This document shows positions 1-64,000 of a stretch of DNA of 64,000 bases, one piece after another. The notes beneath the pieces are model-generated. The model ran no database searches. It was not told the DNA's origin and saw only the letters and a list, made by a program, of their open reading frames with translations. Position numbers and translations under genes: made by a program. The stretch is from contig CALWBV010000001.1 of NCBI GenBank assembly GCA_944376205.1, positions 124,001-188,000 of the forward strand, given 5' to 3'. Within the stretch, counting starts at the first letter, position 1; each line of letters begins with the position of its first letter. Source of the stretch: an uncultured Christensenellaceae bacterium. Lineage in GTDB: Bacteria; Bacillota; Clostridia; Christensenellales; UBA3700.

Positions 1-1861
1 GCACTCCGAAAGATACCTGACACAGTCCCGTATTTTTAAGATAAATAGTATAGTCTCCGCTTTGAGGGACGCTCATACAGCCTTCCGTAACCGTAAGGAC
101 GTAAGTATCGTCCTCCTCTTCGGTATATTCGTACACACCCGCAACGTCTATGCTTCCGACATGGTCGGGAGTTCTTTTGGAATATTTGTCGATCGCTTCT
201 TCGAGCGCTGTTGCCATATTACTGAAAGTCCAGCCTTCGTAGACCTTATAAGTTGCCGTGCAGATATTCACGTTTATTCTGCCGTAAAGAGTTGTCGAAT
301 ATTCGCCGTTACGAAGTTGGAGAGTAAAATTGTCAACGAGCTTACTTGTAGAAGGACTGTAATAGAATATACCGTCCTTTTGCGTCCAACGAGTACTGTC
401 GCTTTCGACTTTTACGACTTTCCAGCCGTCGACAAATGAAATTATACTCTCTCCGAAGTCAAATTCGGCAGTTTCTCCCATAGGTACGGTGTATCCTATA
501 TCATAGAAATCTTCGCATCCGCCCACTGCGTATTTTGATTGCACGGGGATATAGATTTGCTTGCCTTTCATTATGTTTATGGTTTCCTGGGACAACTCCA
601 TTCTGAATTTTTCAAAATAATATCCCATATCTCTGTTGAGAATATTGCTCATAGTAAGCGCAAATTCGTCTATACTCATCTCTCCTTCCGTATTCTCTTT
701 TGAAGCATGCGAATATTCGATGATGATTTCCATTGTCTTGTCTACGCCGAAACTGTGAAGCACGTTTATGAAAAACGCGCGCATTACGTCGATGCTGTAA
801 TTTTCGTCTCTCTGACTCTCGGGCAAATCGAGAAGCTGAATTGTCCTTTCAAGGCACGTGTATGCGTTATTGAGCCAATATTTACCGTTGTTATCCGCCG
901 AATTCGTCATCATGACGTAATCGATATTAGCAAGAATATCCACTATCATATCGATTGCAAAAACGCCATCGAAACCGTTTGAAATGCTGACTTTGCGATT
1001 GCAAATCTGATACAGCAAATCCCAAGACGAACCTGCTTTGAGGTTTTCGAAGTTGAGTGCGTTGTCAAAATACGAACGGTCGACATTGATAGCGCCCGTA
1101 TTAACATTATACGCAGGAGCGGTACCGTAATCGCCTACGCTGACTCTTATAGCATAATTGCTGTTGAGATTTACGAGATTGGTTGCCTTGTTTATGAATG
1201 TTACGGCTGACTGCCACCACAAAAGCGCATTGTAAAGATCGTCTACGACACATTCGCCTTCTTGATTAAACAAAATATCCGTGGGAACGTAAAATCTTAT
1301 GTTTTCGCCGTCAAGGATAGCGTATTTTCCTTCGCCGACATTGATGCGTTCAATAGTGTCTCTGCCCATTCTGTAATAGGGCATGACAATTCCGCCCTCT
1401 ATAATAACGTCAAAAGAGTTTTGCGATGTACCTGAAGTAGGAACGTAGAGTTCGACGACTCCGCCCGCAGCACTTGTTATCTTTTTTTGCGTGGAATCAA
1501 TTACTTCGGATTTACCTGTTTCAAACGAATTGATTCTTATTCTGTAACCTACCTGTGAAATTTCATTGGAAACATTGACCGTAAGCGTTTCTCCTGCAGG
1601 AAGATATACTCCCGTGAGATGATATCCGCCCACTCTTGCGTCTACGTTAACTCTCATTTTGACTCTTTCCGCATCGACGTATTCGACTGCTTCTGCGGGT
1701 GCAGAATAACTGTTGAGCACGCTTATTCCGTCGCCGAAACGAGAGACGATATTATCCTCTATTCTCAAGTCGTTCTCAAGAGTCGAACATGCCGTAAGAC
1801 CTGCGACAAAAACCGCAAGCAGACACACCGTCAAAATTGTAAGAAAAACTCTTTTGGTCAT
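1..1861 (-). CDS. M60-like (enhancin-type) lipoprotein with degenerate metal site, partial
   Basis: The frame stays open from the ATG at 1861 to the left edge, so at least 620 residues are present and the C-terminus is missing. GGAG lies just upstream of the ATG. The N-terminus is a lipoprotein signal with lipobox GLTAC (Cys25), so the protein should be anchored outside the membrane. About residues 55-150 resemble the beta-rich N-terminal part of M60-like domains (a GVYLPAGE motif, then a 'GG..ELYVP' strand). A helical region follows. At residues 284-288, where M60 proteins carry HEIGH after a Trp, this protein has YQICN, and Asp304 sits near the third-ligand position. The last visible part looks beta-rich and PA14-like. 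The family contains gluzincin mucin/glycoprotein peptidases; this copy probably lacks zinc and peptidase activity. The fold assignment is by eye. Confidence 0.6.
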   Translation of the reverse strand, partial: MTKRVFLTILTVCLLAVFVAGLTACSTLENDLRIEDNIVSRFGDGISVLNSYSAPAEAVEYVDAERVKMRVNVDARVGGYHLTGVYLPAGETLTVNVSNEISQVGYRIRINSFETGKSEVIDSTQKKITSAAGGVVELYVPTSGTSQNSFDVIIEGGIVMPYYRMGRDTIERINVGEGKYAILDGENIRFYVPTDILFNQEGECVVDDLYNALLWWQSAVTFINKATNLVNLNSNYAIRVSVGDYGTAPAYNVNTGAINVDRSYFDNALNFENLKAGSSWDLLYQICNRKVSISNGFDGVFAIDMIVDILANIDYVMMTNSADNNGKYWLNNAYTCLERTIQLLDLPESQRDENYSIDVMRAFFINVLHSFGVDKTMEIIIEYSHASKENTEGEMSIDEFALTMSNILNRDMGYYFEKFRMELSQETINIMKGKQIYIPVQSKYAVGGCEDFYDIGYTVPMGETAEFDFGESIISFVDGWKVVKVESDSTRWTQKDGIFYYSPSTSKLVDNFTLQLRNGEYSTTLYGRINVNICTATYKVYEGWTFSNMATALEEAIDKYSKRTPDHVGSIDVAGVYEYTEEEDDTYVLTVTEGCMSVPQSGDYTIYLKNTGLCQVSFGV

Positions 1862-1926
1862 TTTTTCTCCTGGATACACACAATTGTATATTTAGTTTAC
1901 TACAAAATAAAAAAAAATACAATAAA

Positions 1927-1950
1927 AAAGCCCGATTTGTTTCGGGCTTT
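1927..1950 (-). terminator. Rho-independent terminator after hpf
   Basis: A 9-bp perfect stem (AAAGCCCGA / TCGGGCTTT) with a 6-nt loop lies 17 bp past the hpf stop. On the minus strand it is followed by a T-rich tract. It separates hpf from the lipoprotein gene. Confidence 0.85.
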
Positions 1951-1966
1951 CTCAATGAGTTTTTTA

Positions 1967-2488
1967 TCAATATTCTGCTTCTATGCAACCGAGGTTTCCT
2001 GCCTTTCTCTTATAGAGCACGTTGACCTTGCCTGTCTTATTGTTCAAAAATACATAGAAGTCGTGGTCCGTAAGTTCCATTTCTGCGACAGCCTCTTCGA
2101 GATCGATCTTTTTGAGTGCCATGGATTTGGTACGAATGATCTCCATTTTAGGCTGTTCTGTCTGGGGATAAAGGCTTGCTTCGTCCAATGCTCCTTTCTT
2201 GAGTTTGCCGAGTTTTGTGCGGTATTTTCTTATCTGACCTTCTATCTTCGGCAAAGCAATGTCGATATTGTTGTACATATTATCTGAAGCCACTTCACTT
2301 CTTACCATATTATTGCCGAAGAAGATGGTGATTTCCATTACATATCTTTCTTTTCCGGTTTCTTTGAGGAAAATTTTTGCGACGGCGTCATCTTCGAAAT
2401 ATCTGGAAAATTTTTCCATTTTCTTGTTGATGATTTCCTCGAGCCTGTCGGTGAGTTTATAATTTCTTGCAATTATTTCTATCTTCAT
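1967..2488 (-). CDS. hpf: Ribosome hibernation promoting factor, long form
   Basis: 173 residues, the usual length of long HPF (YvyD/HPF-long). The N-terminal ~100 residues are the YfiA/HPF domain that binds the decoding region of the 30S subunit. After a linker of about 20 residues comes the C-terminal dimerisation domain ('DLEEAVAEMEL..HDFYVFLN...VNVLYKR'), which drives formation of 100S ribosome dimers in stationary phase. The start is an ATG with AAGGAGGG seven nucleotides upstream. A TATAAT -10 lies about 72 nt upstream, and a hairpin terminator follows the stop, so it is probably monocistronic. Cytoplasmic. Family assignment is secure. Confidence 0.95.
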   Translation of the reverse strand: MKIEIIARNYKLTDRLEEIINKKMEKFSRYFEDDAVAKIFLKETGKERYVMEITIFFGNNMVRSEVASDNMYNNIDIALPKIEGQIRKYRTKLGKLKKGALDEASLYPQTEQPKMEIIRTKSMALKKIDLEEAVAEMELTDHDFYVFLNNKTGKVNVLYKRKAGNLGCIEAEY

Positions 2489-2559
2489 ATAATTGCCCTC
2501 CTTATATAATTTGAGATATGAAATATATCCCTAAACTTGGAAAAACTTTTTACACTCAT

Positions 2560-2565
2560 ATTATA
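2560..2565 (-). promoter_or_regulatory. Putative -10 element for hpf
   Basis: TATAAT on the minus strand, about 70 nt upstream of the hpf ATG. No convincing -35 hexamer is seen at 16-18 bp, so this is a weak call. The rest of the 435-bp gap between hpf and clpC (2489-2923) is AT-rich with homopolymer A and T runs. It holds the clpC terminator and no gene that I can support. Confidence 0.35.
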
Positions 2566-2872
2566 TCATATCCGAAAAACAAAAAAAAGGGGGTTTTGTA
2601 AAATTTACCGCAAAATTGGCTATATTTTTCCTATAATGTTTTTCAACCGACACCCGCAGCAAAAAAAAAGTTTTTTACAAAGTCTTCCAAAATTGACAAT
2701 ACGCCAGCAAATGTCTTATCGACAAAAAAACTTTATTATCACTAATCATATCAATAAGATACAAATTGTCGGTTAGTTGATTTATGTTTACGCTAATACC
2801 GCTTTTGCCTTCGCTTTACTGTCCAGTATACTTTTATGCAAAAACAATTCTTTTATATAGACATAAGAAAAA

Positions 2873-2909
2873 GACAAACAGACGGAAGAATTTTCTCCCG
2901 TCTGTTGTC
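2873..2909 (-). terminator. Terminator of the ctsR-clpC operon
   Basis: Long hairpin with GACAAACAGACGG pairing to CCGTCTGTTGTC (one bulged A), starting about 15 bp after the clpC stop and followed on the minus strand by TTTTTCTTAT. Expected position for the end of the stress operon. Confidence 0.85.
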
Positions 2910-2923
2910 AATAGCGTCAAGCT

Positions 2924-5494
2924 TTATTTATTGTCAGAGTCTTTTTTATCAGACTTTTTGTCATCGGCTTTTTTGATTTCGATGTCTTCGTCTTTGATTT
3001 CTTTGACTTGCGAATCCTGCGCTTTTTTATCCGCATTTTCACTCTTTTGCGCATTCGACTTGTCGTCAACGCCCTTCTTTGCAAAGGTCAATACTCCGTC
3101 TTTTTCGTCGACTTCGATACTGTCGCCTATTGCAAACTCTCCTTTAAGGATTCTTTCGCTGAGCTCGTCCTCAACCATTCTCTGCAAAGCCCTTCTCAAA
3201 GGTCTTGCGCCGTACTCTTTATTCGAACCTTTCTCCACGATAAGTTTCTTTGCATTTTCGCTTACGTCGATAATGATATTCTTTTCTTTGAGACGTTTCT
3301 TAAGCGAATCGGTCATGATAGAGATGATCTTTGACATATCCTTGTCTTCAAGCGCACGGAATATGATTATATCGTCTATACGGTTGATAAACTCGGGTTT
3401 GAGAGTTCTCTTGAGCGCTTCCATCTGCACTTCTCTCATGCGTTCATAATTATCCGCTTCTGCCTGCGTACCGAATCCGAGCGAAGGCATAGCCTTGATT
3501 TCGCTTGCGCCGATATTCGAAGTCATGATTATGATAGTATTCTTGAAGTCAACTTTTCTGCCGTGCGAATCGGTAAGAATACCGTCGTCGAGGATTTGCA
3601 AAAGTATATTGAATACTTCGGGGTGAGCTTTTTCGATTTCGTCGAACAACACTACCGAATAAGGTTTTCTTCTTACCTTTTCCGTAAGCTGACCGCCCTC
3701 GTCGAAACCTACGTAACCGGGTGCGGAACCTATAAGTTTGGATACGCTGATCTTATCCATATATTCGGACATATCCACTCTTATCATAAGGTTTTCGTCA
3801 CCGAACATGGCTTCTGCAAGTGCCTTTGACAATTCTGTCTTACCTACGCCCGTAGGTCCGAGGAATATAAACGAACCGATAGGTCTCTTGGGATCCTTGA
3901 TACCGACTCTTGCACGTCTTACGGCTCTCGCAACCGCCTCGACGGCTTCGTCCTGACCTACGACTCTCTTTTTGAGGATTTCTTCCATACCGAGAAGCTT
4001 TTCGCTTTCAGTCTGCGTGATTTTGGTAACAGGTATCTTTGTCCAGGAAGATACGATATTGGCAATATCGGTATCGTCGATAGAGAGTTCCTGCTTTGTC
4101 TTCTCCTTCGTCCAGCCGCTCTTCATGTCTTTGAGTTGTTTCTTCTTTTTGTCGAGTTCGTCGTTGAGTTCTTTAGCCTTATCGAACTCTCTCATCTTCG
4201 AATAGCTGTCGATAGCCTCGTCGAGACGTTTGATATCGTCTTCGATAGCTTTTATATCGGTAGGCATTACCGAACCGCTTATTCTCTTTCTCGAAGCTGC
4301 TTCGTCAATAAGGTCGATAGCCTTATCTGGCAAGAATCTGTCGTTGATATATCTGTCGCTCATTACAGCCGCTGCTTCGATTGCCGAATCGAGGATTTTT
4401 ACGCCGTGGTGCTCCTCGTATTTACTCTTAAGACCCTGCAAGATTACGATAGTATCTTTAACAGAAGGGGGATCTACCGCAACTGTCTGGAATCTTCTCT
4501 CGAGTGCGCTGTCCTTTTCAAAGTACTTTCTGTACTCCTCGAGCGTAGTAGCGCCTATGGTCTGCAATTCGCCTCTTGCAAGTTGAGGTTTGAGGATGTT
4601 TGCCGCATCCATACTGCCGCCCTCGCTGCTGCCTGCGCCGACAATGGTATGAATTTCGTCGATAAACAATATGGTATTGCCCTCTTTATTGAGGTATTCG
4701 AGCGCCTTTTTAAGTCTCTCCTCGAAATCGCCTCTGTATTTTGTACCTGCAAGAAGACTGGCCATATCGAGACTGAATACTTTCTTGTTTTTGAGTTGTT
4801 CGGGCACCTTGCCGTCAACGATAGCTTGCGCAAGTCCTTCTACGACTGCGCTTTTACCTACGCCGGGTTCGCCAATGAGAATAGGATTGTTTTTCTTTCT
4901 TCTAGAAAGAATTTCAATGATACGTTCGATCTCGCTGTCTCTGCCGATAACAGGGTCGAGTTTACCCTCTTTTGCTTTTTTGGTAAGATCCTCGCCGAGT
5001 CCCGTCAAAGGATTTTCCTGATCGTCATAGTTATTGCCTGACGAAGATTTTTTACCGCCGTAACTTTCGCCTTGCGCTTCACTCGTAAGCAAATCGATAG
5101 CTTTTTCACCGATTTCTTCAGGATTTATTCCCGCATGTCTCAATCCTCTGCATGCATAAGAATTACCGTCCGAAAGACAACATATGAGAAGAGCAAGCGA
5201 ATTTATCTCCTTGAAACCGAAAGTCGTACATATATTCCAAGCGTTTGCACCTGCGGCAATTACTCTTTCGCTGTATTTGAATCCCGAAGCTATTTCTCCG
5301 TTTGTAGATATGAGAAGATCGACAATACTCTCATCGACACCGAATTTTGCAAGAAGTTTGCCCGCCTTTGTTTTGGGATTCATTGCCATAGCGCAAATTA
5401 TATGCTCTGTGCCTACTATACCTCCGCTTTTTACCGCAAGATGTTGAGCGGTCTCTATAATTTTGTTACATTCGTCATCCATTCTGTTAATCAT
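2924..5494 (-). CDS. clpC: ATP-dependent Clp protease ATP-binding subunit ClpC
   Basis: Hsp100 AAA+ unfoldase that feeds substrates, including arginine-phosphorylated proteins, to ClpP. 856 residues from the chosen ATG. It has an N-terminal Clp_N repeat domain (about 1-145), a first AAA+ module with Walker A GEPGVGKS, a coiled middle (M) domain containing a UVR-like stretch (REFDKAKELNDEL), and a second AAA+ module with GPTGVGKTE. The D2-small domain follows, then a lysine/aspartate-rich tail of about 50 residues unlike compact ClpC C-termini. A GTG four codons upstream also lies in frame, but GTGAGGTG sits just before the ATG at 5494, so that start is preferred. Last gene of ctsR-mcsA-mcsB-clpC; 27 bp separate it from mcsB. 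Expected to be repressed by CtsR. Confidence 0.95.
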   Translation of the reverse strand: MINRMDDECNKIIETAQHLAVKSGGIVGTEHIICAMAMNPKTKAGKLLAKFGVDESIVDLLISTNGEIASGFKYSERVIAAGANAWNICTTFGFKEINSLALLICCLSDGNSYACRGLRHAGINPEEIGEKAIDLLTSEAQGESYGGKKSSSGNNYDDQENPLTGLGEDLTKKAKEGKLDPVIGRDSEIERIIEILSRRKKNNPILIGEPGVGKSAVVEGLAQAIVDGKVPEQLKNKKVFSLDMASLLAGTKYRGDFEERLKKALEYLNKEGNTILFIDEIHTIVGAGSSEGGSMDAANILKPQLARGELQTIGATTLEEYRKYFEKDSALERRFQTVAVDPPSVKDTIVILQGLKSKYEEHHGVKILDSAIEAAAVMSDRYINDRFLPDKAIDLIDEAASRKRISGSVMPTDIKAIEDDIKRLDEAIDSYSKMREFDKAKELNDELDKKKKQLKDMKSGWTKEKTKQELSIDDTDIANIVSSWTKIPVTKITQTESEKLLGMEEILKKRVVGQDEAVEAVARAVRRARVGIKDPKRPIGSFIFLGPTGVGKTELSKALAEAMFGDENLMIRVDMSEYMDKISVSKLIGSAPGYVGFDEGGQLTEKVRRKPYSVVLFDEIEKAHPEVFNILLQILDDGILTDSHGRKVDFKNTIIIMTSNIGASEIKAMPSLGFGTQAEADNYERMREVQMEALKRTLKPEFINRIDDIIIFRALEDKDMSKIISIMTDSLKKRLKEKNIIIDVSENAKKLIVEKGSNKEYGARPLRRALQRMVEDELSERILKGEFAIGDSIEVDEKDGVLTFAKKGVDDKSNAQKSENADKKAQDSQVKEIKDEDIEIKKADDKKSDKKDSDNK

Positions 5495-5521
5495 AATACA
5501 CCTCACTTTGACACATTAGTG

Positions 5522-6520
5522 TCACGCCTTTTTAGTCAGAGTTTCTCTGACAAGTCTTGATCTTAATATATCTCTGTCGCTTACCGACAGTTCTTTGCCC
5601 GCATTGAAACACAAAGTGTTTTTCTGCGTATCCGTTACGAGTTTGTTTAATACTCTAATATCCTGCTTGATAAATCCGTAATCAACGCCGAGCTTTACCA
5701 TTGCTATATTTCGCATAAATTCTTGCGAAGATATCTTTTTAGCAAACAACAGCGTTCCGTACGCTCTCATTATCTCGTCTTCGAGGTCGACTCCTCGTCT
5801 TGAAAGCAAAGTTTTTCTGTTTTGTTCTTCCATATCGCAAAGCTTTTCCACTACGCTCTTTACGATATTGAGAATTTCCTGTTCGCTTCTTCCCACAGCC
5901 GCCTGATTGCTGACCTGATACATATATCCGTCTGCAGTCGAGCCTTCGCCGTAAACGCCTCTGATAGCCACGCCGTGGTCGTTCATCTTGCGTATAATGG
6001 CGTCAATCGTGTGCGTCATCGTCAAAGCAGGCAAAAACATCATTACCGAAGCTCTCATGCCTGCGCCGAGATTTGTAGGACATGCCGTAAGATGTCCGAA
6101 TCCTTCCTTGAAAGCGATATCGAGTTTTGAACGGAGCGCCTTGTCGATATCGAGCAATTTCGCATAAGCCGCATCGAGAACGTATCCTTCGAGAATACAC
6201 TGTTCTCTCAAATGGTCTTCTTCGTTTATCATCACGGATATCGTTTTATCTGCACTGATTACCACGCCGCCGTACTCGCTCTTGCACAACAACGGACTTA
6301 TAAGGTGATTTTCGATAAGCACGTTTGCCTGAAGATTATTGAGCTTGGGGATATAGTACATATTGTTTTTGAATTTTGAATCGCAAACTTCTTTTACCGT
6401 ATCGTAAAGCTCTTTGAGCTTGGGTTCGTTGCCTACGAGTTTTTGAGGAAAAGGAAGATTGTTGATATTTCTTGCAAAACGTATTCTGCTTGAAATTACT
6501 ATGTTATCGGTTTTAGCCAT
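5522..6520 (-). CDS. mcsB: Protein arginine kinase McsB
   Basis: Phosphagen-kinase-like enzyme that phosphorylates arginine side chains, marking proteins for ClpCP and inactivating CtsR. 332 residues, slightly shorter than Bacillus McsB (about 360). Family motifs are visible: SSRIRFARN near the N-terminus, NEEDHLR, LTACPTNLGAGMRASVM, and RGVYGEGSTADG in the nucleotide-binding region. The start overlaps the end of mcsA by 8 bp, with GGAAGGAGG inside the mcsA 3' end, which suggests translational coupling. Third gene of the CtsR operon. Confidence 0.95.
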   Translation of the reverse strand: MAKTDNIVISSRIRFARNINNLPFPQKLVGNEPKLKELYDTVKEVCDSKFKNNMYYIPKLNNLQANVLIENHLISPLLCKSEYGGVVISADKTISVMINEEDHLREQCILEGYVLDAAYAKLLDIDKALRSKLDIAFKEGFGHLTACPTNLGAGMRASVMMFLPALTMTHTIDAIIRKMNDHGVAIRGVYGEGSTADGYMYQVSNQAAVGRSEQEILNIVKSVVEKLCDMEEQNRKTLLSRRGVDLEDEIMRAYGTLLFAKKISSQEFMRNIAMVKLGVDYGFIKQDIRVLNKLVTDTQKNTLCFNAGKELSVSDRDILRSRLVRETLTKKA

Positions 6521-7058
6521 TGGTTTTACCTCCTTCCAATTCTCTTATTTTTGCGTCGATAGCCTTTGCCTTGTCAAAGTCTCTCGCCTTTACCGCTTCG
6601 GTAAGCAACCTGTTGAGCGCAGGCAAATCGTCCTTTGTCATCTCGCTGAGACGTTTTTTCTTGGACGCAGTCTGACTAGGCTTTTCGCTTCCTGCAAATT
6701 CGCCCTTGTATTCCTGACCTCTTAAGTCGTTGAAAAATTCTTTTACTCTGTCCGCAAACACGTTATAACACTCGCTGCAACCGAATTTGTATTTTGATAT
6801 AAGTTCGCTTTCTCTCATGCCGCATTTGGGACAAACCCTTTCTTTTATCTTGTTGTAACCGATCCTTGCAGGCGAAAAATCGTCGAAATCAAAATCCATA
6901 TCGAAAAGATTAGCCATATTACCGAAAATGGAATTTGCCGCACTGTAAAGATTGTACTTTTCGGCACAATCGTTGCAGACATTGATAGTATCGTTGTCAA
7001 TTTTTATAAATATTGTTGCAGGTTTTTTATTGCAAACCTCACACATCTTATCTGCCAT
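6513..7058 (-). CDS. mcsA: McsA, activator of the McsB arginine kinase
   Basis: 181 residues. Zinc-binding pairs are visible: C6xxC9 with C28xxC31, then a second group (CPKCG, then CSEC) around residues 75-100, as in the CXXC zinc sites of McsA. The C-terminus is a UVR (UvrB/UvrC-type) helical motif, ARDFDKAKAIDAKI. McsA stabilises and activates McsB. It lies between ctsR (2-bp gap) and mcsB (8-bp overlap). Good ribosome binding site upstream of the ATG. Confidence 0.93.
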   Translation of the reverse strand: MADKMCEVCNKKPATIFIKIDNDTINVCNDCAEKYNLYSAANSIFGNMANLFDMDFDFDDFSPARIGYNKIKERVCPKCGMRESELISKYKFGCSECYNVFADRVKEFFNDLRGQEYKGEFAGSEKPSQTASKKKRLSEMTKDDLPALNRLLTEAVKARDFDKAKAIDAKIRELEGGKTNG

Positions 7059-7060
7059 TG

Positions 7061-7516
7061 TTACCTCCTCATCAAACCGATTACGATTTCCTTAAAAATA
7101 TTTTTTCTCAATTTTCCGACATGTGTAGGAAAGTTGAGCGCTTTGTCGCTTATTGCACTCTTGATGATATCTGCTTCCTCTTTTTTTATGACATCGTCTC
7201 TCACGAGTCTGTCGATAAAATTGCTTGCTCTGTTGTATGTCAGAACGTCTATATTATCGAGTTCCTGTACGAGTTCGGGCAAGATATCTTCTTTGTTGTC
7301 GCTTATCCTTACGAGAGTGATACATCCTCCGCCACCTCTTTTGGATTCGATAATATAACCTTTATCAAAATTAAACCTCGTGGCAAGCACGTAATTTATC
7401 TGACTTGGAGCGACAGAAAAATAATGAGCCAAATCGTTTCTCGACAGCTTTACAGACTCGTCATCGCTGAGTACAGACAGTATAAACTGTTCGATCTCAT
7501 CTGATATATTAGCCAT
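7061..7516 (-). CDS. ctsR: Transcriptional repressor CtsR
   Basis: 151 residues. Repressor of class III heat-shock genes. The N-terminal winged helix-turn-helix carries VAPSQINYVL, and the glycine-rich tip KRGGGGC is the thermosensing/DNA-contacting wing typical of CtsR. The C-terminal dimerisation/McsB-interaction domain follows. AAAGGAGGAGA precedes the ATG. First gene of its operon, and autoregulation is indicated by the heptad operator about 400 bp upstream next to the promoter. Confidence 0.95.
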   Translation of the reverse strand: MANISDEIEQFILSVLSDDESVKLSRNDLAHYFSVAPSQINYVLATRFNFDKGYIIESKRGGGGCITLVRISDNKEDILPELVQELDNIDVLTYNRASNFIDRLVRDDVIKKEEADIIKSAISDKALNFPTHVGKLRKNIFKEIVIGLMRR

Positions 7517-7809
7517 TTTTCTCTCCTCCTTTGATTTTTGTTATTACTTTAATTCGATACTTATGTTGAAGATTTATCCTTATTATCTCTTGATTTATCT
7601 TTTTGCTCTTGTACTGTTAGACTTTTGTTACTACTCGACTGTTAGCACTCTACTTGACTTTGTTTTAGCTTTAGTCTTTCGTTACTTGTGTCTTATTCGC
7701 TACTTTGTCTTACTCGCCTCTTCTGTTGTCACATCTTTAGCAAGTAAGAATAATAGGATATAATCAAATATAAATATCAAATCGTTCGGCATCCTTCGGC
7801 AGCCAATAC

Positions 7810-7824
7810 TTGAACATTGTTCAA
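7810..7824. repeat. 15-bp palindrome, copy 1
   Basis: TTGAACATTGTTCAA, a perfect 7+1+7 inverted repeat, located in the ctsR leader about 110 nt downstream of the predicted start of transcription. Same word as 8683-8697 and nearly the same as 8076-8090. It looks like a binding site for a dimeric regulator; the regulator is not identified. Confidence 0.6.
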
Positions 7825-7909
7825 TACATACTCTTCCGGAACCGATTGCCCTAGAAAGCACTTCTGATCTAACACCCGATTCCATATAGGCCTTTGATAG
7901 ATCTTTAAG

Positions 7910-7926
7910 TTTGACTTTCTTTGACC
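7910..7926 (-). promoter_or_regulatory. CtsR operator (tandem heptad)
   Basis: On the minus strand this reads GGTCAAA-GAA-AGTCAAA, a match to the CtsR consensus of two direct heptads separated by 3 nt with one substitution. It lies just after the -10 element, so bound CtsR would block promoter escape. This supports heat-inducible autoregulation of the operon. Confidence 0.85.
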
Positions 7927-7936
7927 TTTCGGCTAC

Positions 7937-7964
7937 ATTATAGCACTTGAGCGCAGCTTGTCAA
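7937..7964 (-). promoter_or_regulatory. Sigma-A promoter of the ctsR operon
   Basis: Consensus TTGACA (7959-7964) and TATAAT (7937-7942) on the minus strand with a 16-bp spacer. Predicted transcription start near 7930, at the edge of the CtsR operator. Confidence 0.85.
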
Positions 7965-8075
7965 TACTTTTTTGCAAGATTTTTTGTAAAAACAATGTAA
8001 AATTTTGTCATATTTTACCTGTTTTACTTCTAAAGTTGCCGTTTTAGTATCTTTTTGAGTATATTTACAATAATA

Positions 8076-8090
8076 TTAAACATTGTTCAA
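8076..8090. repeat. 15-bp palindrome, copy 2 (one mismatch)
   Basis: TTAAACATTGTTCAA, differing from copy 1 at one base, so the left arm is imperfect. It lies about 110 bp upstream of the ctsR -35 element. Confidence 0.45.
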
Positions 8091-8682
8091 TTACAATCAC
8101 ATCCCCACATCCGATCGCAATTAAAACGCAATAATAAGTTTGACCTTTGATTTTACTTTTCAAGATACTGCACCTAAAAAATGTCAACAATCATTTAACT
8201 CACTATACCCAATCCTTACTCCGACTACAGTTTTCCTCTTTTATAAAAATATTTGAAGACATCATTTTATCTATAAATCTATCTTCAATCACTTTTCACA
8301 CTTGCAACAAGCATCATTCCTTAAGCATGCGGCAATCACTCTTATTTAATACGCTTTCAATTTTCATTCCTTTTTTTTCACAATATCAATACCACATCTC
8401 TCAATCGATATTCGATTTTACCCCGTTTATTTTATACTGAATGATTACAAGAATATTTATTATCATTCTGATAGAATGCAATGACATATAAACAATCTTT
8501 GCATATCAAAGCATTATAATATCGACGTATATTTATATATTTCATCCCAGCTGCCTTATTCTCCGTCGCTTTTTATTTACCTTACTGCAGTGATTATTAT
8601 TTATCACCCTGCATCTCATTGTCATATAAAAAATAAGTTAAAAGACCTAAGATTATTTAATCTTTCTAATTATTACCATATT

Positions 8683-8697
8683 TTGAACAATGTTCAA
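8683..8697. repeat. 15-bp palindrome, copy 3
   Basis: TTGAACAATGTTCAA, a perfect inverted repeat and the reverse complement of copy 1. It lies about 45 bp upstream of the galU -35 element. Confidence 0.6.
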
Positions 8698-8742
8698 TTT
8701 AGCAAAAACATTTATCCATTGCCAATTATTTTTCAATAAGCA

Positions 8743-8771
8743 TTGATTTATAATCAACAATGGTATATAAT
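8743..8771 (+). promoter_or_regulatory. Sigma-A promoter of galU
   Basis: TTGATT (8743-8748), 17-bp spacer, TATAAT (8766-8771). It gives a leader of about 50 nt. Confidence 0.7.
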
Positions 8772-8802
8772 GGAATATATACATATAATATATATGTATT
8801 CC
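8772..8802 (+). promoter_or_regulatory. 5' stem-loop in the galU leader
   Basis: Near-perfect inverted repeat beginning GGAATA and ending TATTCC, made mainly of alternating A and T. It falls at the 5' end of the predicted galU transcript, ending 28 nt before the ATG. A 5' stabilising hairpin is one possibility; no riboswitch family is recognised. Confidence 0.5.
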
Positions 8803-8830
8803 ACAATCAGCAACCTATTCAGGAGTATAT

Positions 8831-9700
8831 ATGACAAAAATTAGAAAAGCGGTTATTCCCGCAGCTGGTTTCGGCACAAGATTTCTGCCCGTAACCAAGG
8901 CTATTCCCAAGGAGATGTTGCCCATTGTTGACACTCCTACTCTTCAATACGTAGTCGAAGAAGCCGTAAAAAGCGGCATCAACGAAATTCTCATAATTCT
9001 TGGAAAAAATAAAAAATGCATAGAGGATCACTTCGACATATCCGTCGAACTCGAACAACTTCTTCAACGCACAGGCAAAAACGATTACTTAAAGCAAGTA
9101 CGTGACATAAGCAATATGGCTCACATATACTATGTTCGACAAAAAGAAATGAACGGCAGCGGTATGGCTGTTCTCGAAGCCGAAGCATTTGTCGGCAACG
9201 AACCTTTTGCAGTACTGTACGGTGACGATATCATCTATAATCCCGAAAAACCTTGTCTCAAACAGCTTATGGACGCTTATGACACAACCGGCAAAATTAT
9301 TCTCGGATGTCAGAACGTTCCTCGTGAAGAAGCCCCTAAATACGGCATTATTCAACCGGGCAACTCCAAAGGCAACTATACCGAAATCAAGCGTTTGGTT
9401 GAAAAACCCCCTATTGACAAACTTCCCTCAACGCTTGCAAGCATAGGCAGATATATTCTTACCCCCGATGTATTCGATATTCTTAAGCATACACCGCCTA
9501 TGCCCAACGGAGAAGTCTGTCTTACAGACGCAATCCAAACAATCGCAGATACAACAGGCGCATACGCATATACCTTTGAAGGCAGACGCTACGACGTAGG
9601 CGACAAGCTGGGTTACATTCAAGCAACTATTGAATACGGTCTTCGCGACGAGCACTTAAAAGACGGACTTAAAAAATATTTAAAAAATCTCGATCTCTAA
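8831..9700 (+). CDS. galU: UTP-glucose-1-phosphate uridylyltransferase
   Basis: 289 residues, the normal length. Makes UDP-glucose from UTP and glucose-1-phosphate for glycolipids, cell-surface glycans and galactose metabolism; cytoplasmic. It has the nucleotidyltransferase signature AAGFGTRFLPVTKAIPKEMLP near the N-terminus, LYGDD for the metal/nucleotide site, and LVEKP in the sugar-binding region. The ATG follows CAGGAG. It is transcribed divergently from the ctsR operon and is monocistronic with its own terminator. Confidence 0.95.
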   Translation: MTKIRKAVIPAAGFGTRFLPVTKAIPKEMLPIVDTPTLQYVVEEAVKSGINEILIILGKNKKCIEDHFDISVELEQLLQRTGKNDYLKQVRDISNMAHIYYVRQKEMNGSGMAVLEAEAFVGNEPFAVLYGDDIIYNPEKPCLKQLMDAYDTTGKIILGCQNVPREEAPKYGIIQPGNSKGNYTEIKRLVEKPPIDKLPSTLASIGRYILTPDVFDILKHTPPMPNGEVCLTDAIQTIADTTGAYAYTFEGRRYDVGDKLGYIQATIEYGLRDEHLKDGLKKYLKNLDL

Positions 9701-9746
9701 TTATATATCGAGAAAATAAATTTACATTGCATAAAAAACCAATACA

Positions 9747-9772
9747 GACGAAGCCTTTCGGCTTCGTCTTTT
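9747..9772 (+). terminator. Terminator of galU
   Basis: GACGAAGCC / GGCTTCGTC 9-bp perfect stem with a TTTC loop, followed by TTTT, 46 bp past the stop codon. Confidence 0.9.
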
Positions 9773-9874
9773 ATCTATAAAAATTTTATATTGCCCCAAT
9801 AATGCCTTTTGCCTTTTATTTGTCTGACACAGCCTTAAACTATTAAATATATAAATCGGTTTCAAAAACTAAAT

Positions 9875-9890
9875 GCAAACAATTGTTTGC
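9875..9890. promoter_or_regulatory. Palindromic operator at dinB (LexA-like)
   Basis: GCAAACAATTGTTTGC, a perfect 16-bp palindrome overlapping the dinB -35 region. The AAAC-N4-GTTT core has the geometry of the Gram-positive LexA box (GAAC-N4-GTTC) with one change per half-site. SOS control of dinB is therefore plausible but not proven. Confidence 0.55.
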
Positions 9891-9915
9891 TTTTTACAAT
9901 TTCTTATGTTATACT
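9887..9915 (+). promoter_or_regulatory. Promoter of dinB
   Basis: TTGCTT (9887-9892), 17-bp spacer, TATACT (9910-9915). The -10 ends six bases before the ATG, which predicts a leaderless transcript. Confidence 0.6.
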
Positions 9916-9921
9916 TTGAAT

Positions 9922-11148
9922 ATGAGAAGAATTTTACACTGCGACGCCAACAATTTTTACGCATCGGTAGAATGTATGCTTGACGAGTCCTTAAAGGATA
10001 AATACGTAGCCGTTTCGGGCAATCCCGACAAACGGCACGGCATTATTCTTGCCAAAAACCAAAAAGCAAAGGCTTGCGGCGTAAAAACGGGAGAAACTAT
10101 TTGGGAAGCAAAAAAGAAATGTCCCCAACTTGTTTTGGTACCTCCTCAATTCGACGAGTACGTAAAAATTTCTCAAAAGATATTCGATATTTATTGCGAA
10201 TATACCGACCGTGTAGAGCCTTTTGGAATCGACGAATGCTGGCTTGACGTAACAGGCTCGACAAAACTCTTTCAAAGCGCTGAAAACATTGCAGAAACTC
10301 TGCGCAACAGAATTAAAAACGAGATAGGAATTACCATATCCGTAGGCGTATCTTTCAATAAAATTTTTGCAAAACTAGGTTCAGACATGAAAAAGCCCGA
10401 TGCCGTAACCATCATAGACGAAGACAACTACAAGCAAAAGGTGTGGCCTTTGGACGTGGGAGACTTATTAATGATAGGAAGGCATACTCAAGAGAAATTA
10501 AGAAAAATCGGTATAAATACCATAGGCGATCTGGCAAATGCGCCTCTAAAAATTCTCAAAGACAAATTCGGCATAGTAGGTATAAAAATGCACGAAAACG
10601 CAAACGGGCAAAACGACGAACCCGTGCGTTATTATTATGAGCACCCGATTCCCAAAAGCGTAGGCAACTCAACTACGCTTCCAAAAGATGTAACTCGGCG
10701 CGAAGAAGCAAAAGCCGTCATAATGGCGCTATGCGAAATGGTTGCAATACGTTTGAGACGTCACGGATTTATCGCCGCAGGGCTTCATTTAGGCGTTAAA
10801 TACAACGATCTCACTTACATTGGAAAACAGATAAAGCTTCCCGAAAAAATCAATTCTGCGGGCAAATTATGCGACTACGCAATGAGTATCTATGACGAGA
10901 TACCTCCGCACTTACCGATAAGAGCCTTTTCCGTATCTACTTTCGATTTGTCTGACGGCGAAGAAAACGTACAACTTTCCCTTCTCGAAGACGTCGAAAA
11001 GACAGAAAAACTTCAACGTCTCGACAAATCCCTCGACGATATCCGCAAAAAATACGGTTACGGCGCTTTGAAGTCCGCCGCCGTGCTAGAGTTCCCGCAT
11101 ATTACCGACGATTTGGAAGACAGCGATTTTAAGCCTTTCAAAAAGTGA
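9922..11148 (+). CDS. dinB: DNA polymerase IV (Y-family translesion polymerase)
   Basis: 408 residues. Error-prone polymerase that extends past damaged or mispaired templates. Catalytic Asp8 (HCDANNFYASVE), Asp104 and Glu105 (GIDECWLDV) are present, followed by the helix-hairpin-helix thumb region and the little-finger domain. A short ENVQLSLL segment near residue 355 resembles a beta-clamp-binding motif. The frame opens upstream at 9883, but conserved sequence starts at MRRILHCD, so 9922 is chosen. There is no ribosome binding site: the ATG sits six bases after the -10 box. It overlaps no neighbour and ends at a bidirectional terminator. Confidence 0.93.
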   Translation: MRRILHCDANNFYASVECMLDESLKDKYVAVSGNPDKRHGIILAKNQKAKACGVKTGETIWEAKKKCPQLVLVPPQFDEYVKISQKIFDIYCEYTDRVEPFGIDECWLDVTGSTKLFQSAENIAETLRNRIKNEIGITISVGVSFNKIFAKLGSDMKKPDAVTIIDEDNYKQKVWPLDVGDLLMIGRHTQEKLRKIGINTIGDLANAPLKILKDKFGIVGIKMHENANGQNDEPVRYYYEHPIPKSVGNSTTLPKDVTRREEAKAVIMALCEMVAIRLRRHGFIAAGLHLGVKYNDLTYIGKQIKLPEKINSAGKLCDYAMSIYDEIPPHLPIRAFSVSTFDLSDGEENVQLSLLEDVEKTEKLQRLDKSLDDIRKKYGYGALKSAAVLEFPHITDDLEDSDFKPFKK

Positions 11149-11209
11149 TTTCGTCATACGTTACCACAACTTCTTTAGATCCTCAATAAAATTTATATCG
11201 CAACAATAA

Positions 11210-11240
11210 AAATACCTGCCCTAAAGGACAGGTATTTTGT
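11210..11240. terminator. Bidirectional terminator between dinB and ppdK
   Basis: AATACCTGCCC pairs with GGACAGGTATT (one mismatch, TAAA loop). T-rich tracts follow on both strands, so it can end both convergent genes. Confidence 0.85.
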
Positions 11241-11280
11241 TTTTGATTATCCTAATAATCCTCTGCGATAAATCACTATA

Positions 11281-13944
11281 TTAGTCTTCCTCGAGATATC
11301 TTGTCTCTGCAGGAGCAGGCTTAATTCTAGGATTGATGATATTAGCCTGTGCAGCTGCAAGTCTTGCTATAGGTACTCTGAAAGGAGAGCAAGATACGTA
11401 AGTGAGACCTACATTGTGACAGAATTCGATAGTCGAAGGATCTCCGCCTTGTTCGCCGCAGATACCGAGTTTGATGTCGGGTCTGGTGGACTTACCGCCT
11501 TCGATAGCGATCTTCATAAGCTTACCTACGCCTACCTGGTCGAGTCTTGCAAAAGGATCGGATTCGAATATCTTCTTCATATAGTATTCGTCGAGGAACT
11601 TACCGGCATCGTCTCTCGAGAAGCCGAAAGTCATCTGCGTCAAGTCGTTGGTACCGAAGGAGAAGAACTCTGCTTCTTTAGCGATTTCGTCAGCCGTCAA
11701 AGCTGCTCTGGGAATCTCGATCATTGTACCGATGTGATATTCCATAGTAGTGTTGTTTGCCTTGAGAATCTTGTCTGCAGTTTCAACAACAACGCCCTTG
11801 ACGTACTTCAATTCCTTTACGTCTCCTACGAGAGGAATCATGATTTCAGGAATTACGTTGAAGCCTTTCTTTCTAACCTCCAAAGCTGCTTCGATGACAG
11901 CCTGTGTCTGCATTTCTGCGATTTCGGGATATGTTACTGCAAGACGGCAACCTCTGTGACCCATCATAGGGTTGAATTCGTGCAAACCTTCTACGGTAGC
12001 CTTGAGCTCTTCGAAAGTCAAGCCCATAGTCTTTGCAAGATCTCTGATTTCTTCGTCCTTATGAGGTACAAACTCATGGAGAGGAGGATCGAGGAAACGG
12101 ATAGTAACAGGTCTGTCGCCCATAGCCTCGTAAAGACCGATAAAGTCTTCTCTCTGCATAGGCAAAATCTTTGCGAGAGCCTTCTTTCTCTCCTCAACAG
12201 TCTTGGAAACGATCATTTCTCTTACTGCAGGAATTCTGTCCTCTGCAAAGAACATATGCTCGGTACGGCAAAGACCGATACCTTCTGCGCCGAACTTAAC
12301 TGCAGTAGCAGCATCGTTGGGAGTGTCAGCATTTGTTCTGACCTTGAGTGCGCGATACTTGTCAGCCCACTCCATAATAGTAGCGAAGTCGCCGCTTACG
12401 CTTGCGTTTTCGCTGGCAATCTGTTCGCCGTAAACGTTACCTGTGGAACCGTCAAGCGAGAGATAATCCTGATCGGTATATTCCTTGCCGTCGATATAGA
12501 TAACTCTCTTTTCTTCATCTATTCTGACAGCGCCGCAACCTGCTACGCAGCAAGCGCCCATACCTCTTGCAACAACGGCTGCGTGGGAAGTCATACCGCC
12601 TCTTACGGTCAATACGCCTTGAGCCGCATACATACCTTCGATATCTTCAGGAGAAGTCTCGAGTCTTACGAGAACAACCTTTTCACCGTTTTTAGCTCTT
12701 TCGACAGCTTCTTCAGCCGTAAAGCTTATTTTACCGCAAGCTGCACCGGGAGAAGCAGGCAAGCCCTTTGCGATAACTTTTGCCTTCTTGAGTGCCTTGG
12801 GTTCAAACTGGGGATGGAGCAAAGAGTCGAGTTGCTTGGGTTCGATCTTAAGAAGTGCTTCTTTTTCGGTGATCATGCCTTCTTTAACGAGGTCGCAAGC
12901 GATTTTGATAGCTGCACGAGCGGTACGCTTACCGTTTCTTGTCTGCAACATATAAAGTCTTCCTTCTTCGATGGTAAACTCCATATCCTGCATATCCTTG
13001 TTAGCTTTTTCAAGTCTTTCTGCGATTTCTACAAACTGATCGTAAACAGCCTTGTTTGTCTTTGCAAGCTGATCGATAGTCTGGGGAGTACGGATACCTG
13101 CAACGACGTCTTCGCCCTGTGCGTTCATAAGATACTCGCCGTAGAGTCTCTTTTCACCTGTCGAAGGGTCTCTCGTAAATGCAACGCCCGTACCGGAAGT
13201 GTCGCCCATATTACCGAATACCATTGACTGTACGTTTACAGCGGTACCCCAGCTTCCGGGAATATCGTTCATACGACGATATACGATAGCACGAGGATTG
13301 TTCCAGCTTCTGAATACGGCTTTTACAGCCTCGATGAGCTGAACCTTGGGATCCTGAGGGAATTCGCTGCCCTGATCCTTAAAGTAAACTTCCTTGAAGA
13401 GTTTGATAAGCTGTTGCAAATCTTCTGCGGTAAGTTCTGTATCGGACTTGATACCTTTTTCTTCCTTTACCTTGTCGATGATCTTTTCGAATTCGCTCTT
13501 GGGCGTACCCATAACGACGTCAGAGAACATCTGAATAAATCTTCTGTAACAGTCATAAGCGAATCTGGGGTTGCCGGTCTTTGCAGCAAGACCCTTTACG
13601 GAAACGTCGTTAAGACCGAGGTTAAGGATAGTATCCATCATACCGGGCATTGATGCTCTTGCACCCGAACGAACGGATACGAGGAAAGGATTTTTCTCAT
13701 CGCCGAATTTTTTGCCTGCATCTGCTTCAACTTTAGCGAGAGCCTCAAAAATTTCTGCAACTATTTCGTCGGCAATCTTTTCGCCGTCGTCATAATACTT
13801 TGTACAAGCCTCTGTGGTAATGGTGAAACCTTGAGGTACAGGCATACCCCAAGAGGTCATTTTAGCAAGGTTGGCGCCCTTTCCGCCAAACAAATCTTTT
13901 CTGTCGCCGTCAGCTTCTTTGAAAAGATATACGTACTTTGTCAT
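11281..13944 (-). CDS. ppdK: Pyruvate, phosphate dikinase
   Basis: 887 residues. Interconverts pyruvate + ATP + Pi and PEP + AMP + PPi, a common route between PEP and pyruvate in fermentative Clostridia. Domains in order: ATP-grasp-like nucleotide-binding domain (GGKGANLAKM at the start), the swivelling phosphohistidine domain with GGMTSHAAVVARGMG (the His is phosphorylated), and the TIM-barrel pyruvate/PEP domain with the catalytic-cysteine motif GICGEQGGDP near the end. A TTG seven codons upstream is in frame, but AAGGAGG sits between it and the ATG at 13944, so the ATG is the start. A TATAAT-like box lies about 40 nt upstream. A 279-bp gap to recO holds nothing that I recognise. Confidence 0.96.
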   Translation of the reverse strand: MTKYVYLFKEADGDRKDLFGGKGANLAKMTSWGMPVPQGFTITTEACTKYYDDGEKIADEIVAEIFEALAKVEADAGKKFGDEKNPFLVSVRSGARASMPGMMDTILNLGLNDVSVKGLAAKTGNPRFAYDCYRRFIQMFSDVVMGTPKSEFEKIIDKVKEEKGIKSDTELTAEDLQQLIKLFKEVYFKDQGSEFPQDPKVQLIEAVKAVFRSWNNPRAIVYRRMNDIPGSWGTAVNVQSMVFGNMGDTSGTGVAFTRDPSTGEKRLYGEYLMNAQGEDVVAGIRTPQTIDQLAKTNKAVYDQFVEIAERLEKANKDMQDMEFTIEEGRLYMLQTRNGKRTARAAIKIACDLVKEGMITEKEALLKIEPKQLDSLLHPQFEPKALKKAKVIAKGLPASPGAACGKISFTAEEAVERAKNGEKVVLVRLETSPEDIEGMYAAQGVLTVRGGMTSHAAVVARGMGACCVAGCGAVRIDEEKRVIYIDGKEYTDQDYLSLDGSTGNVYGEQIASENASVSGDFATIMEWADKYRALKVRTNADTPNDAATAVKFGAEGIGLCRTEHMFFAEDRIPAVREMIVSKTVEERKKALAKILPMQREDFIGLYEAMGDRPVTIRFLDPPLHEFVPHKDEEIRDLAKTMGLTFEELKATVEGLHEFNPMMGHRGCRLAVTYPEIAEMQTQAVIEAALEVRKKGFNVIPEIMIPLVGDVKELKYVKGVVVETADKILKANNTTMEYHIGTMIEIPRAALTADEIAKEAEFFSFGTNDLTQMTFGFSRDDAGKFLDEYYMKKIFESDPFARLDQVGVGKLMKIAIEGGKSTRPDIKLGICGEQGGDPSTIEFCHNVGLTYVSCSPFRVPIARLAAAQANIINPRIKPAPAETRYLEED

Positions 13945-14223
13945 ACACTTCCTCCTTTTTGACAAATCAAAGTTAATTCTCTATTATAAAACAAAAGATA
14001 TTGTTAATCTGTGGATATTTTACAATAAACAGGCTTAAATTTCAACTATATTAACGCACAATATTAATAAAAAATGTAAAACTTTTCAATTCTTTGCGAA
14101 TACGAAGAGCTTTTGGAAGTATTTTTTCCTTATTGCCCGATTTCTTTTGAATTCATTTATAGATAGGGTGAAAATTTTATGCACAAAACGGACATTTTAT
14201 CGCAAAATCAAATTGATATAAAA

Positions 14224-14766
14224 TTATGTCAGATCTGTTTTGAGAAGTTCGGCAAGCGAATTGATTTTCACTCCGTGAGTGTGAAGAAAATAATTGTAAA
14301 AGTCTCTGAAAGTTATTGCTTTTACTTCGTAACCGAGTGCCGACGTCATTTCCTTAAGATGTTCAAAAAGACATACTTTTGGATATTGCGTTTTATAGCA
14401 AAGTTCGTTGAGACATTCGAGCATTGACACGAAAAGCCTGTGATTGTATTCACCTTCGAGCGTCATTTTATCCACGACTTCGAGTACCGCCGCAGCACAA
14501 TAATATTTCAAAGGGTCTGTTGCAAGATTGAAAAAATTATCTATGCAGTCGCAACCCGTCAGCACGTACCTGTTTTTTTTCGCAAGATAATATTTGCCGA
14601 AACACAACGGCGTAACGGCATACTTGAGTTTTGACTTTGCACTCTTACAGCCTTTTGCGCACACGCCGATTTTACCGTGCTCTGCAAGGTAGAGTGTGAT
14701 GATTTTATCGTTTTCTTTATAGTCGGTACTTCTTAAGCAAATGCCTTCTTCGACGAGGAGTTCCAC
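14224..14766 (-). CDS. recO: DNA repair protein RecO, short form
   Basis: 180 residues from a GTG preceded by AAGGAGGGA; the usual length is about 240-260. The N-terminal OB-fold (EEGICLRSTDYKENDKIITL) and part of the helical domain are clear, including KGCKSAKSKLKYAVTPLCFG. The C-terminal third, where many homologues have a zinc site, is absent. RecO loads RecA on gapped DNA together with RecR. The stop is clean and I see no frameshifted remainder in the downstream gap. It follows yqzL by 11 bp, the order known from Bacillus (era-yqzL-recO). Confidence 0.85.
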   Translation of the reverse strand: MELLVEEGICLRSTDYKENDKIITLYLAEHGKIGVCAKGCKSAKSKLKYAVTPLCFGKYYLAKKNRYVLTGCDCIDNFFNLATDPLKYYCAAAVLEVVDKMTLEGEYNHRLFVSMLECLNELCYKTQYPKVCLFEHLKEMTSALGYEVKAITFRDFYNYFLHTHGVKINSLAELLKTDLT

Positions 14767-14777
14767 ACTCCCTCCTT

Positions 14778-14879
14778 TTATCTTTTGTCCTCCTTGTCCT
14801 GCAAGTCGTGCCACATAAGATAATAATTTATATTTCCGGTTTTACCGAAAAGTTGCCACAAAGTTTGTCTGATGTCCAT
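14778..14879 (-). CDS. yqzL: YqzL-like small protein
   Basis: 33 codons starting with an ATG behind GGGAGGCGGCT. The product contains WQLFGKTGNINYYLMWHDL, which matches the short conserved YqzL pattern (W-x-hydrophobic-F-x-x-TG-x-I-x-x-YL). In Bacillus the gene sits between era and recO, exactly as here. The stop codon TAA is immediately followed by the recO ribosome binding site, so recO translation is probably coupled to it. Function is not known. Confidence 0.85.
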   Translation of the reverse strand: MDIRQTLWQLFGKTGNINYYLMWHDLQDKEDKR

Positions 14880-14937
14880 AGCCGCCTCCCGAGAATATGT
14901 AAGTAAAAAAATACGGGCACGGCTTTTTATTAGTATG

Positions 14938-15834
14938 TCAATCTTTAAGGTCTTTTATGTTGTATCCCAATTGATTGAGAAGAAAATCGCTTTCTCTCCA
15001 ATCCTCTTTTACTCTCACGTAAAGATTGAGATATACCTGCGTATCGACGAGTTGTTCTATATCCTGTCTTGCCTGCGTGGAGATCTTTTTTATCATGGCG
15101 CCGCCTTTGCCTATTACCATGGCTTTATGCGACTGCTTTTCGCATACGATGTCGGCGTCGATCTCTATTATACCGTCATTGCGCTGAACAAATTTATTGA
15201 CGGCGACGCCTATTCCGTAAGGTATCTCTTTATCGAGATTGCGAAGCGCCTTTTCTCTGACGATTTCGCTGACCATGAATCTTACCGACTTATCGGTATA
15301 CATATCCTCGTCAAAGTATCTCTCGCCCTCGGGCAGAAGCTGTAAAAATCTCTCTGTCAGCATATTCACGTTCTTACCAGTAAGCGCACTCACGGGAATT
15401 ATGCTGTCGACTCCGTCGATATCCTTCAATTCGTTGATTCTCTCGACTATAGCTTCTCTCTCAACTTCGTCACACTTGTTGAGAACAATAATGAACGGAG
15501 TTTTTTTACCTGCGTACTTTGCTATATATTCTCTGTCTGTGTCGTCGACTTTCTTATCCATCGCCGATACGTAGACGATTATTTCGGTGCCTTCCTGCCC
15601 CTTTTCCACGCTTTTCATCATGTATTTGGAAAGAGCGTTTTTGGCTTTGTGTACACCCGGGGTATCGACAATTACTATCTGATAATCGTCGCCGTTCATA
15701 ATTCCCAGAATTTTATTGCGTGTAGTCTGCGGCTTCCAGCTTACGATAGACACTTTCTCACCCACCAAAGTATTGGTGAGAGTCGATTTCCCCGCATTAG
15801 GCTTGCCTATCAAAGATACAAAACCCGTCTTCAT
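14938..15834 (-). CDS. era: GTPase Era
   Basis: 298 residues. Essential GTPase that binds the 3' end of 16S rRNA in 30S assembly. G1 GKPNAGKST, G3 DTPGVH, G4 NKCD and G5 SAL are all visible in the N-terminal GTPase domain. A C-terminal KH domain with VIGKGGAMIKKI binds the rRNA. AGAGGG precedes the ATG. 58 bp upstream of yqzL. The cdd and dgkA genes that often sit between ybeY and era are absent; the 151-bp gap 15835-15985 is AT-rich and empty. Confidence 0.96.
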   Translation of the reverse strand: MKTGFVSLIGKPNAGKSTLTNTLVGEKVSIVSWKPQTTRNKILGIMNGDDYQIVIVDTPGVHKAKNALSKYMMKSVEKGQEGTEIIVYVSAMDKKVDDTDREYIAKYAGKKTPFIIVLNKCDEVEREAIVERINELKDIDGVDSIIPVSALTGKNVNMLTERFLQLLPEGERYFDEDMYTDKSVRFMVSEIVREKALRNLDKEIPYGIGVAVNKFVQRNDGIIEIDADIVCEKQSHKAMVIGKGGAMIKKISTQARQDIEQLVDTQVYLNLYVRVKEDWRESDFLLNQLGYNIKDLKD

Positions 15835-15985
15835 ATATTGTTACCCTCTGAATATTATTTAGTCTTGAATTGCGTATTAAGCATTCTTTTTCAAATACCG
15901 CATATTGCGATTTACTACAAATTGCAAAATTTAATTTGTCGACTTTTCGAAAACTTTCGCCGTCGGCATATATTGGCCGTCGATG

Positions 15986-16462
15986 TCAATCCCTGGTTAT
16001 TCCCATTGACGAAAGTATCTTTTCCTCCATGGCACGCATCTCGACTTTGTCGTCCTCTTCCATATGGTCATATCCCAAAAGATGCAGCAAACCGTGCAAC
16101 ACGAGATATGCGCATTCTCTTTCGACAGAATGTCCGTATTCTTTACTCTGTTCTACCGCCCTGTCGTAACAAAGCATTATCTCTCCGAGAAGAATTTCGC
16201 CGGTCGCCATATCCACGTCGTCGGGATAATCTTCTGCCTTAAAAGGCAGTTTTACTTCAAGATTGGGAAAGGACAATACGTCTGTAACGCTATCCACGTT
16301 GCGGTATTCTCTGTTGACTTCCCTTATTGTTTCTCCGTCAGCCACGGTAAGCTCGGCGTAAACGTTGTCTGGCAAGGAAAATTCTTTGCAAACCTCGTCG
16401 AAAACTTTTTTTATAAGTTCGGTATCAAGACCGCTTTGCGTATCGTCAAAAATCTCGATCAT
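15986..16462 (-). CDS. ybeY: Endoribonuclease YbeY
   Basis: 158 residues. Zinc endoribonuclease in 16S rRNA maturation and ribosome quality control. The three-histidine metal motif HGLLHLLGYDH is intact near residue 124, and the conserved VTDVLSFP precedes it. It overlaps pgpH by 4 bp (ATGA), indicating coupling. Confidence 0.95.
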   Translation of the reverse strand: MIEIFDDTQSGLDTELIKKVFDEVCKEFSLPDNVYAELTVADGETIREVNREYRNVDSVTDVLSFPNLEVKLPFKAEDYPDDVDMATGEILLGEIMLCYDRAVEQSKEYGHSVERECAYLVLHGLLHLLGYDHMEEDDKVEMRAMEEKILSSMGITRD

Positions 16463-17904
16463 CTCTTTTCCTTCGCTTTGTCGTAGTCTATTCTCTTATG
16501 CATAGTATAGGGTACGACTTCGCATATAGTATCTTTTATTCTTGCAAAATCTCTTATCGTGAGCGCACACTCGTCAAGCTGTCCTTCGTTCATTTTGGTA
16601 CGTATAACGCCGTCAACCACTTGTCTCAGCTGTTCGTAATCGTCGGTAGGTTTTGCTCTCAATAATGCCTCGCATATATCGCATATCATAATGAGCGCAC
16701 TGTATCTCGTTGTGGGTTTATGAGCGTTATAGCGATAAGTATAGTTGCTCAATTCTCCCTCTGTGATTCCCTGCGCTTTATAGTAGAAATAAGCAATAGT
16801 CGAGTCGCCGTGATGCTCGTATGCCGCTTTGATTATGGTATCGGGCATACGGTTTGCTTTGAGAATTTCAACGCCGTCTTTGACATGTCCCGTAATAACG
16901 TTTACGCTTACTTCGGGAATCAAATCGTCGTGAGGGTTCTTTCCGTCAGCCTGATTCTCTACAAAGTATTCAGGATTGTTCATCTTGCCTATATCGTGGA
17001 AGTATGCGCATGCTCTCGCCATATAAGGATTGAGATCGATTGCATTCGCACAACTCTCTGCAAGATTGGCCACGCTTGCGCTGTGATTATATGTGCCGGG
17101 CGCTTTTTCTTTAAGTTCCTTGAGAAGGGGCTGTGTAGGAGAACATACTTCAGCAAGTTTGAAGTTTGTCCACACAGAAAACAGCGTCTCGTAAAGAGGC
17201 AGGAAAATCAGGAAAATAGCCACAGAAAGCATGTTGCCTATAAGGCTGCCGAACATAGCAGCGCCTACGCTGGCAGCGTTTCCGCCCTCTCCGAAGAAGT
17301 TATACAATCCGGCAAGAGGAGTCATGGCAAGTCCCAGCAAAATAGTTCCCCAAGTCAGTCGCAAACGGCTGTATTCTCTGCCTACGAGAATGTTCATAAA
17401 CATACTCGTGATCATAGAGATGATGAGACTTCCGACTATTGCAGTACTGAATTCATCGGGTTGCAGTACGTATGTACTTGTCATAAATACCGCCATCATA
17501 GTACCCATCGTAACAAACGTCGTAACGATACCGAGTTTCTTATTGGAAAGCACCGTAACCATCATAGTAACGGACGACATTACGATAGCGTAAGGAGTAA
17601 AAAAGCTGTACAACACAGACGAAACGACGACTGAAATAAAAATTATAGAATAACAAATGAGACATCTTTTTCCTACGGAGATGTATTCCTCTGCGTGTTT
17701 GTCGTATTTTACAATATAGGTGTACAGCGTAACCATAAGCAGATAGACAATGACCGTAAGCGGCAAATAAACTTTGTAAAAAGAAAACATTGCAAAGTCT
17801 TTTGCTATACAAGCTACGGAAACAAGCATCATAAAGAATGTCAGCACGAAAATTGCCGCCAATCTGCCCACAGTCACCAAAATCTGATGTTTGTCAGTTT
17901 TCAT
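16459..17904 (-). CDS. pgpH: HD-domain membrane phosphohydrolase, PgpH-like without sensor domain
   Basis: 481 residues. The membrane part (about 1-245) has seven or so hydrophobic segments, followed by a cytoplasmic HD domain. The HD domain has TYNHSASVANLAE, AYFHDIGKM, ENQ, HV and HHGDSTIAYFY, matching PgpH/YqfF enzymes that hydrolyse c-di-AMP. Typical PgpH proteins are about 700 residues because a large extracellular 7TMR-HDED domain follows the first membrane segment; here segment 1 is followed almost directly by segment 2. Between phoH (10-bp gap) and ybeY (4-bp overlap), the standard place for this gene. Confidence 0.88.
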   Translation of the reverse strand: MKTDKHQILVTVGRLAAIFVLTFFMMLVSVACIAKDFAMFSFYKVYLPLTVIVYLLMVTLYTYIVKYDKHAEEYISVGKRCLICYSIIFISVVVSSVLYSFFTPYAIVMSSVTMMVTVLSNKKLGIVTTFVTMGTMMAVFMTSTYVLQPDEFSTAIVGSLIISMITSMFMNILVGREYSRLRLTWGTILLGLAMTPLAGLYNFFGEGGNAASVGAAMFGSLIGNMLSVAIFLIFLPLYETLFSVWTNFKLAEVCSPTQPLLKELKEKAPGTYNHSASVANLAESCANAIDLNPYMARACAYFHDIGKMNNPEYFVENQADGKNPHDDLIPEVSVNVITGHVKDGVEILKANRMPDTIIKAAYEHHGDSTIAYFYYKAQGITEGELSNYTYRYNAHKPTTRYSALIMICDICEALLRAKPTDDYEQLRQVVDGVIRTKMNEGQLDECALTIRDFARIKDTICEVVPYTMHKRIDYDKAKEKR

Positions 17905-17914
17905 CTTAAGTTAC

Positions 17915-18868
17915 CTATTCCTCGTTGTTTATACTGTTTTCGTACGCTTTGACGATAGCCTGAACAAGATCGTTACGTACGATATCTTTAGCTTTCAAAT
18001 TTACGATAGCGATACCCTCGATATCCTTGAGAATCGCCGAAGCGTGCAGCAATCCCGATTTTTTATTATCGGGCAAATCTATCTGCGTGGCGTCGCCCGT
18101 GACTACTATACGGCTGCCTTCACCCATTCTGGTAAGAAACATCTTCATCTGTTCTCTTGTGGTATTCTGCGCTTCGTCGAGAATTATAAAAGCATTGGAG
18201 AGCGTGCGACCGCGCATGTATGCAAGCGGAGCGATTTCGATAATACCTTTTTCGATAAGTCTGGAATACACTTCAAGCCCGAACATTTCCTGAAGGGCGT
18301 CGTAAAGCGGTCTCAAATAAGGGTCAACCTTTGCCCCGAGATCGCCGGGTAAAAAGCCGAGTTTTTCACCTGCTTCGACTGCAGGTCTGGTGAGAATTAT
18401 TTTATCTACGGCTTTGTTTTTATACATTGTTACGGCTTCTGCAACGGCGAGGTACGTCTTACCCGTACCGGCAGGACCGATTCCGAAAACTATTGGATTA
18501 TTACGGATAGCTTCGATATATTTGGCTTGTCCGTAAGTCTTGCATTTTATTGGTTTGCCTTTTGCCGTAACGGCTATTACTCTGAAAAGTTCGTCAAATT
18601 TTTCTTCTTCGCCGTTTTCGGTTATTTCAGCGCAAAATCTTATAAAAGATTTATTGATCGTGTTGGTCTTGCTTTTTTCAAGCAAGAGCGTGACCAAGTC
18701 AGCGCATTTGCCAACCTTGTCTTCTTCGCCTTCTATGACTACCGCACCGTCAAACAGATTTATGTTTACTCCGTAACGTTTGCGCAGATAATTTGCATTT
18801 TCGTCATGATTGCCGAAAAGAGCAATTGCGTCCTGCAAATCTTTGACTTCGATATTGACCTTTATAAT
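17915..18868 (-). CDS. phoH: PhoH-family ATPase
   Basis: About 317 residues, the normal size. P-loop ATPase often paired with ybeY and probably acting in RNA metabolism; exact role unsettled. Walker A GIGPAGTGKTYLAVAEA and Walker B IILDEAQNTT are intact, and the N-terminal PhoH-type domain (DAIALFG..DENA) is present. There is no ATG, GTG or TTG at a usual distance from the strong AAGGAGTG that overlaps the end of yqfD. ATT at 18868, seven bases after the core, is the best-placed initiator. The nearest canonical in-frame codon is a TTG at 18886, upstream of that ribosome binding site. Confidence 0.88.
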   Translation of the reverse strand: MIKVNIEVKDLQDAIALFGNHDENANYLRKRYGVNINLFDGAVVIEGEEDKVGKCADLVTLLLEKSKTNTINKSFIRFCAEITENGEEEKFDELFRVIAVTAKGKPIKCKTYGQAKYIEAIRNNPIVFGIGPAGTGKTYLAVAEAVTMYKNKAVDKIILTRPAVEAGEKLGFLPGDLGAKVDPYLRPLYDALQEMFGLEVYSRLIEKGIIEIAPLAYMRGRTLSNAFIILDEAQNTTREQMKMFLTRMGEGSRIVVTGDATQIDLPDNKKSGLLHASAILKDIEGIAIVNLKAKDIVRNDLVQAIVKAYENSINNEE

Positions 18869-18870
18869 AA

Positions 18871-19998
18871 TTACACTCCTTGGCAAATAGCTTGTTCTAC
18901 AATATAGTATATATCTATTATGTGCAAATTGTCTACCCTTTTGCGCAAAGTATAATTTTTTAGAAGTTTTGCTTGTGGAGGCAATTCCTGCCACAATTGC
19001 ATCTCATATACGCTTATCTGTGCGTCGATTTGCTCATCAGACAGCGTTATTTCTCTGTTTTCTACCTCATAATACGTAGTCGTGACCGCCTTTACTGGTA
19101 TTACCGAACCGAAAGTTTTTGTCTCGGTGACGCTCTCGAAAAACTCGTATTCTTGAGTATGAGTTTTGCCTATCGGCTTGCCGAAAAGATATATTGCAGT
19201 ATTTTCATAGCTCTTGCCCGTCCTGACTTTTTCCACGGATTTTGAAGAGAGTGTAACTCTTTGCGTATATGCACATTCTGCATATACTTCGCCTGCGGCT
19301 TCGACAGCGATACGTTCGTTGTCCTCTGTATCGGGATAAGTATCCACATATCCTGCGATAAGCACGTCTCCGGCTTTTACCACATCGCCCGCTTGAACCA
19401 TAGCCGTACCCGAATATACCAGCACTCTTGTTATTATTCCGTCGCGCGCAGCAACGATTTGCGAGTATTCGCTTTCCTCTTTGTCGGTATGCACCTGTTT
19501 TACATCGATTTTGAGAATACCGCCGTCAAAATAGCAATTCGCAAATCCCGCACCATCTATTCTGGAAGTAATTTCCATTGACAAGGCTTTTGTATCGAGA
19601 GAGGATTTTTGCATGAATTTTTTATATTGAAACTCCTCGAGTATTGTCTCGATCTGCGCTTTTTGCGTACCGTTCAGACACTCTATCTCTACGCCTAAAC
19701 ACAATCCCGATCCCAAACATATCGCCGTAATAGTCAATATTGCCGCAATAACCAGCGACGAATATCTCAATACGAGTTTTTTTGTAAGATAACTGCCGCC
19801 ACGTCTTTTTACCGTATATTGCACACGACATGCTTTCAATGTCTTTTCAACTTGTTCGAGATAACAATCTTCTATGGAAAAGGTAATTTTTCCGTCTTTT
19901 CTGATTACCTTTCTGACAGCGATGTTTTTATCGAGAAAAGTATTGAGAAGTCTTTGGGAATTTCTGTCCTCGCTCTCGACGACGGTAAGAATTTTCAT
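18871..19998 (-). CDS. yqfD: Sporulation protein YqfD
   Basis: 375 residues, the family's usual length. Membrane protein of the mother-cell sporulation regulon, needed for efficient sporulation, function unknown. One strong transmembrane segment near residues 80-102 separates a cytoplasmic N-terminal domain from a large extracytoplasmic part containing the typical 'RDGIITRVLVYSGTA' stretch. It starts within the end of yqfC (4-bp overlap), and its last codons carry the phoH ribosome binding site. Confidence 0.9.
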   Translation of the reverse strand: MKILTVVESEDRNSQRLLNTFLDKNIAVRKVIRKDGKITFSIEDCYLEQVEKTLKACRVQYTVKRRGGSYLTKKLVLRYSSLVIAAILTITAICLGSGLCLGVEIECLNGTQKAQIETILEEFQYKKFMQKSSLDTKALSMEITSRIDGAGFANCYFDGGILKIDVKQVHTDKEESEYSQIVAARDGIITRVLVYSGTAMVQAGDVVKAGDVLIAGYVDTYPDTEDNERIAVEAAGEVYAECAYTQRVTLSSKSVEKVRTGKSYENTAIYLFGKPIGKTHTQEYEFFESVTETKTFGSVIPVKAVTTTYYEVENREITLSDEQIDAQISVYEMQLWQELPPQAKLLKNYTLRKRVDNLHIIDIYYIVEQAICQGV

Positions 19999-20264
19999 TT
20001 TTTCTCCTCCCCTATATCGACTCCCGTCACTCTTCCTTTGATTACGATTTCCCCTCTTTGACTGCTGACAATGGAGAGCGATTGTCCTAAAAGAGTTGCG
20101 TTGCCGGATTTGAGCTTCAATATTATTTTATCGTCTCCGAAATACAATACGCCCTTGTGTCCTTCAACCACGGCATAATCTTTTGCGATACTTATTTTAT
20201 AGATGTTGCCGACAGCGTCTGTCTTTTTACCTAATTTCTGCACTATTTCTTTGTCATAACTCAT
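19995..20264 (-). CDS. yqfC: YabP/YqfC-family sporulation protein
   Basis: 89 residues, a small beta-rich protein of the YabP/YqfC family, known in endospore formers and always next to yqfD. Key pattern: DYAVVEGHKGVLYFGDDKI, then GQSLSIVSSQRGEIVIKGRV. TAGGAG precedes the ATG. First gene of yqfC-yqfD-phoH-pgpH-ybeY. Confidence 0.9.
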   Translation of the reverse strand: MSYDKEIVQKLGKKTDAVGNIYKISIAKDYAVVEGHKGVLYFGDDKIILKLKSGNATLLGQSLSIVSSQRGEIVIKGRVTGVDIGEEKK

Positions 20265-20284
20265 ATATGCTTTTCTCCTACGCT

Positions 20285-20313
20285 ATTATATGCTTAAGCA
20301 AACTGCGTTATGA
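20285..20313 (-). promoter_or_regulatory. Candidate sigma-E type promoter of yqfC
   Basis: On the minus strand TCATAAC, 14-bp spacer, CATATAAT. This resembles the mother-cell sigma-E pattern (ATA-type -35; CATACAAT -10, one mismatch) at the right spacing. It sits 20 bp upstream of the yqfC ATG. A sigma-A reading of the TATAAT is also possible. Confidence 0.4.
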
Positions 20314-20321
20314 AAAGCAAA

Positions 20322-20342
20322 AAGGACCGCTGATGCAGTCCT
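20322..20342 (-). terminator. Terminator of dnaB
   Basis: AGGACTGC / GCGGTCCT hairpin (one mismatch, short loop) followed on the minus strand by TTTTTGCTTTT, about 100 bp after the dnaB stop. Confidence 0.75.
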
Positions 20343-20442
20343 CGATTTGTTTATATTTATTATTTGTTTATCAATTATTATTCTCAAACGGCGCAATGCG
20401 CATTTACTATCTAAACTACTACACCGTATAAAATAAGCTCGG

Positions 20443-21924
20443 TTATCCCAATTCGCTCAAATCCACATAAGCGTCTGCGCCGGGATCGTCGGGCGGAGCT
20501 TCGAATCCCGACATAGCTTCGGCAACGTTTTCTTCCAAAGCGTTTGAGGATTGAGTGTTTTGAGGAATAATTCTGTTTGCGACGGTAGGTTTGAATCTCA
20601 TCTGACTCTTATCCCACTCGTAATACAATTCACCCGTCGAGCCGTTTCTGTGTTTTGCAAGCATGAGAGTAATAGCCGTTTTTCCGTTATCGACGGCAAA
20701 TTCTCCGTCAACGAGAAAGGCTACGATATCTGCGTCCTGCTCGATGCTTCCCGATTCTCTCAAGTCGCTGAGCTTGGGGGTTTTGTCCTCTCTGTCTCTG
20801 TTTTCTATGCTACGGGACATCTGCGAAAGAATAAGTACGGGGACTTTGAGTTCTTTTGCGAGAAGTTTTATAAAACGTGAAATTTCTCCGACTTGTTCGT
20901 TTTTGCTTCTTGAAGCGGTAGCGGCACTGGGCGAGATAAGCTGCAAATAGTCGATAACGACAAAGTCGAGTCTGCCCTTTTGCGCCTTTAGTCTGCGGCA
21001 CTTGGACATGATCTGTTCGCATGTTATCATTGCCGAATCGTCTATGTATACGTTACTGTTTTTAAGCACGTCCTGTGCAAGCCATACTTTATCGAGTCCC
21101 TCTTTGTTTTCGAGACCGTTCTGAATATCTCTCGAGTCTATACCAGCCACGTTGGACATCATTCTGAATACTAGTTCGACGGCAGACATTTCGAGGTCGA
21201 ATACCGCAACTACTTCTTTGCTGTCCTTGCGAGAAGCGATATTGGTTACCATGTTCATGGCAAACGAAGTTTTACCGCAACCGGGTCGTGCGGCAAGTAC
21301 TATCATCTGACCGGGCATAAATCCGTTGGTAGCTTCGTCAAGATTCTTAAATCCGACTTTAAGACCGCCCTGGCTGCCGTTTTCACTGTAAGCCTTCTCT
21401 ATTCTCTCCATTACTTCTACGGTAGCGTTGGAGATATGCGCAAGTTCGGACGACTCGTTGTTTTCGGAAATTTTATATATAAGCGCTTCCGCAACTGCAA
21501 GCACTTTTTCCGCATCGTCCTCTTTGTATGCCGTGTCGATAATGTCTCGGCAATTGGTGATGACCTTTCTCAAAGTGGAGTTTTTCTTGAGGATGTTGAC
21601 ATAATAGTCTATATTCGCCGTCGAAGGAATACTGTCAAGCAATTCGTCGAGGGTCGTTACGCCGCCGACTTCCTGGAGTATGCCCTCTCTCTCGAGACTG
21701 CTTGCAAGCATAACGAGATCCACAGGCTTATTCTGATTGATAAGTTTTTTTATCTGTGCGAAAATCTTCTTGTATATGCTTGTGTAAAAATCGTCTTCAT
21801 GAATATTGCATGCAATACGGTTGGCAACGTCGTTGTCACTTATTATTGCACCGAGAACGGCTTGTTCCGCCTCGATAGAACAGGGATAATCTCTTATAGT
21901 CTTTTGTTTTGTTTTTTCTGCCAT
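20443..21924 (-). CDS. dnaB: Replicative DNA helicase DnaB (DnaC of Bacillus)
   Basis: 493 residues. Hexameric helicase that unwinds the replication fork. The N-terminal collar domain (about 10-110, binds primase) begins with the typical SIEAEQAVLGAII. The RecA-like C-terminal domain has Walker A ARPGCGKTSFAMN, FDLEMS, VVIDYLQLI and the arginine-finger region LSDLRESGSIEQDAD. The C-terminal tail of about 40 residues is acidic. No intein. Expressed separately from pepF upstream. Confidence 0.96.
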   Translation of the reverse strand: MAEKTKQKTIRDYPCSIEAEQAVLGAIISDNDVANRIACNIHEDDFYTSIYKKIFAQIKKLINQNKPVDLVMLASSLEREGILQEVGGVTTLDELLDSIPSTANIDYYVNILKKNSTLRKVITNCRDIIDTAYKEDDAEKVLAVAEALIYKISENNESSELAHISNATVEVMERIEKAYSENGSQGGLKVGFKNLDEATNGFMPGQMIVLAARPGCGKTSFAMNMVTNIASRKDSKEVVAVFDLEMSAVELVFRMMSNVAGIDSRDIQNGLENKEGLDKVWLAQDVLKNSNVYIDDSAMITCEQIMSKCRRLKAQKGRLDFVVIDYLQLISPSAATASRSKNEQVGEISRFIKLLAKELKVPVLILSQMSRSIENRDREDKTPKLSDLRESGSIEQDADIVAFLVDGEFAVDNGKTAITLMLAKHRNGSTGELYYEWDKSQMRFKPTVANRIIPQNTQSSNALEENVAEAMSGFEAPPDDPGADAYVDLSELG

Positions 21925-21995
21925 ATTAACTCCTATATTCTATCTTAATATAAAAGCGTTTTTTCGTCAAGGCATTTGACTCAACCGATAAATGG

Positions 21996-23780
21996 TCAGC
22001 CAAGCTTTTCGAGTTGATTAAGCGTTTCTTCAAACACTTTCATAGCCTGTTTATAAGGTTTGTCGTCTGTAAGGTCAACTCCTGCAAGCTTAAGAATTTC
22101 CACGGGAGACATGCTGCCGCCGGCTTTGAGGAAGTTTTTATATTTTTGCACGGCTTCATCGCCTTTTGTAAGAATATCGTCTGCGATACATATAGCGCTT
22201 ATCATTCCGGTAGAATATTTGTACACGTAAAACGCATTGTAAAAGTGAGGTATGCGTGCCCACTCGTACTGTATAAGTTCGTCGTCGGCGACTCCGTCGG
22301 TCATATAGTATTTGTCGTTGAGTTTTTTATAGATAGCATTGAGCGTCTGCGCATTGAGAGCTTCTCCTTTTTCCGCAAGCGTATGCGCCTCGTATTCAAA
22401 CTCTGCAAACTGCGTCTGACGGAATATTGTCGTTCTGAACATGTCGAGAAGATAAGACAAGAGATATTTTTTATCGTTGCCTTCGGCGGATTTGAGAAGA
22501 TGTCTCAAAAGAAGCACTTCGTTGACAGTTGACGCCACTTCCGCTACAAAAATCTTATATTCGGCTTTTGCAAAAGGTTGAGCGGAATTGGAATAATAGC
22601 TGTGCATTGCGTGTCCGAGTTCATGCGCTATCGTAAAGACGTCGTGCGTGGTTTTCTGATAATTGAGAAGTACGTAGGGATGCACTCCGTAACAGCCCCA
22701 GCTATAAGCTCCGCTTCTCTTTCCTTTGTTTTCGTATACGTCGATCCAACCTTCGTTAAAGGCTTTGTCGAGAAGTTCTTCATACTCTTTGCCCATAGGA
22801 GCAAGAGCTTCTTTTACCATGCGGCAAGCCTCGGGGTATTCGACTGCTTTTTCACTTCCGCTCACGATAGGCACATGCAAGTCATACATATGCAGTTTGT
22901 CATAGCCGAGAGCCTTTCTTCTGTAACGCATATATCTGTGCAAGCCGCCGAGCGCACCGTCGATACATTCGGTAAGTTTGCGGTATACGTCCGAAGGAAC
23001 GTCCTCTCCGCAAGTAGCCCTATCGAGACAGCTGTCGTATTTTCTCACCTGCGTATAAAAAACGTTCTTTTTCACATTGCCGATATACAGCATGGATACG
23101 GTATTTATCATATCTTTATAGGCGTTGAACATACTCTCAAAAGCCTTTTTTCTGTCCTCTCTGTCAGGCGATTGCATATACAGACCGTATAGTCCGTGCG
23201 AGAGTTTTACTTCTTCGCCGTCAGAATCTACAAACGGTTGAAATTTAACGTCGAGATTGTCAAACATGCCGAATGCGTCTTTGAATATTCCGCTGAAAAG
23301 TCCTGTCTTTGCGAGAATGGTTTCTTCGGCTGTCGAAAGCGAATGCTCCTTGCGCTTTGCTATGAGTTCGAGATTGTAGGAATAGTCCTCGAATTCTTTT
23401 TTCTTGGAGAGTTCGAGCAAAAACTCTTTGCTGTTTTGAGCAAGTTGAGGGCTTATGAAAGCCGACAGCGTAGAAAGTTCGACGCAAAGATTTTCTATTT
23501 TGTCGCTCATGGCAAGATATTTCTCTACCGAACAATCCTCATCCTTGCGCATTTTAGTATATACATACAGTCTTTCGAGTTTTTTACTGAGTTCATCGTC
23601 CGCACGGAAACATTCGAGAATTGATTTTTCCTCGTTCAGTTTGTCCTTGAAACGCACGATATCCTTTCCCTCTTTCAAAATCTCGTCATAGAGTCTTTTC
23701 CATTCATTGTCATCTGCAACCATATCTTCGAGTCGCCATTTATATCTGTCGTCTATCTGATCTCTGTTCTTTACCTGCAT
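21996..23780 (-). CDS. pepF: Oligoendopeptidase F (M3 family)
   Basis: 594 residues, the usual length. Cytoplasmic zinc peptidase that degrades short peptides. The metal motif HELGHAMHSYYS (HExxH) near residue 380 and a downstream glutamate in the 'AEVASTVNE' helix are intact. The N-terminal helical domain is typical of M3B enzymes. The ATG is preceded by GCGGAGGC, with a TATAAT about 35 nt upstream. No signal peptide. Confidence 0.95.
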   Translation of the reverse strand: MQVKNRDQIDDRYKWRLEDMVADDNEWKRLYDEILKEGKDIVRFKDKLNEEKSILECFRADDELSKKLERLYVYTKMRKDEDCSVEKYLAMSDKIENLCVELSTLSAFISPQLAQNSKEFLLELSKKKEFEDYSYNLELIAKRKEHSLSTAEETILAKTGLFSGIFKDAFGMFDNLDVKFQPFVDSDGEEVKLSHGLYGLYMQSPDREDRKKAFESMFNAYKDMINTVSMLYIGNVKKNVFYTQVRKYDSCLDRATCGEDVPSDVYRKLTECIDGALGGLHRYMRYRRKALGYDKLHMYDLHVPIVSGSEKAVEYPEACRMVKEALAPMGKEYEELLDKAFNEGWIDVYENKGKRSGAYSWGCYGVHPYVLLNYQKTTHDVFTIAHELGHAMHSYYSNSAQPFAKAEYKIFVAEVASTVNEVLLLRHLLKSAEGNDKKYLLSYLLDMFRTTIFRQTQFAEFEYEAHTLAEKGEALNAQTLNAIYKKLNDKYYMTDGVADDELIQYEWARIPHFYNAFYVYKYSTGMISAICIADDILTKGDEAVQKYKNFLKAGGSMSPVEILKLAGVDLTDDKPYKQAMKVFEETLNQLEKLG

Positions 23781-23827
23781 ATAAGCCTCCGCTGATAATT
23801 ATGAATCTATTATACTACAATAATACG

Positions 23828-23856
23828 AAAAAGGCACTTATAAAAAGCACCTTTTT
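23828..23856 (-). terminator. Terminator after the EIIC-like permease
   Basis: A 12-bp stem including two G-T pairs (AAAAAGGTGCTT with AAGTGCCTTTTT on the minus strand), located about 110 bp past the permease stop and just upstream of pepF. Confidence 0.7.
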
Positions 23857-23963
23857 TAACGTTATTCCGCCAAGCTCCGCAATTTCTCTTGTAAACAGGG
23901 CATAAAGCTATATTTTGCGTTGTACGATAGCGGTATGTATTTTCAATTTATTGATATATTATA

Positions 23964-25232
23964 TCAATCGGGCAAAGTAAGATCGCCGGGTTTGATCCAG
24001 TTGAGTTTTCTGAACAAAAGACAGAATGCCCAGCTCAACAGTCCGGGGAGCACAAACATAAGAAGTATGAGTCCTATTACCATTACCCATATACTGTCGC
24101 CCTGCTGCTTTGTAGTCGTTATTATGTCGATGACTCCTACAAGTCCGCTGGTACCCATACCGCCGCCTGAAGCGCCGCACTTTAATTTGAAAAGACATGT
24201 AGACAACGGACCGCATATTGCGCTTGCTATCGTAGGAGGCAAAAGCACACGGGGATTTTTCATCACGTTGGGTATCTGAAGCATAGAAGTACCTATACCC
24301 TGCGATACGAGACCGCCCCATTTGTTTTCTCTGAAAGACATTACGGCAAAACCTACCATGTGACACGCACAGCCTACCGTTGCCGCACCGCCCGCAATAT
24401 ACATAGCCGATATCTGTGCGGGATCTGTACCTGCAAGCACGGGGGTTGCGATAGCTACCCAAATTGCCGCACTCGACGTAGGCAAAGTGAGCAATATTCC
24501 CATAATCACGGCTATTACGATACCCATAAAGAAGGGGGTGAAGTCTGTCGCTATGGCTATTCCCTTACCGAGCATATTTATCAGCCAGATAAACGGATAG
24601 GATACGTATGCACCGACAATAGATACCACAAGACACACTACGGGTATAAGAATGATATCGAGTTTTGTTTTACCTGCAACAAGTCCCGACAATTCGCATG
24701 CCATAAGTGCCGTTACGTATGCACCGATAGGGTTGCCGGGTTTTGTTACGCCCGTAGCCGACGAAAGTCCGGACACGAGAGTATATACTGCGTTTGAAGT
24801 CGTACCGGCAGTAATAAACACGTCTGCCCACGCACCTATAAAGCCTGCAACTATCGTGGCAAGCACAACAAGAGGGGGCATTTTGAGCCTGTATGCAATG
24901 CCTGCACCAATGCCTGCACCCATAAGGAGCGAAGCGATACGGCCTGCCATGACAAGCAATCTGCCTATTGCGTTGTTTTCCGTGAAGATGTATTGACCCA
25001 GCGTAGTAAAAATCGTACCTGCGATCAATGTGACAAAGAGGCCTTGCGCCATACCCGTAAAGGCGTCGATAAACCATCTTTTAGAAAGTTTTTTTGTAAT
25101 TTGCCAAAACTTATTTTGCGCTTTAGGCGCTTCTTGATTTTTGTCGTCTTGGCTTTGTGGGTTTGTAACTACTTCTTCCACTTGGGCTGTTTTCTGCTCT
25201 TCTTCGGCAGTAGAATGGAATTGATCTTCCAT
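23964..25232 (-). CDS. PTS EIIC-like membrane permease (PTS_EIIC_2 type), orphan
   Basis: 422 residues. A hydrophilic N-terminal region of about 45 residues (Glu/Gln-rich) is followed by about ten membrane segments rich in Gly and Ala. The segments carry repeated 'GAGIGAGIAYRL', 'TLPTSSAAIWVAIA' and 'GGAATVGCACHMVGFAV' type motifs found in the second PTS EIIC family. EIIC proteins translocate sugars coupled to phosphorylation by EIIB. No EIIA or EIIB domain is fused or encoded nearby, so substrate and coupling are unknown. GGGAGG precedes the ATG. It is separated from the downstream-lying pepF by a terminator. Confidence 0.75.
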   Translation of the reverse strand: MEDQFHSTAEEEQKTAQVEEVVTNPQSQDDKNQEAPKAQNKFWQITKKLSKRWFIDAFTGMAQGLFVTLIAGTIFTTLGQYIFTENNAIGRLLVMAGRIASLLMGAGIGAGIAYRLKMPPLVVLATIVAGFIGAWADVFITAGTTSNAVYTLVSGLSSATGVTKPGNPIGAYVTALMACELSGLVAGKTKLDIILIPVVCLVVSIVGAYVSYPFIWLINMLGKGIAIATDFTPFFMGIVIAVIMGILLTLPTSSAAIWVAIATPVLAGTDPAQISAMYIAGGAATVGCACHMVGFAVMSFRENKWGGLVSQGIGTSMLQIPNVMKNPRVLLPPTIASAICGPLSTCLFKLKCGASGGGMGTSGLVGVIDIITTTKQQGDSIWVMVIGLILLMFVLPGLLSWAFCLLFRKLNWIKPGDLTLPD

Positions 25233-25304
25233 ACCAACCTCCCAAATATATGATTGTTACCATTATATTGATAAATGAATTTTATGTCAAACAAATGCAA
25301 ACAA

Positions 25305-25338
25305 AAAAGACGGTTTAACAAAATTTCAGCCGTCTTTT
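25305..25338 (-). terminator. Terminator of the DtxR-type regulator cluster
   Basis: AAAAGACGG pairs with CCGTCTTTT across a 16-nt loop, with a TTTTTTG tail on the minus strand. Located 14 bp after the small membrane protein gene. Confidence 0.75.
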
Positions 25339-25351
25339 CCAGAAAATGTCG

Positions 25352-25633
25352 CTATTGATTGCGTTTGACTTTAGGTTTGGCAGTGTTTTCTTTGGTATCG
25401 TAAAGCTCTTTGTCTATATCTGCCTTTTGAACTTTTATAATGTGAGGATTGACATAAATGTCCTTTTCACTGTTGATTTTTTCTCTTTTTCGTATTTTGA
25501 ATCCCTTTGTTTTTGTAAAGAAAAAGAATATGACAAAAAATACCACTACGAGTATGCTCGCTATGATATAAAACTTTATATCGCCTACCGACACGTTTTG
25601 ATATGCCGAATTTTTGCAAAGCAAAAAGTACAT
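25352..25633 (-). CDS. Small single-span membrane protein, unknown
   Basis: 93 residues from the ATG at 25633. One very hydrophobic segment at about 20-41 (FYIIASILVVVFFVIFFFFT) is followed by a basic patch and a charged cytoplasmic-looking tail of about 50 residues. The ribosome binding site GGAGGG lies in the last codons of the DtxR-type gene, and the start lies one base past that gene's stop codon, so the two are translationally coupled. I recognise no family. A role connected with metal homeostasis is only a guess from the neighbour. Confidence 0.7.
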   Translation of the reverse strand: MYFLLCKNSAYQNVSVGDIKFYIIASILVVVFFVIFFFFTKTKGFKIRKREKINSEKDIYVNPHIIKVQKADIDKELYDTKENTAKPKVKRNQ

Positions 25634-25634
25634 A

Positions 25635-26012
25635 TTATCCCTCCAATGCATTGAGATAATCAATGAGTTTTTTTGTGGTTTCTTCGCTTATATCGTGTTC
25701 GATTTTACATGCGTCCTTTTCAGCCGTTTCCTGCTCTACTCCCAAGACTTCTGTGAGAAGTCTAGTAAGAGCCTTGTGTTTTAGCGCTACTGTCTGCGCT
25801 TTTTTTCTGCCTTCGTCGGTAATTGTCACATCGCCGTAATCAGGCTTATTGACATATCCCATTTCCTGCAAAATAGAAAGCGCTTTATTTACGCTGGGTT
25901 TGGAAACGCCGAGATACTTTGCTATATCTACCGAACGGACTCTTCCCTTTTGCTGTTCTATGAACAGCACTGCCTCGAGATAGTCTTCTCCGCTTTTGTA
26001 TAAACTTGCCAT
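25635..26012 (-). CDS. DtxR/MntR-family metal-dependent repressor
   Basis: 125 residues, close to MntR (about 140) and lacking the SH3-like third domain of DtxR. An N-terminal winged helix (DIAKYLGVSKPSVNKALSILQEMGYV) is followed by a helical dimerisation/metal domain. Possible ligands line up with MntR: Asp and Glu in SGEDYLEAV, His in ALKHKALTRLL, and Glu/Glu/His in EKDACKIEHDIS. It would repress metal-uptake genes when Mn or Fe is plentiful, but no transporter is present here. Third-last gene of a minus-strand run; 12 bp after the membrane protein gene upstream. Confidence 0.9.
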   Translation of the reverse strand: MASLYKSGEDYLEAVLFIEQQKGRVRSVDIAKYLGVSKPSVNKALSILQEMGYVNKPDYGDVTITDEGRKKAQTVALKHKALTRLLTEVLGVEQETAEKDACKIEHDISEETTKKLIDYLNALEG

Positions 26013-26024
26013 ATCACTCTCCGC

Positions 26025-27368
26025 TTATTGTTGGTCGGCGTCACTGCCGTCCTGATTTTTACTTACGTTGTCGTCGTTGTTTTCTTTGGACGCATCGTCC
26101 TTTTTTTTATCGGGCTTTATCTTCGATTTGACTTTATGGTAAGCTTTTTTGATGTTATCGGTGATTTTATTTCCCGCTTCGTCTACCCTGTCTCCGAAAT
26201 CTCCGAGTTTTTTCTTGATATCCTCAACGTTTTCTTTGCGTTTTTCCGCCTTTTGTCTTTTATATCTTTCGACATACTCTTCGTCTACGGAAATACTGAT
26301 ACTGTCCTCATCGGGCTCTATAACATTGGCATCGTCGGCGGCGCACTCCTCTTCCTGATGATTTTTTGCGTAATCGCTCTCGAATCTTTCCGTATCGTCA
26401 GAGGAATTGTCATTAGAAGAGTTGTATTCTTCTTCCTTTTCCTTCATAGCCTCGTCCGCTTCTTTGTCGGTCAAAGACAGCGCAGCGAGCGTGCGGAGAA
26501 AACGGCTTTTGATTTTGCCGAGTTTCTGCGCTATAGTGGTTTTGGGTTTATTCTTCTTTTCCATAACTTCGTTATCTCCGATCTGTGTAATTTGAGTTTC
26601 CTGCACTGAAGGACCGTTTTCTTCAACTTTTACTTGTTGGGTATTATCTTCTATCGACTCTTGAGAATTGCTTGTTTGAGCAGTTGTCTGGAGACGTCTA
26701 CCGCGTCTAATCGAAGGCGATATGTATCTGCTTACGACATAGCCGACTCCGCTGACTTTTTGTTTGTAGTCCTTGTATCTTTTCTTTATCTTCGACGTTA
26801 TTACCCATGTAGCTATCGACAAAGCTATCTGTATCAACGCAAACAACAACGAAAATACTGAAATGATAAAAGTAAATTTATCGCCTGCACGTGCGCTGTC
26901 GTCAGAAGTCATTCTTGCAGTATTGATAAGGACGACGAGCGTAAGCGCTATATTGATCACTTTAAGAAATTTTCTCGCAAGCGAAAAACTCTTTTTGAAG
27001 TACTTGAAAGTCTTTTTGCTTCTGGGCGAAAATCTTGCGAATATTATAAAAAAGACTATCGCATATACGAGCAAAAACACCAGCAGCGTAACAGTGTACC
27101 AATCGAATATCGCTTTGAGAGTCTCGCCCCACAGTGATGTGTCCGATGCGGCTTTTAACCAGCCGATAAAAGAATTTACGCCTTTTGAGCGATAATATTC
27201 CGCCGCTCTCGTAAAGATTCTTACGGTACAGTTGACATAATAAACCAAAAAGGAAAGCAAAGAGAAAAACTTATAAAACTTTGCCGACCATTTTGAATTA
27301 TAGTCTTTTGACTGACTCTCTTTAGGCTTTTCGTCGGGATTGAGTACGGGCTCTTGTCCTTTTTCCAT
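26025..27368 (-). CDS. Membrane protein with long charged C-terminal tail, unknown
   Basis: 447 residues from the ATG at 27368; a TTG 16 codons upstream is in frame but has no support. Four hydrophobic segments lie at about 30-50, 82-108, 130-148 and 165-188, joined by basic loops. The remaining 250 residues are soluble, very hydrophilic, with Ser/Asp/Glu-rich disorder (about 325-375) and lysine-rich helices at the end (KKAYHKVKSKIKPDKKKDD). I recognise no family. A TATAAT box ends six bases before the ATG and no ribosome binding site is present, so the transcript may be leaderless. Followed at 12 bp by the DtxR-type gene, probably co-transcribed. Confidence 0.8.
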   Translation of the reverse strand: MEKGQEPVLNPDEKPKESQSKDYNSKWSAKFYKFFSLLSFLVYYVNCTVRIFTRAAEYYRSKGVNSFIGWLKAASDTSLWGETLKAIFDWYTVTLLVFLLVYAIVFFIIFARFSPRSKKTFKYFKKSFSLARKFLKVINIALTLVVLINTARMTSDDSARAGDKFTFIISVFSLLFALIQIALSIATWVITSKIKKRYKDYKQKVSGVGYVVSRYISPSIRRGRRLQTTAQTSNSQESIEDNTQQVKVEENGPSVQETQITQIGDNEVMEKKNKPKTTIAQKLGKIKSRFLRTLAALSLTDKEADEAMKEKEEEYNSSNDNSSDDTERFESDYAKNHQEEECAADDANVIEPDEDSISISVDEEYVERYKRQKAEKRKENVEDIKKKLGDFGDRVDEAGNKITDNIKKAYHKVKSKIKPDKKKDDASKENNDDNVSKNQDGSDADQQ

Positions 27369-27374
27369 GTCTAC

Positions 27375-27404
27375 ATTATACAACACCAAAGGATTGTTTG
27401 TCCA
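27375..27404 (-). promoter_or_regulatory. Promoter of the membrane protein-DtxR cluster
   Basis: TGGACA (27399-27404), 18-bp spacer, TATAAT (27375-27380) on the minus strand. Predicted start of transcription coincides with the ATG at 27368. Confidence 0.6.
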
Positions 27405-27533
27405 TAGATTTTGCAAAAAGTTATCCTGCGACTAACTTTTGTAAAAATTGGGTAATCGAATTTTTATCAAAAACCCGTATATCATTTTTTAATTTGAAAA
27501 TACTTTTAATACCAACACAAGGAGGTAGTACAG

Positions 27534-27680
27534 ATGAACGCAAAGTTTAGCACCGGCGAAAAGCCCGGCAAGGGTTGTTATACCTGCACCAACTGCGGTT
27601 TTGATCTCAGATTGGGTAGCGATGACAAGATGCCCCCCTGCCCCAACTGCAACAACACCACTTTTGTAAAAAACAACTAA
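27534..27680 (+). CDS. 48-residue zinc-ribbon protein
   Basis: The ATG at 27534 has a strong AAGGAGG upstream. The product has a C15-x2-C18-x2-C21 cluster with C36-x2-C39, in the order G-C-Y-T-C-T-N-C-G ... P-P-C-P-N-C-N, the layout of a zinc ribbon related to rubredoxin-like and DUF1451-type small domains. No other domain. The start of the hairpin at 27686 is 5 bp past the stop. It is isolated between genes on the other strand; partner and role unknown. Confidence 0.85.
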   Translation: MNAKFSTGEKPGKGCYTCTNCGFDLRLGSDDKMPPCPNCNNTTFVKNN

Positions 27681-27685
27681 TCAAA

Positions 27686-27718
27686 CAAGGAGGAAGGTTA
27701 AAAAAACCTTCCTCCTTG
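27686..27718. terminator. Perfect 14-bp hairpin between convergent genes
   Basis: CAAGGAGGAAGGTT, AAAAA loop, AACCTTCCTCCTTG. It is located between the zinc-ribbon gene and hemW, which converge. It lacks a downstream T-run on the plus strand and has only a weak one on the minus strand, so it may be a 3'-protecting hairpin rather than a classical terminator. Its left arm contains a perfect AAGGAGG. Confidence 0.6.
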
Positions 27719-27779
27719 CCTATACATAACTTATTTGATACGATAATTTATCTATATTGATTTTCCAAAAATTTATAAT

Positions 27780-28916
27780 TTATTTAAGAAAATCGACTAT
27801 CAGCGAATTCATGACTGACAAATACTCGTCTTTTATTGCCACTCTTTCGTCGCTTATATCGAGATATTTTGCATCCTTCAGCAATGCGTAACGGTATTCT
27901 TTTTTGAAGTCTGAACCGAAGATTTCATTATATTTTTTAATATCGATACCCTCTTTAAGACGCAAAGCAAGCATGATATATTCTTCTTCCTGTTCGTTTA
28001 TATCGAGATTTATTATATCGTTTTGAGGCAACTTTCCGCCATCCAATGACTTATAGTATTCTTCAAAAGTATCCGGATTTTGCCATCTGCTGTTCATTAT
28101 TAAAGAATGTGCGGCAAGTCCCAATCCGAGATAATCTTTTCGCAGCCAATATCTCATATTATGAAGACTTACTTTTCCGTTTTTGCAGAAGTTGGATATC
28201 TCGTATCTTTGGAAATCCTTTTCTCTCAAAGCTTTGCACGCAACGTCGTAAAGGTCTGCGACTTCGTCGTCCGTCTTTGCGACAAGCACGCCCTCTTCTA
28301 TGAGTTTTTGAAGTTTTGTACCTTCTTCCACACTCAACATATATACGGAAATATGATCGACATTCAGCCCCTCGGCAACGTCAATAAAATCCTTTATATC
28401 TTCTGCGCTCTGTCCGGGAAGTCCCGTCATACAATCTACGCTTACCTCGAATCCGTAACTTTTTGCAAGTTTTACGGCTTCCTTTGCGCATGCGCAATCG
28501 TGCGCTCTCCCCAACATTTTAAGTAAATTGTCATTAAAGGACTGAACGCCTATGCTGATTCTAGTTACGCCGCATTTTGTGAAAGCGTTGAATTTTTGCT
28601 TATTCGCAGTGCACGGATTTACTTCTACCGAAAATTCCTTTAATCTGCAATCGAAGTTATCCTTCACGCACTTTACTATATCGCAAAAGTTCTTTTCCGA
28701 AAGCAACGAAGGAGTGCCGCCGCCGAAGTACAGCGTATCTACAGTATAATCTTTTGAATATTTTTGTGCAGCAAGACATATTTCTTTTTGAAGATAAGAG
28801 CAATACTTTTCTTTTGCCCTCTCGTCGCCCACGCAAGACGTGAAGTCGCAGTAAATGCACCTCGACTTGCAAAAAGGTATGTGTATATAGATTCCGAGAC
28901 TTTTTTTATCTTCCAT
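27780..28916 (-). CDS. hemW: Radical SAM heme chaperone HemW
   Basis: 378 residues. Related to oxygen-independent coproporphyrinogen oxidase; HemW members hand heme to respiratory proteins. The radical-SAM cluster motif C16-x3-C20-x2-C23 (PFCKSRCIYCDF) is intact, followed by YFGGGTPS and the VEVNP strand. The usual C-terminal HemN_C domain is present. Length suits HemW rather than HemN (about 450). GGGGAG precedes the ATG. Transcribed with lepA upstream, as in many Firmicutes, though separated by a terminator. Confidence 0.9.
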   Translation of the reverse strand: MEDKKSLGIYIHIPFCKSRCIYCDFTSCVGDERAKEKYCSYLQKEICLAAQKYSKDYTVDTLYFGGGTPSLLSEKNFCDIVKCVKDNFDCRLKEFSVEVNPCTANKQKFNAFTKCGVTRISIGVQSFNDNLLKMLGRAHDCACAKEAVKLAKSYGFEVSVDCMTGLPGQSAEDIKDFIDVAEGLNVDHISVYMLSVEEGTKLQKLIEEGVLVAKTDDEVADLYDVACKALREKDFQRYEISNFCKNGKVSLHNMRYWLRKDYLGLGLAAHSLIMNSRWQNPDTFEEYYKSLDGGKLPQNDIINLDINEQEEEYIMLALRLKEGIDIKKYNEIFGSDFKKEYRYALLKDAKYLDISDERVAIKDEYLSVMNSLIVDFLK

Positions 28917-29061
28917 TCAAACTCCCCGTCTCTAAAATATTTTATCCTGAATAATTTCCAAAGCGCTTATACATCGCCACTCTCACGCCGACGGATTACC
29001 AAACTGCGGCTTCACGTCTTGCACGGTCATCGCACGCTAAATATCATTCGCCCGTCAAAAC

Positions 29062-29083
29062 AAAAAGGGACTTTGTCCCTTTT
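29062..29083 (-). terminator. Terminator of lepA
   Basis: AAAAGGGAC, TTT loop, GTCCCTTTT, with TTTTTGTTTTG following on the minus strand, 8 bp after the lepA stop. Confidence 0.8.
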
Positions 29084-29090
29084 ATTTTTG

Positions 29091-30893
29091 TCAATTGTCG
29101 ATTTTGAGGATAGTCATAAACGCTTCGCTGGGAACCTCTACGGATCCTACCTGACGCATTCTCTTTTTACCTTCTTTCTGTTTTTCGAGCAACTTCTTTT
29201 TACGGGTTATGTCACCGCCGTAACACTTGGCAAGTACGTCTTTTCGCATTGCTTTTACGGTTTCTCTTGCGATGACCTTACCGCCTACCGCTGCCTGAAT
29301 AGGTATTTCGAAAAGCTGTCTGGGAATTACGTCTTTGAGTTTTTCGGCAATACCTCTGCCCCTTGCGTAAGCCTTGTCCTTATGCACGATCAGACTCAAA
29401 GCGTCGCATATCTCGCCGTTCAGGAGAATATCGAGTTTGACAAGGTCGCTTTTCTTATATCCCGAAATCTCATAGTCAAGACTTGCGTATCCTCTGGTAC
29501 GGGATTTGAGCGAATCGAAAAAGTCATAAATTATTTCGTTGAGAGGCATTACGTAGTCTATGCGCACTCTTGTAGGTTCGAGATAAGTCAGATTTACAAA
29601 CTCGCCTCTCTTATCCTGACAAAGCTCCATGATAGAGCCTACGTATTCGGGAGGAGTATATATGAAGGCATTGACGACAGGTTCTTCCATATGATCGATT
29701 TCACCTTGAGGAGGAAGATTGGACGGATTGGAGACAACCTCGACTTCTCCCGACGTCTTTACTACTTTATACGAAACGCTCGGAGCAGTGGTAACAAGAT
29801 CGAGATCGAATTCTCTCTCAAGTCTCTCCTGTATTATCTCCATATGCAAAAGTCCCAAAAATCCGCATCTGAAGCCGAATCCGAGCGCTGTGGATACTTC
29901 GGGTTCGTACATAAGAGAAGCGTCGTTGAGCTTGAGTTTTTCGAGTGCGTCTTTAAGGTCGTTGTATTTTGAGCCGTCGGCGGGATATATACCCGAAAAT
30001 ACCATAGGTGACGCCTCTTTATATCCTTCGAGAGGTTTTGTGATTCTGTCGTCAGCCATGAGTATGGTATCGCCTACTTTGGTATCGCTTACGTTTTTGA
30101 TACTAGCGCACAGATAACCTACTTCGCCTGCCGAGAGACTTTCTTTTGCCTGCATCTTGGGTACGAATATACCGACTTCCGTAACTTCGAATTCCTTTCC
30201 CGTAACGCACATTCTTATCTTGTCGCCTGGCTTAACTTCGCCGTCAAAGACTCTGATAAAAGAGATAGCTCCCTTATAGCTGTCATAATACGAATCGAAT
30301 ATCAGTGCCTTGAAAGGTTTGTCGAAATCGCCTTTGGGCGGCGGCAGAATTTCTATTACTTGTTTAAGAAGTTCTTCTATGCCGATACACTCTTTAGCGG
30401 AAATCAAAGGCGCATTTTCTGCGTCGAGACCTATTACTTCCTCGATTTCTTTTCTTACTTCTTCGGGACGTGCCGAAGGCAAATCGATTTTATTTATTAC
30501 GGGCAATATCTCGAGATCGTTGTCAAGAGCGAGATATACGTTTGTCAAAGTCTGTGCCTCGATACCCTGCGACGCATCTACGATAAGAATCGCCCCCTCG
30601 CATGCCTTGAGCGAACGTGATACTTCATACGTAAAGTCCACGTGTCCGGGAGTATCTATAAGGTTGAGGGTATATTCCTTGCCTTCGTAAGTGTATTTCA
30701 TAGTTACGGGGGTAAGTTTTATGGTAATACCTCTCTCCCTCTCAATGTCCATACTGTCGAGAAGTTGTTCTTTGGCGTCACGCTTGGCAACCGTCTTCGT
30801 AACGTCCATAATACAGTCCGCAAGCGTGCTTTTACCGTGGTCTATATGCGCAACTATGCAAAAATTTCTTATATTTTCCTGATTTTTGGGCAT
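29091..30893 (-). CDS. lepA: Elongation factor 4 (LepA)
   Basis: 600 residues, standard. Translational GTPase on the ribosome, with a role in initiation/assembly and back-translocation. G1 [13 protein letters not shown]3 DTPGHVDF and G4 NKIDLP are visible, followed by domains II-V and the LepA-specific C-terminal domain. The frame opens 19 codons upstream, but GAGGAAGG precedes the ATG at 30893 and homology begins at [16 protein letters not shown]. Divergent from the LUD gene; the 100-bp interval contains AT-rich promoter-like sequence. Confidence 0.96.
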
Positions 30894-30993
30894 AACCTTC
30901 CTCAAAAACTCTTTTTGTTTTATTATATAAAAAAATATAGATTTTAGCAAATATATTTAGTATAATATTTATAAGACGAATCTGGAGGCAATT

Positions 30994-31602
30994 ATGGATA
31001 TACAAAAAGTACTGGGCAATCTCTCACGACGAGGCTTCACTCCTTTATATTTCGAAACCGGCAAAGAAGCGTGCGATTACATTCTCGACCTTATTCCCAA
31101 AGGTCAGAGCGTAGGCATAGGCGGCAGCATGACAATCAGTCAGCTGTCTCTCGACAAACAGCTTCAGTCGGGCGGAGTAACCGTTTACAGTCATGCGCTT
31201 GTCGCACCCGAACTTAAAGACAGAGCTTATCAGCTTGCAGCTTCTGCCGACTGGTACATGTCTTCGACAAATGCCCTCACCGAAGACGGCGATTTAGTAA
31301 ATATCGACGGTTCTGCCAACAGAATATCTTCGCTGTGTTTCGGTGTGAAAAAGATAATCTACGTACTCGGTACAAACAAAATCACAAAAGATCTCGATAG
31401 CGCTATTTACCGTGTGCGTAACGTCGCTGCTCCGCTCAATACCAGAAGGCTCGGCAGAAACACACCCTGCGCAACTTCGGGAGAATGCTGTTATTGCGAC
31501 AGCCCTGACTGCATATGCAATGCGACTCTCATATCGCATCATCCCACTAAATTTCAGGAAAAAGTCTACGTGGTTATTATCAACGAAAGTCTCGGATATT
31601 AA
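30994..31602 (+). CDS. LUD-domain (LutC/YkgG-like) protein
   Basis: 202 residues. The LUD fold is recognisable from VGIGGSMTISQL, 'NALTEDGDLVNIDGSANR' and 'YVLGTNKITKDLDSAIYRVRNVAAPLNTRRLG', the core pattern of the LUD (DUF162) family of lactate-utilisation type proteins. A cysteine cluster near residues 170-185 (CATSGECCYCDSPDCICN) could bind metal and is typical of the stand-alone clostridial subgroup. No lutA/lutB partner is adjacent. GGAGG precedes the ATG, and a TATAAT lies at 30961. Substrate unknown. Confidence 0.85.
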   Translation: MDIQKVLGNLSRRGFTPLYFETGKEACDYILDLIPKGQSVGIGGSMTISQLSLDKQLQSGGVTVYSHALVAPELKDRAYQLAASADWYMSSTNALTEDGDLVNIDGSANRISSLCFGVKKIIYVLGTNKITKDLDSAIYRVRNVAAPLNTRRLGRNTPCATSGECCYCDSPDCICNATLISHHPTKFQEKVYVVIINESLGY

Positions 31603-31707
31603 TCCGATAAGCTATTTTAATGCAAACGGATTATATAATAATATCAATAATCTCAAACCGACACTTTATAGACAGCGGCGACAAATGATTATGCAAAAAC
31701 AAATACA

Positions 31708-31735
31708 TTCGACGTAATGTAAATATGCTTATAAT
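31708..31735 (+). promoter_or_regulatory. Candidate promoter of the GDPD gene
   Basis: TTCGAC, 16-bp spacer, TATAAT (31730-31735), 28 bp upstream of the start codon. The -35 is weak. Confidence 0.45.
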
Positions 31736-31762
31736 TTACGTTTTACTAGCATGGAGGACAAT

Positions 31763-32530
31763 ATGCAAAAAGAAAAACAATGGCTTACTAAAACTTTAAT
31801 CACCCACAGAGGTTTGCACGACAACAAGGTCTACCCCGAAAACAGTCTCGGAGCTTTTGAACAAGCGATAGAACACGGTTACGGAATAGAATTCGATCTG
31901 TACCTTACCAAAGACGGCGAAGTGATCGTTCATCACGATCTTTTCATAAAACGCACCTGCGGAAAAAAAGGCGTCGTCACAAAAATCGACACTTCAAAAC
32001 TCGAAGATTACAAGCTTTACGGAACCGAATATTCCATACCCCGTTTCAAAGACGTTCTTAAGCTCGTCGACGGCAAAGTCAATCTTGTAATAGAAATCAA
32101 ACGCACGCACCGAGTTAAAGCCACTTGCGAAAAAATTTGGGATATACTTAAAGACTACAAAGGAAAGTATTGCATAGAATCGTTTGATATCAACATAGTA
32201 AAATGGTGGCACAAGCATCATCCCGAAATCATACTCGGTCAACTTTGCGACACTTATTTGTTGCACAAACTCGAAGTAAGAGCTTGCCGTCATTACAGAT
32301 TTGCAGACTTTTATGCGGTGGGCATAAAAAATTTACCTTCAAAGTACTACCAAAAAATTTGCAATAAAAATAAGGATCTTACGATACTGACTTGGACGGT
32401 ACGCACTCCTCAAGACCTCGAACTTGCCTCTCACAATGCTGACAACTTTATTTTTGAGACCAATCGCAAGAATCCCGATTATATACCTCTGCCCGACAAA
32501 GAAAATACCTATTGTCATCGAAACTATTGA
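31763..32530 (+). CDS. Glycerophosphodiester phosphodiesterase family protein
   Basis: 255 residues from the second ATG, which has GGAGG at the right distance; the first ATG (31751) overlaps that site. Hydrolyses glycerophosphodiesters to an alcohol and glycerol-3-phosphate. The GDPD signature is present: THRGLHD...YPENSLGAF, then EFDLYLTKDGEVIVHHD, and ..NLVIEIKR for the barrel's metal-binding residues. No signal peptide, so probably cytoplasmic phospholipid or lipoteichoic-acid precursor turnover. Own promoter and terminator. Confidence 0.92.
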   Translation: MQKEKQWLTKTLITHRGLHDNKVYPENSLGAFEQAIEHGYGIEFDLYLTKDGEVIVHHDLFIKRTCGKKGVVTKIDTSKLEDYKLYGTEYSIPRFKDVLKLVDGKVNLVIEIKRTHRVKATCEKIWDILKDYKGKYCIESFDINIVKWWHKHHPEIILGQLCDTYLLHKLEVRACRHYRFADFYAVGIKNLPSKYYQKICNKNKDLTILTWTVRTPQDLELASHNADNFIFETNRKNPDYIPLPDKENTYCHRNY

Positions 32531-32631
32531 TTTAAGCATTTTCTTTTGAAGTATTTCAGCCATAAATGCCTACATAATATTGATTTACTTCTTATATTTT
32601 ATATCGGATTAATTACAAACTCATAAAAAAA

Positions 32632-32658
32632 CATGCCGCATATAGCGGCATGCTTTTT
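32632..32658. terminator. Bidirectional terminator
   Basis: CATGCCGC, ATATA loop, GCGGCATG with CTTTTTTA on the plus strand and TTTTTTATGAG on the minus strand. Ends both the GDPD gene and the isc operon. Confidence 0.9.
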
Positions 32659-32663
32659 TACTG

Positions 32664-32801
32664 TCAGTCAAGAATTTTAATAATCTTATCCTTAAGCATC
32701 TTTCTTCCTCTGTTGAGGACGCTGTGCTTCATTCTGACACCGGCAAGTACGGCAGTCATAACGCCTGCGCCGAAACCTACCATAAGAGCAAGTTTTTTCA
32801 T
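32664..32801 (-). CDS. 45-residue membrane peptide at the end of the isc operon
   Basis: The ATG at 32801 has GGGAGGTGACAGT upstream, an excellent ribosome binding site. The product is a short hydrophobic helix (LALMVGFGAGVMTAVLAGV, about residues 4-22) followed by a strongly basic tail (KHSVLNRGRKMLKDKIIK). I recognise no family. It lies 82 bp downstream of iscU and directly before the terminator, so it is the likely last cistron of the iscR operon. The position where mnmA often follows iscU is taken by this gene. Confidence 0.7.
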   Translation of the reverse strand: MKKLALMVGFGAGVMTAVLAGVRMKHSVLNRGRKMLKDKIIKILD

Positions 32802-32883
32802 ACTGTCACCTCCCGGCAATAGTATGTGCGTACACAAGCTTTTGTGTCTCGATAAGAAATGTTTGGGTATGGTAATTTTTGCC

Positions 32884-33252
32884 TTATTTGTTTTTACTCT
32901 GATAATCCTTGATAGCTTCTTTGATAGCTTCCTCTGCAAGTACGCTGCAATGTATCTTTTGAGGAGGCAAGCCCTCGAGTTTCTCTACAACCTGCGAATT
33001 CGTAAGTTTGAGAGCTTCGTCGATAGTCATACCTTTGACCATTTCCGTTGCAGTCGAACTCGTTGCGATTGCGGCAGCGCAACCGAAAGTTCTGAATTTT
33101 GCGTCAACGATAACGTTGTCTTTTATTTTAAGACTTATCTCCATTATGTCTCCGCAAGTAGGGTTACCTACTTTTCCTACGCCGTCTGCATCCTCTATAA
33201 ATCCCACGTTTTTGGGGTTGGCAAAAGCCTCTCTGACTTTTTCGTTATACAT
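32884..33252 (-). CDS. iscU: Iron-sulfur cluster scaffold IscU/NifU N-terminal type
   Basis: 122 residues. Scaffold on which Fe-S clusters are built with sulfur from NifS. The three ligand cysteines are Cys33 (NPTCGD), Cys58 (FGCAAAIA) and Cys102 (HCSVLAEEA), with Asp35 conserved. No C-terminal NifU extension. It overlaps the cysteine desulfurase gene by 8 bp, indicating coupled expression. Confidence 0.95.
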   Translation of the reverse strand: MYNEKVREAFANPKNVGFIEDADGVGKVGNPTCGDIMEISLKIKDNVIVDAKFRTFGCAAAIATSSTATEMVKGMTIDEALKLTNSQVVEKLEGLPPQKIHCSVLAEEAIKEAIKDYQSKNK

Positions 33253-34435
33253 ATTTATCTTCTCCTTTTACTTGTTTGAAAAGCGGTGACATCTCTCGAA
33301 GTCTGTTTACAGTCTCGACGAGCTTATCAACCGTATATTGAGCTTCTTCCATAGTATTGTTTTTGCCGAAAGAAAATCTTATTGTACCGTGAGCCACTTC
33401 GATAGGTACTCCTATTGAGAGAAGCACATACGAAGGTTCAAGCGAACCCGACGAACATGCCGAACCGCTCGACACGGCGATTCCGGCCATATCCAACAGC
33501 ATGAGGATGGATTCGCCCTCTATAAACTCAAAACTGAAATTTGCATTGGACGGAAGTCTTTTGTCCATATCCTTGGGGCCGTTGAAGTAAATATCGCTTA
33601 TTCTGGACTGCACTTCTTTGACAAACCAATCTCTGACTTCTCTGACGTGAGCGTTGTTTTTATCCATATTCTCAACGGCGCTCTCGATAGCTTTTCCGAG
33701 TCCGACGATTGCGGGAGTATTGATTGTGGAAGCACGCATATTTCTTTCCTGCTCGCCGCCATCCATAAATCTGCCGATTTTGAGTCCGTTGCGCTTATAG
33801 AGTACGCCTACGCCCTTGGGGCCGTAAAACTTATGACCGCTCATAGACAAAAGGTCTATATTGTCCTCGGATACGTTGATAGGTACGTTGCCTATTGCCT
33901 GCACTGCGTCGGTGTGGAAGATTACTCTGTGTTTATGAGCGATCTCACCGATTTTGCGAATAGGTTCTATCGTGCCGACTTCATTGTTCGCTGTCATTAT
34001 ACTGATAAGTATCGTATCTTCACGTATGCTCTTTTCGAGTTCGTCCAAAGATATAAATCCTTCATTGTCGACCTTGAGATACGTTACTTCGAAACCCTGT
34101 TTTTCCAAAGCCTTGCAAGTCTTTATGACCGCAGGGTGTTCGATACACGATGTTATGATGTGTTTGCCTTTGTTTTGATGAGCAAGGGCTATGCCCTTGA
34201 TTGCCCAGTTGTCGCTCTCTGTACCGCCCGACGTAAAATATACTTCGTTGGGATTGCAACCTATTGCTTTAGCGACTTGCTGTCTTGCTTTATCCACGGC
34301 TTTGAGCGCCTCTCTGCCGAAAGCGTGTTGAGAAGAAGCATTGCCGAAAACTTCAGTAAAATAAGGCAACATCTCTTTCAATACTTCGGGATCGGTGTAA
34401 GTCGTAGCCGAATTATCCAAATATATACTTTTCAT
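33245..34435 (-). CDS. nifS: Cysteine desulfurase (NifS/IscS class I)
   Basis: 396 residues from the second ATG (34435), which has AAGAGGTATGAAT upstream; the first ATG two codons earlier overlaps the iscR stop and has no space for the ribosome binding site. PLP enzyme that removes sulfur from cysteine. SGHKFYGPKGVG holds the PLP lysine, and the persulfide Cys is in SSGSACSSGSLEPS. Forms the sulfur-donor pair with the adjacent iscU. The choice between nifS and iscS as a name is conventional. Confidence 0.95.
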   Translation of the reverse strand: MKSIYLDNSATTYTDPEVLKEMLPYFTEVFGNASSQHAFGREALKAVDKARQQVAKAIGCNPNEVYFTSGGTESDNWAIKGIALAHQNKGKHIITSCIEHPAVIKTCKALEKQGFEVTYLKVDNEGFISLDELEKSIREDTILISIMTANNEVGTIEPIRKIGEIAHKHRVIFHTDAVQAIGNVPINVSEDNIDLLSMSGHKFYGPKGVGVLYKRNGLKIGRFMDGGEQERNMRASTINTPAIVGLGKAIESAVENMDKNNAHVREVRDWFVKEVQSRISDIYFNGPKDMDKRLPSNANFSFEFIEGESILMLLDMAGIAVSSGSACSSGSLEPSYVLLSIGVPIEVAHGTIRFSFGKNNTMEEAQYTVDKLVETVNRLREMSPLFKQVKGEDKYV

Positions 34436-34437
34436 AT

Positions 34438-34839
34438 TCATACCTCTTGTTTTATAAGGCTGTCAAGACTCATCTCGTCCAGACAGGAGTTGATTGCTTT
34501 ATAAAGTTTGTTCCATACGTTGTAGGTACTGCACATACATTTGTTGTCGCAATTGCCGGATATACAATCGACAATGACAAGTCCGTCTTCGAGCACTCTC
34601 AATATCTCCCCGACGTTGATATCTTTGGGGTCTCTTGCGAGACAATATCCGCCGCTTGCGCCTCTCGTAGCTTCCACAAGCCCTGCTTTACGCAATGTAG
34701 CGATAAGCTGTTCGAGATATTTTTCGCTCAACTCTGTATCTACTGCCATTGTCGGCAAGCTGACCACACCCTTTCCGTAGTTGGCTGCCATATAGCACAT
34801 AGCTTTGAGACCGTATCTTGCTTTTGATGACAATTTCAT
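34438..34839 (-). CDS. iscR: Rrf2-family regulator, IscR-like
   Basis: 133 residues. Winged helix at the N-terminus (SSKARYGLKAMCYMA) and the Rrf2 core RGASGGYCLAR. Cysteines 92, 97, 101 and 103 lie in the segment that binds the [2Fe-2S] cluster in IscR, so it probably senses Fe-S status. First gene of iscR-nifS-iscU. A 25-bp inverted repeat at its own promoter suggests autoregulation. Confidence 0.92.
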   Translation of the reverse strand: MKLSSKARYGLKAMCYMAANYGKGVVSLPTMAVDTELSEKYLEQLIATLRKAGLVEATRGASGGYCLARDPKDINVGEILRVLEDGLVIVDCISGNCDNKCMCSTYNVWNKLYKAINSCLDEMSLDSLIKQEV

Positions 34840-34843
34840 ATCT

Positions 34844-34868
34844 AATACCTACTAATTTACTAGGTATT
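34844..34868. promoter_or_regulatory. IscR-type operator
   Basis: Perfect inverted repeat AATACCTA-N9-TAGGTATT, starting 5 bp upstream of the iscR ATG and abutting the -10 box. Geometry fits a dimeric Rrf2 regulator that blocks transcription start. Confidence 0.75.
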
Positions 34869-34897
34869 ATTTTATACCATTGTTATTTGCTTGTCAA
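34869..34897 (-). promoter_or_regulatory. Promoter of the isc operon
   Basis: TTGACA (34892-34897), 17-bp spacer, TAAAAT (34869-34874) on the minus strand. Predicted transcription start falls inside the operator. Confidence 0.75.
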
Positions 34898-35049
34898 TAG
34901 AATTTATACATATTTTATAAGGATAAAAAAGGAAGTAAAAATATAAAATAAATAAATAGCTGAAAACAGAAAAAATCTTAATTATACTTATAAGCGCATA
35001 ATAGGACAGCAAAACACCGTGCCGCATTAATCGGTCTAAATCCCTCTGG

Positions 35050-35256
35050 TTAAATTTCGGAAAGTCCTAAAATGTAGTCGGCGGATACGTCAAAAATTTT
35101 GCAGAGTTTGATGACTGATTCGACATCCGGCAAAGCCTTGTCGAGTTCCCATATAGATACGGTATCCTGTGAAGTCGACAGCATGTCCGCTAGCTGCGTC
35201 TGCGTATATTTTGCATCTTTCCTCAACTGTCTTATTGTGCTTCCTATACTTCTCAT
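35050..35256 (-). CDS. Small XRE-family (Cro/CI-type) repressor
   Basis: 68 residues: a single helix-turn-helix domain (TIRQLRKDAKYTQTQLADML, then DTVSIWELDKALPD) ending in the usual FDVSADYILGL helix. No sensory domain. Divergent from the CFI-box gene; two 17-bp palindromes between them are probably its operators. TAAAAT ends six bases before the ATG and there is no ribosome binding site, so the transcript appears leaderless. The 210-bp gap on its other side (34840-35049) holds the isc promoter/operator and otherwise AT-rich sequence. Confidence 0.9.
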   Translation of the reverse strand: MRSIGSTIRQLRKDAKYTQTQLADMLSTSQDTVSIWELDKALPDVESVIKLCKIFDVSADYILGLSEI

Positions 35257-35266
35257 AAATTTATTT

Positions 35267-35283
35267 TACGAAAAATTTCCGTA
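35267..35283. promoter_or_regulatory. XRE operator, site 1
   Basis: TACGAAAAATTTCCGTA, 15 of 17 bases identical to site 2. It overlaps the -10 element of the repressor gene, so binding would repress the repressor. Confidence 0.65.
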
Positions 35284-35289
35284 TTTATG

Positions 35290-35318
35290 TTGACATACGA
35301 AAAATATTCGTATATACT
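35290..35318 (+). promoter_or_regulatory. Promoter of the CFI-box gene
   Basis: TTGACA (35290-35295), 17-bp spacer, TATACT (35313-35318), near consensus. The spacer is exactly operator site 2. Confidence 0.8.
35296..35312. promoter_or_regulatory. XRE operator, site 2
   Basis: TACGAAAAATATTCGTA, arms TACGAA/TTCGTA around a 5-bp centre. It fills the 17-bp promoter spacer from end to end. Its start is 29 bp from that of site 1. Confidence 0.7.
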
Positions 35319-35353
35319 TAAGTTATCAAAAATACAAAGGAGATATTATATTT

Positions 35354-35842
35354 ATGCCTTATTGTCGTGATTGTATCTATTTTCATTATGACTCTTCAAA
35401 ACTTCTATTCAAATATAGATGTAGTCTAACAGATGAAAGTGTAAGCGAAACCGGCTGTTGCAACAGGTTTGTTGCCCGTCCCACAAAATCAAATACCAAC
35501 TACTCTTCAGGAAGCTCGAGCAGCGGTTGTTTTTTAACTTCGGCATGCGTTGATTATTTAGGAAAAGCAGATGACTGCAAAGAACTTACACTGTTGCGCA
35601 AATATCGTGACGAACAAATGAAAAAGTTACCTGACGGAGATACCCTGATCAAAGAATATTACGATGTTGCACCTAAAATAGTAGATCGCATAGATGCTTC
35701 GTCCGAAAAATCCAAGTATTATGACAAGATATATTCTGTCATATCGACATGTGCGTACCTTATTGAAAAAGAAGAGTATGAAGAGGTGTTGAGTCTGTAT
35801 AAAAATATGGTGTTAGATTTGAAAAATGAGTTTAATTTATAA
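35354..35842 (+). CDS. CFI-box protein with N-terminal cysteine-rich domain
   Basis: 162 residues. The N-terminal 40 residues carry CRDC...C...CC, a likely zinc or metal site. A Ser-rich linker (about 45-55) leads to a CFI-box-type domain: GCFLTSACVDYLG, then LTLLRKYRDEQMKKLPDGDTLIKEYYDVAPKIVDRI, then amphipathic helices to the end. The CFI-box domain is a small C-terminal module of unknown biochemical role. No signal peptide or membrane span. AAAGGAG lies 11 nt before the ATG, longer than usual. Probably repressed by the divergent XRE protein. Confidence 0.8.
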   Translation: MPYCRDCIYFHYDSSKLLFKYRCSLTDESVSETGCCNRFVARPTKSNTNYSSGSSSSGCFLTSACVDYLGKADDCKELTLLRKYRDEQMKKLPDGDTLIKEYYDVAPKIVDRIDASSEKSKYYDKIYSVISTCAYLIEKEEYEEVLSLYKNMVLDLKNEFNL

Positions 35843-35882
35843 TTTTACTTTCTTTTACTTTCACTGAAACTTATTTTCAATC

Positions 35883-35914
35883 AAAAAAGGACAAGTTCAA
35901 AACTTGTCCTTTTT
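35883..35914. terminator. Bidirectional terminator between CFI-box gene and glyA
   Basis: AAAAAAGGACAAGTT pairs with AACTTGTCCTTTTT with a CAA loop. T-runs occur on both strands. Confidence 0.9.
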
Positions 35915-35931
35915 CTATTAGATTGACTGAG

Positions 35932-37188
35932 TTATCTGATAATATCGTTTGCGTATATAGGATATTTTTTGCAAAGTGCCGCAACTTTTTGACTGCAACG
36001 CTCGACAGCTTCTTCTCTGTTATCTACGAGATCGGCTATGCAATCTGCGATAACAAGCATATCCTCTTCCTTCATGCCTCTTGAAGTAACGGCAGGGGTA
36101 CCTATTCTTACGCCTGAAGTAACAAAAGGTTTCTGTGTGTCGAAAGGAATAGCGTTTTTATTTGCAGTGATATGAGCCTTATCGAGAAGTGCTTCGAGTT
36201 CTTTACCCGTCATGCCCTTGGAAGTAAGGTCGATAAGCATAAGGTGATTATCCGTACCGCCGGAAACAAGATTGATACCCTTGTCGAGAAGCGCCTTTGC
36301 GAGAACTTGCGCATTCTTTACGATTTGTTGCTGATATGCCTTGAATTCGGGACTCATAGCTTCTTTGAGTGCAACTGCCTTTGCTGCGATAACGTGCATC
36401 AAAGGACCGCCCTGTGTACCGGGGAATATAGCCTTATTGATTTTTGTAGCGATTTCTTCATCGTTCGTAAGGATAAGTCCGCCTCTGGGTCCTCTCAAAG
36501 TCTTGTGAGTGGTAGTAGTAACTACATGAGCGTAAGGTACGGGACTTTCGTGACATCCTGCGGCTACGAGACCTGCGATATGAGCCATATCTACCATGAG
36601 GTATGCGCCTACGCTGTCAGCGATTTGTCTGAATCTCTTGAAATCGAGAGCTCTGGGATATGCGCTTGCACCTGCGAGAATGAGTTTGGGCTTGCATTCT
36701 TTAGCGAGGGATTCTACCTTGTCGTAATCGAGAGTGCAAGTGTCCTCTTCTACGCCGTAAGGTACGATATTGAAATATTTACCGGAGATATTTACGGGAG
36801 AACCATGTGAGAGGTGTCCGCCGTGAGCAAGACTCATGCTGAATACTGTGTCGCCGGGTTGAAGCAAAGCAAAGAAAGTAGCAAGGTTTGCATTTGCGCC
36901 GCTGTGAGCCTGAACGTTGGCAAACTTTGCGCCAAACAATTCGCATGCTCTTTCGATAGCTAGTTTTTCTACTATATCTACGTATTCGCATCCGCCGTAA
37001 TATCTCTTTGCAGGATAACCTTCTGCATATTTATTGGTGAGGTGCGAGCCTGCAGCTGCCATAACTGCGGGGCTTACGATGTTTTCGCTTGCGATGAGTT
37101 CGATATTACCCTGCTGACGAGCCAGTTCGAGTTCGAGTGCCTGACATACTTCAGGGTCTGTGTCGTTGATAACCTTAAAATCTATCAT
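35932..37188 (-). CDS. glyA: Serine hydroxymethyltransferase
   Basis: 418 residues. PLP enzyme interconverting serine and glycine with tetrahydrofolate, the main one-carbon source. The motif [16 protein letters not shown] holds the PLP lysine, and [14 protein letters not shown] and the [12 protein letters not shown] region are typical. The frame opens upstream, but CAGGAG precedes the ATG at 37188. Monocistronic. No riboswitch structure is evident in the upstream gap. Confidence 0.96.
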
Positions 37189-37605
37189 ATGTATCTCCTG
37201 TGATGTTGATATGTTAACCGCTATAATTTTACCATACCGCCGATATTTTATCAACAAATTTTTTATTATTATATTAATATTTTAATTATTAATCAATATA
37301 ATTAACGACAAGGGTCTTTCGGCGGGTTTTTATTTGCGATTTATTTATTCTCATTTGAAGAATAAAAGTCAGATTCTTTTCACAAAATAAAAAACTTTAT
37401 GTATTCATGCGAACTGTACGGTAAACAAAAAACGCCTTTCTGCTTATTCAACAGAAAAGCGTTTGAGCCGTTTATTTTTCAATCAAGCTATACATAAGAT
37501 TTTCCCGACCACAATAAAACAAATCAGCTTTTATAGGCAAATTTGCAATGTTGATTTGTTATAATTCCAATATGACCGCAAATCAGACAATAGCTTATTT
37601 ATTCG
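37189..37605. other. 417-bp gap between glyA and tcdA
   Basis: AT-rich. It contains the tcdA terminator (37431-37463) and a nested inverted repeat at 37518-37560: AACAAATCA ... TGATTTGTT around a perfect palindrome GCAAATTTGC (37537-37546). A 19-codon plus-strand frame at 37572 follows a TATAAT but lacks a -35 and a ribosome binding site. I support no gene here. Confidence 0.5.
37431..37463 (-). terminator. Terminator of the comM-tcdA gene run
   Basis: AACGCTTTTCTG / CAGAAAGGCGTT hairpin (one mismatch, 9-nt loop) with TTTTG following on the minus strand. About 145 bp after the tcdA stop. Confidence 0.7.
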
Positions 37606-38277
37606 TTATTTTATCTCGAGAAGCTTGTTGACGACATAACCTGCAATCTTTATACCGCATTGCGCCACAACATAACTTACACTGCCCACGCCCTCTTTGA
37701 CGGTTAATGGAGGCTGTTTGGTATAGCATACGTCAAGACGGTCAATTCCTTTTTCCTTTAGCGTCTTGCGCAATTTCTTTGCCAACGCATCGTAGCTTGT
37801 CTTGTATATATCGGTAATTTCAAAGTCGCAAAGCTCAAATCTGTTGCCTGCGCCCATTGCGCTTATGATATTAAGCCCTTTTTGTCTTGCAAGACATATA
37901 AGCAAAACTTTATCTTCGAAGCTGTCGATAGCGTCTACCACATAGTCCCATTTTTTGTCGAGAATATCTGCGCTGTGAGCGTCAAATCTTTCTTTTATAT
38001 CTATGACGTTGCAATCGGGATTGATATCGAGTATGCGATTTTTGAACATATCTGTCTTATACTCGCCTATGTCGGAATTGAGCGCTATTATCTGACGGTT
38101 GATATTACTTTTGTCAACTCTGTCAAAATCCATTATCCCAAGAGTACCTATGCCGCATCTTGCAAGCATTTCGACGATATAACCGCCTACTCCGCCCACT
38201 CCGACTACGAGTACTCTTTTACCGACAAGTTTTTCAAGGCCGTCTTCGCCTATAAGCCGTATCAATCTCGACCACAT
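37606..38277 (-). CDS. tcdA: tRNA threonylcarbamoyladenosine dehydratase (TcdA/CsdL)
   Basis: 223 residues. E1-like ATP-dependent enzyme converting t6A37 of tRNA to its cyclic form. The Rossmann motif VLVVGVGGVGGYIVEMLARCG, then MDFDRVDKSNINRQ and VVDAIDSFEDK, match the MoeB/ThiF superfamily. The absence of the CxxC zinc pairs and of a rhodanese domain, the C-terminal QPPLTVKEGVGSVSYV stretch and the overall length favour TcdA over MoeB/ThiF. It starts 5 bp after aspS, a pairing also known in other Firmicutes. Confidence 0.88.
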   Translation of the reverse strand: MWSRLIRLIGEDGLEKLVGKRVLVVGVGGVGGYIVEMLARCGIGTLGIMDFDRVDKSNINRQIIALNSDIGEYKTDMFKNRILDINPDCNVIDIKERFDAHSADILDKKWDYVVDAIDSFEDKVLLICLARQKGLNIISAMGAGNRFELCDFEITDIYKTSYDALAKKLRKTLKEKGIDRLDVCYTKQPPLTVKEGVGSVSYVVAQCGIKIAGYVVNKLLEIK

Positions 38278-38282
38278 AATAT

Positions 38283-40073
38283 TTACTCTTTGATGTCAAA
38301 CTTGATTGCAAGTTCTTTAAGCTGTTTGTCTTCGACCGCTGCGGGTGCGCCCGTCATAAGACAAGAAGCGTTCTGAACCTTGGGGAACGCAATAACGTCT
38401 TTGATGTTATCCGTACCCGTAACGAGCATTGTCAATCTGTCAAGACCGAAAGCCAGACCGCCGTGAGGAGGTGCGCCGTACTTAAATGCGTCAACGAAGA
38501 ATCCGAATCTGTCCTCGATATCCTTTTGAGAGAAACCGAGAAGTCCGAAAATCTTTTCCTGCATATGCCAGTCGTGAATTCTTATGCTTCCGCCGCCTGC
38601 TTCCTGGCCGTTGATTACCATGTCGTAAGCGTTGCTTCTAACCTTAAGCGGATCGGTATCGAGAAGAGGAATATCCTCTACGATTGCGCTCGTGAAGGGA
38701 TGATGTACCGCAACGTATCTCTTTTCTTCCTCATCGTATTCGAGAAGAGGGAAATCAACTACCCACAGGAAGTCGAATTTACTCTTGTCATAGAGATTAT
38801 ATTTATCTGCAAGATAACATCTCAATGCTCCGAGGCTGTCATAGACAACTTTGTTTTTGTCTGCGACAAAGAATACGATATCGCCCTTTTGAGCATCCAT
38901 TTCGTTGATTACGGCTTGCTTTTCCTCCTCGCTCAAGAACTTGAATACAGAAGAAGTTATCGAACCGTCCTCTCTGAACATTGCGTAAGCAAGACCCTTT
39001 GCGCCGTAACTCTTTACGAATTCGCCGCAAGCGTCGACTTCTTTTCTCGTCATCTTATCGCAAAGTCCTTTTCCGTTTATGGCTCTTACGCTACCGCCGT
39101 TTGCGATTGCTCCCGAGAATACGGAGAACGAACAATTCTTGAGTATGTCGGACAAATCGTGAAGCTGAAGATCAAAACGGGTATCGGGCTTATCGCTACC
39201 CCACTTATCCATTGCTTCGCTGTAAGGAATACGTCTGAATTTTTCTTCGAGATTCATGCCGAGACATTCCTTGAAAACTTTTTTGATAAGACCTTCGGCA
39301 ATTTCCATAACTTGCTCGTTGTCCTCGACATAGCTCATTTCCATATCGATTTGCGAAAATTCAGGCTGACGGTTTGCTCTCAAGTCCTCGTCACGGAAAC
39401 ATCTTGCAACTTGATAATATCTGTCCATTCCTGCAATCATCAAAAGCTGTTTGTACAATTGAGGAGATTGAGGGAGCGCATAGAATTCGCCGTTGTGCAC
39501 TCTTGAGGGAACAAGATAATCTCTTGCGCCTTCGGGAGTAGACTTACCGAGAAAGGGGGTCTCGATTTCGAGGAAACCGTTGTCTGCAAGATAATTTCTT
39601 ACGACTCTGGTGATTTTATCTCTCATGATAAGTTTTTGCTGGAGATAGCTTCTTCTCAAATCGAGATATCTGTATTTAAGACGGAGTTGCTCTCCTACCT
39701 TCATATCCTCTGTTATGACAAAAGGCGTAACCTCGGCTTCGGAAAGTATCTTCAAATCGTTTGCAAGAATTTCGACTTCACCCGTAGGCATGTTTTTGTT
39801 GATGTTTGCGCCACGGCTTCTTACGACACCGGTAACGGCAATTACATACTCGTTGCGGACAGTGTTTGCCTTGTCGAATACGGCTTTGTCTACCTGATCG
39901 TCAAAAGCTACCTGAACAACGCCGCCTATGTCTCTCAAATCTATAAAAAGCAGATTACCGAGATTGCGGTATTTTGCTACAAAACCCATTACGGTAACGG
40001 TCTTGCCTATATCGCTGCCTCTCAATTCTCCGCATTTGCAAGTTCTCTTTGCGCCATTAAGAAAATCTACCAT
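38283..40073 (-). CDS. aspS: Aspartyl-tRNA synthetase
   Basis: 596 residues, bacterial type. N-terminal OB anticodon-binding domain (1-105), class II catalytic core with motif 2 FRDEDLRANRQPEFSQID and motif 3 GLAFGLDRLTML, and an inserted GAD domain (about 290-400). Attaches Asp to tRNA-Asp. AAAGAGG precedes the ATG. It follows hisS by 98 bp, the hisS-aspS order of many Firmicutes. No T-box leader is visible. Confidence 0.96.
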   Translation of the reverse strand: MVDFLNGAKRTCKCGELRGSDIGKTVTVMGFVAKYRNLGNLLFIDLRDIGGVVQVAFDDQVDKAVFDKANTVRNEYVIAVTGVVRSRGANINKNMPTGEVEILANDLKILSEAEVTPFVITEDMKVGEQLRLKYRYLDLRRSYLQQKLIMRDKITRVVRNYLADNGFLEIETPFLGKSTPEGARDYLVPSRVHNGEFYALPQSPQLYKQLLMIAGMDRYYQVARCFRDEDLRANRQPEFSQIDMEMSYVEDNEQVMEIAEGLIKKVFKECLGMNLEEKFRRIPYSEAMDKWGSDKPDTRFDLQLHDLSDILKNCSFSVFSGAIANGGSVRAINGKGLCDKMTRKEVDACGEFVKSYGAKGLAYAMFREDGSITSSVFKFLSEEEKQAVINEMDAQKGDIVFFVADKNKVVYDSLGALRCYLADKYNLYDKSKFDFLWVVDFPLLEYDEEEKRYVAVHHPFTSAIVEDIPLLDTDPLKVRSNAYDMVINGQEAGGGSIRIHDWHMQEKIFGLLGFSQKDIEDRFGFFVDAFKYGAPPHGGLAFGLDRLTMLVTGTDNIKDVIAFPKVQNASCLMTGAPAAVEDKQLKELAIKFDIKE

Positions 40074-40171
40074 ATTTACCTCTTTCCGTATGTACGGATA
40101 AAATTTTATCGTTTATTTTTATTTAATCAGTATCTGTTCGTCTGTTGACTTCCCGTTAAAAATCTTTGAAA

Positions 40172-41434
40172 TCAGAAACCGTATTTCTCTTTGAAAAATT
40201 CTTCGAGTTTTTGTATAGTGACTTCGACTTGTTCGCCGCTCTGCATATCCTTGACAGAAGCTGAATTTTTAGCAATTTCGTCCTCGCCGAGGATGACGAG
40301 ATATTTGACGCCCGTCTTGTTGGCGTACTTAAGTTGAGGTTTGAAACCTCTGTCCATAATATCGTAATCCACCGCAAGACCTTTGCTTCTCAAATTAAGA
40401 GCAAGTGCAGGAGTAATTTCTCTCGCCTTGTCGCATACGGGAGCAAAGTATATATCGGGCACATACGCTTTGCCGACTTCGAGTCCCAGACTCTCCAAAA
40501 CAAGCAAAAGTCTCTCGATCCCCATACCGAAACCGACTGCGGGACAGGATTTGCCGCCGACTTGCTCAACAAGATTGTTATATCTGCCGCCTGCGCAAAC
40601 GGTACCTTGAGCACCGATGTTGGAGGATATAAATTCAAATACGGTGCGTGTATAATAATCGAGTCCTCTCACTATGTGAGGATTGACGACATAGTTTACG
40701 CCGAGTGCGTCAAGCTGACGGCACACGCTTTCGTGGTGAGCCTTGCAGTCGTCACAAAGAAAATCTATCACGCTGGGAGCGTCTTTGGTAATTGCTCTGC
40801 AACCTTCCTCTTTACAGTCAAGAATTCTCAAAGGATTCTTTTCAAATCTTTCTCTGCAAGTAGGACACATATCGTTAAGACGTGAACCGAGATAACTCTT
40901 AAGCGCCGAATTGTATTCCTTACGGCAATTAGGACAACCGATAGAATTGATGTTGAGTACGAGATTACCCACGCCGAATTTATCGAATATTGCCTTTGCA
41001 AGCATCATGACTTCCACATCAGCCGAGGGAGAATATGCACCGTAATATTCGATACCGAACTGGTGATGCTCTCTGAGTCTGCCCGCCTGAGGTTTTTCAT
41101 AGCGGAATACGGGCGTAATATAATACATTTTAGTAGGCTGTGCATTGCCGTAGAGAGAATTTTCGATAAAAGCTCTCGCAACGCCTGCCGTACCTTCGGG
41201 CTTGAGGGTAATGCTTCTGCCTCCCTTGTCCTCGAAAGTGTACATCTCTTTGTTTACTATATCCGTGGTATCGCCTACGCCTCTCAAAAAGAGTTCGGTA
41301 TGTTCAAACGAAGGCGTGCGAATTTCGTTGACGCAAAAAGTGCGTGCAACTTCTCTCACGGTTTTTTCGACGTAATGCCACTTATAGCTTTCCTCGGGCA
41401 AAACGTCTTTTGTACCTTTAGGTATGTTGATCAT
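40172..41434 (-). CDS. hisS: Histidyl-tRNA synthetase
   Basis: 420 residues. Class II synthetase: motif 2 PVFRYEKPQAGRLREHHQFGIE, HisA signature RGLDYYTRTVFE, motif 3 AVGFGMGIERLLL, and a C-terminal anticodon-binding domain. AAGGAGAAA precedes the ATG. A CxxC-containing insertion (CPTC, near residue 190) is seen, as in many bacterial enzymes. 45 bp downstream of the sugar-isomerase gene. Confidence 0.96.
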   Translation of the reverse strand: MINIPKGTKDVLPEESYKWHYVEKTVREVARTFCVNEIRTPSFEHTELFLRGVGDTTDIVNKEMYTFEDKGGRSITLKPEGTAGVARAFIENSLYGNAQPTKMYYITPVFRYEKPQAGRLREHHQFGIEYYGAYSPSADVEVMMLAKAIFDKFGVGNLVLNINSIGCPNCRKEYNSALKSYLGSRLNDMCPTCRERFEKNPLRILDCKEEGCRAITKDAPSVIDFLCDDCKAHHESVCRQLDALGVNYVVNPHIVRGLDYYTRTVFEFISSNIGAQGTVCAGGRYNNLVEQVGGKSCPAVGFGMGIERLLLVLESLGLEVGKAYVPDIYFAPVCDKAREITPALALNLRSKGLAVDYDIMDRGFKPQLKYANKTGVKYLVILGEDEIAKNSASVKDMQSGEQVEVTIQKLEEFFKEKYGF

Positions 41435-41479
41435 TCTTTTCTCCTTGATATATATTGCTTACCGCACAAGCGATAAGAA

Positions 41480-42235
41480 TTATTGCAATCCTCTCGATTT
41501 CAACCATTCGTAGCTCTTTTTCAGACACTCGAAAGGGTCTTTGCCGTAGCAAAAATCCTGCTCTACAAGCAAATATTCGCTTTCGGCTTTTTGTGCGCTT
41601 GACAGTATTCTGTCAAAATCCATAATACCGCTTCCGACAGACGCCATTGTACGGAAAAAAAGTTTTTTTGCCATGTCTTTAAGGTGCAGACAAGGCACTC
41701 TCCCTTTAAGTTTCTCAATCCATTCGCACGGATCGTAACCCGCATACTTTATCCAATAAGTATCGAGAGTAAAACCCATTTCGTCGTCGGCGAAATCTTC
41801 AGCAAGTTTTTCTATATAAATTTTGCCGTCGTGTTTTTTGAATTCTTTGGCGTGATTATGATAGCAAAACAGCTTGCCTGCGTTTTTTATCTTTTGAGAG
41901 GCGTCCTTATAGTTCAAAACAAAATTTTTTATATTCTGCTCGCTGACGCCGCCGGGCATGCTGCCTATGCCTATATATTTGCACTTGAATATGTCATGCT
42001 CGGCAATAACCGACATTGTATCTTTTGCTATGCGTTCACTGTCGTAGTGAGTAAGCGCGCAAGTAAGCGAATTTGCCTTCAGCTGAATGTCAAGCCATTC
42101 GGGCTCATACTTGCAAGTTCCCGAAATCTGCACGGTAGTGTATCCGATATCGGCTACTCTTTTCAATGTTTGTGCAAGACCATCCGTTGTTTTGCAGTAT
42201 TCTCGCAAAGTATATAATTGCGCGCCGACTTTCAT
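41480..42235 (-). CDS. Sugar phosphate isomerase/epimerase (xylose isomerase-like TIM barrel)
   Basis: 251 residues. Start 'VGAQLYTLREY', then CYHNHAKEF, LDTYWIKYAGYDP, LHLKDM and a C-terminal 'LLVEQD' strand give the metal-binding pattern (His, Glu/Asp, His) of the AP-endonuclease-2/IolE-like family. Substrate unknown; such enzymes act on inositol or keto-sugar derivatives. ACGGAGG precedes the ATG. Placed between hslU and hisS in a run of housekeeping genes, which gives no clue to its substrate. Confidence 0.85.
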   Translation of the reverse strand: MKVGAQLYTLREYCKTTDGLAQTLKRVADIGYTTVQISGTCKYEPEWLDIQLKANSLTCALTHYDSERIAKDTMSVIAEHDIFKCKYIGIGSMPGGVSEQNIKNFVLNYKDASQKIKNAGKLFCYHNHAKEFKKHDGKIYIEKLAEDFADDEMGFTLDTYWIKYAGYDPCEWIEKLKGRVPCLHLKDMAKKLFFRTMASVGSGIMDFDRILSSAQKAESEYLLVEQDFCYGKDPFECLKKSYEWLKSRGLQ

Positions 42236-42258
42236 ATTGCCTCCGTTCTTTCAAACCG

Positions 42259-43581
42259 TCAAAGAATATATTTGTTGAGATTCATTCTCTTTATAATACT
42301 GTCGAAATGGTTGTCAACGAATTTTTTATCGATGACGACGTCAACGGGCTCTTCGCTGTTGCCTGCATCGAATGATATCTGTTCGAGAAGGCTCTCCATC
42401 ATCGTATGCAATCTTCTTGCTCCGATATCCTCGTTGTTTTCGTTTTCAACGGCGCATATTTTAGCTATCTGCTTGATTGCCTCATCGGTAAATTTGAGGT
42501 TGACTTTATCGACGCCCAAAAGTGCGGTATATTGCATGAGAATTGCATTGTCGGGCTTGGTGAGGATTTCTTCGAAATCCTTTTCCGTAAGGCTGTCGAG
42601 TTTTACGTTTATAGGAAAACGTCCCTGAAGTTCGGGAATAAGGTCGCTCACGCTCGCAATATGGAATGCGCCTGCCGCAATAAACAGTATGTGATCGGTA
42701 TTGATTTGTCCGTATTTCGTATTGACGGTGCATCCCTCTACTATAGGCAAAATATCCCTCTGCACGCCCTCTCTGGAAACGTCGTGTCCTTGCGTGCCGT
42801 TGCCCTTGTTGGCAATCTTATCTATTTCGTCGATAAAGATGATACCTTCGTTTTCTGCCCTCTTTATAGCTTCCTGATTTACGTTGTCGGGATCAATAAG
42901 TTTTTCTTCTTCGAGTTCGAGAAGATATTTTGTAGCTTCTTTTACAGTCAAAGTCTTTTGTTTTACTTTGCCGTTGTTTCCGCCTACCATCGAACCGAAA
43001 ATTTCGTTGATGTTGATTTCCATATTGCCCTGACCTATGGTCTGTTGTTTGGGCTTGACGGGAAGCGCAATATCTATAACGAGATCGTCGAGTTTGCCTT
43101 CACGCAGTTCTTGCAAAATATATCCTCTCATCTGTCCGTCGGACATATCGGGATAAGCTTCTTTTCTCTTTTTGGTAATAGCGGGAACGAGTTTTTCCTC
43201 TACGCTCTCTCTGGCACGGAGTTCCACTTCCTGCGATTTTTCTTCTTTTACCATTCTGATGGACGCTTCGACGAGATCTCTGACCATGGATTCAACGTCT
43301 CTGCCCACATAGCCTACTTCCGTAAACTTCGTCGCTTCGACTTTTACGAAAGGCGCTTTTACGAGTTTTGCAAGTCTTCTTGCGATTTCTGTCTTACCTA
43401 CACCCGTAGGTCCCTGCATAATAATGTTTTTAGGAGTGATTTCCTCACGGAGATTCTGGGGCAGTCTGCTTCTTCTGTATCTGTTGCGAAGCGCTACCGC
43501 AACCGCTCTTTTTGCGCTCTTCTGACCGATGATGTATCTGTCGAGTTCCTGTACTATCTGTGCGGGAGTAAAATTATTCAT
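42259..43581 (-). CDS. hslU: HslUV protease ATPase subunit HslU (ClpY)
   Basis: 440 residues. AAA+ ring that unfolds substrates for HslV. Walker A MQGPTGVGKTEIARRLA, the pore motif GYVGRDVE, Walker B IIFIDEIDKIA and the C-terminal sensor region are intact; the I-domain lies at about 110-230. It starts with a ribosome binding site overlapping the end of hslV (1-bp gap), so the pair is coupled. Confidence 0.95.
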   Translation of the reverse strand: MNNFTPAQIVQELDRYIIGQKSAKRAVAVALRNRYRRSRLPQNLREEITPKNIIMQGPTGVGKTEIARRLAKLVKAPFVKVEATKFTEVGYVGRDVESMVRDLVEASIRMVKEEKSQEVELRARESVEEKLVPAITKKRKEAYPDMSDGQMRGYILQELREGKLDDLVIDIALPVKPKQQTIGQGNMEININEIFGSMVGGNNGKVKQKTLTVKEATKYLLELEEEKLIDPDNVNQEAIKRAENEGIIFIDEIDKIANKGNGTQGHDVSREGVQRDILPIVEGCTVNTKYGQINTDHILFIAAGAFHIASVSDLIPELQGRFPINVKLDSLTEKDFEEILTKPDNAILMQYTALLGVDKVNLKFTDEAIKQIAKICAVENENNEDIGARRLHTMMESLLEQISFDAGNSEEPVDVVIDKKFVDNHFDSIIKRMNLNKYIL

Positions 43582-43582
43582 A

Positions 43583-44116
43583 TCACACCTCCTCTACTAT
43601 TATGCTGTTGTTGGTGAATACACACAATTCGCTGGCAATTTCCAAAGCCTTGCGTGCAATGTCTTTAGCTTCGAGATTTGTCTCCTTGAGCATTGCTCTT
43701 GCGGCTGCGAGCGCATAATTACCGCCCGAACCTATTGCGCAGCAATCACCGTCGGGATCGATCACTTCGCCGCTTCCCGAAACGATAAGAAGATTGTTTT
43801 TATCTGCAACAATCATCATAGCTTCGAGCTTTCTGGGAAGTTTGTCGTCTCTCCAAAGTTCAGTGAGTTCAACGGCGCTTCTCATAAGGTTACCGCTGTA
43901 TTTTTGCAACATTTTTTCAAACTTTTCGCTGAGCGAAATAGCGTCGGAAACACTGCCCGCAAAACCGATAACGACTTTATCGTCGTAAATTCTCTTTACT
44001 TTTTTTGCAGTGCCTTTGAGTATTACGCTCTGACCCATAGTAATCTGTCCGTCGCCGGCAACGGCAATTTTACCGTTTCTTCTGACGGCGCATATTGTAG
44101 TTCCCATCATTTCCAT
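43583..44116 (-). CDS. hslV: HslUV protease proteolytic subunit HslV (ClpQ)
   Basis: 177 residues. Proteasome-beta-like threonine protease. [21 protein letters not shown] and the Gly-rich '[12 protein letters not shown]' strand are typical. The start with good spacing to AAGGAG is ATG 44116, which places MEMMG before the first Thr. The nucleophile would therefore require removal of a short propeptide, unlike E. coli HslV, where only Met precedes Thr. 2 bp after trmFO. Confidence 0.94.
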
Positions 44117-44118
44117 AA

Positions 44119-45420
44119 TCAGTACTCCTTGTCTTTGAGATAACTCTCCATATCGCCTACGGCACGTGAAGAGTATTTGAATTTTCTTGCTTTTTTATCT
44201 CTTGGCGGCTTGTCCAAAACGGGCAATACGCCGAAATTTGCATTCATAGGCTGATAATCGTCAACCAAAGTCGATATATGTCTTTGCAACGCTCCCGTAA
44301 CCGTGGTAGGCGGCAGGATTATATCAGTCTTTCCTTTGAGACGGGCTGCAAGGTTTATTCCTGCCATAAGTCCGCTTATCGTGCTTTCCATATATCCTTC
44401 TACTCCCGTCATCTGTCCTGCGAAGAACACGAGAGGATATTTTTTCATAGACCAACAACTGTCAAGAACTTTAGGCGCATTGATAAAAGTATTGCGGTGC
44501 ATGACCCCGTATCTGGCAAATTCGGCATTCTCAAGTCCCGGTATGAGTCTGAACACTCTTTTCTGTTCGCCGAATTTGAGGTTTGTCTGAAATCCCACGA
44601 TATTGTATGCGCTTCCCTCGGCATTTTCCTTGCGAAGCTGTACTACTGCATAGGGGCGTTCGTCCTTGTAAGGATTTTTGATTCCTACGGGACGCAAAGG
44701 TCCGAACCTCATTGTATCCTCACCTCTTGCAGCCATGATTTCTATAGGCATACATCTCTCGAATACGTTGACCTCGAAGTCTTTGAGTCGGGCACGCTCT
44801 GCGTTTACGAGTTCGTTATAGAAGTTGAGATATTCCTCTTTGTTCATTGCACAGTTGAGATAATCCGCCTCGCCTTTGCCGTATCTTGCGGCGAAGAAAG
44901 CCTTATCGTAATCTATGCTGTCCGCTTCTACGATAGGCGCAACTGCATCGAAAAAGTGTAGATATTCTCCTCCTAAAAGTTTAGCGATACACTTGCTCAT
45001 GGCGTCCGACGTCAGAGGTCCCGTAGCTATTACGGTAGGCGTCGAAGGGTCTATGTCCTTGACCTCCTCCCTAATGAGTCTGAATCCGTCAAAAGCTTTC
45101 AGGCTATTCTCTATGAGAACAGAAAATTTTTCTCTGTCCACTGCCAGCGCTCCGCCTGCGGGCACGTCGCTTTTATATGCACACTTGAGAAGCAAGCTGT
45201 CAAGCCTTGCGAGTTCGTACTTGAGAAGTCCCGAAGCGTTGTCCATACTCTGGGCTTTCAAGGAATTGGAACATACAAGTTCGGCAAGTCTTTCTGTCGA
45301 ATGACAAGGCGTCATATTGACTCCTCTCATCTCGTACATATCCACTTCGAAACCACGCTTGAGAAGCTGATAGGCACATTCGCTTCCTGCCAGTCCTCCG
45401 CCTATAACCTTAACTCTCAT
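44119..45420 (-). CDS. trmFO: Methylenetetrahydrofolate-tRNA-(uracil-5-)-methyltransferase TrmFO
   Basis: 433 residues. Folate/FAD enzyme that makes m5U54 in the T-loop of tRNA. The FAD-binding motif [16 protein letters not shown] starts the protein, and [10 protein letters not shown] and '[18 protein letters not shown]' are family hallmarks. The ATG at 45420 lies inside the last codons of topA (11-bp overlap); the frame opens further upstream but homology begins here. Weak ribosome binding site, so translation probably depends on topA. Confidence 0.95.
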
Positions 45421-47497
45421 GTTTTTCTTCGATAACCTCGGTATGTCTGCACGACTTGTTGGTACATACATACTTTGTCGAATCCTTTGTCTTGACTATT
45501 TTCATGGTGCTTTTGCACTCGGGACAGAAGTAAGGCGCAGGTATATCCCACGATATGAATTTGCAATCGGGATAGTTCATGCACGAGTAGTATTCAGTCC
45601 CCTTTTTTGAAAACTTTTTTGCGACTCCGCCGCCACATTGCGGACATTTGGCGACAGCTTCGCCGTAGGGTTTTGTATTGCGGCACTTGGGGAAGTTGGG
45701 ACATGCAAGGAATTTTCCGAATTTAGAATCCTTGACAACCATATGTGCACCGCACTTCTCGCAAATAACATCCGTTTCCTCGCTCTTGGGTTTAACTTTA
45801 CCCTGATATTTGACTTCCATGACCTTGTTGTGGAAATCGGTATAGAAGTCGGCTATAACGTCGTACCATTTTATATTGCCTTCCTCTATCTTATCGAGAT
45901 TGTTTTCCATATCTGCGGTAAACTTGGTATTCATTATCTCGGGGAAGTTTTTGACCAACTGATCGCATACGAGTTCGCCGAGTTCTGTAGGTTTCATGTT
46001 TTTACCGTCTTTTTCGATATAGGTACGCTTATACAACACCGTAATTGTTTTTTCGAAAGTAGAAGGTCTTCCGATTCCGTTTTCTTCCATGGCTTTGATA
46101 AACGAACCGTCAGTATATCTTTGAGGAGGTTTGGTAAATTTCTGCTCGCCTGCAATATCCTTGAGAATAAGTTCTTCACCTGTTTGCAGATTAGGCAATT
46201 CCTTGGTATTTTCCTTATCGGGATTGCTCTGATATGCCGAAGTATAGCCGGGGAATGCGCAAACTTTTCCCTTGAGAGTATAGCCGTAATTCTTGTCGCT
46301 TTGCGAAACGATATGCACGGTAAGCGTATCGTATACGGCATTTGCCATCTGGCTTGCGACAAATCTGTCATAGATGAGCTTATAAAGTTTATAATCGTTG
46401 CGGCTTATCTTGTCTTTGAGCGACTCGGGAGTACGCTCGAGCGTAATCGGACGTATAGCCTCGTGCGCATCTTGTGCACCTGCACCCGTAGCATAGACAT
46501 TGGGCTTTGCAGGACAATAATCCTTTCCGTAATTTGCTTCGATAAACGAAAGTGCTTCTCTTTGTGCGTCCTCGGAAACTCTTACGCTGTCGGTACGTAT
46601 ATAAGTAACGAGTGCGATCTGACCTTCGCCGTCAACTTCGACGCCTTCATAGAGTTTCTGCGCTGTCTGCGTAACCATCGACGCACTGAATCCCAACTTA
46701 GATATAGCATCCTGCTGCATCGTAGAAGTCGTAAAAGGAGGTGCGGGTTTGGATACCGATTGCGCACGTTTGACGTCGTCGACTTTCCATACGCCATTCT
46801 TGCTTCCTTCTATGACCTGATCGGCGGTTTCCTTGTTTTCTACCTTGAGTTTTTTGTTGTCTATATCGACGAATTCACACTTGAAAGAATTTGCGTTTGC
46901 GCTTTCGTCTTTTACGAGTTGAGCGGTAATGGTCCAATATTCCTGCGGAACGAAACTTCTGATTTCTCTCTCTTTGTCCACTACCATTTTGAGCGCTACC
47001 GACTGTACTCTTCCTGCCGAGAGACCGCTCTTTATCTGATGCGAAATTATAGGTGAAAGTTCATATCCCATGAGTCTGTCCAAAACTCTTCTCGCCTGTT
47101 GTGCGTCAACAAGACCCATGTTGATTTCTCTGGGATTTTCGAGTGCCTTTTGTACTGCTTTTTTGGAGATTTCATTGAAGACGATTCTCACCTTTTTATC
47201 CTTGATACCGCATACGTTTGCAAGGTGCCAGGATATAGCTTCTCCTTCACGGTCGGGATCGGCGGCAAGATAAACGGTATCGCATTTTGCGATATCTTTC
47301 TTTATCATCTCGATAGTTGACTTCTTTTCCTCGGATATGACGTATTCGGGCTTGAAGTTATTCTTTACGTCAATACCCAGACTCTTTTGAGGAAGGTCGC
47401 TGACATGACCTTTTGAAGCCACTACTTTGTAGCCGCTACCGAGGTATTTGGAGATTGTCTTTGCCTTGTGAGGCGACTCTACAATAATAAGTTTCAT
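45410..47497 (-). CDS. topA: DNA topoisomerase I
   Basis: 695 residues. Relaxes negative supercoils. Toprim domain at the start (IVESPHKAKTISKYLG, then DPDREGEAISWHL), active-site Tyr in TYIRTDSVRVS near residue 300, and three C-terminal zinc-ribbon motifs (CEKCG..CPNFPKC, CPQCG..CMNYPDC, CPEC..C). 8 bp after dprA, as in the dprA-topA-trmFO-hslVU order known from Bacillus. Confidence 0.96.
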   Translation of the reverse strand: MKLIIVESPHKAKTISKYLGSGYKVVASKGHVSDLPQKSLGIDVKNNFKPEYVISEEKKSTIEMIKKDIAKCDTVYLAADPDREGEAISWHLANVCGIKDKKVRIVFNEISKKAVQKALENPREINMGLVDAQQARRVLDRLMGYELSPIISHQIKSGLSAGRVQSVALKMVVDKEREIRSFVPQEYWTITAQLVKDESANANSFKCEFVDIDNKKLKVENKETADQVIEGSKNGVWKVDDVKRAQSVSKPAPPFTTSTMQQDAISKLGFSASMVTQTAQKLYEGVEVDGEGQIALVTYIRTDSVRVSEDAQREALSFIEANYGKDYCPAKPNVYATGAGAQDAHEAIRPITLERTPESLKDKISRNDYKLYKLIYDRFVASQMANAVYDTLTVHIVSQSDKNYGYTLKGKVCAFPGYTSAYQSNPDKENTKELPNLQTGEELILKDIAGEQKFTKPPQRYTDGSFIKAMEENGIGRPSTFEKTITVLYKRTYIEKDGKNMKPTELGELVCDQLVKNFPEIMNTKFTADMENNLDKIEEGNIKWYDVIADFYTDFHNKVMEVKYQGKVKPKSEETDVICEKCGAHMVVKDSKFGKFLACPNFPKCRNTKPYGEAVAKCPQCGGGVAKKFSKKGTEYYSCMNYPDCKFISWDIPAPYFCPECKSTMKIVKTKDSTKYVCTNKSCRHTEVIEEKHES

Positions 47498-47505
47498 ATT
47501 TCTCC

Positions 47506-48531
47506 TTAAAGCGTAGGCACAATTTCATAAAAATTGCCCTGTATTTTTCTGATTAATCCCATAATTTCCAACTCGGTCAACACTGACGGAAGCTGTCCCA
47601 TAGACATTCCCGTCTTTGCTATTATATCGTAAAAATGCATACAACCGTCCTTGAGCGTCTCCATTACGGATTGTTGTTCGATATTGAGTTGTATGTATTT
47701 TTTATCAGACGACTGTGCAAACACGCCCAACGCATCCGTAACGTCTTGAGGCGTAAGCACGCACGTAGCCTGAAGTTCTTTTATTTTTGCGTTGCAACCT
47801 TTGCTTTGTTGAGAGAATATACTGCCGGGAACGACAAATACTTCTCTGCCCTGTTCCACAGCACAATCCGCCGTAATAAGCGAACCGCTGTTTTCTCCCG
47901 CCTCGGGTATGAACACGCCGTCGGACAAAGCGCTTATTATTCTGTTGCGTTCGGGAAAGTGATACTGCAACGACTTTGAACCGAGAGGATATTCGCTGAT
48001 TACCAGTCCTCTTTGAGCAATCTCATTCTCGAGCGAAAGGTTTTCGGGAGGATAACATATATCCAATCCGTTTGCAACGACTGCGATCGTTTCTCCGCCC
48101 AGATCGAGACACATTCTGTGTCCCAAGCTGTCCACGCCTCTTGCAAGTCCGCTGACTATTACCAGACCGCTTTCAACGAATTCGGGAATAAAATTGGCAA
48201 GTACGTTTTTGCCGTACACCGTCATCCTTCTCGTACCTACGACGGCAAGCTTTCTCGGTCTGTTGAGAAGATTGACGTTGCCTTTGTAATAAAGCACAAA
48301 AGGCGGATCGTAGATATTCTTCAACTTCTCGGGATATTCCTTGTCGAGAATAGTCAGGATACCGACGTTTGTTTTGTTGCACTTTTCTATTATCTCGTCT
48401 GCGGCAGAATAGTCTGAATAAAGCGCACGTGGGTTTTCAACGCTTTCAAACGCCTTCTTTCTCGCATTGTAACTCTGCATGCAGGATATTATTATAAGTG
48501 TTTTGCGGTCGTCGTCGTATTCTCTGAACAT
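47506..48531 (-). CDS. dprA: DNA processing protein DprA
   Basis: 341 residues. Protects incoming single-stranded DNA in transformation and loads RecA. The Rossmann-like core has VGTRRMTVYG, VSGLARGVDSLGHRMCL, PERNRIIS and ENSGSLITADCAVEQGREVFVVPG; a C-terminal winged helix (DJ-type) follows at about 285-341. The N-terminal SAM-like region is divergent. The ribosome binding site is weak. 10 bp after comM. Confidence 0.94.
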   Translation of the reverse strand: MFREYDDDRKTLIIISCMQSYNARKKAFESVENPRALYSDYSAADEIIEKCNKTNVGILTILDKEYPEKLKNIYDPPFVLYYKGNVNLLNRPRKLAVVGTRRMTVYGKNVLANFIPEFVESGLVIVSGLARGVDSLGHRMCLDLGGETIAVVANGLDICYPPENLSLENEIAQRGLVISEYPLGSKSLQYHFPERNRIISALSDGVFIPEAGENSGSLITADCAVEQGREVFVVPGSIFSQQSKGCNAKIKELQATCVLTPQDVTDALGVFAQSSDKKYIQLNIEQQSVMETLKDGCMHFYDIIAKTGMSMGQLPSVLTELEIMGLIRKIQGNFYEIVPTL

Positions 48532-48541
48532 CTTTCAATCT

Positions 48542-50074
48542 TTAATCCCGATATTTTCTGTCAAGCGAACGGTACTGAACCGCCTCGCCTATGTGTTTTG
48601 CCTGTATATTCTTTGAGCCTTCGAGATCTGCGATAGTACGTGCGACTTTCAGAACTCTGCTGGTCGCTCTTGCCGTTAGATTTAGTCTGGTAAAAGCATT
48701 CTTGAGCAATCTTTCGCTGTCCGAATCTAGAGCGCAAAACTCTTTGAGCTGCGCGTTTGACATTTCGTCGTTTGTTCTTGTATTCGTACCCTTATATCTT
48801 TCACGCTGAACTGCACGTGCCTTTTCGACTCTTGCTTTTATAGTTGCGCTGTCCTCATCGGGAAGCGTGTTTCTCAACTGCTCGAAAGAAACGCCGTCCA
48901 CTTCGACTTGCAAATCTATTCTGTCAAGGAGCGGTCCCGAAAGTTTGGAAAGATATCTGTGTATCTCGCCGGGGGTGCATTTACATTGTTGCGTAGACGA
49001 ACCGAGATTGCCGCAGGGGCAAGGATTCATGCTTGCAACCAACATAAATCTCGCAGGATATTCGAGAGTATGTTTTGCTCTCGATACCACGGCAATTCCG
49101 TCCTCGAGAGGTTGACGCAAAGTTTCGAGAGTACGTCTTTGGTATTCGGGCATTTCGTCAAGGAACAAAACTCCGTTGTGTGCCAGACTGATTTCTCCTG
49201 GTCTTGCGTTTGAGCCTCCTCCCATAAGTGCGGGAATAGTTGCCGTGTGGTGAGGAGTGCGAAAAGGTCTCGTCAATACTATGCCCACATTGCTGTCGAG
49301 AATACCTGCGACGGAATGTATTTTTGTTACTTCTATCGCCTCGTCAAACGTCATGTCGGGCATGATTGTAGGCACGCATTTTGCCATCATCGTCTTACCT
49401 GCGCCCGGAGGCCCTATCATAAGTACGTTGTGTCCGCCTGCTACCGCTATCTCGAGAGCACGTTTTGCAACGTACTGCCCTTTGACTTCGCTGAAATCAA
49501 CGCCGTATTTATTGTTTGCCTTGACGGCGGAAAACTCACTTGTCTCAAGAGGACTGACTTCTTCCTGTCCCGAAAGAAAATCTACTACCGACTTGAGTTT
49601 GTCAAAGGCATATACTTCGATTCCCGAGATAAAACTTGCCTCTTTTGCGTTGGCTTTGGGGATAATGAACTTTTTATGTCCGTCCTGAAGCGCCGCAATT
49701 ATAAGCGGCATTACGCCTTTTACGTGATTTACCGTTCCGTCGAGAGACAGTTCGCCGAGGATTATATAGTCTTTATAATTCTTGCAATCTACCGCCTCGC
49801 TTGCTATAAGTATGCCGAGCGCAATCGCAAGGTCAAAATGCGATCCTTCCTTTTTGACGTCGGCAGGCGCAAGATTGATAGTGATTTTGCGTACGGGATA
49901 TGTATAAAGACTGTTCTTTATGGCGGAGCGCACTCTCTCTTTGGATTCCTTTACGGCGGTATCCGCAAGTCCTACCGTATCGTAGGACGGCAATCCCGCA
50001 TTGAGGTCGACTTCTATCAAAACCTCGTATCCGTCTATTCCGTTGAGAGCATAACTCCTTGTCTTTGCCAGCAT
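48542..50074 (-). CDS. comM: ComM/YifB-family Mg-chelatase-like AAA+ ATPase
   Basis: 510 residues. Related to ComM, a helicase that helps branch migration in transformation in Gram-negatives. An N-terminal Lon-protease-like fold (YEVLIEVDLNAGLPSYDTVGL) is followed by the AAA+ module with Walker A MIGPPGAGKTMMAK and Walker B VLFLDEMPEY, and a CPCGN..C zinc motif. The frame opens 53 codons upstream, but GGGGGAAAT precedes the ATG at 50074. First gene of the tightly packed comM-dprA-topA run. Confidence 0.92.
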   Translation of the reverse strand: MLAKTRSYALNGIDGYEVLIEVDLNAGLPSYDTVGLADTAVKESKERVRSAIKNSLYTYPVRKITINLAPADVKKEGSHFDLAIALGILIASEAVDCKNYKDYIILGELSLDGTVNHVKGVMPLIIAALQDGHKKFIIPKANAKEASFISGIEVYAFDKLKSVVDFLSGQEEVSPLETSEFSAVKANNKYGVDFSEVKGQYVAKRALEIAVAGGHNVLMIGPPGAGKTMMAKCVPTIMPDMTFDEAIEVTKIHSVAGILDSNVGIVLTRPFRTPHHTATIPALMGGGSNARPGEISLAHNGVLFLDEMPEYQRRTLETLRQPLEDGIAVVSRAKHTLEYPARFMLVASMNPCPCGNLGSSTQQCKCTPGEIHRYLSKLSGPLLDRIDLQVEVDGVSFEQLRNTLPDEDSATIKARVEKARAVQRERYKGTNTRTNDEMSNAQLKEFCALDSDSERLLKNAFTRLNLTARATSRVLKVARTIADLEGSKNIQAKHIGEAVQYRSLDRKYRD

Positions 50075-50212
50075 ATTTCCCCCGCGCCGCATATTCAGTA
50101 TTAATTTTTGAGCCGTTTTGTCTTTAATCGTCTTATTGTAATTCATACGTTTACAACAAGACTTACATATACAACTGATATAAAATCGACTTGCGACTCT
50201 TTTTACGAATAC

Positions 50213-50241
50213 AACCCGACTTGCAAAATGCAAGCCGAGTT
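50213..50241 (-). terminator. Hairpin after the CBM/GT-C gene
   Basis: A 13-bp stem with two G-T pairs (AACTCGGCTTGCA with TGCAAGTCGGGTT on the minus strand) and a 3-nt loop, 23 bp past the stop. The T-run is weak. Confidence 0.65.
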
Positions 50242-50263
50242 TTAACGATTATTTTGCTTCTGA

Positions 50264-52396
50264 TTAATTTTTAGACACCTTTGTCTTTTTTTGTTTTGCC
50301 GTTTTTTTAGAATCGGGTTTCTTTATTTCGACTGATTCTTCGACAACTGTTACGTTTTCTGTCTGCTCGTCATTCGCACTGCCTACTGCGATAGGCTTGA
50401 CATATGAGTTGAAAAGTATATCTACAAGCACATACAACATATAGAACACTACACCCACCGTAATTATGCTGAATATGATCATGAATGCACTCTTGGGAAC
50501 AAATGACAGCCAGCTTGCATTGTCGACACCCGAGATAAATCCGCTTTGAGAAATGTATTGCGCTATGTTGAGGAACGAAAGCGTCATAAGCGCCGACATT
50601 CCTATATAAAGTCTCATATCGGGAGTAAGCATTACATAGAGCAACAAGAGCAACAATCCTATAGGCATGGTCACAAGCGTAGCCTGGGTACCGAGTGCCG
50701 AATAGGTAATAAAGGTCATTGCCGAGAGCAATACGAGGTCGAGTCTGTTTGCTGTACGGATATAATGGAAGATAGCAAGTCCGCCCATGGCGATTACGAG
50801 CAACCAACCGCCCATCTCGAAGAAGACATTGGAGCTTCTCGCCTTGTCTGCCGATGCGAAAATACCATAGAGATTGAAGGTATTGTCAGAGAGCAAGGGA
50901 TTTGCTGCGCTGAAGAAACCGTACATTTTCTTGAATACGAAGAGTACGTTTCCGCCTGCAACTTCTGCCCAGCAAAGCGGCAACGAAAGGAGATAGAAAG
51001 CTACAAAACAGCACACCATCGTCACTACAGACTTTGCGATAGATTCCTTATCGGTAAACATTGCGTATATCTGATAAAGGAGAATTACGGGAAGGAGCAA
51101 AAGCGCATAGTTACTGAAGAAAAGCGCAAGTGTGTAATATATACCCGTGGATACGTATTTTTTATTGAGCATGCTTACAGCCATCAGCAGTAAAAACGCC
51201 ATTGCGATATTTTCCATACTTCCGTAAAGCGTACCCAAAATGAAGAATACGGGCATTACTGCATAGATGAATCCGTAAGCCGTAGCCATACGTTCTTTCT
51301 GATATTTTGCAGTAACGTTATAAATCGTATAGCATATTACGAGGTCGGCTATGAGCGCAGGCATTCTTACTAGAATTGCGTAACCGACTTCCTGAAGATT
51401 GAGCGCTTTGCCGATATAACCTATAATTCCGAGAATCCATATAATGCCCTGTGCCTCGTAAGTCGAGTTGGAATAATAGGACTTGTAGCCGTTGGAAGCG
51501 ATACCCTTTGCGAGTTCTACCCAGCTTGATACAAGGTCGTTTCCTTCTGCGGTAGCAAGTACGATGATAAATCTTATTGCAAATGCCGCAAGCAAAACGT
51601 AAAGGAAAAGCGCAGTATTACTCGTCATGGCATTGAGGAACTTGTCGGCTTTGGTAGTTCCGTTATTAGGAGCAAGGGGTTTGTCTTTGATAATCGATCT
51701 GATGAGGAAATACATTCCTGCCGCAAAGCCTGCCGAAATAAGAGTAAAGAATATTACGAAAGTTGTCGAACCGCCGTCTGACATCGTATATCCCTCTTTC
51801 ATCTGAAGTATAGCTACCTGCGTATCTTCGTTTACGCCGTCAACTTTTTGCAACGAAATGTTGTCGAAATAAACTACGCCCGTAGCATTTACATCGGGGA
51901 GACCAACTGCTGCGACGATACGTACCTCACCGCTTACAGTGGACATGAAATACACTTCTTGTTCTTCCCAACCCGAAGTCGTGTCGCTGCATACTATACC
52001 CGTGGTCTCGATAGCGCCGTCGATATATACGCCTGCTTTGCCCGACAACGAATCGATCTTCATGTCTGCCTTAAGTCTATAGACTGCATTCTTTTCGAGT
52101 TTTACGGTCTGATAGATGTACTGGTAAGAAGACGTCGAATTGTTGAGATAAAAATAATATTTACCCAAAGACGAATCGTATTCGTTAGAACCGTCGTTGA
52201 CGTTTCTGCCCCAGTTTGCCTTGGTGCCTGCCTGAACGGTCCAAACAGAAGCTTTTGACGCTTCGCTGTCAAAAGTCTCGAAGTTGCCGTTGGCAAGAAT
52301 TTCGGTATCGTAATCTGCTTTGTAGGAGTCGCAAGCTGCCAACATAACAAAAGCGATAGCCGCAATTAATAAAATTATTACTAATTTTTTCTTCAT
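50264..52396 (-). CDS. Lipoprotein-signal, carbohydrate-binding, GT-C-like membrane fusion
   Basis: 710 residues. Residues 1-22 form a lipoprotein signal with lipobox LAAC (Cys22). About 30-190 is a beta-sandwich resembling CBM4/9-type carbohydrate-binding modules (ILANGNFET, then GWEEQEVYF...VYFDNISLQK). A membrane segment follows at 213-237, then about ten more. The second half resembles GT-C glycosyltransferases: NDLVSSWVELAKGIASNGY, VRMPALIADLVICYTIYNV and LYGSMENIAMAFLLLMAVS. The tail is lysine/glutamate-rich. It could glycosylate a surface molecule using a polyprenyl-phosphate sugar. The fold calls are by eye; activity is not shown. Confidence 0.65.
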   Translation of the reverse strand: MKKKLVIILLIAAIAFVMLAACDSYKADYDTEILANGNFETFDSEASKASVWTVQAGTKANWGRNVNDGSNEYDSSLGKYYFYLNNSTSSYQYIYQTVKLEKNAVYRLKADMKIDSLSGKAGVYIDGAIETTGIVCSDTTSGWEEQEVYFMSTVSGEVRIVAAVGLPDVNATGVVYFDNISLQKVDGVNEDTQVAILQMKEGYTMSDGGSTTFVIFFTLISAGFAAGMYFLIRSIIKDKPLAPNNGTTKADKFLNAMTSNTALFLYVLLAAFAIRFIIVLATAEGNDLVSSWVELAKGIASNGYKSYYSNSTYEAQGIIWILGIIGYIGKALNLQEVGYAILVRMPALIADLVICYTIYNVTAKYQKERMATAYGFIYAVMPVFFILGTLYGSMENIAMAFLLLMAVSMLNKKYVSTGIYYTLALFFSNYALLLLPVILLYQIYAMFTDKESIAKSVVTMVCCFVAFYLLSLPLCWAEVAGGNVLFVFKKMYGFFSAANPLLSDNTFNLYGIFASADKARSSNVFFEMGGWLLVIAMGGLAIFHYIRTANRLDLVLLSAMTFITYSALGTQATLVTMPIGLLLLLLYVMLTPDMRLYIGMSALMTLSFLNIAQYISQSGFISGVDNASWLSFVPKSAFMIIFSIITVGVVFYMLYVLVDILFNSYVKPIAVGSANDEQTENVTVVEESVEIKKPDSKKTAKQKKTKVSKN

Positions 52397-52429
52397 TGTT
52401 ATCCCCTTGCAAGATAGTCTTTTATAATT

Positions 52430-52458
52430 ATAATAAATGATTATCGCCGATTTGACAA
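52430..52458 (-). promoter_or_regulatory. Candidate promoter of the CBM/GT-C gene
   Basis: TTGTCA (52453-52458), 17-bp spacer, TATTAT (52430-52435) on the minus strand, about 35 nt before the start codon. Confidence 0.45.
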
Positions 52459-52782
52459 GTACTTATTATATAATTTTATTAAAAGTATAAATTTAATTAT
52501 ATAAATATAATAAAAAAACTAAAACTTGACTCCTCAAACGACAGTCTGCAACTTTCTCGATTGTATGCTTGTTTACATTTATGCGGGTGAAGTTTTTATT
52601 CAGGCAAAGCTGTATTCTGCGATAACGTCGAATCAAATAATTTGCACAGATATTATTTATACGCTTGTGCGCCCACGCTCAAAATGTTATACGCATATAC
52701 GGCTGCAATATAAAAAATTGTACATGACTTTATACGCTTGCATATTAAGCGTGCGTCGTTTAGAAAACAAAACACAAAAAAA
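52459..52782. other. Gap upstream of the CBM/GT-C gene
   Basis: About 320 bp, AT-rich in the first part. A word TATACGCTTG occurs twice (near 52657 and 52733). A plus-strand frame from 52526 has no ribosome binding site and no family resemblance. I see no gene or recognised element. Confidence 0.5.
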
Positions 52783-52804
52783 ACAGACCCGTTACCGAGT
52801 CTGT
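52783..52804 (-). terminator. Terminator of rplS
   Basis: ACAGACTCG, GTAA loop, CGGGTCTGT followed by eight T on the minus strand, 20 bp after the rplS stop. A strong intrinsic terminator. Confidence 0.92.
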
Positions 52805-52824
52805 AAAAAATTGCGTTTTTTGAA

Positions 52825-53190
52825 TCAGTTTGCAGCGTTTGCACTCTTGTTGGTGATTTCTCTGAGTCTTGCTGCCTTGCCGAACTTATTTCTGAGATAG
52901 TAAAGTTTAGCTCTTCTGACACGACCGCGACGTACTACTACGATGCTATCGATTTTGGGAGAATGCAAAGGGAAAGTTCTCTCAACGCCTACGCCGAAAG
53001 ATACTCTTCTTACCGTAAATGTTTCTCTGATGCTGCCGTTTTTGAAAGAAATGATAACGCCTTCATAAGCCTGAATTCTTTCCTTGTCGCCTTCCTTGAT
53101 CTTAACGTTTACTCTTACGGTGTAACCTACTTTGAGTTCGGGAAGATCGGTACGCATACCCTCTTTTTCTACTACATCAACTATGTTCAT
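52825..53190 (-). CDS. rplS: Ribosomal protein L19
   Basis: 121 residues. 50S protein at the subunit interface. The core is typical: [52 protein letters not shown] and [15 protein letters not shown]. The ATG at 53190 follows GGAGGTAAGTCAA. It has its own promoter and terminator, outside the rpsP-trmD cluster where it normally lies. Confidence 0.96.
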
Positions 53191-53280
53191 TTGACTTACC
53201 TCCATATTTTCACAAGATATTCGTATTCGTTTTGGGATTTTGTACGACAGAGGAATATCCGAAGTCATTGTTGCTAAAAT

Positions 53281-53309
53281 ATTCTATCACCAAAAATCGT
53301 ATTACGCAA
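53281..53309 (-). promoter_or_regulatory. Promoter of rplS
   Basis: TTGCGT (53304-53309), 17-bp spacer, TAGAAT (53281-53286) on the minus strand; leader of about 85 nt. Confidence 0.6.
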
Positions 53310-53404
53310 GCGATTTATCTATCTTTTTTACGATTTTTGCATATTTCCGAGCATATTTTTTGAAAAATCCTTGATTTATATGTTTTTCAGTCGTCAATTG
53401 TCTT

Positions 53405-53749
53405 CTAAGGTCTGAAAGCGTCCTCGATATGATTTACCTCTCCACGCAACACTTCGACAACATCGAATCTGCAAGGACTGTTGATTCTTCTTTTCTTAAG
53501 AAGATAAGCCTCGGCAGTCTTGACGATACTTCTTATTTTTGACGACGTTACAGCTTCGCACGGCATGCCGTAATTAGTGTTTTCACGGGCTTTTACCTCC
53601 ACAAAAACCAGCATGTTTTCACGCTCGCATATTATATCGATTTCGCCTGTTTTGCAAGCAAAATTGCGATCCAAAATCTTGTATCCGTGTCGTTTAAGAT
53701 ATTCAACGGCGATATTTTCGCCCTCTATGCCCGACTTTCTGTTATTCAT
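53405..53749 (-). CDS. yraN: UPF0102 protein YraN
   Basis: 114 residues. Restriction-endonuclease-like fold of unknown role: GEIDIICERENMLVFVEVKAR carries the D-ExK pattern of the family, with GEDxA-type helix (GIEGENIAVEYLKRHG) at the start. It overlaps the end of rnhB by 8 bp, the usual neighbour. Last gene of the cluster. Confidence 0.92.
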   Translation of the reverse strand: MNNRKSGIEGENIAVEYLKRHGYKILDRNFACKTGEIDIICERENMLVFVEVKARENTNYGMPCEAVTSSKIRSIVKTAEAYLLKKRRINSPCRFDVVEVLRGEVNHIEDAFRP

Positions 53750-54371
53750 TGACGAAATGCTTTATAAAGCTTCTTCTGTGTATCGGACAAGGTCCCGTGC
53801 TTTTTAGTGCTTCTATGTGCTTTTGCGAGCCGTAACCTTTGTTATCCGCAAAACCGTATTGAGGATAAATTTTGTCCATATTGCGCATATATCTGTCTCT
53901 CGTAACTTTTGCGAGAATAGATGCGCATGCTATCGTATAACTCTTTGCGTCGCCCTTGATTATTGCTTCGACGGGATATTTGCAATCGGGATTTACAGCA
54001 TCGATAAGCACTATATCGGGAGCCACTTCGAGATTATTAACGGCATTAGTCATACATCTTTTCGTAGCCTGAAGAATGTTGATTTCATCTATAATTTTTT
54101 CGTCCGCCCACTCTATTCTGTAAGCAATCGCTTTCTCTTTGATTTTTTCAAAAAAAAGTTCTCTGTTTTTCTGCGAAACTTTCTTCGAATCGTTGACGCC
54201 CTGAATGATATCTTCGTTGTTCAAAGGCATTATAACGCTGGCAACGACTACGGGACCGGCAAGCGGACCTCTGCCCACCTCATCGACACCGGCTATGTAT
54301 TTTGCGCCTTCCGCAAGGTATTTTTTTTCATACTCGAGCATTGTGAAAGTATCGTGTTTTGACTTTGCCAC
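53742..54371 (-). CDS. rnhB: Ribonuclease HII
   Basis: 209 residues. Removes ribonucleotides from DNA and RNA primers. Active-site motif AGVDEVGRGPLAGPVV, then DSKKVS and VLIDAVNPDC, with the later Asp in KGDAKS. The start is a GTG at 54371 with AAGGAGG at good spacing, located within and just after the end of rbgA; the ATG a few codons in is not needed. Confidence 0.94.
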   Translation of the reverse strand: MAKSKHDTFTMLEYEKKYLAEGAKYIAGVDEVGRGPLAGPVVVASVIMPLNNEDIIQGVNDSKKVSQKNRELFFEKIKEKAIAYRIEWADEKIIDEINILQATKRCMTNAVNNLEVAPDIVLIDAVNPDCKYPVEAIIKGDAKSYTIACASILAKVTRDRYMRNMDKIYPQYGFADNKGYGSQKHIEALKSTGPCPIHRRSFIKHFVNE

Positions 54372-54374
54372 GGC

Positions 54375-55232
54375 TTATGCCTCCTTAATATCATCGGGGT
54401 AATCCAACATGATTTTACCCAGTTTTTGCGAGCGGAAATCGCTTATAAGCGCCTTTGCCGTACGCTCATAGTCATACCCTCTTTTACCCAAAAGATAACC
54501 CCTGTTTTGTGCTATACTGTCAAAAGCCTCGATGTTGTCTTCAGGAATATTTTGCAGCTTGTAACGGCCGCAAAAAACTTGTGTATTGTTTTGTCTGAAA
54601 TAGTTTATGATCTCTATCGCAAGCTCGTCATAAGGCACTATCTCATCCTTTATCGAACCTATGAATGCAAGGTGCAATGCCCTTGTCTGGTCTTCAAACG
54701 CAGGAGGAACCGCACCCGGTGTATCAAGGAGTTCGACACCCTCTGCAAGGCTTACCCACTGTTTTCCCCTGGTCACTCCGGGACGGTTGCCCGTAACCGT
54801 CTTTTTGCTGAGACACAGACTGTTTATAAGCGTTGATTTACCGGTATTAGGCACGCCTACAACCATTGCCCTTATACTCTTTTTTGCGCCCTTTTGAGCA
54901 TATTTTTCTATCACTTCGGCATTGATTTTTTTGAGCTTGTCTATAATTATTCCTCTCTGTTTTCCTGACAAATTGTCTGCGATGACAAAGTTTTTGCCCT
55001 GTGCCGAAAATGTTTTAGCCCACTTCTTTATATCGTCTTGTTCGACCATATCGCTCTTGCCGAAAATATAGAGTACGGGTTTGTTTTTAATCAGTTCGTC
55101 GAATTTGGGATTTATGCAAGAATAAACGGCTCTCGAATCCAATACGTAAATTATGCAATCGACTTGTTTTACCGCCTCTTGCATCATGCGCATAGCTTTC
55201 GTCATATGTCCCGGGTACCATTGTATATGCAT
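54375..55232 (-). CDS. rbgA: Ribosome biogenesis GTPase RbgA (YlqF)
   Basis: 285 residues. Circularly permuted GTPase for late 50S assembly. MHIQWYPGHMTKAMRMM start, G4 KSDM comes before G1 VGVPNTGKSTLINSL, then PGVTRGKQW and DTPGAVPP; the C-terminal ANTAR-like helical domain is present. The ATG overlaps the TGA of the upstream gene (ATGA-type), with GAGGAGGGG upstream. Confidence 0.95.
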   Translation of the reverse strand: MHIQWYPGHMTKAMRMMQEAVKQVDCIIYVLDSRAVYSCINPKFDELIKNKPVLYIFGKSDMVEQDDIKKWAKTFSAQGKNFVIADNLSGKQRGIIIDKLKKINAEVIEKYAQKGAKKSIRAMVVGVPNTGKSTLINSLCLSKKTVTGNRPGVTRGKQWVSLAEGVELLDTPGAVPPAFEDQTRALHLAFIGSIKDEIVPYDELAIEIINYFRQNNTQVFCGRYKLQNIPEDNIEAFDSIAQNRGYLLGKRGYDYERTAKALISDFRSQKLGKIMLDYPDDIKEA

Positions 55233-55534
55233 CAATTATACCCCTCTTCAAACATTCTGTCGTATATATCGAATACTTCGTAGATAACGTTGTCGTCTTC
55301 TACAAGGTCAACTTTTTGTCTTTTTTCATCGATTTTGAAGACCATGCCGCCATTCTCGAAATTGCCGTTGTCATAGTCTTCTTTTCTCATAAGGATGGCA
55401 TACAAAGAGTTGTCGAAAGGAACGAGTGCCATCTGCTCGAACGCCTGAATTTCGCCTGTCTCGTCGCTTTTAAGATATATAGTCTCGTCGTTTTCTTCAT
55501 CGAGAAGTTGTTCTATTGCGTTTTTGTATTCCAT
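55232..55534 (-). CDS. DUF1292-like acidic protein
   Basis: 100 residues from the ATG with AAGGAG upstream. Very acidic (pattern LLDEENDETIYL, AFEQMALVPFDN, YAILMRKED, GGMVFKIDEK), matching the DUF1292 family common in Firmicutes and of unknown function. It sits between trmD and rbgA where rplS is usually found, overlapping both neighbours' signals (2 bp after the trmD stop, 1-bp overlap with rbgA). Confidence 0.8.
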   Translation of the reverse strand: MEYKNAIEQLLDEENDETIYLKSDETGEIQAFEQMALVPFDNSLYAILMRKEDYDNGNFENGGMVFKIDEKRQKVDLVEDDNVIYEVFDIYDRMFEEGYN

Positions 55535-55536
55535 AA

Positions 55537-56301
55537 TCACTCCTTTGCAGCTTTGTCATCCTTGCGTTTTGACGGTTTCTTTTTTGATTTTTTCTTTTCG
55601 CAATCGGTAAGAGGATCGCTGTCAGGAAAAAGTTTTTCATAAAGGTCGGGTCTTCTCGTCTTGGTGATCTCCAATTGTTTTTTATACCGCCACTCTTTTA
55701 TATCCTTGTGATTGCCTCCTAAAAGCACGTCAGGCACTTCCAATCCGCAAAAACTCTTGGGACGGGTGTACTGCGGGTATTCGAGAAGTCCGTTGGCAAA
55801 ACTTTCCTCGCTTGTCGATTCGCTGCTTCCGAGTACGCCGTCTACATATCTCGAAACGGCGTTGATAAGCACCATTGCAGGAAGTTCGCCGCCCGTAAGC
55901 ACGTAATCTCCTATGGAGATTTCTTCGTCGATATCGAGTTCGATAATTCTCTCGTCTATTCCCTCGTAACTTCCGCATACAAGCAAAAGACTTTGTTCTT
56001 TTGCCAGTCTTTCTACCGTCTCCTGATCGAGAGTTTTCCCTTTAGGAGACATATAAATCCTTTTTGCCGTATGGTCGGGGTCAAGTGCGTTTATCGTATC
56101 GTGCAGAGGTTGAGGAGTCATGACCATACCCGCTCCGCCGCCGAAAGGCGTATCGTCGGTCTTATGGTGTTTGTCGAGAGTAAAGTCTCTGATGTTGACA
56201 GCCTGCACGCTGATAAGCCCTCTTTGAAGGGCTTTTCCGAGAATACCTATATCCAATCCCTTGAACATCTCGGGAAAAATAGTCGCCACTTGAATTTTCA
56301 T
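55537..56301 (-). CDS. trmD: tRNA (guanine37-N1)-methyltransferase
   Basis: 254 residues. SPOUT methyltransferase that makes m1G37 and prevents frameshifting. IATIFPEMF-type start, DDTPFGGGAGMVM, LLVCGSYEGIDERI and SIGDYVLTGGELPAMV form the deep knot that binds SAM. The C-terminal tail is lysine-rich (KKKSKKKPSKRKDDK), longer than usual. 38 bp after rimM with a hairpin in between. Confidence 0.95.
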   Translation of the reverse strand: MKIQVATIFPEMFKGLDIGILGKALQRGLISVQAVNIRDFTLDKHHKTDDTPFGGGAGMVMTPQPLHDTINALDPDHTAKRIYMSPKGKTLDQETVERLAKEQSLLLVCGSYEGIDERIIELDIDEEISIGDYVLTGGELPAMVLINAVSRYVDGVLGSSESTSEESFANGLLEYPQYTRPKSFCGLEVPDVLLGGNHKDIKEWRYKKQLEITKTRRPDLYEKLFPDSDPLTDCEKKKSKKKPSKRKDDKAAKE

Positions 56302-56316
56302 ACGCTTAAAAAATAA

Positions 56317-56332
56317 GGGAGCTGTCGCTCCC
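56317..56332 (-). terminator. Intra-operon hairpin between rimM and trmD
   Basis: GGGAGC, GACA loop, GCTCCC followed by TTATTTTTTAA on the minus strand. A short GC stem with a T-tract, able to act as a partial terminator that lowers trmD and downstream expression. Confidence 0.6.
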
Positions 56333-56339
56333 GTTGTAT

Positions 56340-56843
56340 CTACTCCTCATAAACTGCGAGGTCGTCGAAAGCCTCTTTGTCGAGTATAATCTTTTTTTGA
56401 GTGATATCGACATCAATCAATATCCTCTTGATTGCAGGTATCATAGCTCTGCCCTTTGAAGTAGATATGACGTAGACGTCTGCCGCACCGTATTGCAGGA
56501 CGTCGACGAGTTTGCCTATCCTCTCGTCTCCCTTAAACACTTCACAGCCTATCACGTCCACTATAAAATATCTGTCTTTGGGCAATTTTACGGCGTCATC
56601 TCTGTCAATCTCTATATCTTTGCCTCTCAAAAGCTCGGCGGCGTTTCTGTCGTCGACTCCTTTGAATTTGACAAATACTCCTCCCGGCAAAACCTTTGCA
56701 GACTGTACTTCGTACATCACGGAGCCGATATAGACTTTTTTGAGACGGTTGAAGCGTGCCGTATCGTCGGTAAGAGGAGAAATTTTCACTTCGCCTCTTA
56801 TCCCTTGCGGCTTTGCTATATTACCTATGACCAGCCTTTCCAT
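56340..56843 (-). CDS. rimM: 16S rRNA processing protein RimM
   Basis: 167 residues. 30S maturation factor binding S19. N-terminal beta-barrel (IGNIAKPQGIRGEVKISPLTDD) and C-terminal PRC-barrel (YFIVDVIGCEVF...IGKLVDVLQYGAADVYVIS) are clear. It starts at the last base of khpA (1-bp overlap). Confidence 0.94.
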   Translation of the reverse strand: MERLVIGNIAKPQGIRGEVKISPLTDDTARFNRLKKVYIGSVMYEVQSAKVLPGGVFVKFKGVDDRNAAELLRGKDIEIDRDDAVKLPKDRYFIVDVIGCEVFKGDERIGKLVDVLQYGAADVYVISTSKGRAMIPAIKRILIDVDITQKKIILDKEAFDDLAVYEE

Positions 56844-57076
56844 TATCTTTCGATTATCTCTACGGATACTTTCTTGCTGTCTTTTCCGCTTCCTGCCTTG
56901 ACAATTGTACGGATAGCCTTGGCGATTCTGCCCTGCTTGCCGATAATCTTGCCTATTTCGTCCTTGTCTGCATAAATATTGATTACGGTAATTCCGTCTT
57001 CGACCTGTGACGAAACTTCAAAAGCGTCCTTATTGTCGACGAGTTCGCCGACGATAAATCTGACCAATTCTTCCAT
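56843..57076 (-). CDS. khpA: KH-domain RNA-binding protein KhpA
   Basis: 77 residues. Single KH domain (VINIYADKDEIGKIIGKQGRIAKAIRT) that partners KhpB in RNA regulation and envelope growth in other Firmicutes. The GxxG loop (GKQG) is intact. 11 bp after rpsP, its usual neighbour. Confidence 0.94.
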   Translation of the reverse strand: MEELVRFIVGELVDNKDAFEVSSQVEDGITVINIYADKDEIGKIIGKQGRIAKAIRTIVKAGSGKDSKKVSVEIIER

Positions 57077-57087
57077 AAAAGCCTCTG

Positions 57088-57333
57088 TTACTTAATGATT
57101 TCTTGTTTCTTGAGAAGGCTTCTGACGGTATCTGTGGGTTGTGCGCCTACTTTGAGCCAGTAATTAGCTTTTTCGCTGTCGATTTTGATTTCAGCGGGTT
57201 GCTTGGTAGCGTCATAGTAACCGATGTTGTCAAGATACTGTCCGTCTCTTGCCTTTCTGCTGTCGATAGCAACGATACGGTAAAAAGGTGCCTTCTTTGC
57301 GCCCATTCTTGTAAGTCTGAGTTTTACTGCCAT
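57088..57333 (-). CDS. rpsP: Ribosomal protein S16
   Basis: 81 residues. 30S assembly protein: [24 protein letters not shown] start and [13 protein letters not shown] motif. AAGGAG precedes the ATG. Second half of the ffh-rpsP cluster after a 195-bp gap. Confidence 0.96.
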
Positions 57334-57441
57334 AATATTTTTCTCCTTTGCTCCCTTACGGGAAAATTTTATTCCGTTATTATATATTGATTAATATTTT
57401 AATCTTTATATTGCGTGAGTATATGCACACTCGGCACGCAC

Positions 57442-57469
57442 TGACAAGACTCGCTCATTCGTCTTGTCA
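57442..57469 (-). promoter_or_regulatory. Hairpin in the rpsP leader region
   Basis: TGACAAGAC pairs with GTCTTGTCA (9 bp, 10-nt loop) in the gap between ffh and rpsP. There is no T-run after it on the minus strand, so it is not a clear terminator. It may be part of an rpsP leader. No known ribosomal-protein leader family is recognised. Confidence 0.4.
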
Positions 57470-57528
57470 AAAGACATGTATTTTTATCTTCTTTGCACTG
57501 TCTGCCGATTATTGCATTTGATAAGTTG

Positions 57529-58863
57529 TCAGAAAGGAAGTTTCATTCCTCTCATGCCTCGCTTGCCCATATTTGCCATCTTTTGCATCATTTCCTGCGT
57601 CTGCGAGAATTGTTTGAGAAGCGAATTTATATCCTGCACGGTAGTACCGCTGCCGGCTGCGATTCTCTTCTTTTGAGAAGATTTTATCATATCGGGATTT
57701 TGTCTTTCCTTGGGAGTCATGGACTGTATTATCGCTTTTGATTTAGCTATTTTAGTCTCGTCGACTTCCATGTTTTTGCCGTTGAGTTTACCCGCAAGCC
57801 CGGGTATCATTGACAGCATTTGCGACATGTCTCCCATGCTCTTCATCTTGTCAATCTGCAAGAGATAATCCTCGAGAGTAAAAGAATTTGTCTTCATCTT
57901 CTTTTGCATCGCAAGGGCTTCTTCTTCACTGAATGCCGCCTGTGCTTTTTCTATCAAAGTCAGCACGTCTCCCATTCCGAGAATTCTCGACGCCATTCTG
58001 TCCGGATAGAAAATCTCTATATCGCTCAACTTTTCGCCTATACCGCAAAACTTGATAGGCTTACCCGTCACGGCTCTTATCGACAACGCCGCACCGCCTC
58101 TCGTATCGCCGTCCAACTTCGTAAGCACTACGCCCGTAACATCCATTACTTCGTTGAATTTGCTTGCTACGTTGACTGCATCCTGACCCGTCATAGCGTC
58201 TACTACCAAGAGTATTTCGCTGGGATTGAAACTCTTTTTGAGTCCCTTTATCTCGTCCATCAACTCGTCGTCGATGTGAAGTCTGCCCGCCGTATCTACG
58301 ATAACTACGTCGTTGCCGTTGTGCTCGGCTTCCTTAAGCGCTTCTTTGACGATCTTTTGAGGATTTATCTGTCCTTTTTCGAATACGGGTACGTTTGCGT
58401 TTTTACCGACAACCTGCAACTGTTTTATAGCTGCGGGACGATAGATGTCACACGCTACAAGCAAAGGGTTTTTACCCTGCTTTCGAAGCATTACGGCAAG
58501 CTTGCCGCACATCGTCGTCTTTCCGCTACCCTGAAGACCGCACATAAGTATTATTGTAGGGGGCTTGTCGGCAATATTGATTTTGCTGTGCGTGCCGCCC
58601 ATGATTCTTATGAGTTCCTCATTGACTATCTTGATAACCTGTTGAGTAGGATTGAGTCCTTTGAGTATGTCGTCGCCAACCGCTTTCTGGCTGACGTTGT
58701 TGATAAATTCTTTAACTACCGTAAGGTTGACGTCCGCTTCTAGCAAAGCGATACGCACTTCTCTCATAGCCTGTTTGACTTCGAGTTCGGTCAGTTTGCC
58801 TTTATTTTTCATCTTGGAAAAGATGTGATTGAGTTTTTCGCTCAGTCCGCTGAAAGCTCCCAT
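57529..58863 (-). CDS. ffh: Signal recognition particle protein Ffh
   Basis: 444 residues. SRP54 GTPase that targets membrane proteins co-translationally together with 4.5S/scRNA and FtsY. N domain (1-90), G domain with GLQGSGKTTMCGKLA, DTAGRLHID and TKLDGDTRGGAAL, and a methionine-rich M domain (about 300-430). The C-terminus is a short glycine/methionine basic tail (MGKRGMRGMKLPF). GGAGGAAAAATG start. 12 bp after ylxM. Confidence 0.96.
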   Translation of the reverse strand: MGAFSGLSEKLNHIFSKMKNKGKLTELEVKQAMREVRIALLEADVNLTVVKEFINNVSQKAVGDDILKGLNPTQQVIKIVNEELIRIMGGTHSKINIADKPPTIILMCGLQGSGKTTMCGKLAVMLRKQGKNPLLVACDIYRPAAIKQLQVVGKNANVPVFEKGQINPQKIVKEALKEAEHNGNDVVIVDTAGRLHIDDELMDEIKGLKKSFNPSEILLVVDAMTGQDAVNVASKFNEVMDVTGVVLTKLDGDTRGGAALSIRAVTGKPIKFCGIGEKLSDIEIFYPDRMASRILGMGDVLTLIEKAQAAFSEEEALAMQKKMKTNSFTLEDYLLQIDKMKSMGDMSQMLSMIPGLAGKLNGKNMEVDETKIAKSKAIIQSMTPKERQNPDMIKSSQKKRIAAGSGTTVQDINSLLKQFSQTQEMMQKMANMGKRGMRGMKLPF

Positions 58864-58875
58864 TTTTCCTCCTTG

Positions 58876-59199
58876 CTATTCGACAAGCACGTCGATAGCT
58901 TCCAATATTTTTTTGCGTTGATCGGGCGTGACTTCTCCGCTCAATTCATCGAGGATAGCTTTGACTTGTTGAGTCTTTTTGACAAGTCCCAGTTTTTCCT
59001 CGTAAAGCTGAAGTTGTTTTTCTGCTCTCTTTAATGCATCTCTCACACCCTGAGGAGAAATGTTGTGTTCTTCTGCAAGTTCGCTTAAGGACATATCGAG
59101 ATTGTAATATCCGTCTACAAGTTCCCTTTGATAATCAGTCAAAAGGCTGCCGTAATAATCGTTGTACAAACTTATAAACAGTTTCTCTCTCTTTTCCAT
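58876..59199 (-). CDS. ylxM: YlxM/p13-like helix-turn-helix protein
   Basis: 107 residues. Sigma-70 region-4-like HTH (LLTDYQRELVDGYYNLDMSLSELAEEHNISPQGVRDALKRAEK) found beside ffh in most Firmicutes; stimulates SRP in streptococci by report. No clear ribosome binding site in the 12 nt before the ATG. Promoter 42 bp upstream. Confidence 0.93.
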   Translation of the reverse strand: MEKREKLFISLYNDYYGSLLTDYQRELVDGYYNLDMSLSELAEEHNISPQGVRDALKRAEKQLQLYEEKLGLVKKTQQVKAILDELSGEVTPDQRKKILEAIDVLVE

Positions 59200-59241
59200 A
59201 GCTATAAAGTATTTTTACTTGTTAAAGTATTTTGCCTTTAC

Positions 59242-59270
59242 ATACTATCACAACATTATCTTTGTGTCAA
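59242..59270 (-). promoter_or_regulatory. Promoter of ylxM-ffh
   Basis: Consensus TTGACA (59265-59270), 17-bp spacer, TAGTAT (59242-59247) on the minus strand; leader of about 35 nt. The rest of the gap to ftsY (59271-59437) is AT-rich and empty. Confidence 0.75.
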
Positions 59271-59437
59271 CGGTTTTTAAGAGACATTTTATTGTTATAC
59301 AGTCAATTTTGTATCAGTTTTATCGATATCGGAATCAAAACGCATATTGAGTTTTTACAATTGATATCTCAAGGCATTTTATATCTGCATGCTTTGCACA
59401 ATGCCGTATTTGTCCGCTTTTGACGCAATATTTGTTA

Positions 59438-60331
59438 TCAGAACAATTCTTCGATAAAGAATTTAGCGTCGAATTCAAGCAAATCGTCTATTCCCTCGCC
59501 CACACCGATAAAGCATACGGGCAATTCTTTTTCTACGGAAATCGCAAATACTACGCCGCCCTTTGCCGTACCGTCGAGTTTGTTGAGAATGATACCGTCC
59601 ATATCGATTATCTCGTCAAAAGCTTCTACTTGAGAAAGCGCATTTTGTCCCGTCGTAGCGTCTATTACGATATAAGTGCGGTAATCGCATTCGGGGAATT
59701 CTCTGCCGACGACTTTGTTGATTTTGCCGAGTTCGTTCATAAGATTTTTCTTATTCTGAAGTCTGCCCGCCGTGTCTATGAGAAGTACGTCTGTACCCTT
59801 TGCCTTTACCGACTTGATAGCATCGAATACTACTGCCGCAGGGTCGCTGCCTTCTTCGTGCTTAATGATACGGACTTTTGCTCTTTCCGCCCATACCTCG
59901 AGCTGTTCGCTTGCAGCCGCTCTGAAAGTATCTGCCGCCGCAACAACAACGCTTTTACCTTTGTTGACAAAGTACTTTGCAAGTTTACCCACAGCCGTGG
60001 TCTTACCTACGCCGTTGACTCCTGCCACAAGAATGACCAGCGGATAACTGTATTCCTGTATATCGTAATTGATAGCGTCGATCATTATGTTTTTGAGAAG
60101 TTGTTTAGCTTCTTCGGGCTTTTTTATTTTCCTTTTGAAGCATTCGTCCTTGAATTCCTCTATGATCTGTTCTGTCGCTTCCACTCCCAAGTCGGAAGAA
60201 ATAAGCGTATTTTCAAGGTCTTCGTAAAATTCTTCGTTGAGTTCTCTTCCCGTAAAAAGCTGATACATTTTCTTTGAAAACGCTTCTTTAGTACGTTTGA
60301 GTCCTGCGATAAGTTTTTCTAAAAATCCCAT
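59438..60331 (-). CDS. ftsY: SRP receptor FtsY
   Basis: 297 residues. GTPase that docks SRP-ribosome complexes at the membrane. NG domain only, without the acidic A domain of E. coli FtsY, as is common in Firmicutes. GVNGVGKTTAVGKLA, DTAGRLQNKKNLM and LNKLDGTAKGGVVF are intact. AAAGGAGAAATT precedes the ATG. 100 bp after smc. Confidence 0.96.
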   Translation of the reverse strand: MGFLEKLIAGLKRTKEAFSKKMYQLFTGRELNEEFYEDLENTLISSDLGVEATEQIIEEFKDECFKRKIKKPEEAKQLLKNIMIDAINYDIQEYSYPLVILVAGVNGVGKTTAVGKLAKYFVNKGKSVVVAAADTFRAAASEQLEVWAERAKVRIIKHEEGSDPAAVVFDAIKSVKAKGTDVLLIDTAGRLQNKKNLMNELGKINKVVGREFPECDYRTYIVIDATTGQNALSQVEAFDEIIDMDGIILNKLDGTAKGGVVFAISVEKELPVCFIGVGEGIDDLLEFDAKFFIEELF

Positions 60332-60431
60332 AATTTCTCCTTTACGATTAAGGTTATATTCTTTTATTTATTTGAGTCTTTGTTTGAATAAGACTTATTC
60401 TGACATTATACCGATATTCCTAAATCACCCG

Positions 60432-63400
60432 TCAATCGGTCTTTGAATGCTTGACTGCGTCGGCGAGATTTACCGCTACGACTTTGGATACGCCTTTTTC
60501 CTGCATGGTTACGCCGTAAAGTCTGTCGGCAAGTTCCATCGTAGGCTTACGGTGAGTGATGACGATAAACTGCGTTTCGTCGCTGAATCTCTTGAGATAC
60601 TGCGCAAACAACCCTACGTTTGCATCGTCTAGCGCTGCCTCGATTTCGTCGAGTACGCAGAAAGGCATAGCCTTGAGTTTGAGTATAGCAAACAGAATGG
60701 CTATTGCCGTCAAAGCCTTTTCGCCACCGCTCATGAGTGTGATGGACTGCAATTTCTTGCCGGGAGGCTCCGCCATTATTTCTATACCTGCGTCGAGCTC
60801 TGACTGTCCTTCTTCGGGAGGAAGTATAACGAGTTTACCCGTACCGCCGCCGAAGAGTTCCTTGAATATGATTTCAAAGTTTTTGTTTATCTTTTCAAAT
60901 TCCGTCGTAAACTGTTCGAGCATTTGTTTCGACAAATCCTCAATAAGTTTTTTAAGGTCTTCGGAAGTCTGTTGCAAGTCGTCTATCTGTCCGACGTACT
61001 CCTGATACATGCCGTCTACTTCTCTGAAAGTCTCGATAGCGCTGATATTGACGTTGCCCATCTCTTTCTGTTCTTTTTGCAGACGTCTTATTTCTTGTTT
61101 GCATTCCTGATAATCGAAGTCTTCCATTCTCAATGCGAGTGCACTCTCGTAATCGAGATCGTATTCTTCTTTTATCTTGTTTTGAAGCGCAAGCATGTTT
61201 TCCTCGACTTTTTCGAGTTCGTTCTTACACTTGACTTTATTCTCGTTGATATAAATCAAAGCGCCGCTGATTGCGTCTTTTTTGCTGACAAGTTCGTTAA
61301 TAGTTTCGTTCAGTTTTACTTTGTATGCGTCCGCTTCTTCGATTTGCTTGTTGATTTCGTCGAGTTGCTTTTGATACTTCTCGGGAAGTTCGACACTCTT
61401 GTCATTGGTCAACTTATATATAATATCTTCGAGATTGTGAAGGTTGTTTCTTTGATCGCTCTTTTCGCTCTCGAGAGTCTCAACTTCGCTTTTAAGTCTG
61501 TCGATGTTTTCTTTAAGATTTTCGAGGTTTTGCTCCAAAGTGCTGCATTGCACTCTCAAATTTGACAACTCTTCGCCAAGCTTGTCCTTAAGCTGACTCT
61601 TTTGGTCGAATTCCTCTTTGGTCTTGCTTGCGATGCTGTCAACGTTTTCTTTGAGCGCATTCACGTCTTTACCCTTTTCGCCCAAAAGATTGAGTGCGTT
61701 TTCAATGGCTTCGAGTTGATTCTCGTAATCAGATTTGCCCTTTTGTCTCTCCTGTATTGCATTGAGATTTTCCTGAATATTTGCCATGACCTTGTCGAGT
61801 TTTCCGTTTTCGGTAGCAATCTGGACCTGACTGTTTTTGATATCCTCGTCATATCCTTCTAGTTGCGCCTGATAATCCGCAAGGTCTTCTTCTGCGGTAG
61901 AAAGAAGTTTTTCTATTTTTTGTCTCTCCGCCGTCATATCTTTGAGCCTTTGCTCGTCTTCGGCAATCATTCTTTCGTATGACAATACTCTAGTTGACGA
62001 CTCTTTTTTGGAACCGCCGGTCATTGAACCCGTTGTGCTCAAAATATCGCCCTGAAGCGTAACTATTCTGATTGCATATCTGTATTTTCTCGCAATCAAC
62101 GTTGCGTTGTCGATATTGTCGACTATAAGCGTTCTACCGAGAATGGAAGAAAATACATTGTCGTATTTAGAATCGTATTTTATAAGTTTGCTGGCAATAC
62201 CGAGACAGCCGTGTTCACGCAGTATAGGTAAAAACTCTCTTTCGAGTTCTCTGGGCTTGACGCTGGTCAAAGGCAAGAACGTCAATCGTCCGTATCTCCT
62301 TTCACGGATATATGCAATTATGTATTTTGCGTCTTCTTCGTCTGCGACAACTACGTTCTGAAGCGCTGCACCCATAGCGATTTCTATTGCCATTTCGTAT
62401 TCTTTAGGAACGTTTACGAGATCGGATACCACTCCCAGAATTCTCTTTTTGAGTTGAGAATCGTACTCTGCATCGTTCATGAGCAGTTTGAGCGCATAAT
62501 TGCCGTACTCCTTGCGCAAACTCTTGTTTGTTTCGATACGCTGTCTGCATACTGACATATCCGCATTGAGTTCGCTTGAGCGGCTTCTTGCCCTGTCCTG
62601 TTCTTCCTGCAACTGACGGATTTCGCTCACAACCTCGTTTCTGCTTATTACAAGTCTGTTGAGGTCGTTTTTCATATTTACGACGTTCTTTTCGTACTCT
62701 CTCTTTGTCTCCTCGTGAGACTTTATAGCTTCGTCGTAATGTTGGATTTCACCGTTAAGTTCGGCTATACGTGTGAGAATAAACTCTCTCTGCGTAGTAA
62801 ACTTTCCGATGTCGACTTTGTTTTCGCCTTCTCGCTGAAGCGCATTGAGCAAATCCTGATTGGCGCTCTTGATTTTTTGATCTCTGTCAACTATTTCGTT
62901 TACAAGCGCTATGTAATTATTGTTGAACTCTGCAAATTTCTTGTCTGCGGCTTTCTTGTCCTCCGCAGTCATATTGTACTGTTCGTTGAGGGTCTTGAGT
63001 TCGTTGTTCTTTTCTTCGAGAGTCTTTTCGCTTTGAGTAAGTCTTTGCAAGCACTGCGTTTTCTGTTCCTGCAAGTTGCTTATTCTCTCTTTCATCGTAA
63101 GTCCCTGACCCTTGATGTTTTCGGCTTTTACCGCTATATCAGTACGCTTGTCTCTCAAACGGGTTATCATAACGTCGATGTTATTGAGTTCCATTTGTTT
63201 GAGATCGTATTCTTTGTTATTTTGTTCTGCCTCTACGCTCTTTGCCTCGAATTCTTGAGTAAATCCCTCGAGTCTGGTCTGTATCTTAACTTTTACACCC
63301 TCGTGATTTTCAAATTGATATACGTACTCGTTGGCTTCGAGAACTTTGAGTCTGTCTCTCGTCTCGAGGTATTTGCGTGCGTCTCTGCTTTGTCTTTCGA

Positions 63401-64000
63401 GAAGATTGCGTTGTCCCTCAAGGCTGTCTTTTGCAATACGTATTTTATCTATATTGTCATCGGTAGCGGCAAGTTTTTTCTCCGCTTCGATTTTGTTCTT
63501 TTTGTACGTTAATATACCTGCAGCGTCTTCGAAGATATTACGTCTGTTTTCGGGTTTTGCATTGATAATTTCGTCGATACGGCCCTGACCTACTATGCTG
63601 TAACCGTCTCTGCCGAGACCTGTATCTCTGATCAGCGCCTGAATATCTTTAAGACGGCAAGGCGTATTGTTGATAAGATAGTTACTTTCGCCCGAGCGGT
63701 AAAGTTTTCTTGTAATGACGACTTCGTCGAGATCGATATCGAAAATACGTGTGGTATTGTCAAAGGTCAGCGAAACTTCACAGAAAGAAAGCTGTTTTCT
63801 GATAGCCGTACCGTTGAAGATAACGTCCTGCATGCTTTTACCACGCAAGTTTTTGGCACTCTGTTCGCCAAGTACCCAACGTATAGCATCGGAGACGTTA
63901 CTCTTTCCGCAGCCGTTAGGACCGACGATAGCCGTAATACCCTCATTGAGCGGCACTTCTATTTTGTCTGCAAAGGATTTGAAGCCAAAGGCTTCCATCT
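60432..64000 (-). CDS. smc: Chromosome segregation protein SMC, partial at 5' end
   Basis: 1188 residues are visible and only a few N-terminal codons lie beyond the window edge (the known start MxLKx-EAFGFKSF is nearly complete). ATPase that organises and segregates the chromosome with ScpA/ScpB. Walker A VGPNGCGKSNVSDAIRWVL at the start, two long coiled-coil arms, a hinge at about 515-640 (RILGVVSDLVNVPKEYEMAIE...), ABC signature TLMSGGEKALTAIA and Walker B PFCVLDEIEAALDD near the end. First gene of the smc-ftsY unit. Confidence 0.96.
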   Translation of the reverse strand, partial: MEAFGFKSFADKIEVPLNEGITAIVGPNGCGKSNVSDAIRWVLGEQSAKNLRGKSMQDVIFNGTAIRKQLSFCEVSLTFDNTTRIFDIDLDEVVITRKLYRSGESNYLINNTPCRLKDIQALIRDTGLGRDGYSIVGQGRIDEIINAKPENRRNIFEDAAGILTYKKNKIEAEKKLAATDDNIDKIRIAKDSLEGQRNLLERQSRDARKYLETRDRLKVLEANEYVYQFENHEGVKVKIQTRLEGFTQEFEAKSVEAEQNNKEYDLKQMELNNIDVMITRLRDKRTDIAVKAENIKGQGLTMKERISNLQEQKTQCLQRLTQSEKTLEEKNNELKTLNEQYNMTAEDKKAADKKFAEFNNNYIALVNEIVDRDQKIKSANQDLLNALQREGENKVDIGKFTTQREFILTRIAELNGEIQHYDEAIKSHEETKREYEKNVVNMKNDLNRLVISRNEVVSEIRQLQEEQDRARSRSSELNADMSVCRQRIETNKSLRKEYGNYALKLLMNDAEYDSQLKKRILGVVSDLVNVPKEYEMAIEIAMGAALQNVVVADEEDAKYIIAYIRERRYGRLTFLPLTSVKPRELEREFLPILREHGCLGIASKLIKYDSKYDNVFSSILGRTLIVDNIDNATLIARKYRYAIRIVTLQGDILSTTGSMTGGSKKESSTRVLSYERMIAEDEQRLKDMTAERQKIEKLLSTAEEDLADYQAQLEGYDEDIKNSQVQIATENGKLDKVMANIQENLNAIQERQKGKSDYENQLEAIENALNLLGEKGKDVNALKENVDSIASKTKEEFDQKSQLKDKLGEELSNLRVQCSTLEQNLENLKENIDRLKSEVETLESEKSDQRNNLHNLEDIIYKLTNDKSVELPEKYQKQLDEINKQIEEADAYKVKLNETINELVSKKDAISGALIYINENKVKCKNELEKVEENMLALQNKIKEEYDLDYESALALRMEDFDYQECKQEIRRLQKEQKEMGNVNISAIETFREVDGMYQEYVGQIDDLQQTSEDLKKLIEDLSKQMLEQFTTEFEKINKNFEIIFKELFGGGTGKLVILPPEEGQSELDAGIEIMAEPPGKKLQSITLMSGGEKALTAIAILFAILKLKAMPFCVLDEIEAALDDANVGLFAQYLKRFSDETQFIVITHRKPTMELADRLYGVTMQEKGVSKVVAVNLADAVKHSKTD

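Follow-up and report, generated by a model that had tools for sequence, protein, structure and literature searches.

In the window, which is the whole stretch of 64,000 nucleotides analysed here, two small divergent genes lie between nifU-nifS-iscR and glyA-aspS, housekeeping neighbours whose order is common to the genus. One of them encodes an XRE protein made of a single HTH_3 domain (curated cut-off 23 bits), without sensor domain and with the recognition helix STSQDTVSIWE; its closest solved relatives are P22 c2, the ICEBs1 regulator (7t8i), CylR2 and SinR. The other, which we call the cargo gene, encodes a CFI-box protein according to the CFI-box-CTERM model (cut-off 40 bits). The features of the locus are listed in the table; its promoters and operators, as those of all the loci below, are predictions.

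Features of the switch locus (positions in the window)
Feature	Position	Strand	Basis or remark
XRE repressor gene, 68 aa	35050..35256	-	ORF; Pfam HTH_3, 49.9 bits
Putative XRE -10, TAAAAT	35263..35268	-	6 nt 5' of the start codon; conserved columns in the 35-locus alignment
Predicted operator O1, TACGAAAAATTTCCGTA	35267..35283		spacer position of the XRE promoter; twin of O2
Cargo promoter -35, TTGACA	35290..35295	+	promoter match
Predicted operator O2, TACGAAAAATATTCGTA	35296..35312		exact 17-bp spacer of the cargo promoter
Cargo promoter -10, TATACT	35313..35318	+	promoter match
Cargo SD-like AAGGAG	35337..35342	+	read from the sequence
Cargo gene, CFI-box protein, 162 aa	35354..35842	+	NF041770, 46.4 bits; alignment; AlphaFold2 model
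Inverted repeat GGACAAGTT-CAA-AACTTGTCC	35889..35909		A and T runs on either side; seen in the sequence

The initial annotation had described a tiny XRE gene and a CFI-box gene separated by two near-identical 17-bp palindromes, the second of which would occupy exactly the interval between TTGACA and TATACT. All of this is found at the locus: the palindromes are identical at 15 of 17 positions, each has 7 of its 8 arm positions complementary, they are 29 bp apart, and TTGACA-17-TATACT is the best promoter match of the region (11/12). The first palindrome had also been said to cover the -10 of the XRE gene, which has to be corrected, as O1 overlaps the putative -10 by 2 bp and sits in the spacer position of that promoter. 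No -35 could be recognised for the XRE promoter, either in the sequence or in the alignment of 35 loci. When the whole 1.79-Mb genome was scanned with TACGAAN5TTCGTA, the two sites of the locus were the best matches (0 and 1 mismatch); two further places had 1 mismatch and the remainder was at background level. The inverted repeat behind the cargo gene is likely a terminator common to this gene and glyA. It has counterparts in relatives devoid of cargo, and it is absent from the list given by the terminator scan.

We searched the 396 genomes of the order, many of which are draft assemblies, with a pattern describing O2 in its promoter, base 4 being left free as C or G, and took the reversed pattern as a control. 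The pattern occurs at 33 places in 31 genomes while the control occurs at 2. In the order, 19 of the 396 genomes contain an exact match; elsewhere in the phylum, 298 genomes contain none (Fisher 2e-5). With base 4 set to A or T instead, the pattern had only 2 exact matches in 392 genomes. The same geometry is recovered by a search which presupposes no operator: when an XRE profile was run against 45 genomes of the family, plus 40 further regions, nearly all the top scorers (about 90 bits and up) shared it. Some 35 loci thus defined have an XRE gene of 65-75 aa, an O2 which is the spacer of the cargo promoter, and a distance of 29 (rarely 30) bp between the centres of O1 and O2; the start of the XRE gene is mostly 33-34 bp from the cargo -35. 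The locus of the window conforms to this layout when the latter is defined by an O2 equal to the 17-bp spacer, an O1 at 29-30 bp, an XRE start within 32-36 bp of the -35 and no Shine-Dalgarno (SD) sequence. The predicted switch is conserved across the order. Outside the top scorers, several lower-scoring small XREs have other spacer palindromes, for instance TCCTACAAAATGTAGGA (L246) and TATCTCAATCTGAGATA (L230), and another locus of the window's own genome (L253) has the palindrome AAGAAGAATTCTTCTTG in the spacer, off centre. XRE paralogues with an SHYE helix have no such operators. A scan of genome contigs with a single protein query gave one distant locus. At L265, around position 1500, an operator of the TACAAA type lies in the spacer and the downstream gene is itself an XRE, which makes a non-divergent variant.

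The half-site changes with the recognition helix. Helix QDT goes with TACGAA/G (G at base 4) in 13 cases out of 13 and QRT with TACCAA (C at base 4) in 19 out of 19, these 32 agreements not being 32 independent tests since one event on the XRE tree may account for the change from D to R. Helix ART goes with TAGCGG in both XREs which have it, and QKC with TACTAA (T at base 4) in one case (L264). Few independent changes have been sampled, as QRT forms one clade of the tree while QDT is spread over several branches. We take the variable residue of the switch XREs to correspond to Gln29 of the 434 repressor, the residue by which that protein recognises base pair 2 of ACAA. Base 4 of the operator tracks the residue at this position: D with G, R with C, K with T. 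It is chemically sensible that Arg reads the G, and Asp the C, of the opposite strand. The equivalent residue of the 933W repressor is a lysine, which in the model of that protein touches the guanine of base pair 2 (PMC3317979). The switch of the initial annotation, with an operator equal to the promoter spacer, thus receives support from the relatives, in which the palindromes are kept and their sequence tracks the recognition helix. The 17-bp motif which was to be found in related genomes is recovered in part: the geometry of the predicted operators is constant across helix classes, their sequence is constant only within a class.

None of the 39 switch XRE genes has an SD, which is present in 25 of 53 other XRE genes of the same set of loci (Fisher 4e-8). 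In the alignment of 35 loci the interval between the cargo -35 and the XRE start codon hardly varies, and this codon follows the conserved TAAAAT by 6-7 nt. The XRE mRNA is likely leaderless, because this would explain both the missing SD and the constant position of the start. There is a precedent in the controller (C) proteins of restriction-modification systems, which are also short autoregulators reduced to an HTH and whose transcripts are commonly leaderless (PMC4824078). C proteins act as activators and are cotranscribed with the endonuclease, whereas the cargo of the present switch is divergent, and no restriction or methylase gene was found among the cargo genes or the neighbours.

A relative of the CFI-box protein is encoded in 33 of the 396 genomes of the order, and in many of the closer relatives a divergent XRE gene adjoins it. 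Eight CFI-box loci (the window, L021, L024, L025, L028, L029, L030 and L032) have an identical layout, with O2 filling the spacer and O1 29 bp away, while the half-sites vary between TACGAA, TACCAA and TAGCGG. Most places found by the pattern search, however, precede genes of other kinds. In the sampled loci the cargo consists of CFI-box proteins, lipoproteins, leucine-rich surface proteins, a bacterial PH protein, an SGNH hydrolase, zinc-ribbon membrane proteins and a family of proteins of 92-96 aa. Hence we rejected an exclusive XRE/CFI-box pair; the dedicated pair of the initial annotation was too narrow a description, all the more so as G008, G016 and G009 keep the XRE switch without any cargo. 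The family of 92-96 aa is a recurrent cargo (L201, L202, L082, L203, L264); its members end in ..FGLAIGQEVFGKKFD or similar, and it has only a weak, sub-threshold Pfam match.

The history of the locus was followed in the genus. The site is empty, with no XRE at the locus, in G010, G003, G006, G002 and G014. In G008 and G016 (XRE 94-96% identical) and in G009 (60%), the same place has kept the promoter, the two operators and the XRE gene, followed by a stretch without CFI-box gene or any other ORF up to the common terminator-like repeat. In G039, which belongs to another genus, an XRE 87% identical and a CFI-box protein 75% identical are encoded at an unrelated place. This means that the unit has been gained, lost or moved, and that the switch can persist without cargo. 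The cargo-less copies have no Rfam match and no convincing CFI-box remnants; the region 3' of the switch is less conserved than its surroundings between G008 and G016, which gives no sign of a conserved RNA. Intact switches with no ORF before the terminator-like repeat can be seen at L079 (1530-1850) and L080 (1530-1735). At the expected start of the transcript a 9-bp hairpin is present in G008; it is weaker in G016. In G028 (L076, from 1530) only about 70 nt follow the switch promoter before a strong hairpin and a T run, which resembles a small RNA.

We consider it highly probable that these loci contain a self-contained, negatively autoregulated XRE switch of the phage-repressor kind, usable as a portable module, of which the CFI-box gene is one cargo among several. 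An XRE dimer would bind O2 between the -35 and the -10 of the cargo promoter and thereby block RNA polymerase; XRE would also bind O1 at its own promoter and limit its own synthesis, probably from a leaderless mRNA. As the protein has no sensor domain, its release from the operators must come from outside, and could occur by dilution, proteolysis, an antirepressor or titration. The 29-bp spacing is not a whole number of helical turns, so that side-by-side cooperativity of the 434 type is not obvious; it may be constant because the two promoters fix it. In G008, G016 and G009 the operators persist with no cargo for them to control, which counts against this reading of the switch. A wider proposal, which we put forward only tentatively and would sooner doubt than accept, is that a single regulatory cassette, composed of the XRE gene, O1, O2 and the cargo promoter, moves or is maintained as a whole and captures unrelated genes, each with a private orthogonal repressor, that a short code in the recognition helix lets operator specificity diversify, and that such a cassette can survive the loss of its cargo or direct the synthesis of a non-coding RNA.

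The XRE promoter, which keeps a -10 (TAAAAT) without a -35, would also suit a bistable switch resembling lambda PRM, in which XRE at O2 represses the cargo and activates its own promoter, O1 serving as negative feedback at high level. We find this improbable. Upstream of the expected XRE start, the centre of O2 lies at about 50 bp, a greater distance than is usual for a class II activator, and several members have an extended TGn -10, able to dispense with a -35.

The sporadic distribution and the position of an XRE gene beside a small gene without assigned function recall a toxin-antitoxin or defence pair in which the effector would be the CFI-box protein, and the XRE protein does match generic HTH models of defence regulators. 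The genes are nevertheless divergent and not in one operon, no toxin family is found at the locus, and the cargo is exchanged, and can be missing from loci that retain the XRE gene. We rejected this very doubtful reading, as the CFI-box protein has no PADLOC, PHROG or Pfam match. No more credible is a remnant prophage lysis-lysogeny (CI/Cro) switch, the CFI-box gene then being a phage gene. The switches of temperate phages (P22 c2, 434, lactic phage repressors) have the same HTH fold and operator logic: the repressor is divergent from the controlled promoter, operators are shared and palindromes overlap the promoter. Phage repressors are the closest to the XRE protein, some phage switches (L268, L271) have a palindrome over the spacer of a divergent promoter, and CFI-box relatives occur in viral contigs. 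But the present switch has neither Cro-like partner nor C-terminal oligomerisation domain nor phage genes, with no Cro-like HTH or phage early gene under the controlled promoter of the locus, and it differs further by its fixed 29-bp layout of two operators, its probable leaderless repressor and its unrelated cargo. Six relatives from phages and plasmids were examined; in several of them an SD-like stretch lies 5' of the repressor gene and the intergenic region is longer. We rejected the prophage remnant on account of the housekeeping neighbours, none of them a phage gene, and of the XRE gene, which is found near none of the 80 viral CFI-box loci listed. Finally, a chance origin of the palindromes in an AT-rich promoter is practically negligible and was rejected: although weak palindromes are frequent in AT-rich intergenic DNA (the window has 49 17-mers with 7/8 or better, the shuffles 30), neither a promoter with a palindromic 17-bp spacer nor a pair of twin palindromes, of which the window has one each, arose when the whole window was shuffled 60 times by dinucleotides, and the features are conserved in relatives across the order with an operator sequence dependent on the helix.

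Among other known regulators, CylR2 of Enterococcus faecalis is likewise a stand-alone HTH repressor, of 66 aa, with a sequence match to the XRE profile. Its single target is a toxin operon, whose promoter contains the inverted repeat that it binds, and it works with a membrane partner, CylR1; we found no report of a portable module for CylR2 in the literature. Regulators of the ImmR/Rco type (ICEBs1, pLS20) are related HTH proteins with divergent autoregulated promoters (PMC4207663), but their systems are larger and include an antirepressor protease or DNA looping, nothing of which was seen here. Our literature search gave no paper describing the layout of the switch and none naming "CFI-box" or a CFI motif. 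What started as one odd promoter has grown into some 35 comparable switches, which share a fixed layout and use operators of at least four types. This family offers a natural data set for the operator specificity of HTH proteins, in which the residue at the 434 Gln29 position can be set against base 4, and a set of possibly orthogonal repressor-promoter pairs, compact enough to hold in less than 400 bp. The shared control is an entry to genes of unknown function, the CFI-box genes and others.

The CFI-box protein of the window has an N-terminal Cys motif (C4, C7, C23, C36) and a helical CFI-box domain, and its relatives (alignment A1) conserve C59-x2-TSAC, DDC-E-LT-LR and YY--AP-IV. Its AlphaFold2 model is of fair confidence (pLDDT 81); no PDB fold matched it below E 1, there was no sequence match, and no HTH or phage family matched the protein. 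CFI-box relatives are common in viral contigs (at least 80 loci, L085-L164). A second, distant CFI-box gene of 282 aa is present at L022 (G000:C4:8000-16000, 3409-4574) and L023 (G016:C3, 3754-4917), with a divergent XRE gene, a TTGACA-17-TATAAT promoter and, in both genomes, a perfect 16-bp palindrome TAGCACCATGGTGCTA just 3' of the promoter. Another layout is seen at L027 around 1974-2034, where a perfect 24-bp palindrome ATTTGCACCTATATAGGTGCAAAT comes just after the promoter of a CFI-box gene and a half-site related to it lies beside the divergent XRE gene. In G012 (L021, 3407-4269), one switch is followed by a row of three genes, two for CFI-box proteins and one for a Cys-rich protein of 84 aa, and the Cys motif is repeated within these proteins.
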